Below are positions 1 through 64,000 of a stretch of 64,000 nt of DNA, in pieces. The DNA is from Arabidopsis thaliana. Taxonomy: Eukaryota > Streptophyta > Magnoliopsida > Brassicales > Brassicaceae. The stretch covers positions 29,435,971 to 29,499,970 of the forward strand of contig NC_003070.9 of the NCBI RefSeq assembly GCF_000001735.4, read 5' to 3'. The translations under genes and the position numbers were made by a program. Each line of letters starts with the position of its first letter. Position 1 is the stretch's first letter. The notes below the pieces were generated by a model that was given only the letters and a program-made list of their open reading frames with translations, ran no database searches and was not told the DNA's origin.

Positions 1-570
1 CAGATCCACAAATTCTGAGGAGAGACGAAATTGGTAAACTCGTGGAAATCGAAATCGAACGAAAACCCAGAAAAATTGGACAAAAAACCCCAACAACCCT
101 TAAATTAATCAAGCGAATAAACACCAAATCGAATCAAAATCAAGAAGATGAATAAGAGTGAGGAAAAGAAGCAAAAATCGTACTTTTCTACGCTGCTCTG
201 TATATATATATATACAAACGATTATAAATCTGGAGATTTCCCTCAGCAAAAAGTTGATGGAATATTGGAGAATACTAATCAGATTGTGTCTTCTTCAATT
301 TCTCCGAGAGCTATCACTCTCACTCTCTCTCTCTTTATCTCTATCTCTCTCTGTATATCAAGAGAGTTGAAGCTGGAACAGTGGGAGAGAGTGAAGAAGC
401 AGGCGTCGTGCAGATTTTGTATGGATCCAATCTCGACACAGCTCGTGAGACACTGAATTATTTAAACCAAAACAAACAAAAAATGAATTAAGAAACACTT
501 CCGTTGGCTTTGGTATATAAACAAAAGAAAGAGAGTAAATTAGTTGAGATGCCTAAGCGTATTTAAGGGG
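1..570 (-). promoter_or_regulatory. Probable promoter and 5' leader of a gene off the left edge
   Basis: Read on the minus strand, positions 170 to 1 are pyrimidine- and T-rich, contain no ATG, and resemble a plant 5' leader. A TA-rich run at 199-213 could serve as a TATA box about 30 bp upstream. CT/GA-rich tracts at 300-400 are typical of Arabidopsis core promoters. No convincing protein-coding frame is present: the open frames here are short and low-complexity. The gene itself would lie left of the window, so its identity cannot be told. The assignment is inference from composition only. Confidence 0.4.
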
Positions 571-3500
571 GGAGAACGAAGAGAAGCTTCCCATGGGTAC
601 ATGTCTAATTAGTACTATCTACTGCTAATTACTAGTACTATAATCGTATTAACTTCACGCTCTGTTTTCTTTCTACTTTTTAATGTTTTTTACCTCTCTT
701 TCTGTCTCTTTCTTCTTCCCATAAAAAAATATATGAAATCTTGGCGGTGCATAAAAACAAACATTTATTTCTTTTAATTAAGTTCACTAATTGGTCGACT
801 GAAAAATTAGAAGATGCTTTATAGTAGTAGTTGACCAAAAATATTAGAAGATGTTCAATAATAGTATTTTGACATTTATAGAATTAATGAACCGGTTGAA
901 AAAATGTGTTAGGTCAAACATGAGATTTCCTAAAGGTTATTTTGTCGATAGTAAATGATTTTTTTTTACGGGGACTGTTTTTTTTTTATGTAGAAAAGTT
1001 AATGATCTTTTTTAAGGTAGATGTATCGAGCTTGTTTTATAGCGTCAATGGAATTTATATAAACATCATAAAGTTTAGTGGAAACAAAACATCATGATTA
1101 TGACCAAAAGAATCATGAATATAGAAGGTACAATATGGGTGTTTTGGATGCAGATCTGAATGTGTAAAAATGTTGACTTTGTAGTTTATTCATCAAATTT
1201 TGAACTGTTTAAAGGAGGACAAAAAACACATGATCAAATTCCATGAGAAAAAAATGGTCGGTTTAGGCCAAGTTCCTCTCGCAAGAAAACGAGTGATCGT
1301 CCCCTAATTGGAATAAGACGAGTTTCTTCACAAATGTCCTCGATTTGGTTTTGTTTTTTTTACACTCATCGATTTGGTTAATTTATCTTCTTATCCATAG
1401 ACTAATGTTTTTGCGAAAAAGATATTTCTAAGAATCACGATCATTTATTACCAAACGCATTATTAGGAGACCAGTTGCCCACTTGTACACGCCAACCACG
1501 ATAAGGTTAAAATTGTGTCAATACGAGGCAAATTTTGTACTTTTAAATATCCCACTCACGATAAGATTTTCTACTTTTATTTGATCTTCAAAATCTGTAT
1601 TTTATGGTAAATTTGGTAAATTTCATTTGATTTTTTCTTATATTCCGTATGATATAAGTCGAGTGAGTCACTGAGTTGTTTTGTTTCACAGCTCATGCAT
1701 ATTTATTTAGTGGATTTATAAATCTGCATGTACCTAAATATATAAAGTGTAAGAGGGTGGTGAAATATTTGCAATTTTGTTTTATATGTTTGTACTCATC
1801 AAATAAAAAAGATACTACGGATGATTTGACATAGCATCATCACATAAAAACAACGTACGAACATAAAAGCCACGTAAAATATATGTTATTGTAATAATGT
1901 AATATAGAATAAGCCACAATATATGAAGATTGGATGATTGATGTAACACAAAATTAGCCATGTTATATTGTTATTATCGACTATATATACGCAATAGAAA
2001 ACTATTCCGCATAGCGTTTGTCCTTAGCCTTCACTTTGAAGAGAAATTAAAAACAAAACAACTCCAAAACATTGTTACTATCTGTTTCAATGATTCTCGA
2101 AATTGATTCATTATTTCCTTTTTTTCTGCTTGATAATTATTTTTGACAAGTAAAGGGAAAATGTTTGTAAAAGTGCTATCGCCAACGATTAATTATCAAT
2201 TAAATTCTTTGATAGAGAAGGGATCAGGTTGCTCCAGAAATTTCCAATATGCAAACAGACACAAGGTACCATTCAGCATTTATAATATATTGTGTTTTGG
2301 GAAATGTATGATTAATCACAAAACAAACAAACGAAGAGATAACGAAACATACAGTTAACCTATAAAACTTCAAACTTAAACAAAACTAATAATACCGTGG
2401 TATTTTTGCGTAAAATGTCATATATGTCATCATTCAAAACTGAACTGGTAGTTTATTCAAACGGGTTACACCGATATATATAACCACTTTTAGCTAAATA
2501 AATGCAAAATAAACAAGTAGGTTTCTTAATTAATCAGCCAAAAAAATCAGAAGTTAATTAATTACACAATCGTCGGCTCTCATAGCCGCATCCTATGCCA
2601 TCGTAGTGTGTACGTATTTATTTGTAAACACACACATACAGATACAGGTATATGTCCTTAAAATATGATTGGTGATTATTTCAAGATTCCAAAATAACAA
2701 TTCGTTTTTGCATTCTAATGTCTGAATAGAATTTATTGGATCAGCTCCATATAAATAACAACATACTTTGAAGGAAAAAAGGTAAGATAAAACGGGGAAA
2801 GTGGGTCCCATTTTGAAACGCGGTTACATGTCGGTGGCTCCATAGTTCTGACGTGGCATATGTGACGGTGTCTGACTGTCTACACTCGTACATCCGATAG
2901 ACCGTTACTTTCTTACATCGAAACGGAGGATGTTTGGGTAAAAGGATAATAGTAAAACGTGGATAAGTAAGTTAAGTGCACGGTATTCGAGTTCTTGTGT
3001 GTGGCGGACCGTGACAAAGAAAACTTCACGGATCGTGTTAATTTTTGGATCACATGTGCTTTTTACTATTTCACATTTTCAAAAAAATCATAACATTCAA
3101 TTTATATTTATGCACACAAAAAAAAAAAAAATCAAAATGGTAGTTAAAATGCATTTACTTATATGACTATATGATTTTCATTCGACGTGCGATACATGAA
3201 AATGATTTGCAGTTTTTATTCTCAAAGTATCTTTTAGGTTTTCTTTATTCTAATCGGAATTTTGTTTTGAGTGTATGGTATACAGACACACATTTGGGAT
3301 TTGGATTTCTGGTTCTAAAACACGTGATGATCGTGTGATAGAAAATTTAATTTTGGAATCTACATGTACACTTTTGTCCATAGGTCAAAGAATGGAACAG
3401 GGACGTTGGATAGGTGATTAATCTAAGCTGACTGTATAGATAACGTTACATATATATATCATTATGCCGACGTTTGATATTGTAAAACAGCAATCAAAAA

Positions 3501-4477
3501 TAGACAATGGGTCGTAAAAAGGTGATTCATTGTTGAGGAAAAAGAGTGAGACTGAACAAACCCAACAATGAAAATCATAGCTATCAAAATTAGGAAAAAA
3601 ATGTGTGGTGCTGATTGATTTAGAGCTACATTTAACCACCGGTCCACCGGCAAGATAATTGTTACTGAATCTTATTTTCTATGAAGTCTATTCCTTTCTA
3701 ACAAAGGAAGAAATTAAAGATTATTTTTGATTCAAGTCGTCACATGCGACTTATTTTTCTGTGCTTAGAAAATTTATGAGGACAGACACCGACATAGTTT
3801 GAAGTTTTAGTAAACCGTTGTCTACTATATATGCATAATAAACCAATTTTTTTTTAAAAAGGTGTATTACATGAAGGAAAACCTCTTTCATAGTTTTTAG
3901 ATATAGTGTGTATTAAAAAATATCTTTGTTACTAATTTGCAGAATAATTTTGTGAAGTTTTATGAAGATGTAATTAGATGAAGAGATGTACAGATGACAA
4001 CTCAGAGAATAAAACAAATATATATATATTAGAGACAAAACGGTCCGAACGTTACAAATACAAAAGTTATGTACAAAAGATAAGCATATAAAGTTACTTT
4101 TTCACAACCTTCCATTCCATCATCTCTTACGTTACATCGACTTTTCTACAGTCCACTGTTGAGGTTCATAAGCCTAATAATTTGCAATTGAATGAAAATC
4201 ATATATTGAGTTTAAAATAATAGTAGTAACGAAAAAGACTTTTTCTGGTCCAGATTTTACTGTGTAAGTTTTTTTTGGTCAAAGATGTTACTCGATTAGT
4301 TAGTTATACATTTTTGGATTTTAACGGAGAATATAATTGCCCTTTACCCGCAATATTCTAATTTTGTACGGTTTTGCGTAAAAGAGTATATATAGAATAT
4401 AGTTTTTTCTTAATTAAAATTTACTTCTTTAAAAAAAAAATATATATATATATATATAATAAGTATATATATATATT

Positions 4478-4563
4478 TAAATTATTATTAACTGTGATTA
4501 GAATATAGTATTATTAATTGTGATTTGTGAGTAATAATACTAATCACAGTTAATAATAATTTA
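4478..4563. repeat. Long inverted repeat (foldback)
   Basis: A 24-bp left arm (4478-4501) is the perfect reverse complement of 4540-4563. A second inner pair (around 4508-4516 with 4532-4540) extends the stem across a short bulge, so one strand could fold into a nearly continuous hairpin of more than 30 bp. It sits beside a (TA)n tract at 4440-4475. It could be a small foldback transposon relic or a hairpin RNA source. No gene is nearby. Confidence 0.75.
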
Positions 4564-5941
4564 CAACTACTCTCTACTCGTGTGCATCCCCTCCAAATTT
4601 CGTTGACTTTTTTTAGTAATTACATAAATAAATGAATTACCACTAAAAATTACCACAAGATAAATGATAAAATACGGATGGAACAATTAAGAATATAGAT
4701 AGTTCTGTTTCACACTAAGCAATTTGGTAGTTGATTATCTGCTCTTATTAAGACCAATGACAAACGATAAGTCAAATTGTTCCACATTACATAACCATGT
4801 GTCGTGGATCTCAACCCAACATTTGACTTGAAACAATTTATAATTAATTAGTTGTAATTCGATATACAGTGGATCTAGAACTTATTTATAGGTAAATAAT
4901 GTGGAGTCGTTGTCTTTCCATTAATGTCAGTGCCCTATTTCCTAACCTCACTACGCTCTTTCTTACTCGATATTAGCAGCACTGTATTTCCTACATTTTA
5001 ACACCAAGTAATTTTGTTTTATTATAGCACAAGTGGACCTGGTTCAATATTTGTATGCTTTTGATATTGAAGTACCAACAAAAGGCGATCATAATTCGTA
5101 ACTAGAAGTCTAAAACCGTAGCTGGGACAAAAGTCAAACGATTTCACTACGTTATGTATATTGCCAATTCATATAAGCTGTCCGAATAAATTATACGAAA
5201 CTTTTTCTTATTTTGTGTATTTTTTTTTCAAAAAGTTTTCGAATTTTGTCGTTATATTATACTCTTGTTTATTTTGGTTTTTCCTCCATTATTATATAAT
5301 ATCTGTCGGCATTTTTCAGATGAACTTTTCTTTACTCGTCAATGGACTAAATCACAAACGTAAGCATAAAAATGGTGCTTTTAACGCGTTTTTGTTTATC
5401 TTATAAATTTTACTGTACCAATGATATATACTTAAACTGATTAATGACATTTTGTTTATAAGCCAAAAACAAAAATCATTACAAGAAGATATCGTACATG
5501 ACTAGAGACATACGTCTCTTAGTAACTGCTTTTACCTTTTTGCAGTACGAGATATTTATACGAACTAGTTCTTGTGTACTATATAATATACATAATTACA
5601 TAGATATTCGTCTTGTGTGTGACGGTAGATCTAGACGACAATATGGTATGGGTCATTTTGTCTTGGCTTCCATCACTTTTCCGAGTTATGACAATTACAT
5701 GCATGTCCCAGGTTTATTATTACGTGACAATACCTCGTAAAAAGATACATGTTCTGATGTTCATATGAAAGCCCCCTCGGTCTTTTATTTTTCTTAATTT
5801 ACAGCAAGAAAATCCGTTTTTGTTATCAACACAAACCCACACTGTATCAATATGATTATAGAAATCATTGCATGACAACGCACTTCCAAACTCATGAGTC
5901 CATCACGCGTAGTCCAAGCCCAGACATATTAACAAAGTGAA

Positions 5942-5945
<4 letters not shown>

Positions 5946-5972
<27 letters not shown>
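5946..5972 (+). repeat. 27-bp poly-A run flanked by a short direct repeat
   Basis: An uninterrupted run of 27 A, with GTGAAGTG on both sides. This may be simple slippage or the tail of a decayed retroposon. No retroposon body was recognised upstream. Confidence 0.6.
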
Positions 5973-7955
5973 TGTGAAGTGAAAAAAATGAAAATGTTTA
6001 CTCAAAGACAGTGAGGGATTCTTTTTATATTTTTAATATGATATATTAAGATTGATAAGGTTCGGGTACTTCAATCTATGTTCTGTAAATCCAAAAAAAT
6101 ATACATATGAATATTGGATATCAGCAAACAAAAAAAAAAACTCCCAATTGCATGGAACAAAAGGAATTTCGCATTTCTTAATATATGTAAACATCTTTGA
6201 TAGAACCTTGCACCTAATTTCCTCAACTAACTTGGTCTTAAGAGCTACCAAATCCACCACTCTCTATATTATACTATATATAGGGGGGTTATACATCAAA
6301 ATTTCTGTTACGATATGTTAAATAAGTGGAATTCCGCACTTACCATCAATACTGTACATGTTTCATTCATGAGAGAATTTCACACAAAAATCAAATATGT
6401 AAAAAACGCAGCAAATTAAATAAACACATTACCGTCGAGATATTTCATTGGAAAAGAATTTTTTTATTTATTTTATTAGTGGCGACAAGATCAGACTTAT
6501 CATTAGTAAAACTATTCGATGTATAGAATAAGATTAGAATCTACAGCGGCCAGAACAAAGGCTTCATTATTATCCACTCGAATCCAAGTTTTGTAATTCC
6601 AAGTCGACATTTCGTTTTCCAGAAGTTGATAGCTATCCATCTTTTGTCCCCTCATGTTGAATTTATTTTTTTTATTTTTTTTTTATTTTTTTTTTGTCAA
6701 ACTAGATATATAGAACCGCATTGCATTGAAATTAAAAATATAAATCCATTTTAAGACTAGACTTGTGTCTTGACTCTTGTCACTCAAAACGCCAAAGATG
6801 ACCTGCGTAGCTATGATTGAAATCGTAATAATAATAAACCCGAACACTAGTTTTTCCGTCATTCCACTAATTTGGTAATTACATCGACATTAGTTTCATA
6901 AAGTACTATGATAAAGTTTTCAAAAGTTAAACAAATTCCAAAACATGTTTGTAAAACGAAAATAGAAACTGCTTTAGACGACAAAGTAATATGATCTGCC
7001 ATAAGTCATAGAATTAACTTTGAGAAAAGTATTATCGTAGGAAAACGATGGAAAGGCACAAATCATAAATGATCAATTGGAGAGAATGTGATGGACCATA
7101 CTATATCAAAGAAAAAGGGGCTTTTGCAAAATTCTCAAAGGAATAATTATGAAATGAATAGTAAATTTAATTAGTTAACGTAGAAATTCCATGTGACTTC
7201 TTTTAACATTGGTGGGGCTCCTCTTCTCTCTTTATTTCACGTCAAAATATTATAAAAGGCATTGTCATATATCACAATATATCACCCGCTCTTAAGTTCC
7301 TCATGTGGATCTCTTATAACTTACAAACCCCTTTCTAACTACACTATCCGATCATTAATGGTTCTTCTTTAACACTCAAGATGAAATTTTTGAGTGAGTC
7401 GAATTGAAAGATTTTAATTAAAACGATTGTATTGAATAAAAAATAGTTTGTTTTTGGATAGATAGATATATCGGCGAATGAATTTTTAACCGATTTGGGT
7501 GTGACGGTTGTTTCTTTAAATGTGTAGTTGTTTGTAGGGACAAATTTATACGAATGAAAACTTAGGGAACATGTGAGAGTATTGAAGAAAGAGATAATGA
7601 CTAATGAGACATATCGTTGAGTGATATGTATATGTCGAGTTTACAAGTGATATAGATGGGTGCCAATATCCTCATGCTTTAATCTTTTTTGATCATTAAT
7701 TGTTATCTCTCTCGAATAATTGCATAATTGCGTTGTGACGCATTGATGACCATGACATGACCGGATGAGCCATTTCCTCATTTATGAAGAAAAAAAGCCT
7801 TCGGACCTGGTGGGCTTCTTAGTGGCCCAATTTCGAAAAATTAATAAATTGGCTTCAATTAACGAAGAAAAAGTCAATAATTTGGGCCCATTGTGTAGAT
7901 ACGGGCTCCCTCCAATAAGAAGGTAAACATTTTTGTTTCAACACACAAAACGAAA

Positions 7956-8040
7956 TGGGGTGAGAGAGGCTCGAACTCTCGACCTCAGGATCACTCAGTA
8001 GCTATGAGACCTACGCGCTAGCCAACTGCGCCACCACCCC
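7956..8040 (-). tRNA. Elongator tRNA-Met (anticodon CAT), with intron
   Basis: On the minus strand the sequence folds as a full cloverleaf. The acceptor arm is GGGGTGG paired with TCACCCC, with discriminator A at 7956. The D stem is GCGC/GCGC, the anticodon loop starts CTCATA, and the T arm is GAGAG-TTCGAGC-CTCTC. Variable loop is AGGTC. An 11-nt insertion (GCTACTGAGTG) directly 3' of the base after the anticodon is the expected tRNA intron, leaving a 74-nt mature body. Introns are usual in plant elongator tRNA-Met, and the T-arm differs from initiator tRNA-Met. The A box (TGGCGCAGTTGG) and B box (GAGTTCGAGCC) are internal Pol III promoter parts. CCA is not encoded. Confidence 0.97.
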
Positions 8041-9191
8041 AGATACCATAATTCGAACCTTATTTTTTATATATCCTTCAAAGTGTTTTTTTTCTTTTTT
8101 TAGTTTTGAATCTTGATTGTTTGCGAATTTGGTTTTGAAATGGAAAATGTTCAATCAAAGAAAACTGAAAATATGTCAAAACGTTGCAGTTTTGTGGTTT
8201 ATAAGCCGATTAAGACCAGTTGGAATTCTCAATTTGCCTAAAAGGTCGAAAGCAATTATTGTCGTAATAAAAAGTTTAATTCATCGATGACGTTATTGTA
8301 TTGAGACAACAAAATATTTGAAAGCAGCTAAGCATCACAGGAAGTCCACGTGGAAGAAGTTGAGACAGTTCATTGGAATTTCGGATTTCCCAATTTTCTT
8401 CTTACAGTTACAGCTCTCTCTCTCTTTCTCCTCTCTAAACTTGCTTCCAACTGTCTCTTCTCTTTGCCACGTTTCCTGGCCCCTACTTTGCTTTACTTGT
8501 CTCCATATTTCGTTTTCTTAATCAAACTAAAAACTATCTCAAAACAACAATATTTAATTTGCATTTTGAAAAAATATTCAAAGACTTTCAAAAGTCTATT
8601 TGATTAAGCATTGTTGGTTGTTTGGGCTTATTTGTTTAAGTATAGCTAAGAAACAGTTTTCTTTGGGTTTAAAACAAAGTTTTAAATGGATATATCAAAT
8701 ATATATCTTGGACTTCAAATGCCAAAAAAAAATTATTTGTCTTCTTGGACGATATTTGAATAAGCAGGCATGGATAATTGTTGGTACATATATATATATA
8801 TATATATATATTTGTTAAAACATTTAAACAATATATTACTAGCTTGTTTTTCATAAATAGTTTATAAAGCCTTTTCAAGCCTTTCTTTCTACAGTTTCTC
8901 TTTTTAATGTCTTTTTGTTTGTAAATAAGAAACAATTACACTTATAAATATTGAGTTTGTGTAATCTTTATGCATAAAATACAACTTATACAGGGTTGGG
9001 CATAGTGAGAAAAAGAAAAGTGGAAAAGGGGATTTAAAATAATGATGAGGAATAAGGATGGTCGTGCGTCTATGAAAGCTGCTTTGCAATAAGCTCATCT
9101 CATGTAATCTTTTACAACATGTTACATGTATATATATTCCTTTCATCTTAATATGCAACTAGACACACATACATATGCACGGCAAGGACAC

Positions 9192-9236
<45 letters not shown>

Positions 9237-11346
9237 TAATGGTACTACTTTGGAGTACAAAATAGTTAGATAAGTCAATATGTTAATCGAAATCGTTAAT
9301 TTCTAGATAAATAATTCGTGGACAGATGATGATTCTTTTAGCAATTTCATTGTGTGACGAACATGGTAACGACAAGGTTTAGATCACTAAAACAAACAAA
9401 ATAGATAACTCAATGGTCAAACATTTCACATTTGTACTTTTAAATTTTAAATTAATAATGTTAAGAGAGTTTATATAGGGTGCATGTAGAGAGAATATTA
9501 ATTTAGATAGAGTCGTCTCCTATAATCTAAGAATGTTAAATTTGGATTATACACCAACTATCGTGGCTTGAAACCATACATATAAAACATTTTATTAATA
9601 AGTAAGGAGTAAGGACCATGTATTTAATAATATTGCACTAGACACTAAATATTATGGCTGATTCAACATGACTACATGATCACTATAATTATCGTTTCAG
9701 AGTTGTAAAATATGAAGGATGAGAAATCTTTAAAGGGATCTATCCGAAAGTCAAGAGCCTCTTCGTCAATACTCAATATTATTTTGATTTATTTTCCTAT
9801 ATGGTTTGGTAGGAAGAATAATGGACTTCCACTAATCATGAAAACTCATCACAAAATCTGTTTGGCTTAATCATTAAATAAATATTTGATATTTGACACA
9901 CACACACTTTACATCGTTTTAACAATATGATTGAGTGCATATATATATTAATTATTTTTTATAATATGAAGATCGGGTTGTCAGTTAGCTATACATGTCC
10001 TTCTTTATGATAATATACCCAAATCAGATTATGGGATCACGAAATTATGCCAATAATTATTCTAAAATAAATATTTAAATTTAGAATTATAACTGTATTG
10101 AAAATAGAGATAACTAAAAGAATGTAATTCTAAAATCCAGACTGTTCTTTTTTCGTCCGTTCATAGCTAGCTTTCCAGTAAGCTAATGATTAAAGGAAGG
10201 TTAAGTACATGTTAGCATGTGAGAATAGGGAATAAGTTCCATTATTCAATACAAAAAAATATACATATGCTTCTAAACTAATATAGAAAAGTATATATTA
10301 ATTTCATGTGAAAAGAAATATAACTATTATTGGTCTATATGTATCACACGAAACCTACAGAGACAAGCAGGAGGAAGAGAACAAGAGACCAACTCAAAAG
10401 TGAACATGGGAAATGATAAAACAAAATATAGAACTTATCAAACAACTGTAGTTTTGACAAAATCTGCATATTATTAAATACTACTTACTACAAGGATTTA
10501 AGATATTTTTCCTTAAATCACCCCTAAAAATTCTACACAATTAGAAACATCAAAATATTCAATAACTTTCTAATAATGACACATTATAGCATACATTATT
10601 CTCCAATCTTTGATTGAAGAATGTAAGAATCAGTATTAACATTATAAGTTTGTTTCTAATAACATCCAAAAATGAGTATTTTCAAAATCTACCGTTGGTT
10701 ATACTAATTCAAAAATAACAAAAACTACGTGACATCTGGTAAATTATGTACCTTTAGTATTTAAGATATATAGTTAAGAAAGAATTAAATCTGCATATTA
10801 CATAAAAATATTAAATATATATACATCAGAAGAACGTCGTTATAATTAAAAAGAAGATTTCTGAATAAAAAGTTGTGGAGGAGCTATAATGTTAAAACCT
10901 GGCAAATTAGACAGCGAAGACATACTCAAGTGCTGCCTTGTCACACTCTCTCTCTCTCTCTCCGTTTCCTTGTTACAAAACCCTCCAATCTCAATTCTAA
11001 AATGTCCCAAAACTATCTTATTCTCTATCTTCTCTCTTCCCTCTTCTCTCTTCTCTTCATATGTGTAGGGTCGAAGACAAGAACGACACCGTTTCAAGGG
11101 TTGCAATTTGCAACCTTTTGATTGGTCTCTCTTCTCTTTGCCCAACCAAAAACAACCTTTGATGATATAAAGATCAGCCAACTTTGTCCATCCCAATTCT
11201 CTCTTTTTTTTTTGTTTCCCTAATGTTTTAGACAAACACAATTTTCCATAATTATTTATTTATTCAATTTTTATCTGTTTTTGGGTTACATATATCATCA
11301 TCATTGGAGACTGCCATATTTGTTAATCGTGATATTAATTTAACTA
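8041..11346. other. Intergenic DNA upstream of the RRM gene
   Basis: AT-rich spacer. It holds two (AT)n microsatellites, about 8788-8812 and 9196-9231. The last 400 bp (10930-11346) carry CT-rich tracts and are likely the core promoter and 5' UTR of the RRM gene. Open frames here are short and unconvincing. Confidence 0.6.
9196..9231. repeat. (AT)18 microsatellite
   Basis: A pure alternating AT tract of 36 bp, likely length-polymorphic between accessions. A similar shorter tract lies at 8788-8812. Confidence 0.9.
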
Positions 11347-14211
11347 ATGTCTCAAACAAGCTACTACCGATCACCGTTCGGAGACACGACTTACACCAAA
11401 GTGTTCGTCGGAGGATTAGCGTGGGAAACTCCTACCGACGAAATGCGTCGTTACTTCGAACAGTTCGGAGAGATTCTTGAAGCCGTCATCATCACCGATA
11501 AAAACACCGGCAAGTCTAAAGGCTACGGATTCGTAAGTTATATTTTCTTAATTCACACAATGTTTTTATCTCTTTTGGTATGCTTAAGGGTTACTCCGAT
11601 CGTTAATTTAGGTGACGTTTCGGGAGTCGGACTCAGCCACGAGAGCCGTCGCTGATCCAAATCCGGTGATCGACGGAAGAAAAGCCAATTGTAATATTGC
11701 ATCTTTTGGACGGCCTCGACCATCGCCGCCTCGAGGTTTATTTATTATACTTGAGTAATTCCGTAAAATCTTTCTTTATGTCGGGAGGATTAGTTTATTT
11801 GATGAGTTTCTATATGATCACGATATATTAATGGTTTGGTACGTTATCAAGAATTGTCTTTTTCTTTTCTAAAGATACTTGATCGTGTATAACATAAACG
11901 AGATTAGTTGTACTCGTTGGGATTAAAATAAGTACATTGTTAATTATGTGCGTAGTGTACAACATAAATATAACCAATCAAATCCAATTTTGAGAATATG
12001 AACATTTTTTTTTTTGGGTCAAAGGAATACAAACATTTTTCTTAATATCGTTGAATTACTAGTTTTTGAGACCTAAATGAGCAATGTACTCGGCGACAAT
12101 TTTGTTTTGTTTTGTTTAGCAATGTACTATCTTTTTCAATCCTTTTGTTTACTATATAGGTCGAGGACAAACAGGAAGTCCGAGTCAGTACCAAAGTGGA
12201 GGACCATCAACCTATACCGGGATGGCTGCACCACTGCCACCGGCTGCAGCTCCCCAGCTCATGTATCCGTCGTACGGGTAAAATCTTATATATCGATTTT
12301 TAGAAAATTTCTAAAAATCTAAAATCCTTATAAATGCATTTTTCTCATAAGGAGATGGTCCATTGCGATAGATATGGTAGGAGACAATTTAATGCGTCAA
12401 TTGAGCCACTTGCTGTCAGGCTGTAAATATGATAACATTAATATGTAGTCATGTAGATAAAAAATCATGCAATGCATTATAGTCCGATACGGAAGTTGAG
12501 AAACCATTAACGTGCAAGAATGTAATACTAGATGGAAGTTCTTATTTCTATTCTTTTTTAATAACATGTTTTAAATTTTAATAAGTAGAACCGGAATTTG
12601 TAAAATTATACACTTTTTTTCTTGATAGAGAATCATTCAATTTTTCGTTTTTTCAGGTACACCTATAACCCTGATCAATTTGGGTACCACCAAGTAAGTC
12701 CCTTTTTCTCTCACTGACATACACATATACGAAAGATGAACATAAAGCAAAATCGTATTTAATCATGAGTGCAAGATGTGAAATTAATAATAGATTTTAC
12801 GTACAACATATCTTGCACATGTCGACCACTTACATAATGCATGAAAAACACTAGCACATGCATGTTTGTTGCAAACATAGACATCGACTATGATGATGAT
12901 GATGATGATCATATACTTGCCACAGGCATTGTACAACACACAGTTGCAACAAGCACAATACTATCAGCAGCAGCAACAGCTTTATGGAGGAGGAGCAACA
13001 TCACCATCATCATCAGGAGCAACCATCATGCCTTCTCCATACTATTATGGCTATTCTCTTCAAGCTCCTAGAGTACCATACCAACACCATCATCATCTTC
13101 CTCAACCATATAATCCTCAACAACATCATCATCAACGGTTTTCTTCTCCTTCTTTCCTCGTTTACCCATCCAATTCCTCTTTTGCCCCTCCTCTCCAAGG
13201 AGTACTATCTTCTTCCACCGGTACGTACTTAATAAATTCCTTTTTTTTTTTCATATTTCTTTGGATATATTTCTAGTTGTCTACTCATACTAATTAGTTT
13301 TAATTTAGAAACCCATATAACTTAACATGATATCAAAACCTCTATATATTTTTTAAAAAAGTGCATTCATTGATCACGATATCATAACCCTAGATTGTTA
13401 ATCCAAATAGAGTGTGTTCTTGATCCAAAAAGTATCATCTCATGATGACTAGAAGAACCACCTTATCGAAAATACGTTTTTTAGAAATCTCACATCTAAA
13501 ATAAAATGTAATCTAATGCAATAGACAGAAATCATCAAATCTCTTAATATAAATAGTTTTGAGTTAAAATTCCTAACAACTTACATAGTTCAGTGTTTTA
13601 TCTCTATAATATTTGTTGTCCCTCTTATTCAAACGACACCGTTCATCACCACGTGTGATTGCATTGATCATTCATGCACGTGATCTATCCGTTTTGCTGT
13701 CTTAAACTCGAAAAAGAAACATATATTTGATGCACTCTAAGCAAAAAAAAAAAGAAGGGATTGAAATGGAAAAGAAAAGGAGAGTGAATGATTGGAGAGA
13801 ACAGTGAATAAAGGATAGCATGTGGAGTGAGCTGTCTGTTTCAATTACATTGGTATATGTGTCTCTTCTATCATCTGTCAATTTGGTCGCCAATCGTCAT
13901 GCCAGTGAAGCCACCATACACTGACAACTTCTACCCAAAACGATATATTTATGTGTCTATATTTGCATATTCGTTTTGGACACTATTGATCATATATTGA
14001 TCATTGCATAAATTATTCATCTACTTAAATCAGAATAATTTGCAACATTAGTAGGAATACACTATATATTGTCTGATTTTATATGTTTTTTGTTTTGTTT
14101 CCTCCAGAATCTGAAGCAGTACCACAACAAGTACCAGCTGCAGAAGGCGAAGCAACAACGACTGCTCCTGAAATCACAACAAGCAACACCAAAGAACCTA
14201 TTTCTTCTTGA
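11347..14211 (+). CDS. RRM-family RNA-binding protein, 287 aa
   Basis: Six coding exons: 11347-11532, 11612-11735, 12160-12277, 12657-12693, 12926-13220 and 14108-14211. They join in frame to 864 nt and end at TGA. One RRM domain covers about residues 15-95. RNP2 is VFVGGL (19-24) and RNP1 is KGYGFVTF (58-65), the latter split by intron 1. The rest is low-complexity: Gly/Pro/Gln-rich, then a Q run, then a His-, Tyr- and Pro-rich stretch from exon 5, and an acidic tail. This is the layout of plant RRM proteins with a disordered C-terminus, which usually bind mRNA in the nucleus or cytoplasm. I recognise it as At1g78260; no specific target is known to me. Introns are long for the gene's size (3 and 5 exceed 370 bp). 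It is convergent with UGT85A4. Confidence 0.93.
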
Positions 14212-14720
14212 TCTCTCTCTCATTTCCCAATTTGTACAATCTTCACATTTTTACCTCTCTCTCTCTGAAAAAAAGAAAACAGCTAATTCATTTATTTCTC
14301 AACCAGAGCAATGACTTGAGCCCCAAGAAGACAGACTCAACACTGTCAAACTTAAAAAGACGGCTCAAGATAAATCTCTTGTCATATTTTGCTCTTTTTC
14401 TGACGGAATATATATAAAAATTTGAGCTATTCATATTCTTTTTTACTCATTTATTTTATTTCTAATAATTTCAATTTTTTGCTACATGATTCGTATTCAA
14501 GCTTTTTCATATATCTTTTTTCTCCTTTATATCCACTTTTTTTCTTGGGAGTTTCAATATGGATATGTACTCATAATTTATAAGATCCAAGTGAGAAGAA
14601 CACTATAGATTATTGCAACTTGTAAGTACATCTTTTAAAATTGTCATTAAAGCCAGCCCAAATGATAGTGGAAACAAACAGGCCTTTTCTAATGGGCCTA
14701 TTTGGATACGGAAAGCCCAA
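14212..14720. other. Convergent 3' flanks
   Basis: The 509 bp between the stop codons of the RRM gene (+) and UGT85A4 (-). T-rich and AT-rich, so it probably holds both 3' UTRs and poly(A) sites. No further gene seen. Confidence 0.7.
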
Positions 14721-16253
14721 TTAGGTCGATCTAATCGTGTGACATGTAAGGACTTTATTAACCACCGTTTCAAAATTCACGTACGATGATCCCAACGGTG
14801 GCGCCGAAGCTTCTTCCGCCAAGCGCCGCCACTCCACCACCTTCTCTCTTAACCTCTTTCCCTTCTCTCCGTCCATGAGCTCTTTAACCACCGTCTCCAC
14901 TCTCTCCCTCTTCACCTCCTCGCCGATCTCCATCCCAATCCCCCAATCCTCGCAACAGAACTTTCGATTCGTCAACTGATCAGCAAAAAATGGCCAACAG
15001 ATCATCGGAACACCGGCGTACAAACTCTCCAACGTCGAATTCCATCCACAGTGAGTCAAAAATCCTCCAATCGCCGGATGCGAAAGTACCTTCTCCTGAG
15101 AACACCATCCTTTAATTAACATTCCTCGATTCTTCGTCTCCGATAAAAACTCCGCCGGAAGAATCGAATCATCTCCGTCGACCATACCAGATCTCACCAC
15201 CCAGAGAAACTCTTTCCCGCTCCTCGCTAAACCCCAAGCGAACTCTAAGATCTGCTCACTAGTCAAAACCGTTAGACTCCCGAAGTTGACGTAAATCACA
15301 GCTTTCTCAGCTTTAGTATCTAGCCAATCCAAAGACTCCGTCTCTTCTTCCCAGAGATTCAATCCTAGCTTTCTGATTTCGCTGTTCTTATCGATTTCGC
15401 GATTCTCCAGAATCTGGAACGGTCCAACGGAGTAGATCTGAGGGAGAAGAGATCGCAGAGATAAGAGAACGTTATGCTCGAGTTTTTCGAAAGTGTTGAT
15501 GAAGATCGCAGAAGCTCTTTTGATTCTTCCGGTTACATGAAGGATGAAACTAATCATCGGATCTTGAGGATTCGTCGTGGTGACGAAATCTGGAAAATCC
15601 TTAAGCTTAATCTTCTTCATCGACGGTATCCAATCAATCTCCGTCTCTAAATGCTTCTTCAAGTCACTCGAATCTGATGGAATTCGAAATTGTTAATTGA
15701 GAATTTTTCAGTTGATGATCTTCAATCGATTCGTACCTTTGAGGGGAATTATCTCTTTCTCGATGAGTTTTTGGTAATGGAGATACAAGATTAAAGCAGT
15801 AGCACTGTTGGTCCAGAGGAGAACTACCGGAATTTTAAGCTCCTCCGCTGCGTCAATTGTGAAGCTCATTGAAGCGTCGGAGATGATACAGCTAACCGGT
15901 GGTATATCAGAACCGGAGTTTAACCGGAGGATGAGGTCTTTGAATGGAGCTAAACAGTTGTTTATTGTGGAGTCAATAAGCTTGAGCATGTCTTGCTTAG
16001 CGTCGACGTCTGTCCAAGGAAGACCGTCGGGGATAGTCTCGAAGCGAAACGAGGGGAGACCGTTGAGAGCGTGAGGGCCACGTGATTGGAGGATACGGCG
16101 GTGGTTGTAGTCGGTGTTGACGAAAGTGACGTGGAAGCCTCTAGCGTGGAGGAGCTTGGCTAGTTTCAGCATTGGGTTGATGTGGCCTTGTGCTGGATAA
16201 GGTATGCACATTGCGTGAGGTTTCTGTGAGCTAGAACCGCCATGTTGTTCCAT
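14721..16253 (-). CDS. UGT85A4: UDP-glycosyltransferase, family 85A, 489 aa
   Basis: Two exons: 15737-16253 and 14721-15673, with a 63-bp GT-AG intron splitting the codon for Asp173. The product is a family-1 glycosyltransferase, which moves sugar from a UDP-sugar to a small molecule in the cytosol. The N-terminal acceptor domain has the catalytic His24 in the YPAQGHINP motif and the partner Asp126 in SDAS. The 44-residue PSPG donor-binding box runs from Trp362 to Gln405 and contains HCGWNS and ends in ADQ; a final Gln is typical of UDP-glucose users. Length matches the UGT85 group. The intron position is the one typical of UGT85 genes. The acceptor of this member is unknown to me. A TATA-like motif at 16416-16425 implies a 5' UTR of roughly 130 nt. 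Divergent from JMJ21. Confidence 0.96.
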
Positions 16254-16852
16254 CCTTTTGACGATGACGATGATGATGATGATGGATTCCGCAACGTTGA
16301 GTCACTCAACTTGAGTGTATCGTCCCATAATTGATAGTGGAAGAAGAGAGAGTGATACTTTGGAACCTCTTGGTATAGTTTTGGATGAGGAGGAAGAATA
16401 CTTGTCGGTTTGTGATTATATAATAGCCGCCATAAGGCTCGTTTCAAAAAAAAAAAAAAAAAATTGCCGCCTTAAGGCCCATAATTGAAAGACTACGTGT
16501 CGTTTTAGTTATCTGCGTCGTAAGGCCCATAATTTAGAACGTCGTCGTTTTATTTATTGAGGTTCCCGAGTTTTGCGTTTCCTCTTTTTATCCTTTTAGA
16601 AACGATTTGCGTAAGCTAAACGCGAGGTTCTTATCAGATTCTATCGTTGAAACGACGCCGTAACTTAATTCGATATCGTTAACGCGTACAACGTGCGCCA
16701 AAGCATTTACGCGCACTCGGTGACGAAACGAGGACTCGGATCATCACGCGCCACCGCGTGGAGAAAAAGCTTGAGTTTTCAAAATTCCAGGTAGTAAAAA
16801 AGCAATCAGATCGCAGAGAGAGAAATCGAAATTCCATTGAAGCTTATAGCCA
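16254..16852. promoter_or_regulatory. Bidirectional promoter, UGT85A4 / JMJ21
   Basis: The 599 bp between the two start codons serves both genes. It contains a direct repeat of about 48 bp: the block TAAGGCCCATAATT occurs at 16473-16486 and 16521-16534, each followed by a CGTCG/GTGTCG-TTTTA block. GGCCCA is the site II element bound by TCP factors (established for plant housekeeping promoters). A poly-A tract lies at 16446-16463. The right half is CG-rich for this region (ACGACG, CGCG), as is usual for constitutive Arabidopsis promoters. Confidence 0.7.
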
Positions 16853-19800
16853 ATGACGACGTTAGGACAAAGAGATCGCCGACCAGATGCTCTCGGTAGT
16901 CTCAGTGTTCTACCAGATGAGACCATCTGTGTTCTTCTCGAATACCTTGCTCCCCGAGATATTGCTCACCTCGCTTGTGTCAGCAGGTTTTCTATAATTC
17001 TCTTCCTAAGATTAACTTATTGATCGAATTAACATCAAAGAATTGATCAAAACTAGAGTCTAACTAGATCAATTCGAATTCTTAGCAAGTCAGGATTTTG
17101 GTCTTATTATGAACAGATGAGGATTTTGTTGAGGCATTGTTTGTGATTAATCTGTTATGTGTATATGTTTGATGTACAGTGTGATGTATATTCTATGTAA
17201 TGAAGAACCATTGTGGATGAGTTTGTGTCTCAGAAGAGCAAAAGGTCCTCTTGAATACAAAGGTTCTTGGAAAAAAACAACATTGCATCTGTAAGTACTT
17301 TGAAATTACCATGTTCAATGATACATACAAATTGTCTTTAGATATGTGACTTTTGCTTTGCTTATCTTTAAATTGTAATGACTGATTGGTTTTCTGATAT
17401 ACAGAGAAGGAGTTACTCAAGAAAATGACGCATACAGAAAATGTTTTCATTTTGATGGTAGATACTTGGTTTATTCCATACTCTTATGATATGATCGTTT
17501 TTTTTTTTTGCTCACTTACTCTGCGCTTTTACAGGATTCATGTCGTTGTACTTGTATAAACGATTCTATAGGTGTAATACATCTCTTGACGGGTTCTCTT
17601 TTGATAATGGGAATGTGGAACGTAGGAGAAATATCTCCTTGGATGAGTTTTCTAAGGAATACGACGCCAAGAAACCTGTAAAGTTCCAATCTTTGCTAGT
17701 ACATGAGATTTTGATCTGTTAAAACATTTTCAGATATGTGATGTTGTTCCTGTCTATGATTTAGGTTTTGCTTTCTGGCCTTGCTGATTCTTGGCCAGCC
17801 AGTAATACGTGGACTATCGACCAACTCTCAGAGAAATATGGTGAAGTCCCGTTTAGAATATCTCAGAGGAGCCCCAACAAAATTTCCATGAAGTTCAAGG
17901 ATTACATCGCATATATGAAAACTCAGCGGGATGAAGATCCTCTATACGTTTTCGATGACAAGGTACGAGAAACAGTTTTGTCATTTATATTAGACTTCAT
18001 TCACGTCAGTGATAGAGTTGTAGTAGTACCGAAACTTTGTGGTGAGAATATTTGAAGGATTCAACATTTCATGTAGTTTGGAGAAGCTGCTCCAGAATTA
18101 TTGAAAGACTATAGTGTGCCCCATTTGTTTCAAGAAGATTGGTTTGAGATCTTAGACAAGGAAAGTCGTCCTCCATACAGATGGCTTATAGTTGGTCCGG
18201 AGAGGTCTGGTGCATCTTGGCATGTTGACCCAGCTCTTACCAGCGCCTGGAACACCCTGCTTTGCGGTCGGAAAAGGTAGACACCTTTATGGACAAAAAT
18301 ACAAATAATTTTTCTTCCTTTCCTGCAATATTATTCTCATTCTGATGATGATGTCATAATGTTTTAAATAGGTGGGCATTGTATCCCCCTGGAAAAGTGC
18401 CTCTAGGTGTTACAGTCCATGTCAATGAAGATGATGGTGATGTCAGCATTGATACACCCTCATCTCTGCAGGTATATTGCTAAACTGTTTAAGCACTGCC
18501 ATTTTGATTCGTCTTTACTGTATCCCTCTTAATGTTTTCAATCCCTGTACAGTGGTGGCTAGACTATTATCCCCTTCTTGCGGACGAAGACAAACCGATT
18601 GAGTGCACACTACTACCTGGCGAAACGATTTATGTTCCAAGTGGTTGGTGGCACTGTATCCTTAATCTTGAACCAACAGTGGCTGTTACCCAGAATTTTG
18701 TGAACAAAGAAAACTTTGGGTTCGTGTGCTTGGATATGGCGCCTGGTTACCATCACAAAGGAGTTTGCCGTGCTGGGCTTCTTGCTCTTGATGATGAAAA
18801 TTCTGAAGATTTGGAAGAAGAAACACACGATGAAGAAGATAATACTTTGAGCTATTCAGACCTTACCAGGAAAGAGAAGAGGACACGGATGAATGGAGGT
18901 GGAGAGACTGAAAACCGCGAAGAGGATGTGAATGGAGTATCGAAGAGATATAATATGTGGAAGAATGGATTTTCATATGATATCGATTTCCTCGCTTCAT
19001 TTCTTGATAAAGAAAGAGATCATTACAATTTCCCATGGTCAATGGGGAACTCTGTAGGCCAACGAGAAATGAGAGCCTGGCTATCCAAGCTTTGGGTTCT
19101 GAAGCCTGAGATGAGAGAACTAATATGGAAGGTGAATCCTACTATTTGAATCTGTACTCTTTTGTTTATAGCTTTATAAGTATCTCTCAAAATCATCAAT
19201 TCTTAGAACTTTCGCTTTGGTTTCCATGTTAGGGAGCATGCATTGCTTTAAATGCTGAGAAATGGTTGCGATGCCTAGAGGAAGTATGTACTTTCCACAA
19301 CTTGCCGTTGGTTACCGAAGATGAAAAGCTTCCAGTTGGAACTGGCAGCAACCCTGTGAGTTTATTGTCTCTTTTAGAATACCGTCGCAGAAAAGTTCTT
19401 CACTATTCCTAATTACTTCATCTATTTGCTCTGACTTCGCTTATTTTTGCTGTAAGGTTTATCTGTTGTCTGACTATGCGATCAAACTGTTTGTTGAAGG
19501 AGGGCTAGAACAATCTATGTACGGTCTTGGTACTGAGGCAAGTTTTCTTTATATAATAATTTAGCAATATGTGCAATCATTATGATTGTAACTCTATGTC
19601 TTCTTTTCTGCAGCTTGAGTTTTATGACATTCTTGGCCGGGCTGATTCTCCTTTGAAAACACATATTCCTGAAGTTCTAGCAAGCGGGATTCTTTTCTTC
19701 GAAAAAGGATCTTACAAAGTTGTCCCTTGGGATGGCAAGAGAATCCCAGATATTATCTCTAGCTCCAGTTTCGATTTTGATGCATCCATGTTAAACAGCG

Positions 19801-21148
19801 AATTCCCATTTGGTATTTGGAATAAAACGCTACGTGAACATAAAAACCAGGGGAAGCCAGCACCCGATTCTTTTGGTTCATTGAGTTCACATGTTTGGCC
19901 ATATATTATAACCAAAAGATGCAAAGGGAAGATTTTTGCCCAACTGTGAGTTTTCTTTTCCTCTTTTTTTATTTAGCATGACTCATCTTTAAAGCCAGAT
20001 GTATGATCTCTAATTTGAAACTGTTGTTGCAGAAGAGATGATCTAACCTGGAACGACGCTCAGAACCTGGCTTTCTTTCTCGGACAACAACTACGCAACC
20101 TTCATCTACTTCCATATCCACCGGTCACACGTCCGGAGTTGTTGAATGTGAATGCTGTTCATGAGGAGTTGAACATTCCAGCAGAATGGAAAGTTTTTGT
20201 CGATGCTCTGTGCCAAAAGAAGAAGGACGTCACTAGTCGTCTGGAAAACTGGTAAGTTTGAAATTTCTGAAATATGACTTTGTTTCCATTTGCTTTGCTC
20301 TTGATAAAAGCTTACTCACGGTAATTGTTTTGTTTGAACCTCTCAGGGGAAATCCGATACCTCGGGCTCTGATGACCAAGATAGACGAATACATTCCCGA
20401 TGACTTTTTTGTAGATTTACTCCACGTCTTCAAGGTTGCTTCTCTTATCTTTCTCTTCTTCTTTTTTTCCAGAAACCATTCGAATTAACATAATCTATTT
20501 CTGGTATCACAGGAGACAAATGGTGGAGATGAAATCAAGCCCTGCACCTGGATACACTCAGACGTAATGGATGACAACATTCACATGGAACCATACGCAG
20601 ATGATTCAGTTGATGGTCAACACAACTCATGGCGTCCCAGTCATATTCTTGACTTCAGCGATTTAACCATAGGTAAGTCTTATCTACGAGATATCTCCCA
20701 AATTCATAATCCAAATGCCGAAATTTCTGAAAGAGTTGAGGAAATTGCAGGAGATCCCATCTGCGACTTGATACCAATATACTTGGACGTCTTTAGAGGA
20801 GACGCTGATCTTCTTAAGAAGCTTCTAGAAAATTATGGACTTCCATTAATCAGAAGTAGATCTTCAGAGAACGGAACAACAAAAACAGCAGACAGTACGA
20901 GGAAGAAAGTATTGTCTCCATCCTACCGTACAATGTAAGTAGTAAACTGTCGTAAACATGGTTAAGAATAGCCTTAAAGCCTTTTTTATGTTGTTTAAGT
21001 AACTGTGATTGTTGGTTTCAGGTGTTACTGTATATTACATGAAGAAAATGTGTTGGGTTCAATATTCAGTATTTGGGACGAACTTCGGACTGCTGAATCA
21101 TGGGAACAAGTTGAGCAAACTGTTTGGAGTCTACTTAACACCTACTAA
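16853..21148 (+). CDS. JMJ21: F-box / JmjC / aminoglycoside-phosphotransferase-like protein, 943 aa
   Basis: Sixteen coding exons: 16853-16986, 17180-17290, 17405-17457, 17535-17677, 17765-17962, 18077-18276, 18372-18471, 18553-19131, 19233-19355, 19457-19537, 19614-19945, 20033-20251, 20347-20434, 20513-20672, 20751-20934 and 21022-21148. They total 2832 nt. An F-box lies near residues 15-60 (LPDETICVLLEYL). A JmjC domain follows, with Fe(II) ligands His262, Asp264 and His347 all present, so oxygenase activity is plausible. It falls in the JMJD6-like group (inference). The C-terminal third resembles aminoglycoside phosphotransferase/kinase-like folds: HSD at 802-804 with Asn809, then Asp834/Asp837 and the GDP at 841-843. 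Intron 10 has a GC donor (19538-19539). The 78-nt intron 20673-20750 is in frame and free of stops; retaining it would give 969 aa. F-box proteins normally recruit targets to SCF ubiquitin ligases. Confidence 0.94.
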
Positions 21149-21486
21149 TTTATGTTTTTTTTCCGTTTAAAATGTTTCTTTATTTGTGTTGTTGTTGTAT
21201 CTAGCAAATTGCAGAAAAATAATTATGTTTCACCTTGACACACAGAACTATCATTCATTCAGAAGTTATATAACGTGACTAGATATTATGTTTCTGTTTA
21301 TATATACATCTTCCATGCATATGTATAAAAATGTCTAACAGAACATTTTTGTAATCAAAGACAAATGTTTTCACACTCTAATTATACATTTTAGTGAACA
21401 ATTATATTCACGTCTGTGTATCATCAATGTGTAGTAGTATCAGCAGGCTTCAGAAACATGAAATCTTTGGTTTTTGATACAATTGT
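21149..21486. other. Convergent 3' flanks of JMJ21 and SNRK2.8
   Basis: 338 bp between the two stop codons. AT-rich, with several AATTAT/AATAAT-like poly(A) signals on both strands. No gene seen. Confidence 0.7.
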
Positions 21487-22939
21487 TCACAAAGGGGAAA
21501 GGAGATCAGCGGTATCGATGTCGTCGAAATCTGTGTCCAAGTCATCGAGATCCATACTGCTACTTCCAATGGCACCATTACTGCTTCCACCAGAGCCACC
21601 AGCACCTGCGAGTCCAGTAGCTACGGTGATAGGTTTCCGAGCTTCTTCAATGATCCACACTATCTCTTCTACTGTCTGAGTCGATGGACCATTCATCATC
21701 AATGATCCTTCATACATCTCTACCGGCAAGTTCTTGAGAAACCAAGAATGATTCTTTATCTCCTCTATTGTTATTCTCTGTTACAATCAAATCTTAATTA
21801 GAATAAAAATCTAAAAGTCGAAATCGAAAGAGAACATTGTTTACCTTTTCAGGGTTGGCAACGAATATCCGAGAGAGAAGATGTCTGCATTCATCCGAAA
21901 CTCGAACATAATCAGGAATAGCATACTGAGCTTTGAGAATCCGACCGATCGTCTTCCGAAAATCTTTAGGATCAGAAGGATCTTCAAAAGGATAAGCACC
22001 AACAAGCATAACATACAAAGTGACTCCACAAGACCAAACATCAGCGATTTTGCCGTCATACTCTTTCGTGGAGAGCACTTCAGGTGCAATGTAAGCAGGT
22101 GTTCCTACTGTTGTCTTTGGTTGCGAATGAAGAACTCCTGATTTTGAATATCCAAAGTCGCAAATCTTTACACGTGGCGCTTCGCTTCCATCAAGTAACG
22201 TGTTCTCTAGCTTTAAATCTCTATGGCATATTTGCTTCATTTTCCAACATAAAAAAAAACAAACACTCTTAATTCTTTTGTTTACAAGAAAAGAAAAAAA
22301 AAACGTTTTTGATTAAGTTAGAATGTTATGTTTCTTACAAGACTGTGACAGTAATTAACTCCTGATATAAGCTGCTGAAAGAAAAACCTTGCCTGAAAAA
22401 TGTTTCTTACAAGACTTTTAGGTTCTTTCTCTTTTTAAAACAAATGTTTATTTAGATAATAATGACAGAATTGATAAAATTAAACCTCGTCTTCACTGAA
22501 TCTTCCGGCGCTGCAGATTCTTCCGAACAGTTCTCCTCCGGCGGCGTATTCCATTACTAACGCCAAATGTGTTGCCGTCAATAAAACCTATGTTTTCACA
22601 CAATTATCAATTTGATAGATAAAGTAACATCAAAAGAGAAGACATTGTTGTATTATACCTCCTTGAATCTTATTATATTGGGATGGATCAGCGACCTATG
22701 GTTCATGATTTCTCTTTGTACATGTTCATCAATCTTCATAAACATCAACAAATAAACAAAATCAGACAAAAGTGATAGAAACAAAAATTTCTTGAATTAG
22801 GTGCAAGAGAGTTAGAGACCTTTTGGCCTCGCTCGATGAACTTAACAGCGAAAAGCTCTTTGGAAAATTTGTCACGAACAAGCTTTGCTACTCCGAAGTT
22901 ACCAGACCCAATATCCTTCACTATTTCGTACCTCTCCAT
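21487..22939 (-). CDS. SNRK2.8: SNF1-related protein kinase 2.8, 343 aa
   Basis: Six coding exons: 22820-22939, 22659-22733, 22486-22587, 22339-22392, 21845-22234 and 21487-21777, total 1032 nt. The kinase domain is complete: glycine loop GSGNFG (11-16), Lys33 in AVKF, HRD with catalytic Asp123, DFG at 143-145, and an activation segment ending GTPAYIAPE. Ser154 in the HSQPKT segment matches the activating serine of SnRK2s. After the kinase come the SnRK2-specific helix ([11 protein letters not shown]) and an Asp-rich tail ([14 protein letters not shown]). Osmotic-stress-activated Ser/Thr kinase, subclass II by its tail (family knowledge). A pyrimidine tract and AG at 22951-22952 suggest that a 5'-UTR intron ends just before the ATG. 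Confidence 0.97.
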
Positions 22940-25912
22940 GATTCTACAAACTGCAACACAAAAAAAAAAAACAGAGCTGCTCTGTTTCTTTATATATGCT
23001 CTGTTCTCTCAAAAGTCAAATCAAATAAAACAGATTATCACTTTTCGGAGATGAAACCAAAGACACATGTGTGTGTATGAGGATTGGTAGTACGTAAATA
23101 AGAGGAAACAAGACAGAGCTCCTCTGTTCTTGTTCATAAGACAGAAGAACCAATAAAATTATTTGAAGAGATAACTTCAATAAAAAGGAACCAACTATTT
23201 TTGGAAGTTTATGGGAAATAAAACTTTTACCGGAATTATAGGAAGTGATGTAATAACAATAATAATAATAATAAAAAGGGATTAAGGTGGATCGCACATT
23301 TTCGGATTTGATCTTCTTGGGAAGCTGCTTTGCTTTTGGAACAGAGTCACTGCTTTTGACTCTGTTTGTGTGTTTGTGAGAGGAGCTATCGCTGCAGTAT
23401 TTGATATGTGGTGGGAATTTTTAAACATATTACATCAAAAACTTATTGCAAAACAATTATATAAAGGGAAAAGTATGAGAGACATTTAACGAATGTCGTG
23501 TTGTGGGGTTTCTTCTACTACATATGTGGTTGATTTCGACCTCGTATAAATTGTTTTTAATACTTATGGTAAATTTAAAGAATTCGGAATCTTAGTGACA
23601 AAGGAAATATTTTCGTTATCTTCTGAAATAATAGGATAAAACTGGATTATTGTCTAATGTCAACGAACGAAGATAACACTGAGGAAAAGTGTCTTCGTCA
23701 AATCGTTAACGGTTCATCTATCGAAATTCGACCTTATTTAATCGCATTACTCCAAATAGTAAAGATTGGTAAAAAAAATTTATCAACTTAAGGACTAAAC
23801 GAAACTAAGTACAGAAAACATTTTAGTAGTAACAAAGTTCATGGTTTTATTCTTTAGAGGGATTTGATTGGCTTCCATAAGAGAATGAACTAATGATTGT
23901 TTCGTTGGAAGAAGTTTAAAGTAACTTGATCGTTGGTATTTGAGAAGTATTTTATGTATAATCCTAAAGACTTCAACAAAAATAAATAAAATATTATCCT
24001 AAAGTTAATTGTCAGAAACTTATAATAAAATTGTAAGATCTTTTGTTGTCGACAGTCGACGACAAATAAGATAATGCGTTTGTTGTTATTATCATAACTT
24101 ATACCGTAAGTTATCAATATGAATCATATGATTTACAAGATAGACTCATCATAGTCATAGATCACATCGAGACGGAAGTTTTTTTAAGTTAAGAATGAAA
24201 AAGAAGGGAAGATAATTAAAATTATTGGCAGGGGAGCCTCGGAGATATCCCACATATGCTCAATTGTTGGGCTTCCAAACCTCTTATTTTATGTTGACTT
24301 GAGCATGCACCAACATGCATTAATATAAGTGTCATCGTATAAGTTATTAATGTCACGTCTCATCCGTCAAAAACACACAATTGTCAATCGTCCATATCTC
24401 TGCTAGGTATGATCAAACCCGACCACTCGTAAATCCATGTTATGAACTCAGATAATGTTATCTCTGTTAATATTTCTTGAATGTCCCAAAATTTAAGGGG
24501 GATGGCAATTAGGGAATGAACACTTCGATATGGTTCAAACCTTACGTTTCGCATCGATTCATGCTCTCGTCCCTATCTCCCCCACACCCAACACGTCGGA
24601 GCAAATCATCTGGTGTATTAACACTTTCATGAAGATTGGTCTCTATACAAGTAGAGAATCGTATATAAATAGTCATAGAGATAAGAAAGCTAATTAGATA
24701 AGGATCATCATTATCTAAATGACTAATTATAATTAGGAGTTATCTCAATACTTATCAAAAACTTTTGATCTACTTGCGTACGCTATATAGCTAGATTAAC
24801 CACAAATCTTTTTCGAACATATCCGAATTTTCGCCTTTTTTATATGACGGTTTTTTCTAACGTATGATCTTTAGATATATCATGACTATACGTTCAATGA
24901 ATACATGTTATTGTATAGTTAATATTTATGCTAGAAAAGTATAGAGTAATCTTATTATTTCATTGAATGTAAAACATAATCATCAAGAAAACTAATGCAA
25001 ATAAAACAAATTAACAAAAAGGAGTAAGATAGGAAAAAACATAATCATGGATTAGGATAACTGGATAAGCATTGGATTAAGCAAAACGGAAAAAGGAAAA
25101 ACAAATATTGTAGTATTTTAATAAATTACTTCAGTACAAATACAACCACATAATTAAGAACATAATGATTTTAAAAAGCTCGTAAGAATCGCCTACGTAC
25201 TTAGTTGAATGTTTGAAGATTTGAAGAATAGACAACCTCCGAAGTATTTAAATTTTGAAAGAAGAAAAAAAAAACCGTTTGAGCAATCACAAAAATGTGA
25301 AAGCTGAGTTGGAGAAGAAAGGGTCCATTGGATCCCCTGACATGCTCACAACACACATGTGTCCCTCTGAGCTGTCTCCATTTTTGTTAACCCAACTTGC
25401 TTCCATTATTGTATCAATCTCACAACTCCAATTTCTTTTCACAATTAGTAAATAACTATATTAACAAATCTACAAAAAACTAGCCCCTATTTTAACCACT
25501 AGACCCAAAATTTTATAATTCCTTAAGGTGCCTATACTAATAGTAGCAAAATCACATTACCAATTATTTTGTTAATTGACCAAATTTTATCCAATAATCA
25601 CATTACCAATTTTTCTAAAAGTGTATTTATGTTGTTCTTAATTTGAGGTGAAAAAAAATCCCCCTTTAAAAAGCAGGACCGGCCACAAATCCAACGGCCC
25701 AGATTAGATCTTGGTTCCAAATTTCACTCTTTTCCTCTAAAACGCATTTATCACTTTCCCTCATTAAACACAAAAACTCATTCATCGTCCTCTCTCGCTT
25801 GACCTACAACACCCGATTCTCTAATCGAAACCGTTTCTCTCTTTTTGATCAGATCTCAGATCTTTCCCTCTTTGATTCTTCTTCCTTAGATCGATTCTCT
25901 CTAGAAACAACA
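22940..25912. other. Intergenic DNA between divergent SNRK2.8 and GRF2
   Basis: Nearly 3 kb. The left part (to about 23400) should hold the SNRK2.8 5' UTR, its leader intron and promoter; a short (AAT)n run lies at 23255-23272. The right part (from about 25650) holds the GRF2 promoter, with GGCCCA (site II-type) at 25695-25700 and a CT-rich leader up to the ATG. In between I see only AT-rich DNA. Confidence 0.6.
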
Positions 25913-28032
<2,120 letters not shown>

Positions 28033-28968
28033 TCAATGACCTTTGTATTTAGGGCTAGGAAGCGGCACCGTCGTCGGAGATACAGGGAACCCTAATTGAC
28101 CTGACGATGGCGATAAAAGTATGCTCGGTGAGAGTAATCCGTACGGAGATTTAGGCGAACTTGAACATCCAAACAGTGGAGGCGCCGGAATCGATGTCGG
28201 CACCGTCTGCGAAACAGCAGAGGAAGGAGGAGGAGGATGTGGTGGTGGAAAACTGTTATGCTGCGATGGTGGAGCGTTTTCCTGTTGTTGGTACCAACGA
28301 GGTGAGACCAAAGGAGCTAACGGAGATAATCCAGAGAACTCTTTCCGATTCGAATCGATTGCGAACATCGAGTTCTGGAGATACCGCATGTACGAAGAGA
28401 CCGGTGATTCCGCCGCCGCGTGAACCGGTGGTAACGGCGGGAGAGGAGAAAGCGGCGCCGTTGGTCGAAGGTTAAATCCAACGCCAGTCCAGTTTTGATT
28501 CATGTGATGAGAACCTTGAGGGATAAGTGCGTCATTTAGCAAACCAGGAGGACGATTGATAACGTGAACCAAAGGAGGAGGACGGATCCTATGTAGACGC
28601 GAACTCTGTTGAGGTTTAGGGTGATGAATCGGTTGTTGCGGCGGAGCAGAGATCCGTTCATGTGCAGGTGAACCGGTTAGTTTCTGAACAACATCTCTGA
28701 AATCGTTCTTGTTGATATTGTAAACAGGAGGTTGATGTTGATGGAGATTCCCTTGATTGATTTGCAGCGGTGGAGGAGGTGGAAGATCAATTTCACGATT
28801 CGCGACGGAGACGGAGGAGGAAGAGTTCGTCGGTTTTGATATCTTATGAGACAGCTTATTGAGTTGTCTCAGGTAATGATCTCTGTTCGTTGTATTGTTA
28901 CCGGTACTACTCGTTGCAGAGGCGGATACGGCGGAGGAATCGCCGGAGGAGTTACAGCTCTTATCCAT
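28033..28968 (-). CDS. VQ9: VQ-motif protein, 311 aa
   Basis: A single intronless frame. The VQ motif FRDVVQKLTG lies at 90-99 (FxxxVQxLTG). The rest is Ser-, Pro-, Gln- and His-rich and likely disordered. Several Ser-Pro/Thr-Pro sites near the C-terminus (for example SPSILLSPSS) fit MAP-kinase substrates. VQ proteins are nuclear cofactors that bind WRKY transcription factors through this motif. I recognise this one as VQ9, reported as an antagonist of WRKY8 in salt stress (from memory). Length and intronless structure are usual for the family. GC content is raised relative to its surroundings. Confidence 0.94.
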   Translation of the reverse strand: MDKSCNSSGDSSAVSASATSSTGNNTTNRDHYLRQLNKLSHKISKPTNSSSSVSVANREIDLPPPPPLQINQGNLHQHQPPVYNINKNDFRDVVQKLTGSPAHERISAPPQQPIHHPKPQQSSRLHRIRPPPLVHVINRPPGLLNDALIPQGSHHMNQNWTGVGFNLRPTAPLSPLPPLPPVHAAAESPVSSYMRYLQNSMFAIDSNRKEFSGLSPLAPLVSPRWYQQQENAPPSQHNSFPPPHPPPPSSAVSQTVPTSIPAPPLFGCSSSPKSPYGLLSPSILLSPSSGQLGFPVSPTTVPLPSPKYKGH

Positions 28969-31610
28969 ATCGAAAGTTTTTCTTCTTCTTCTTCTTTTGT
29001 TTTTCTCTGCCAGATTTGGGTAGAGAGATAATGGAGAAGACGAAGATGATGAAAAAATGAAAATGGCTTTTTTTTTCTCTTTTTATTTTATTTTAAAGAT
29101 ATTTTATAAGTTAAAAACAATTTTGGTTTTATATAAACTATAGGCTATACGACTATAATAAGTAGCTTTAATTGGATTTTTCTAGAATAAGATGAAAAGG
29201 AAATAATTTGTCTGTATGTTTATCTATGGATTCTCTTCCATATAATGCTCTGATTAATTAAATAATTAATGCGTGTTTATATGTATGAACATGTACCTTT
29301 ATATATTCTATTCCTGACCAATTTGTATATTGTTTAATCCCTTAATTGGTTACTGCATTTAGTTTCGTTGTAACTGTTTTTTAAGAAAGAAATTTAGATG
29401 TTGTGAGTTGTAATTTATGCTATACTTGTAGTTGTATATACATGGAAATATATCATCTCTTCTTTTTAAGATTTGTTTCTTTATTTTTGTTTCTAACTAA
29501 AGCAAATGGAAAAAAAAACTGAAGTTTTGAGAGGAGAATATATTGAGATTCTGATAGTGTTTATTGTTCATAATGATTTTAATTATATAAAAAAAAACAG
29601 AATTAGTAAAATGTATTTTCATGATTTCATCTATGGGAAATTGGGAATGATGATACAAATATTAAAAATTCTGATAAATAGCTCGCTAAAACAAAACCAT
29701 GCTTCACAAATGATATTGTTCGTATAAACTTTTTTGTCAGAATGACTTAATTTTCAGTTTATCTAGTAAATCATGCATTTAAGTATATGGTGTGTCAATT
29801 CAAACCAAAATTGCTAAATCAAGCCAATAATATAGATTACAAAAATCTGAAAATTTCTGTTATCTCATGAAAAACAACTACCACATTAAAAAAATTCTGT
29901 TTAATGCTATACAAAATTACAAATAATAAGCTCAACAATGAAATAATATATAAAACAATACAAATAAGTTGGGTTAACGGGTCGGGTTATTCAACGCCCA
30001 TTTTGGTCAAAAGCCCCAAAAGTATTACCGAAAACGACATTCGTACAGTCTTTTAAACTAATGGGTAGTTATCCTGTACTTCGTACTCCACCGAAATCTC
30101 CGATTCAAGTCAGCAAACGACTTATCCAACGGCTGTGAGATTAGCACGAGACAGACAGCTATCACATGGACTTTCGACCCTTTTTTTTTGTTTCCTTCAA
30201 AATGGAGTATTAGTTACACTGTTAATGTCTGATTTGTAGAAGTGATTAATCATGTAGTAATTGAGATGAATCTGGTCTCTATATCTGATTAGCATGATGT
30301 GAAGATGGTTGGCCAAATGTCCAATTTTTGAGAATAGGAATGTTTGAAATATTCTCTTTTGTTACAATAAAATAAAGGGAATAATGTTTGAAATATTCTT
30401 GCATTGGTAAAAGCCTTTAGTAATAAGCTTATTACACTGAAACGTATCATTCAATAAATTGGTTTAAACGTATTTTAATTGGGAACGTTATTTCGTAACA
30501 GTGAATTTTCTAAGTTTCTGTGACCAATACCTATTCGAGTAATTACTATGCGGAGTTGTTATATTTCCGAGGATTTGATACAACTCCATGCATATTCATC
30601 TTTTGCAGTTTTGTTTTATTAGAAATGTATAATTTATTATTCCATGAGTTTTACAAGATTCAATGATAGAAAGAATGATACATAGATTATAATATCTTTA
30701 TATGTATCAATCACGTCGATCATTTTCTTTTATAAGTTTCGGTTACACCTTACTTTGGAATAAACTTGTCAGGTTTTGTAGAATTTATGGATTTAAACAA
30801 AAGATAAAGTTTGGTTGTTTCATTTTACCCAACAATTGACGGCAAAAAAGTCTTATATATGCTTACGATATTTATTCTAAAGGTAAAACGGGTAATAAAT
30901 TATTTGATCCATACATTGCAATTTTACTATCCATTTGATTCTTATCAAAAACAATTTCTACAGTCCATTTGGTTTTGTTAAATCCGTTTTTCCTGCTAAT
31001 GGATTCTAATTTATTGTTTGCGTCCTACAATGAAGAAATTTAACGTTTTGGTTGTTCTCTGTGATGAAAATTTATGCTTTTGAAAAAGAAAAAAAAAATG
31101 CTTCTGTGCATTATTTTTCAACCTGGATAGCTTGTACTCTGTAGAACCAAAAAAAAAAAAAGGTTATTGGATAAAGGTAACACATAATGTGGGGCTCATT
31201 AGTATAATTAAAGAATCATAGTACAAGTCCCCATGTAAACGTACTCTCTTGTTGCGTGGCTCTTGTTTTGTTTTGGTACTCTCTATTTGACATTTGTTTT
31301 CAAATTTTGCTTTCAACGACATTTAACGTTGGCGACAAAAAAATAAAAATAAAATTCGTCATTCTTTTTTCCGACGAAGAGTGGTTTGAATTTTTGTTTT
31401 TGATTGGTTTGGTTTCAACTCAAACAATAGGCTCTGTTGATCAAATTCGATGCTTGCTAAGTTGGATTCCAAATAAAAATAGATCATAGCTTCACTCAAA
31501 TCCCACCACAAACATACCTTGGTCTATACCATACTTATTGACAAACTTGAAATACACGCCACATTTTAAAATGAGAAAAAACATGAAAAACAGAACAGGG
31601 GTAAGTGAAC
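28969..31610. other. Intergenic DNA, VQ9 promoter to GSTU23 3' end
   Basis: 2.6 kb of AT-rich spacer. The stretch 28969-29080 holds the VQ9 leader, with a (TTC)n tract at 28981-28999. No coding frame with recognisable domains; the open frames at 29506-29727 and 31256-31489 are low-complexity. Confidence 0.6.
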
Positions 31611-32780
<1,170 letters not shown>

Positions 32781-32888
32781 GAACAATATTCTTGAGTGAC
32801 AAGAAACAAATATTATTTGGTGAAAATAGAAAAAAGGTACAACCAAGAAATTTCATATCGAAATAAATGAACATAGAAACGTGAGATG
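32781..32888. repeat. Direct repeat copy 1 (matches GSTU22 3' flank)
   Basis: About 108 bp, nearly identical to 36922-37030. Shared blocks include TTCTTGAGTGACAAGAAACA and TATTATTTGGTGAAAATAGA, and TGAACATAGAAACGT near the end. Copy 2 lies immediately 3' of the GSTU22 stop codon, so this copy looks like a displaced GSTU22-type 3' UTR. The two copies bracket the 4-kb foreign mosaic. Confidence 0.85.
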
Positions 32889-32959
32889 TAGTAAATTATA
32901 TTTTTTAAATCCAAAATACTATTTTTTAAAAAAAATATATTTTTTTTGAGTAAAAAAAT

Positions 32960-34160
32960 AAGTGTTAAAAATTATATTATTTGTAAACTATGTTAAACTT
33001 AGAACACAGCTTAGGAGTTTGAATGTTGTATTCAAGTAGTTTACACAAAATATAAAATTGAAACACTTCAAAAATAAATTTTATCCAAAATATTCTTTAA
33101 AAAATACAAAAACTTTAAAGTTTAAATAGCAATATAAAATATAAATTTTAAAACATTTTTAATAAAAAAACCAAGTGTAAAAAATTAAATCATGCGTAAA
33201 TTATGTTGAACCTAGAATACCGCTTACGGATTTGGATGTTATATCCAATTAGTTCACACAAAAATTAAAAACTTAACACTTAAAAAATAACAGTTTATTC
33301 AAAATATTATTTTCAAAATATAAAATAGTTTATCCAAAATATTATTTGAAAAATACAAAAACCTTAAAGTTTAAATAGCAATATAAAAATATAAATTTAA
33401 AAACAGTTTTTAATTAAAAAAACAAGTGTTAAAAATTTATATTATGTATAAACCATGTTGAACCTAAAACAGCTCTTAGGGGTTTAGATGTTCTATCCAA
33501 CTAGTTCACATAAAAATAAAAAATTTAACACTTAAAACAAAAATAGTTTTTCCCAGATATTATTTTTTTAAATATTTTTTTTAAATTGTTATATAAAAAT
33601 ATAAATTTAAAAATATTTTTAATATAAAAAACCAAGTGTTAAGAATTTATATTATGTGTAAACCTCCATGTTGAACCTAGAACACCGCTTAATGGTTTGG
33701 ATGTTGTATCCAACTAGTTCACACAAAAATTAAAAACGTAACACTTAAAACAAAATAGTTTTTCCCAGATATTATTCTTTTAAATATATTTTTAAAAATT
33801 GTAATATAAAAATATAAATATAAAAATATTTTTAATATAAAAAACAAAGTGTTAAGAATTTATATTATGTGTAAACCTCCATATTGAACCTAGAACACCG
33901 CTTAGGGCTTTGGATGTTGTATCCAACTAGTTCACACAAAAATTAAACATTTAACACTTAAAAATATAATTTATCCAAAATATTATTTAATAGTAGTATA
34001 AAACTATAGAATTAAAAAAAAAGTTAGTAAAAATATCAAGTGTTAAAATTTATATTATGTATAAACCATGTTGAACCTAGAACACCTATTAGGGGTTTGG
34101 ATGTTGTATCCAACTAGTTCACACAAAATTAAAAGATTCAACACTTAAAAAAATAGTATA
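32960..34160. repeat. Tandem array A, six diverged units
   Basis: Units of about 190-250 bp, each with a conserved core (GTTGAACCTAGAACACCGCT, then GTTTGGATGTTGTATCCAAC, TAGTTCACAC) and a very AT-rich spacer ending AACACTTA. Cores start near 32992, 33209, 33458, 33670, 33882 and 34071. The third and fourth intervals are both about 212 bp, and the last units are the most alike. No coding frame spans it. I do not assign a repeat-family name. It abuts the serine acetyltransferase fragment. Repeats are too long and AT-rich for CRISPR, which is not expected in a plant. Confidence 0.85.
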
Positions 34161-34349
34161 TCTAAAATATTTTTTAAAAAATTGAAATTTTTTTTTTAAA
34201 TATTAAAATATATAATTTCAAAATTGAAACAAAAACTCGAGTAAAAAAGTTGTAATAGTTTTTAACAAATCCGTGAATAAAAACCCTATTTGTTTTTACT
34301 TGAATTAAAAATGAAAATATTAAAAGGCTGAGAATTGACCTGTTTTGAT

Positions 34350-35345
34350 ATTGTTGGGCTTTGAAGAGAATTGCACCCTTAGTCCGGTAATGAGCACCAA
34401 TGCTTATGTTGCCAAGTATAGTCAAACAAGCTCCAAGCAATGCACCTTCACCTATTTTTGGTTGACGATCACCAGTTTCGTTTCCGGTTCCTCCTAACGT
34501 TACACCCTGTGACAGTGAAAACTCAAATAGCTTTGAAAAACTGAAAAATAATCATATGGTCTCTGTATTGAATTTCCAGGAAATGGTTTGGAGAAGAGAC
34601 GCTTACATGTAATATCGAGACACTGTTGCCTATCACAGAGGTCTCACCAATGACCATTCCAGTTCCATGATCCAACAATATTCCCTCCCCAATTCTTGCC
34701 GCTATGCAGAAAGAGAATTCAAGCAATATGTATAAGCAGCAATCTATTCACCGGTAAACCTGATCAACTATTACACCAGAGAAGGGAAACTGAGAATGTT
34801 CAAACAGATGAGAGCTCATACTCTACCTGGATATATGTCGATTCCAAAAACTGAGGAAAACCACAGCAAGATCAGACATTGAGCTGAAAAATGACAATGA
34901 ATGATCGCCAAAACTACCTCGCTTATTCGGCTTTGCAATGCAAGAGCTAATAGTTTCGGCCCTTCATTCCACAGCTTATGAGCAACCCTATGTCCTTGCA
35001 ACGCATGATAACCCTGTAGAACAATCAATGTTTCTTCATGATGTTCTGTCTCTAAAAATTCAAGTAAAGAATTACCTTGAGATGTAAAATAGCAGAACTA
35101 TACGACAGACAAGCAGGATCATTGAGATACATAAGAAAAGAACAAAGATCATGTCTTTTTACAGTATCAGATGGAATGTTTTACCTGGAGATCATAGGTG
35201 AATAGAACTCTGAATACCTTTGTCATGCATCATAACGCCATAAAATATATCCAAGAGTTGAGTTTCCAGAACAAACCCTAATGTCTCGGCGAAGCACTCC
35301 TCCACCACGGTGATCGGAAACGAATTCTCCAGAGAATTGCTTCGG
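34350..35345 (-). pseudogene. Serine acetyltransferase (SERAT) gene fragment, broken
   Basis: On the minus strand, separate pieces in SERAT order are found. An N-terminal helical piece (35345-35195, with LLDIFYGVMMHDKGIQSSI) ends in an in-frame TGA. Then come YHALQGHRVAHKLW and LLALALQSRISEV (35020-34917), FGIDIYPG (34850-34826), ARIGEGILLDHGTGMVIGET (34712-34650), and GVTLGGTGNETGDR to ILGNISIGA (34510-34395). The last part is the left-handed hexapeptide beta-helix. SERATs make O-acetylserine for cysteine synthesis. Pieces are separated by intron-like gaps, so the copy came from genomic DNA, not from mRNA. The N-terminus is truncated, the frame is interrupted, and the C-terminal tail after SIGA is lost. 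It most resembles the intron-containing SERAT3 group (from memory). Not functional as an acetyltransferase. Confidence 0.85.
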
Positions 35346-36921
35346 ATTTCATCTATGAAGAGAAAAAAGAAAAAGATGAAAGAAGGTTTCTTTTGTTTTC
35401 GTTATGGAGAATTTTGATTTGACAAGGAAGAAGATGATATGACTATTTATTATAAGCAAAGGCTGTTTCCTTTTAGGTTAAGAGGAAAAGGAAATTTGCT
35501 AACAACGGTCATATTTGTCTCTTTATGCGTGAGGTTTCTTATTTGTTGAAACAGAGATTGCTTCTGATCTTGTTACTGATCCTCCGTTGACTTTCTTATT
35601 TGTTGACACAGAGCCTCTGTGACAGAGGTTTTGCTATGATTTAAATTTTTAATCTAAACCACCTGAAACCTTAATAAAATTTCAACACGTGACCGTAATT
35701 GCAGTTAGAAAAATAAGACCGTTGTAAACGAAGCGTAATCGTGATCAATTCCCTTCTTTTTTTTTGTTTCCTATAAGTCTCTTGTTTCCTTCCTTCAGAA
35801 ATCATAATTCCTTCTTCTAAACCCTAAAAAATTCTTCCCTTTCCTCTCCGACGGTTTTACAAATCGAATCGCTGATCTCTCTTCTAAATAAAAATTCGAC
35901 TGGTTTACAAAGAGAAACGCTGATCTCTCGTGACCGTGAAATTGATGATCCATATACATCGCCGAACGCCATATCGAGAGAGGTCACGATCGCTGTGGAA
36001 GAAGAAGAAGCTTCTGATTCCTGCTTCTATTTCATCTTCGAATTTCGTGGCGCTGTGGATGAAGAAGAAGCTTCTGATTCTTATCCTCCCTTCGTCTGTC
36101 GATATCTTCTCTCACTCTCCTTCGTCGTCGGAGGTTTTGTTTGACATCAAAGGGCGTCGGATCTTCAATGCTCTTGTTCAGGAGATATGGATCAACGGAA
36201 GCATTCGGTGACAGACACGGTGGTGGAGGAGATTGGATTGGATTCTCATATTCAGCCCAACAAAAAGCCCATTCACCTACCCATTAAGAAACAGGTCAAT
36301 TTCTATCCCTTCTTAAATTTTTAATAGCTTTTAAAATATATATTTTTGATTTTTATTTTTATTTTTTTGGTTACTAAATTTACATAATGGTATGAAATCT
36401 AACCGGATTTTGGATCCAGCATTAGTCGTTAGCGATTCCAAATATTCAACTTGTTTTTTCTACTATTATGTAGATTTAGCATTCAAGTTTTTAATTAGGA
36501 TTTTCAAAAATAGTTTTTAAAACTTTGATTATTTTCCTTTTCGGATTTTTAAAAGCTTTTTCTTATGTTTTTTTTTTGAATACTAAATTTACATAATGGT
36601 ATGAAATCTAACCGGATTTTGGATCCAGCATTAGTCGTTAGCGATTCCAAACATTCAACTTGTTTTTCCTATTATTATGTAGGTACCATCCATTCCACTG
36701 TAGTTGAATTCAGTTCAAGAGCCCAAGGACTCGGATTCAAGTTTTTTATTCCGATTTTTAAAAATAGTTTTTAAAATTTTGATTTTGTTTCTTTTTTGGA
36801 TTTCTTTAAAAAATTTCTTTTTCTTATGTTTGTTTTTTAAATTTTTTAATTGATTGGATATGAAATTAACTAAATTTTGGATCTAGCATTAGTCGTTAGC
36901 GATTAAAAACATTTAGCTTGT
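35346..36921. other. Mosaic spacer with a lone exon-like fragment
   Basis: 35346-35760 is AT-rich. 35760-36186 on the plus strand resembles a plant leader (AAACCCTAAAA, CT-rich) and has a local duplication of GTGGAAGAAGAAGAAGCTTC-type sequence about 66 bp apart. 36187-36294 is an ATG-initiated 36-codon frame (start MDQRKHSVTD, end PIKKQ) followed by a GT donor-like site, but no continuation exon is recognisable. 36372-36920 carries a threefold repeat. It looks like a captured 5' gene fragment. No family recognised. Confidence 0.45.
36372..36920. repeat. Threefold direct repeat
   Basis: The block TACATAATGGTATGAAATCT, an ACCGGATTTTGGATCCAGCA segment and TTAGTCGTTAGCGATTCCAA occur in the copies at about 36372 and 36581 (period 209 bp). 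A third, more diverged copy has GGATCTAGCATTAGTCGTTA at 36879 (258 bp on). Spacers are T-rich. It ends next to direct-repeat copy 2. Confidence 0.85.
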
Positions 36922-37030
36922 GAACAAATATTCTTGAGTGACAAGAAACAAATATTATTTGGTGAAAATAGAAAGAAAGGTACAACAAAATCATATAGAA
37001 ATCAGTGAACATAGAAACGTAACGTGAGAT
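36922..37030. repeat. Direct repeat copy 2 (GSTU22 3' flank)
   Basis: Nearly identical to 32781-32888. It lies within 50-150 bp of the GSTU22 stop codon, in the expected 3' UTR. A partial third relative (TTAGTGACAAGAAACAACA) is at about 38349-38367. Confidence 0.85.
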
Positions 37031-37075
37031 GAAATTCTAAGACTTTTTTTTTCGTTCAAAGAATCAATAAGACTT

Positions 37076-38584
<1,509 letters not shown>

Positions 38585-38816
38585 GAAAAAATGTTATTTA
38601 ATACTTCAATTTACAAAAAATGGCCAAAGTAACCGTGAACTCGAGAAATGGCCGTTTTAACTCTCAACAAAAAGTTGACTTCTGTTTTAAACTTTCAAGT
38701 TTGCGTTGACTCGGTCTAATTAACCACCGTTAAAACTCCTTCTAACAGCGTAATTGACAGCCGTTTTAATCCGTTAAGCATCTGTTATTATAGTCTTACG
38801 ACCTCGTTTTCGTGCT
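38585..38816 (+). repeat. Left terminal inverted repeat of the MULE
   Basis: Pairs with 43295-43513 in reverse complement with small gaps. It likely contains the transposase promoter, because the ATG is only 128 bp inside the repeat's inner edge. Confidence 0.85.
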
Positions 38817-38943
38817 AAAGAGAAATCAAAATCGAGAATAGAAATTCTCAAAACAAAATCAATTACCCTAAACCCAAATCGAAACCTAATCCTGCCCCCA
38901 AAATCAAAATCGAAACCCTAATTGCTTCAATTCGTTTTCTGAA

Positions 38944-41900
38944 ATGCCATTAGTTAGAAAGAATGGCGTCGTTATGAGGATTGGATCTCCAATGCTTCAC
39001 GAATCAGAGAATTTGGTGGGAGATGGAGTTGAAGCACCACCGCGAGGAGAAAGAGATGAAATTGGAGAAGAAGTTGGGGGTGAAACGAATGTGGTATCTG
39101 AGTCTTGTGGCGGAGAAGACGGAGCACAAGATGCAGCTAAACCAACGCCGGAAAGAGAAGCAGATCGAATTGGAGAAAAAGCTCGAGGTCAAGCGAATGT
39201 AGTATCAAATGTTGATGTGGCAAATGTGGCCGAAGTTCGTTCTCCACTTAGGCGAAGTAAACGAAGGCAAATCAGATTGGAAGAAGAAGCTCACGATGCA
39301 GTTGAACCAATGCCGGAAGGAGAAGCAAATCAAATTGGAGAAGAAGCTCGAGGTCAGTCCGTTGATGTGGCAGATGCAACCGCAGTTTGTTCTCCACTTA
39401 GGCGAAGTAAACGAAGGCAAAATAGATTGGAAGAGGAAGCTGATGTTGCAGTTGAAGAATCAACTCGTCGTGAAATTGGACAAGAGGAAGAGGAAGCTTT
39501 AGGTGAAACGTCTTGTGGCGGAGAAGAGGAAGCTCACGATGAAGCTCAAGAATCAGGCGTTGATGTGACAGATGCAGTCGAAGTTCGTGCTCCACTTAGA
39601 CGAAGTAAACGAAGGAGAATCAGAGATGAAGAAGAGGAGGATTTAGAGGCTGAAGTTCCTGCTCTTGATGAAGACGATGACTGTGCAGTCCAAGGAGATG
39701 AAGACTGCGATGAGGTTGATGATGCAGTAGATACTAATAGAGAAGAAGATGATACTGCTGGATTAGGTGTCGAAGAAGATGGTAACTTAGACATGGAAAG
39801 AGATTTTCCAGAGGCTAATGGAGAAGAAGAAGCTAGTGACAATGACAGGGTAGATGATATATGGGATGAAGACAAGATTCCAGATCCTTTGTCCTCTGAT
39901 GATGAAGATGATGATAGAGTAGAGGCAGCTCGAAATGATCTTGGTGATCCTGAGATTTTACTAGCATTGGAGAAGACTTATAACTCTCCTGAAGATTTCA
40001 AGCTTGCTCTTTTGATGTATTCCCTAAAGACAAGGTATGACATTAAACTTTATAATTCTGAAGCTATGGTTGTTGCTGCTAAGTGTGTGTATGTTAGTGA
40101 TGAGGGTGTTGAATGTCCGTGCAGAGTCCGTTGCTCTTATGAGAAGAGAAAACATAAGATGCAAATACGAACTTATTACAATGAGCATACTTGTGTGAGG
40201 TCAGGACATTCGAAGATGTTAAAGGTGTCATCTATTGGGTTTTTGTTTGAAGAAAGGTTGAGAGTGAATCCAAAACTCACTAAACATGAGATGGTTGCTG
40301 AGATCTTAAGAGAATACAAGTTGGAAGTGACTCCAGACCAATGTGCTAAGGCAAAGACAAAAGTTTTGAGAGCTAGACGTGCTAGTCATGATTCTCATTT
40401 TGCTAGGATATGGGATTATCAAGCAGAGGTGTTATTGCGGAATCCGGGGACAGAGTTCAACATAGAGACAGTTGCAGGAGCAGTGATTGGAAGCAAGCAG
40501 AGATTTTACCGGTTATATATTTGTTTTCAAGCTCAAAGGGAGTCATGGAAACAAACTTGCAGACCTGTAATAGGGATAGATGGAGCTTTTCTGAAATGGG
40601 ACATAAAAGGACATCTATTAGCCACAGTTGGAAGAGATGGTGACAATCGAATTGTCCGTATTGCTTGGTCTGTAGTCGAGATAGAAAATGATGACAATTG
40701 GGACTGGTTCTTGAGATAGCTCTCTACAAGCTTGGGGCTATGCGAAATGACTGATCTAGCAATCATTTCAGATAAACAATCTGTTAGTCTCTATTCTATA
40801 AGATTCCCTTCATATATCTACTGTAATTTGAGATAGACAATCATACTAAACTTGTGTTTTTTTTGTTGTTTTGCAGGGTTTAGTCAAGGCTATCCATACC
40901 ATTCTTCCGCAAGCTGAGCATCGACAATGTTCAAAACACATCATGGATAATTGGAAAAGGGACAACCACGACATTGAGCTACAACGTCTATTTTGGAAGA
41001 TAGCACGCAGCTACACCGTATAAGAGTTCAATAATTACCATGCAGACTTAAAAAGGTACAATATCCAAGCCTACACGTCTCTCCAACTTACTAGTCCGAT
41101 TACATGGTTTAGAGCATTCTTTAGAACCGGTACATGTTGCAACGACAATCTCAACAATCTGAGTGAGTCATTCAATAGAACCATTAGACAAGCTAGGCGG
41201 AAACCACTATTAGATCTTCTAGAGGATATTAGGAGGCAATGCATGGTTAGGACAGCTAAAAGGTTTATCATTGCTGACAGGTGCAAAACAAAGTTCACAC
41301 CAAGAGCTCATGCTGAGATTGAGAAGATGATTGCTGGGGTCCAGAATACACAGAGATACATGTCCAGGGATAATTTGCATGAAATCTATGTCAATGGAGT
41401 TGGCTACTTTGTTGATATGGACTTAAAGACATGCGGCTGCAGGAAATGGCAAATGGTTGGGATCCCATGTGTTCATGCAACATGTGTGATAATAGGGAAA
41501 AAAAGAAGGTTGAAAGCTATGTGAACGACTACTACACAAGAAATAGGTGGCGAGAAACATATTTCCGTGGTATTAGGCCTGTCCAAGGGATGCCTTTGTG
41601 TGGTCGATTGAATAGGCTGCCTGTCTTGCCACCACCATGGAGAAGAGGCAATACCGGAAGGCCAAGCAATTATGCAAGAAGGAAAGGAAGAAATGAAGTT
41701 GCCTCTTCCTCAAATCCGAACAAAATGTCAAGGGAAAAGAGGATCATGACATGCTCTAACTGCTTGCAAGAAGGGCACAACAAGAAATCATGCAAAAATG
41801 CTACTGTTTTAAGTCCACCAAAGAGACCAAGAGGTCGACCAAGGATAAATGAGGTTTGTATATCTTTCATTTCTATTTTCAAAAATTCTGTTTCAAAAAC

Positions 41901-42302
41901 TGATTGTAATGTTTGTATTAGGAACCACAAGGGCATGTAGAAGGATCAGATGGACATGATAATGGCTCACAAGGGCAGGGTAATGTGTTACAAGGGCAGG
42001 AAAATATGTTACAAGGACAGAATAATGTGTCACAAGGGCAGGATAATGGCTCACAAGGGCAGAACAATGGATCACAAGGGCAGAACAATGGCTCACAAGG
42101 GCAGAACAATGTATCACAAACACAAAGCCAAAGAGGAAGAGGTCGTGGAACACAAAGACAAAGGGGAACAACTCGTGGAGCACAAAGACAGAGGGGAAGA
42201 GGTCGTGGAACATCACAAGTGTCTGAACAACCACAAGGAGAAGCACAACCGCAAGGACTTGCTGGACTTGCACCATGGTTTGAATGTTCTCGTGGAACAT
42301 GA
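38944..42302 (+). pseudogene. MuDR-type transposase gene, inactivated
   Basis: Exons by homology-guided reading: 38944-40782, 40877-41853, 41922-42302. The N-terminal third is acidic with a thrice-repeated PLRRSKRR block. Next come a MuDR N-terminal domain (about residues 340-430), then the MULE catalytic core (GIDGAFLKWD onward). A SWIM zinc finger (CGC...CVH, about 41443-41485), a CCHC knuckle (CSNCLQEGHNKKSC, 41755-41796) and a Gln/Asn/Gly-rich tail follow. Three lesions break it: TAG at 40717-40719 within the core (after DWFLR), TAA at 41021-41023 (after ARSYTV), and a one-base frame change in the A run near 41503-41509. Both stops interrupt otherwise continuous homology. Transposase function is lost unless supplied in trans. 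Confidence 0.88.
41965..42120 (+). repeat. 21-24 bp coding minisatellite in the transposase tail
   Basis: About seven copies of a unit like TCACAAGGGCAGAACAAT plus a variable GGC/GGA/GTG codon, encoding SQGQNN-type repeats. Unit length is a multiple of three, so expansion keeps the frame. The exact last copies (42050-42115) suggest recent slippage. Confidence 0.9.
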
Positions 42303-42623
42303 TATGCTAGTCTCATGTTTGTTTTTGTTGTTTGAACTTGTCTTTATGACATATGTCTTTCTTTCTTTATGACATTCTCGGTTTGTTTTTGTTGTTTGAA
42401 CTTGTCTTTATGACATAATCTAAGTCTTGGTTTCTTATTGTTGTTTGCACTTGTCTCTCTATATGATTAGCTTAGTCTCAGTTTTAAGAAGTTGACCTTT
42501 TCTTTCAAATGAAATTCATTACCATTACCAAAGCTACATGTCATTACATAGTAAAAGCATAACCAAACACAAACTAAACAACAAAGACATCACATTCAAA
42601 CTAAGCTCCCATTCGATTACACA
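42303..42623. other. Convergent 3' flanks inside the MULE
   Basis: 321 bp between the transposase stop and the stop of the convergent small gene. It contains a 64-bp direct repeat: GTTTGTTTTTGTTGTTTGAA followed by CTTGTCTTTATGACATA, at 42317 and 42381, and a weaker third copy near 42430. Probably holds both 3' UTRs. Confidence 0.75.
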
Positions 42624-43192
42624 CTAATAACCAAGAACAAATTTTTGGTTTTTTTTCTTATAGAACATTGATATTACAATTGCAATCACACTAAAACAAA
42701 GGCACACCAAGCACACTTTCGTCATCTTTTTCCATCTCTGAATTTCTCTTTTGCTCCACATTCCATCTTCTTTCAACTCTATCATTAGCTCCTTTAAGTT
42801 TGCAATTTCAACTGCAACCTCAGCTTTTGCATTGATTATCTCGTTATCAATGCTGGAGATTTTGGGTAGAGCATCTACAACCTCTTCATACATACACTCC
42901 TCCACCCATTTGAACAAATGATCCTGCAATTCCATCTCAAGCTTTTACTGACCAAACACAAAAAACATCACATTCTCATATCAAATCTACTTACATCTTT
43001 ACAGCTTTTGCACCGAAAGAAAGGCCTTCCAGGGTTCTTAGTCGTGCTCGATGTAAACATGACGACTTCGAGCCCACATTTACACTTAACAGGAAACCCA
43101 CGACTCTTGAAACCTCCAGCTTCAACATTTGAAATCATTCCTGAATTGCAGCCTCCACTTTCACCACTCGAATTCCTTGAGTTGCAGCTCAT
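42624..43192 (-). CDS. GRF-type zinc-finger protein with coiled coil and C-terminal membrane anchor, 165 aa
   Basis: Two exons, 42995-43192 and 42624-42923, joined by a 71-bp GT-AG intron; no stop or frameshift. The first 66 residues hold a GRF-type zinc finger: Cys37, Cys39 (KCKCG), then NPGRPFFRCKSC with Cys61 and Cys64. GRF fingers bind nucleic acid in known proteins (NEIL3, APE2, TOP3A). Residues 67-125 are helical and charged, likely a coiled coil. About 136-154 (VCLVCLCFSVIAIVISMFY) is a single hydrophobic segment followed by KKK, as in tail-anchored proteins. It starts about 100 bp inside the right TIR and is transcribed towards the transposase, so it belongs to the element. Similar small GRF proteins are common in plant genomes (family knowledge). 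Function unknown. Confidence 0.85.
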
Positions 43193-43294
43193 AATGCAGA
43201 TTTGATCGAAAAATTTGAGAGAGAATAATTTTTAGGGTTTGGGTTTTGATTTGGGGGTTTTTCAGAGGTTTCGTCGACTTTGAGGTCTGTTGAT

Positions 43295-43513
43295 AGCACA
43301 AAACGTCGTCGTATCACCTTAACGGATGTTCTGTAACGGCTGTTAATTACGCTGTTAGAAGAATTTTTAACGGTGGTTTATTAGGCCGAGTCAACGCAAA
43401 CTTAAAAGTTAAAACAGAAGTCAACTTTTTGTTGAGAGTTAAAACGGTCATTTCACGAGTTCACGGTTAATTTGGCCATTTTTTGTAAGTTGAGGTATTA
43501 AATAACATTTTTC
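43295..43513 (-). repeat. Right terminal inverted repeat of the MULE
   Basis: Reverse-complement partner of 38585-38816. It probably holds the promoter of the GRF-finger gene. Confidence 0.85.
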
Positions 43514-44483
43514 CCCTACTTAATTTCCATTTTTTTCATAACTAGCCGTTAGTGATTTCCTTTTCTTCTTCAACGCTCCTGTTATTTATACGGAGACAAG
43601 AGTTTCTCCCCCAGATTAAGATTGTCTAGCATACACTTGTTGTTCGTCGTCTTCATTCTCTCATCTCACTTGTGATTCCGATCGACTAAAGGATCACCAA
43701 TCTCAACCTGAGAGAGCCATCTATCTGCGATCAGGTTACTTAGTTATAGTCCTTCTCTCTCTTTCAATTATTATTTATTTCTGTTTCATTCTGTCATCGA
43801 TGATTTATAATTGTATATGTTAGGGTCTTCTTCTAGGGTTCATCGATTCTCTTTTCATTGTTCTGTGACTCTGTTTTTCTGTTTTTTTGCGTGTCACAGA
43901 ACTCGCATGTAGTGACTCTTCTCGGGTCCAAGCAAGTAAGGACGAAGACTCTCCAGGATCCTTTAATTTTATTCTATGGTAAGAGATTTTTGTTACTTTA
44001 AATTGATTTTGAGATTTGATTTTGATTCGCTGGGACTTAGCATCTTCTTTTGTTCTTCAGGTATAGGGTTCTTTGACTGTTTGCTAACACGCGAACGCTA
44101 CAATCTCGATCATAAATTGGTATAACTTTCTATCCGAAACAAATTCATAACATACTTGTCTACTGTTTCGTTCACTGTATGTCTTTTAGGCGAATGTTAT
44201 GTTATTGTTCATCAATTTGGAATTTAAAAAATTTAGCCTCTTGTTTGGAATTTAGGGATTTGGAATTTTAAAATTTAGGGATTTGGACTTTTGGAATTTA
44301 GGTATTTAGACTCTTGTTTGGAATTTAGGGATTTAGAATTTTGGAATTAAGGGATTTAGCCTCTTGATTTTTAAAACTTTTTACCTCAATTTTTTTCGTT
44401 TTTCTCTTTTTTTGTTAGCAAAAGTTTTTATTTTATTTTAATTGGATATTTTATTATAAAAAATATTTTGGTTTTTAAAAATC
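43514..44483 (+). other. Possible spliced noncoding transcript or gene relic, then short repeats
   Basis: A TATA-like TTATTTATACGG (43582-43593) precedes a leader-like CT-rich stretch. Plausible splice sites follow: donors at 43735, 43936 and 43979 (CAG|GTTACT, GCAA|GTAAGG, ATG|GTAAGA) and acceptors before 43901, 43955 and 44062 (each ..CAG). No open frame of note spans the inferred exons. It could be a noncoding RNA or the 5' part of a lost gene, cut off from distal promoter sequence by the MULE. From 44210 to 44370, GGAATTTAGGGATTT-type short repeats lead into array B. Confidence 0.35.
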
Positions 44484-45510
44484 TAAGTGTTAAATTTCAA
44501 TGCATTGAAAACAACCGGATTGAGCATCCCGTCCCATCCTATGGGTCCGTAAGCGGTGTTATTAGTCCAACCGCCTTTCACGTAAGTAAATTTAATATTT
44601 AGATTAATTTTTGCGGTTTTTGTTACAAATATTTTTATTATGTAAACTTATTTTATTATATTTTTGATTATGATTTTTTTAGTTTTAACTAAAGTTTTTA
44701 TTATGTAAAATATTTTTAATTTTTAAAAAATTTAAGTGTTGAATTTCAATGCATTGAAAACAAAACGGACTAAACATCCCGTCCCATCCTACGGGTCCGT
44801 AAAAGGTGTTATTTAGTTAAACCGCTTTTCACGCAAGTAAATTAAACTCTTAAATGTTTTTTTTATTGTTTTTATTACAAATATTTTTGTTATGTAAACT
44901 TATTTTTTAATTAAAGTTTTTTTTATATAAAATATTTTGGTTTTCAAAAAATCTAAGTGTTGAATTTCAATGCATTGAAAACAAACTGGGCTAAGCATCC
45001 CGTCCCATCCTACGGGTCCGTAAGAGGTGTTATTAGTTCAACCGTTTTTCATGCAAGTAAACTTAAATCCTTAGATTAATTTTTTATGGTTTTTTGTACA
45101 AATATTTTTATTATGTAAACTTATTTTTTAACTAAAGTTTTTCTTATAAAATATTTTGGTTTTCAAAAAATCTAAGTGTTGAATTTCAATGCATTGAAAC
45201 AAACTGGGCTAAACATCCCGTCCCATCCTACGGGTCCGTAAGAGGTGTTATTAGTTCAACCGTTTTTCATGCAAGTAAATTTAAATCCTTAGATTAATTT
45301 TTTATGGTTTTTTGTATAAATTATTTTATTATGTAAACTTATTTTTTAACTAAAGTTTTTCTTATAAAATATTTTGGTTTTCAAAAAATCTAAGTGTTGA
45401 ATTTCAATGCATTGAAAACAAAGCGGACGGACTAAGCATCCTGTCCCAACCTACGGGTCTGTAAGAGGTGTTATTAGTTCAACCGCTTTTCACGCAAGTA
45501 AATTTAACTC
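44484..45510. repeat. Tandem array B, five units plus a remnant
   Basis: Each unit begins TAAGTGTTGAATTTCAATGC, continues with GCATCCCGTCCCATCCTACG, GGTCCGTAAGAGGTGTTATT and AGTTCAACCG, and has an AT-rich spacer. Starts are at 44484, 44733, 44954, 45173 and 45391 (periods 249, 221, 219, 218 bp). A degraded remnant lies near 45673. The cores are the only GC-rich parts. No coding frame. Read in reverse complement, the core resembles array A (see findings). Confidence 0.9.
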
Positions 45511-46099
45511 TTAAATACTTTTTTTAAAGGGTTTTTGTTACAAATATATTTATTATGTAAACTAATTTTTTAATTATCTTTGGATCATATATTTTTAATT
45601 ATATTTCGATTATGAATATGTTTTTTATGTTAACTAATGTTTTCATTTTATAAAATACTTTGTTCAAATAATCTAAGTGATTGTTAAATTTTAGTGCAAT
45701 TGCAATCGTCGTTAATATTACTAATTTACAATTTGGTAATCAATCTCAAAAGTCAGATGTTATTTGCTAGAAATACGAAACAAACACAGTTGTATCTTTT
45801 GAAATGATCTAAATCCAAAGAGATAAATCAACAAGGGAAATCATGCAAGACAATCAACAAGGGAAATCATGATAAAGTGTTATTTATACGTCGATGTAGT
45901 GGTTAGCAACGATGAAGATCTAAGAAAAACTGATGATACAAAATTTACATCTATATGCATTGAATTCAGACCAAACATCGAATTTCAACAAAACAAAGCA
46001 TCCGAATTTCGAACAAAGACTTCATTTCATTATCAGAAACACACATCACAACACAACAAATAGCTAAACAGAACAGGAAACGGCAATTTAGAGAGATCC
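45511..46099. other. Spacer between array B and GSTU21
   Basis: AT-rich. 45780-46099 probably includes the GSTU21 3' UTR. A short direct repeat (ATCAACAAGGGAAATCATG) occurs at 45827 and 45853. No gene. Confidence 0.6.
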
Positions 46100-54924
<8,825 letters not shown>

Positions 54925-56748
54925 CTAACACAAAGCTTGCTTCGATAAATCTTCCTTACTGATGAACGTTCCGTGGAAACCGTAAGGCACTCTCGACGGA
55001 AGCGTTACGGTAGCTTCAAGCTTCATATTAACGGCGTTTATGAGTTGGAGTTCCGATTTCACCTTCTCCTCGTCGTGAACGAACACCATTATGTAACCTC
55101 CGTCTTCTTCTCCGTCACCGGAAGGTAGAAACAGAGGCTCTCCTCCGTATTTCCCCTCTCCGTAAATATACTTTCGAATCTCTCCGGTCGATAAGTCCAC
55201 TTTAGCGAAACCGGACACTTTAGGCCACGGTTCGGTTAAAGCCAGATAAGCATACCGGGTTTTTCTACCTAATAAATTCCGGTTGACCATACCAGCTTCG
55301 AGATTAACTTGTTCCGAGATAACCGGTCTACGTGTTGATTCCCCTGTTTTAAGGTTTAGCCTTATCTCCGACAAAACACTCTGAAGTGTTTCGTCGTGTT
55401 CGTTGAAAATTGAATCAGGTGGCGTCATGCATGATCCAATCACGACAACCTCGTCTGTTTCTGGTTCTTCCCAAGAGTTCCATAGATGGAAACAAAAACA
55501 ATCTGGTACTTCGATCCATTGAATCGACGAAGCATCTTTCGCGTTTTTATTCAAAATCCCGAATCTTGATTTCTTCTTCTCGTCGTAAACCACCGGAGAA
55601 CCACCTCTTATCATCTCCGGCAATCGGAATACCACTTGTTGGTCTGGAATCACTACGAAATTCTCAGTGATCGCGAAATCGTGGATCATCGTTGGTTGAT
55701 CAAGCGGAATCTCGACGTCTGGTGATTTCTCACCGTCGGATGTGAATCTGAAGTATTTTAAGTAAGGCTTTGAAACGACGTCGTAGCTTAAAGCGAAGAG
55801 TTCTCGGGTTTCGGGATCGATTTTCGGGTGGGCTATCATTGTTGATTTTAACTGACCGTCGAAATCGTACCGACCCGAAGTTTCTAAATCTCCGGTTTGA
55901 GTAACTTTGACATGGTACGGTAAATCGTCTTCGGACATGGCTAAGAGATGACCATTGAAATAAACTAAACCGGCGTTAGCGACACCGAGTCCTCCGGTCG
56001 GGTCGACTAACCCAAATAGCCCGCGGGTATTGAAGAGCATAAGCTTGGCGATTCCTAAATGTCCGTGAAGCTCTCCAATTGCTTTGGGGAAAACCGGACG
56101 ACCACATTCACGTTCTTGAACCAACCGGTTTGTTTCGGTAAACCGACAAGCGTAGCTAACCGAGCCGTTATCGAACCGGACAGCGTGTACCATACCGTCT
56201 CCGTCGAACAAATGGTGGCCGGAGACTGGTTTGTGAAGTGGATTTGCTCCGTTTCTGACGTAAACTCCTTGAATGCATTCTGGTACTGTTCCAGTCACCG
56301 GAAGGTTATGCACGACAGGTTTCTCCGGTACCGGGAAGAAGTTCCCGGCTATTTGGACGGCAGGATCCGCCGTTTTAGGATGGGGATGACGGCGGCGCTC
56401 GTGTGAGATCATGGCGTTTTCCACCGCGTCTAAAACCATAGCGGCGGTTCTCTGCACCGGGTTTAATTTTGGATTCTGATTCGTCGTTTTGGGGATCAAG
56501 TTGGTGACATCGTTACATAGTTTCTTCCAAGACGGTGGTTTGAATGTCGGAGATTGGAGAGAAGACGAGACGGAAGATTTTTTGTTGACGGAGGAAGAAA
56601 CATAGCAGGGGACTACTAGTTTCTTGTTTCTAAGTGTTGAGGAAAAAGATAGAGATTGAAGTTTAGGTCTCGAAGAGGAAGATGAAGTTGAGAAAGTTCG
56701 GTCGAGGAATTGGGTTGAAGTAGAAGGAAGTAAGGTAGTAGAAGCCAT
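54925..56748 (-). CDS. NCED9: 9-cis-epoxycarotenoid dioxygenase, 607 aa (657 if an upstream ATG is used)
   Basis: Intronless. It cleaves 9-cis-violaxanthin/neoxanthin to xanthoxin, the committed step of abscisic acid synthesis, in plastids. The four Fe-ligand histidines (His357, 406, 471 and 642 in long-frame numbering; subtract 50 for the short form) lie in [21 protein letters not shown] and YGFHGTFI. Gaps of 49 and 65 match maize VP14. The open frame extends to an ATG at 56898, but a TATA box (56858-56868) lies between the two ATGs. I therefore place the start at 56748. The short form begins [20 protein letters not shown], a Ser/Thr-rich, acid-poor plastid transit peptide. An amphipathic [14 protein letters not shown] helix for thylakoid contact follows. 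Seed-expressed NCED (from memory). Confidence 0.94.
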
Positions 56749-56857
56749 AGTCGATTCTTGATTAAACGCTGCGGTTTGGGGTTTTGGTATTGGTTTCTTC
56801 AAGACCAAGTTTGTGTTTTGTCCATATTGTGAGTGATGAGCATCTTGGGACAGAAGG

Positions 56858-56868
56858 CTATATATATA
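56858..56868 (-). promoter_or_regulatory. TATA box of NCED9
   Basis: Minus-strand TATATATATAG. A start site 30 bp on (about 56830) gives a leader of roughly 80 nt to the ATG at 56748 and leaves the upstream ATGs (56898, 56871) untranscribed. Confidence 0.65.
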
Positions 56869-59800
56869 CATACCAGAAATAATGGTTATTATCGTCATTC
56901 ACGCTACTATTTTCTCATCTTTTAACACGTGTCCTAATAATTATCTGACGAGACTTACATATTTTCATCGTCCCTCTTTATCATTTTCAATAAAATGGCT
57001 CATCTTGTTTATCTCCCACAATTTATCTTTGGATAATAAGTTGTAATAAATTTGATCATTTCACTTAGAAATTTTTCTACTTTAAGAGATATATTTTTTT
57101 CCGGCATTCTAGTTTAAGAGATCAATTTTTGTGTATTAGAAGTGTTTGAAGTAGTTTTGATCAGATTTTGTTTTAGAAGTGCTTACAATGTCATTGAAGG
57201 ATGGAAGAACTACCTCTTGGACGGTAACAAAATATTTGAGATCAACTGTTTTGTCTTCTTTCGGAAAGTGCAGTTATTAGTAGTTTCACGTAACATAAAA
57301 CAAACAAATTTAACAATTGAGATGATACCAACGATGTGAGACATTCGTTATGGGAACTTATTCAATTATTAGTCTTAGTTTTTAAGTGATTTTTATACCT
57401 AATAGTCCAAATTACTTGTGGTCGTAGTAATAGTTGGATTTTGAGAAATGTGTAAATTATTTTACTTGGATTCAAATCTCATTAAATAATAAAATTACAT
57501 GCGTGTTAGAGAGACTGAGACTGTCGGTATTATTGAGTGGTCTAATTCTTGTAAAGTACGTTGAACCAGATCCTTATAGTTTGGTACCTGAGACTAGTTG
57601 AAAATTCGATAACCTATACTTTTTTTCTCGGGTTGATGCAGTACTAAAATTAGTCGGACGACTGAACCTGGATGTAGTTGGTTTAGATTCTAATCATATA
57701 CCTTTAGTTCGATGTTGATCCGGAAAAAAAATTCCTTTTCAAAATTAAGTCTGATAATAGTATTTAAGTACTGCCCCGAAGTTCGTCTGCTTCTACGTAA
57801 GTACGTGAAACTTAAATCCAACTAGAATTTAGAGATTTGACATTAAAAAACATGGGCATGCATATAAACATATGAATAGGCCAGGTTTGGTGTATTCCAC
57901 TGGTAATGGAAGTGACAATTGGCTTTTTGGTTAAGACGCGTTGTGGCCTCCACATCAAAACGTTTTACATCGAACCACCACGTACGTAAACCATAAACTG
58001 TCTTTTCAATTGTCTTTGACTTGAAACCATAAATTGGTTCGTAACTTTTGCGTTCTCACTGACGAAGAATACACACAACACAAGCACCGAACAAATTACA
58101 TAATTAATGTGCCCAAACGTCATGCATTCCAGTCATTTTAAAAAAGTGTAATGTATGTCTTACGCGCTTGCTTATTTGTTTCAACGCGTAAGTGAGATTA
58201 TAAAATTATTTGTGTACCGAAAATGTATGACATTTTACGAATTTGTTAAACACCATGGGTATATATAAATGTTTCATTTTTGAAAATATATTTTATGAAT
58301 CGGTTGTTTGAGCCATTTTACTCATTGGAACTTTAGAACATACACTTGCTACAGTACTTAGTAATTTCACTTCTTCTTTTTTTTTAGGTCCTCGAGATGT
58401 TTGTTATAGTTTTGTGTCTACGGCTTCTATTATTCATACATCACTACAAATCTGTCGTGGTCAGTAAATTGCTATCGTAAATTTTCCAATGAAGTTTTGT
58501 ATTATGTTATTTAGAGAAATTGGGATTAAAAAATTGTGTATATTGGGTTATGCAGAATAAAGTCTTATAGTATACATGAAATATTCTAACAAGAGATTCG
58601 GACCATTCGGTTAAGAAGAAGAAAAGAAAAAAGATTCGGTTATACAAAATTAGGTTGAGTGATTAACTTAAGTTGGTTGGTGATGACCATTATCGTTGAG
58701 TAAACACCCACTTGAAAATTGAAATGAAGCAATCGTAGATGCATCACAGTCCACTAATTACATTAATCATTTTAATATATTCTTAATTAACGGAACATCC
58801 AGGCTTCAGGTGTCCATTTCAGAGCTTCAGATTTGTAAACCAAACTCCCCATGGGCATTGGCGATATAAATGTTTGATATAAAATACTGGATTTGCGATT
58901 TTCAGGAAGAAAAATTATTATATGGTTTAATTATCTAAGTGGATCGTTTAATTAACATCCTTGGAGTTGTATATATTGTTGACCAATTTCTCGCAACGTC
59001 GTTGGTATACAATTTTGGACATGAACTAAAATTATGATCAAATGTATGAGACCGAAGACCTGCTCGATCGCTAACAAATAGTATGGATCTTTTAACACAC
59101 ACGCACAATAATACAAAAAATGGATTTCATGTTTGAATTGAAATTAACTTCTGTTTAGAGATGCGTCTACATAAAAGTGATTCGACTAATTGTAATTTGA
59201 CTACCTCGAGCACCAAATTTTATTGTTCTTTATGGCTATACTTTGAAAAATATACATAGATAATCATATATTATTTTCTCTAATCAGACGTTTTGAAGTT
59301 TGAACTATATAATATATGCATATATGCGCATTAAACGTATGTAGTTACAATATGATAAGTACATATATATGCAATATGGTTCAGTTCATGTGACCACATG
59401 GAAGCACATGGTTGAACCAAGTCACCTTTTCCCCAAGATTCATATATACCTATTATTGTCTATTGGCAAAAATGAACATATATAAATAAGAAACAAATAT
59501 AATAACTTAAAATTTTTGGTTTGTAGATGAATAGTGGCTTTGGATTTACTGAAATCCATTGAAAGGTAGGATTCGGTCTGTCCAGCAATCTACATTAATT
59601 AATCCAACTGGTAACTAACAAACTTTATGATTGGCGTGGTTATCAAACAAAAAACTATATGATTGGCTCGCAAGACCATTATTATGAGTAACATGGTCGT
59701 TGCTTGTTATTTGTTTACTTAATTAAACCTGATAAATCTTTTTTATGAAACACTTAATATGTAGTACCCAAAATTATATAGTTATGTGAGGCTTTAATAT

Positions 59801-60538
59801 TGTATATTTAGCAATAACTAAACTATATGAACTTTGATTGCCATAATGTATGTTTATATAAAAAAAATTACTTAACATTGACATCCAAAAAAAGTTTATA
59901 AATTAAGCCTTTAACAAAATAAAAAGTTTATAAATTTTGATATTTCTTTGTCGAACGTGTGATACATACCACGTAGAAAAGCAGCAATATAAATTATAAA
60001 AATATAGTGAAAACATATTATTGTAACACTATATAGGCTATAGCACCTAGACTTGTTGACGCATTTGAGAGAGTTTGACCAACCGACTTTACCTGAAAAA
60101 ACTGCCAAAGCTCTTAACCTAATGGATCTTTGGCTGCAAATTGCTTTCATTTAAATTATAAAATTCTCTGAAACCTGCGTTCTTGCGATACTTTAGTTAA
60201 CAATAGTTTGTCCTATTCAATAATTATATATCAGGCTTCATAAAATAATGAAAACAACTGATTTAATTAGCAACATAATTAAATCAAAGGTCGGCTGCGT
60301 ATCAGATCTTCTGATTAATGAACAACACTATCTAACACATTTATTGGATATAAAGCATATGGTATACGTAAATGGTTCCATATGCCCTCTATTAATCAGC
60401 TGATGATTGGGAAAAGGACTAAACTAAATAAATTAAAAACCCAATGATTACATAACTAAAGTAACAACATGTTGGTCAAAGGGTCTTTTGTCCAATGACT
60501 AATTAATAGCTTACGATATAGTCATATACTATGGATCC

Positions 60539-60687
60539 GAATGGTAACTGCGTTTTGCTGTGCGGGAGAAGTGCGGTGCGGTTCAAATAATAACGAAAAT
60601 ATATAGATACATATATATATGTAGAAATTTTAATACTGTTACTGCACTGTTGCGGTACGGTTTTGAGTGCGGTTTATGTCACCATTC
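60539..60687. mobile_element. Candidate 149-bp miniature inverted-repeat element
   Basis: The ends are short inverted repeats (GAATGGTAAC at the left, GTCACCATTC at the right, one mismatch). The inside has GTGCGGTGCGG and TGCGGTACGG runs, GC-rich against an AT-rich background. The composition resembles hAT-type MITEs of plants (recollection). No clear 8-bp target duplication was found. Confidence 0.4.
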
Positions 60688-61725
60688 ACAGTCTATATAT
60701 GTATTCACACATATACATGTTTTTAGCATATGATCAGCATGGAATTGAGATTTGATGAGACAAGCAATAATTGGTCTATTACTCTATAGTCTCTATGTAG
60801 AGATATTTGTTAGTAGTGTAAATTAAAACGTGAAAGCTTCCTCATGTGTGATGGCCCATAGGTGATCATGTCCATCATTTTGTGGTTGAAACTACTCACA
60901 TGGACTGATGGACTCACATATATCCCCAATATGGCACGATATATTTTATACATATACATTATTTTTGTTGGCAAATTTTATACATAAACATTTATATGCC
61001 CGAATTATTAAACATTTCAAACTAAAAAATGGTCGCCGGAAAAGAAGTTCAGTTTTTCAACTTTGAAAAATTATATTTGGATTTCAAAATTTCGGACTAG
61101 TTTTGTGTCGCTCAAACACATTCCTACAAAAAAAATTGTTATTTAATATTGATGTAAAGAAAACTAGTTTTTCTTACAATTTTTCACATTTTAGAGTTCC
61201 CGAATTTTTTTAACCAAATCTAATAAAGTTGCTCGGCCCAAAGTTCGTTAATCTTGAAAAAGCCTATGTAGAACAAAAGTTCATGATTGAACTGGATCAG
61301 AATTGGTTCGAATGTCACCATACATATCAAAAGGGTATTACTGTAAAATACATATCCACATTAGTAGTTTGTTCGGACTGAACGTGAGATGAGTGTATGT
61401 TTACATATCCACGTAAGTATTTCGTAGATATACATTTTGTCCTCATATTACTTTAAATACATGTAGAACAAGAAAATCAAAATGCAAGAATGTATAGAAA
61501 GTGCCAAAGTGGTGGGTGAAACCACTGGAAATCGAATATGTGGTTCATACATTACGTGATACGTACACGTTACACGTTAATTAAGTTATAGCAAAGTAAA
61601 GATAACGGAGCTAGTTGGTAATTAGTCGTGTAAAAGGTTAAACAACTTCTTTATCAAAAAAAGAAAATAAATCAATTAAATAGCTTATATTCTTTGCTGA
61701 AAAGGATTTAATGGGCTACTTATAT

Positions 61726-61790
61726 TATATTTTGGTTCATTCAAAATGCGTAAGATATGCGAAGAGTAATTTTGAATGAACCAAAATATA
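61726..61790. repeat. Perfect 21-bp inverted repeat with 23-nt loop
   Basis: 61726-61746 is the exact reverse complement of 61770-61790 (arm contains TTTTGGTTCATTCAAAA). A 17-bp direct repeat (AATGGGCTACTTATATT) lies outside at 61710-61726 and 61822-61838. Hairpin-forming if transcribed. Confidence 0.85.
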
Positions 61791-62310
61791 GTTAGGAAAA
61801 TACCCAATTAGTTGTAGATGCAATGGGCTACTTATATTGGGCCATAGTGGGCTTATACTAGGCCACAAAATGAATACTAATTCACAATTATGACTACCGT
61901 GTGCCACTTAAATTAAAGACGCGAACTGTAAAATAATCCTACGCGCACCTAGAGCGCGTCAACGACACGAATACAAAACGGCTGGACTCGTCCAGAGATT
62001 TCGTCGTTTTTCAGCAAAATTAAAACAAAAGGCGAGTGGAGATATCAACTTTTACAATCCGCTGAAACGTTTATGTTTTATGACTTGGCCCAAACTTCTT
62101 CTACTCGAGAGAATATAGCTGGAAATTATAACAGTTACTATCAAAGAAATTGATAAGATTTATTGTTCTCTTTCAAATCTTCACTTCCCTTTAGAAGGGT
62201 TCAAACATGAACAAACTAAACGAGTGATCAGAGAATATCAGGAATTACAAATATAATAAAAGCTACGAAAAAACTAATCAGGATCATATAATAAAAACTC
62301 AAAATGTGGA

Positions 62311-63712
62311 TCACCGGATGCAAGACGGAGGAGAAATCTTGCCACCTATCCAACCGCCAACATTCTCACACACAGAGGTTGCTGGACCGTCTCTCCCACG
62401 GTGCACTATGTTAATGTTGAAGAGCTGAACGTTTTTGCAAGGAACATTCTTGCTACATTGCAACTTCACTGCCTCCTTGGCCGTCGACGTTCCCCAAATG
62501 TTTTGGAACTTCACGTCTCTTATCTGAATCTTTGAAAAAGACTACAATAAAAAGAAGAAAATCAAATTAGGTCATGTCAAAAAGACTAAAACCTTGTTTC
62601 TTGTTAAGGAAGTTACCTGAAAGCTGCACGGTGGATTTGGACAGTATCGTTGATCTATGTTGATTGGGCTTTGGACATCAATCATCTGGAGATTCTTGAA
62701 AAGAAAATTCGAAACTAAGTTCGGTTCACCCGGCGAAGGCCATGTCTTGATTCGTACTCCATTACTCGTACCATTAAAGATTGAATTCCTAACAATTAAT
62801 CCCTGAACGCTCTTCTCACCTTTAAACTTCCCAAGACTTCCAACGCTGATTCCATGGCCCGGTCCACAGTTGACTTTGTTGATATCCAAATTGAAGGTTC
62901 CCGACAAGATAGCGATGCAGTCGTCGCCAGTTGCTATGTCAACGTGGTGGATCTTCATGTGGTTTGATGAACCTATCTTGATTCCATCAGTGTTAGGGCT
63001 ATCTCCGGGAGCCTTAATGTTGACGCGTGTGATATCAAAGTGTTGGACTGAGAAGAAGTTGAGGTGGCCCATTTTGCTATTGATCGATTTGATGCGCGTG
63101 AGTCTCGAGAATCTCACGAACTGGAACCCCATGTTCATCGGTAGAGCCCGGCAATTATGGGTTTGGCGGCAATTGTTGAGTGGCCAAGAGTAGCTTCCTT
63201 GTCCGTCAAGGATGCCGCCGCCTGAAACCGTGAGATAGTCAACGTACCTAAAAATAATCCAGCTGTCTTGTTTGATGGCGTTAGGATCTTTTGGAGCTAA
63301 CAAAGTTCCTTTGATGATGAAACTAATCCGACTTTTACATGGTCCCGTGAAGGCTACAGCACCGAGGTAGAAGGTTCCAAATGGTATATACACTCTAGGT
63401 AATCCTTTCCATTGGCAAGCGTCTTTCCACGCCTTTGTAAATGCCTAAAACGCCAAATCAAGACAATAAGTCAAACATGTGTTAGAATTAATCAACAAAT
63501 TCAGAACATTAATGTTGAATAAGTTGGATCAAAAACAAAACTAGAAATTTCACTACCATAGTATTGTCTGTTTTGCCGTCACCACGAGCACCATAGCTTC
63601 GAACATCGAAGACTTTTCTTCCGACGAGAGCGGCTGAAGGGGCGGCTGAAATGCTACTAGCGACGGCAGCTATGAACAAAATTAAGCTAAAACCGGAGAT
63701 AGTGGACACCAT
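62311..63712 (-). CDS. Polygalacturonase (glycoside hydrolase family 28), secreted, 404 aa
   Basis: Three exons: 63557-63712, 62617-63444 and 62311-62541. It hydrolyses alpha-1,4 links in pectin of the cell wall. The start MVSTISGFSLILFIAAVASS is a signal peptide; an in-frame ATG 24 bp upstream is possible but breaks the usual short N-region. GH28 motifs are all present: NTDG (203-206), GDD with Asp226/Asp227, GHG with His249, and RIK (283-285). Asp205, Asp226 and Asp227 are the catalytic acids. The C-terminal exon carries paired cysteines typical of the family. Length matches plant pollen-type/clade-C polygalacturonases. I recognise it as At1g78400; its tissue role is unknown to me. A TATA-like motif at 63797-63805 sits about 90 bp upstream. 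Confidence 0.95.
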
Positions 63713-64000
63713 TTCTTTGTTTTTGATAATTGACAATGTACAAAAAAAAAGTAGTTATGATTGAGAGAATGATAGTATCGTATTGTGTTCCATCGTATTA
63801 TATACCAGTGCGATCTCTAGACACTTCTATAAGAAACCTACATCAGTGGCTGAAATTTTGGGTTGAAATTTAATGGTTTCGTCAATCATACAGATTGATT
63901 TATTTCTGAATTAATGTGTTTCTATAAGAGTACCAATTGATTTGTTTCTGACTGCTGATATGATTCTAAATTATAACGGTATATTTTAAAAATTCCTTAA
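63713..64000 (-). promoter_or_regulatory. Polygalacturonase promoter
   Basis: Minus-strand TATATAAT at about 63797-63804 gives an expected leader of about 60 nt. Upstream there is AT-rich sequence with a repeated TTGATTTRTTTCTGA motif (63895-63909 and 63938-63952). The window ends here. Confidence 0.55.

What the first reader, a model, noticed from the sequence alone, without database searches (positions are those of the whole stretch)
38585..43513. Two-gene convergent MULE: decayed transposase opposite an intact GRF-finger/membrane-anchor gene
The layout mirrors maize MuDR, where mudrA (transposase) and mudrB are convergently transcribed from promoters in the TIRs. Here the second gene encodes a GRF zinc finger, a coiled coil and a C-terminal membrane anchor, unrelated in appearance to what is described for mudrB. 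It is intact while the transposase carries two stops and a frame change. A conserved partner in a transposon suggests a role in transposition, nuclear import or anti-silencing. The membrane anchor is odd for such a role. The layout is seen; the helper role is inference.
Basis: partly seen in the sequence, partly recalled or inferred. Interest (0 to 1): 0.75.

Follow-up and report, generated by a model that had tools for sequence, protein, structure and literature searches.

The report
Transposon carrying a membrane-anchored helper gene
A broken jumping gene in a plant genome carries, facing its transposase gene, a small gene for a zinc-finger protein with a membrane tail; related elements in the same genome keep this pair together and preserve the small gene by selection, so it probably helps the element move or survive.

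Summary
A 4.9-kb Mutator-like element (about 38587-43512) has 192/195-bp terminal inverted repeats, a broken MURA-type transposase, and a convergent, intact two-exon gene for a 165-aa GRF zinc-ribbon / coil / C-terminal membrane-anchor protein. The genome is Arabidopsis thaliana (contig lengths, recalled).

In that genome 32 of 57 GRF loci have a MULE transposase as nearest transposase within 7 kb, convergent; 0 are divergent, 3 same-strand, 22 have none (local-shift control: mean 1.13 convergent, maximum 6 of 57). Inverted repeats flank both genes in 13 of 16 loci tested that held both. Ten intact copies are under purifying selection (omega 0.30, finger 0.14; transposase 0.11). The two genes co-diverged (Mantel r 0.75).

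New: a second MULE family (transposase 23-30% identical) carries a GRF gene 39-60% identical that is nearer, at silent sites, to those of L031 and L010 than the window's is: the gene apparently passed between transposon lineages. So it is probably a generic helper. The membrane-tether mechanism is inference.

Against: two close relatives lack the gene; the youngest pairs show no detectable selection; only this genome was searched.

The parts
38587..38778 (+). left terminal inverted repeat (arm 192 bp; outermost bases degenerate)
   Evidence: (91% identical to the right arm)
38944..40716 (+). transposase, first open stretch (591 codons): acidic N-terminal repeats, DBD_Tnp_Mut at about 39976-40167, start of the MULE domain at about 40567-40716; the stop that follows is not in the sister copy
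40720..41523 (+). transposase, middle: rest of exon 1, intron roughly 40790-40876, exon 2 with a stop not in the sister copy, SWIM finger at about 41405-41479, one-base frame change near 41500 not in the sister copy
   Evidence: intron limits read from the sequence and the alignment breaks
41524..42302 (+). transposase C-terminus: CCHC-like knuckle and, after a probable intron, a Gln/Gly region made of 21-bp repeats
   Evidence: knuckle read by eye; 41524-41850 has no Pfam match
42995..43192 (-). GRF gene exon 1: Ser-rich N-terminus and most of the GRF zinc ribbon
42924..42994 (-). GRF gene intron (GTAAGT...CAG), just before HLFKWVE; an intron is placed there in the related models too
42624..42923 (-). 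GRF gene exon 2: HLFKWVE end of the finger, coil, hydrophobic anchor (residues about 136-155, 42716-42657), short basic tail, stop
43318..43512 (-). right terminal inverted repeat (arm 195 bp, GGGGAAAAATG just at its outer end); GRF start codon 125 bp inside it, transposase start codon 165 bp inside the left one

Best explanation
This is an old, now inactive MuDR-like MULE of the two-gene convergent kind. Each gene starts just inside one TIR. The second gene encodes an element-borne accessory protein: a GRF zinc ribbon, a coil, and a single hydrophobic helix near the C-terminus, the layout of a tail-anchored protein with its finger on the cytosolic or nucleoplasmic face. SHOWN: the layout, co-divergence with the transposase, purifying selection across copies, a conserved finger and a recurrent anchor. 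STRONGLY SUGGESTED: passage of the gene between two distantly related MULE families. INFERRED: that it helps the element spread, and does so generically rather than through one transposase or one TIR, because it also sits beside a transposase only 23-30% identical. Most likely mechanism (inference): the finger binds single-stranded or branched nucleic acid of the element (excised ends or gap DNA), as the GRF fingers of NEIL3 do, and the anchor and coil hold it in oligomers at the inner nuclear membrane / ER, favouring completion of reinsertion, as mudrB is needed for Mu insertion in maize.
For: Convergent neighbour in 32 of 57 GRF loci, 0 divergent; control mean 1.13, maximum 6, in 2000 local shifts; 24 of 29 loci with E<1e-9. 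TIRs enclose both genes in 13 of the 16 examined loci where both were detected (tally of both genes), and 8 of 16 TIR elements have a perfect 9-bp TSD. 12 of the 14 best-scoring rows of the C-terminal transposase search carry the gene. Omega 0.303 over 10 intact copies, LRT 132.7; finger 0.138, anchor and tail 0.455 (LRT 10.6). Three of five path-independent pairs constrained, one-sided p at most 9.6e-8. GRF and transposase distances correlate, r 0.75 over 11 loci and 0.62 over 14, each 0 of 5000 permutations. Anchor in all 10 intact models and in the divergent L011 model. Gene exchange: 35 group 1 pairs have GRF 43-75% / transposase 62-87% identity; 18 group 1-group 2 pairs have GRF 39-60% / transposase 23-30%. 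GRF dS of group 2 to L031 is 0.62-0.64 (WIN/L001 to L031: 0.86-0.88) and to L010 0.82-0.88 (WIN/L001: 0.96-0.98); a transposase clade of L010, L031 and group 2 is rejected, p-AU 3e-142. Finger closest to NEIL3 GRF among solved chains; [quoted passage not shown] mudrB is required for Mu insertion (PMC8224964, passages).
Against: No expression, localisation or transposition data. The two youngest pairs show no significant constraint: WIN-L001 (4 silent, 7 replacement, p 0.23) and L027-L039 (omega 0.76-0.78, p 0.32-0.36); other recent pairs are also loose (L024-L038 0.86, L022-L027 0.83, L026-L039 0.73). L034 and L037 have TIRs, transposase and perfect TSDs without the gene, and most of the 235 transposase loci have no GRF neighbour, so MULEs in general do not need it. 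Omega of GRF is about three times that of the transposase. The GRF tree does not reject a single group 1 clade (p-AU 0.16, few well-supported branches). The L020 model shows no anchor. Single-finger matches to NEIL3 are weak (i-E 0.96-4.5). The membrane location is read from hydropathy only.
Confidence: 0.5

Rival explanations
1. Anti-silencing factor: the ER-anchored finger binds element RNA (or proteins) where secondary siRNAs are made on membrane-bound polysomes, and so protects the element from host silencing, a functional analogue of VANC of VANDAL elements but by another route.
For: Arabidopsis MULEs are known to carry sequence-specific anti-silencing genes (VANC; PMC5735166, passages). 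A generic target would explain sharing between MULE lineages. The membrane anchor fits an ER site (siRNA production on ER polysomes: recalled).
Against: The GRF fingers whose activity I saw described bind single-stranded or forked DNA. Similarity to VANC was not tested. No expression or methylation data.
Confidence: 0.25
2. Self-serving or host-derived passenger: a captured gene with a function of its own (or a host benefit) that merely travels with MULEs, as in Pack-MULEs or ULP-carrying MULEs.
For: Elements without it exist (L034, L037) and one TIR element keeps GRF alone (L038, 1.7 kb, perfect TSD). [quoted passage not shown] Recent pairs show little constraint.
Against: Long co-divergence with the transposase, a recurrent convergent place under the opposite TIR, constraint across the diverged copies, and presence in another MULE family.
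Confidence: 0.2
3. Chance neighbourhood: GRF genes and MULEs are both dense near centromeres.
For: Both are common in TE-rich regions (recalled); same-strand neighbours (3) are no more than the control gives (2.2).
Against: Local-shift control gives 1.13 convergent neighbours (maximum 6) against 32; TIRs enclose both genes.
Confidence: 0.01

Closest known systems
MuDR of maize (mudrA / mudrB)
   Same: about 200-bp TIRs that serve as promoters of a transposase gene and a second gene, transcribed in opposite directions (PMC8224964 and PMC9168764, passages)
   Different: Second gene here is a GRF zinc ribbon with a C-terminal anchor; mudrB is described as a novel protein needed for integration. 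Sequence relation to mudrB not tested.
Abermu MULEs (barley and other plants), ORFR
   Same: in type II, a second ORF opposite the transposase, between it and the 3' TIR; Ka/Ks below 1; higher Ka and Ks than the transposase (PMC9168764, passages and section 23)
   Different: No domain is named for ORFR in the passages seen, and ORFRs of distant plants show no similarity; here the partner is a recognisable GRF/anchor protein kept across diverged elements and shared between MULE lineages.
VANDAL / Hiun elements (vanA, vanB, vanC) of Arabidopsis
   Same: MULEs with accessory genes besides the transposase, one of them anti-silencing (PMC5735166, passages)
   Different: That paper names DUF1985 and DUF287 for VANC; 'GRF' and 'zinc' do not occur in its main text.
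GRF zinc-finger proteins NEIL3, APE2, TOP3
   Same: GRF zinc ribbon with an N-x-G-R-x-F/Y-x-x-C ... F-x-W core, seen against NEIL3
   Different: Those are DNA repair or recombination enzymes; here the finger stands with a coil and a membrane anchor, and the conserved fourth ligand is probably His (HLFKW) rather than Cys.

Membership tests
Mutator-like elements (MULE), TIR type | MURA-type transposase (MuDR DNA-binding, MULE and SWIM domains) | tested here: met
   SWIM above cut-off; DBD_Tnp_Mut and MULE below cut-off in the broken window copy; group 1 relatives at 62-87% identity among themselves, sister L001 96%
Mutator-like elements (MULE), TIR type | long terminal inverted repeats | tested here: met
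   192/195 bp, 91%
Mutator-like elements (MULE), TIR type | 9-bp target-site duplication | tested here: inconclusive
   Not recognisable in the window copy (6 of 9); perfect in 8 of 16 TIR elements tested
MuDR-like two-gene convergent MULE (what it is laid out like) | second gene convergent, starting beside the other TIR | tested here: met
MuDR-like two-gene convergent MULE (what it is laid out like) | second gene homologous to mudrB | not tested
GRF zinc-finger family (PF06839) | profile match above the curated cut-off | tested here: met
   28.6 against 25.9 bits; 12 of 12 aligned members match at E<=1, the threshold used
GRF zinc-finger family (PF06839) | single-stranded DNA binding | not testable with these tools
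   activity described for NEIL3, inferred here
Tail-anchored membrane proteins | single hydrophobic helix close to the C-end, no N-terminal signal | tested here: met
   mean hydropathy over 17 residues 2.6-3.3, 13-17 residues from the C-end in all 10 intact models; absence of an N-terminal signal judged by eye
Tail-anchored membrane proteins | post-translational insertion into ER, nuclear or organelle membrane | not testable with these tools
   needs localisation experiments

The most novel reading that the evidence does not exclude
Plant MULEs share an exchangeable, membrane-anchored helper: a tail-anchored GRF-finger protein that binds element nucleic acid at the nuclear envelope or ER and works with unrelated transposases, so transposition or escape from silencing in these elements has a membrane-bound step.
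Probability: 0.25. Interest if true: 0.85.

Novelty: new variant of a known kind. Interest (0 to 1): 0.6.

Why it matters
What the second genes of MULEs do (mudrB, vanB, ORFR) is largely open. Here is a second gene with recognisable domains, in a model plant genome, under measurable selection, and apparently passed between transposon lineages. That makes a concrete, testable claim: a generic DNA-transposon helper that sits in a membrane.

Tried and rejected
Rejected: that the window's own intact-versus-broken contrast shows selection (target size alone explains it; one search gives no significance). Rejected: chance neighbourhood. Considered: a host GRF gene beside a MULE; rejected because TIR arms lie outside the GRF gene in 13 loci.

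Led nowhere: PMC searches for GRF finger with MULE or transposon terms. One search listed 20 of 192 papers, none with all three terms. Of the papers holding a GRF term together with a transposon term, I opened passages of four for this purpose (PMC6293580, PMC5413045, PMC10359422, PMC13148073): three name GRF zinc-finger genes in gene lists, and PMC10359422 lists GRF-type domains beside (retro)transposon domains among enriched families; none of these passages describes the pair. The other hits (3; 6 more) I saw as listings only. Yu et al. 2000 on Arabidopsis MULEs is not held, so priority there cannot be excluded. Structure prediction was not run: its rule admits window proteins and loci from named tools, and the spliced protein is not a letter-for-letter translation. 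No other plant genome was searched; I saw no collection of them among the tools.

Dropped or imperfect rows: the L041 comparisons (my exon cut was one codon out of register). The L041 row and the L018, L024, L030, L038 and L041 rows include some intron codons or stops as X. Automatic GRF models of L019, L024, L026, L030 and L038 are poor and were left out of the omega set, with L011, L020 and L023 left out as too distant; the models were chosen for likeness to the window protein and the 10 rows for being intact, which favours constraint and a shared intron somewhat. 87 of the 88 rows were typed into; the one missed lies inside a locus already counted. The 145 rows and the listed rows (151 matches, not all listed) gave 295 entries. 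Not all 88 planned stretches were fetched: 31 of the 57 GRF loci were read as DNA, the rest only as positions. Group 2 copies (L022, L026, L027, L039, L040, L041 and probably more) are one multicopy family, so the 32 convergent loci are not 32 independent events; the pair at C2:576062 has its transposase 6.6 kb away and may be a wrong partner.
Full report
WHAT IS THERE. The window lies at contig 1, 29435971-29499970, of a 119.66-Mb, 7-contig genome. At 38587-43512 two inverted arms of 192 and 195 bp (91% identical) enclose two genes. On the + strand runs a MURA-type transposase in pieces. Its two stops and one-base frame change are absent from the sister copy L001 on the same contig (96% identical), which is broken elsewhere. 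On the - strand lies a two-exon gene, 43192-42995 and 42923-42624, 165 codons, intact. The transposase start codon lies 165 bp inside the left TIR and the GRF start codon 125 bp inside the right TIR. The genes meet tail to tail about 0.3 kb apart. The copy is old by its decay: no clear TSD.

THE SMALL PROTEIN. It matches the GRF zinc ribbon. Across 12 aligned copies the invariant residues are M1, C37, C39, G40, S48, N53, R56, C61, H68, L69 and F70 (window numbering). The likely ligands are therefore CxC, C and H (inference); the window's own C64 is not conserved. A coil and a hydrophobic segment 13-17 residues from the C-end follow in each of the 10 intact models; 6 of the 10 end in LGY. The divergent L011 and L023 models also end in a hydrophobic stretch, the L020 model does not. 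The best solved relatives are the GRF fingers of NEIL3 (E 4.3e-4 and 6.1e-4 for the whole chains, each single finger weak).

IS THE PAIR REAL? Two own-genome searches for GRF (19 and 88 rows) merge to 57 loci. Transposase positions came from two pieces of the window transposase and from PF10551, 235 loci in all. The nearest transposase within 7 kb is convergent for 32 of 57, divergent for 0, same-strand for 3, none for 22. Random local shifts of 20-300 kb give 1.13 convergent, 1.13 divergent and 2.2 same-strand on average, at most 6 convergent in 2000 rounds. Among the 29 best GRF loci (E<1e-9), 24 are convergent and 5 have none. The searches score only the best candidates, so counts are lower bounds, and copies of one family are not independent. 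More telling is the anatomy. Of 23 loci examined, 16 held detectable matches to both genes (tally); in 13 of these (WIN, L001, L010, L011, L015, L016, L021, L024, L028, L030, L031, L032, L033) TIR arms of 139-355 bp lie outside both genes. None was found for L020, L023 and L027, the last cut short by its stretch. Eight of 16 TIR elements tested show perfect 9-bp TSDs. Of the 14 best-scoring rows of the C-terminal transposase search (57-100% identity), 12 carry the gene; L037 has none, and L034 only a very weak possible remnant (i-E 0.2).

SELECTION. A codon model (M0, own implementation) on 141 codons of 10 intact copies gives omega 0.303, with omega 1 rejected at LRT 132.7; finger 0.138, coil 0.465, anchor and tail 0.455. 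The transposase over 407 codons of 10 copies gives 0.106. Over 162 GRF pairs with dS below 2 the median omega is 0.34, the maximum 1.03. Of five path-independent pairs, three show constraint (one-sided p at most 9.6e-8) and the two youngest, WIN-L001 and L027-L039, do not. So selection acted while the family spread; whether it acts on the window copy now cannot be said.

CO-INHERITANCE AND EXCHANGE. Over 11 window-type loci, GRF and transposase distances correlate at r 0.75 (14 loci with L001, L011 and L020 added: 0.62), each reached by 0 of 5000 permutations. A second, multicopy MULE family (group 2: L027, L039, L041 and relatives L022, L026, L040; no long TIR found in the stretches of L027, L040 and L041, which may not reach the ends) has a transposase 23-30% identical to group 1 that groups with that of L020 (100/100 support, with long branches flagged). 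It carries a convergent GRF gene 39-60% identical to group 1. At silent sites this gene differs from that of L031 by 0.62-0.64, while WIN and L001 differ from L031 by 0.86-0.88; for L010 the figures are 0.82-0.88 and 0.96-0.98. The DNA match of L027 to L010 runs from the inner edge of L010's TIR to just past the stop codon of its GRF gene. Transposase data reject L010, L031 and group 2 as one clade (p-AU 3e-142). The GRF tree puts group 2 among the window-type genes but does not reject a separate window-type clade (p-AU 0.16). The simplest reading is that the gene passed between transposon lineages; the direction is inferred. A third type (L020, L023) has the GRF gene on the same strand as the transposase-like frames; same-strand neighbours as a whole are no more than the control gives.

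HOW IT MAY WORK. The gene's presence beside an unrelated transposase argues for a generic job rather than a fit to one transposase or one TIR. [quoted passage not shown] With coil and anchor, the protein would present such a finger on a membrane facing the nucleoplasm or cytosol. I favour a MURB-like aid to reinsertion at the nuclear envelope, and hold anti-silencing at the ER as the main rival. Neither step is shown.

WHAT IS KNOWN. Second genes opposite the transposase are known in MuDR (PMC8224964, passages) and Abermu, where ORFR has no named domain in the passages I saw (PMC9168764, passages and section 23). A survey of MULEs lists plant-mobile-domain ORFs, often antisense, and 'GRF' does not occur in its main text (PMC6446971, passages). 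A grapevine survey mentions ULP1-like regions in MULEs in either orientation and has no 'GRF' (PMC2528002, passages). Searches of the open PMC library showed me no paper that describes GRF fingers as MULE genes; most hits were seen as listings, four as passages, and subscription papers, notably Yu et al. 2000, could not be read. Hence: a known kind of element with what appears to be a new kind of partner gene.

Noticed in passing
L038:108-1814: A 1.7-kb TIR element with a perfect 9-bp TSD that holds the GRF gene alone, without transposase (its first exon looks frame-shifted).
   Followed up: partly
L002, L003 and L004-L009: Short derivatives that share the window element's TIRs: two keep only part of the transposase 5' region, and about eleven places of roughly 0.4-0.45 kb are inverted TIR pairs at 70-84% identity to the window's, MITE-like.
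   Followed up: partly
L027:1-4500: Several copies, about 745 bp apart, of a stretch beside the GRF gene of a group 2 element, reminiscent of the tandem repeats described for VANC targets.
   Followed up: no
L018:6282-6740 and L022:8996-9640: Ulp1/C48 protease domains lie within 5 kb of GRF genes.
   Followed up: no
L012:4941-5186, L013:4941-5186, L014:4593-5042: GRF matches of a more distant type with no MULE transposase within 7 kb; what carries them is unclear.
   Followed up: no
window 37465-37863: The element sits about 0.7 kb upstream of what looks like a tau-class glutathione transferase gene start (read by eye).
   Followed up: no
window 7955-8041: ARAGORN reports a selenocysteine tRNA, most likely a false call in a plant.
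   Followed up: no
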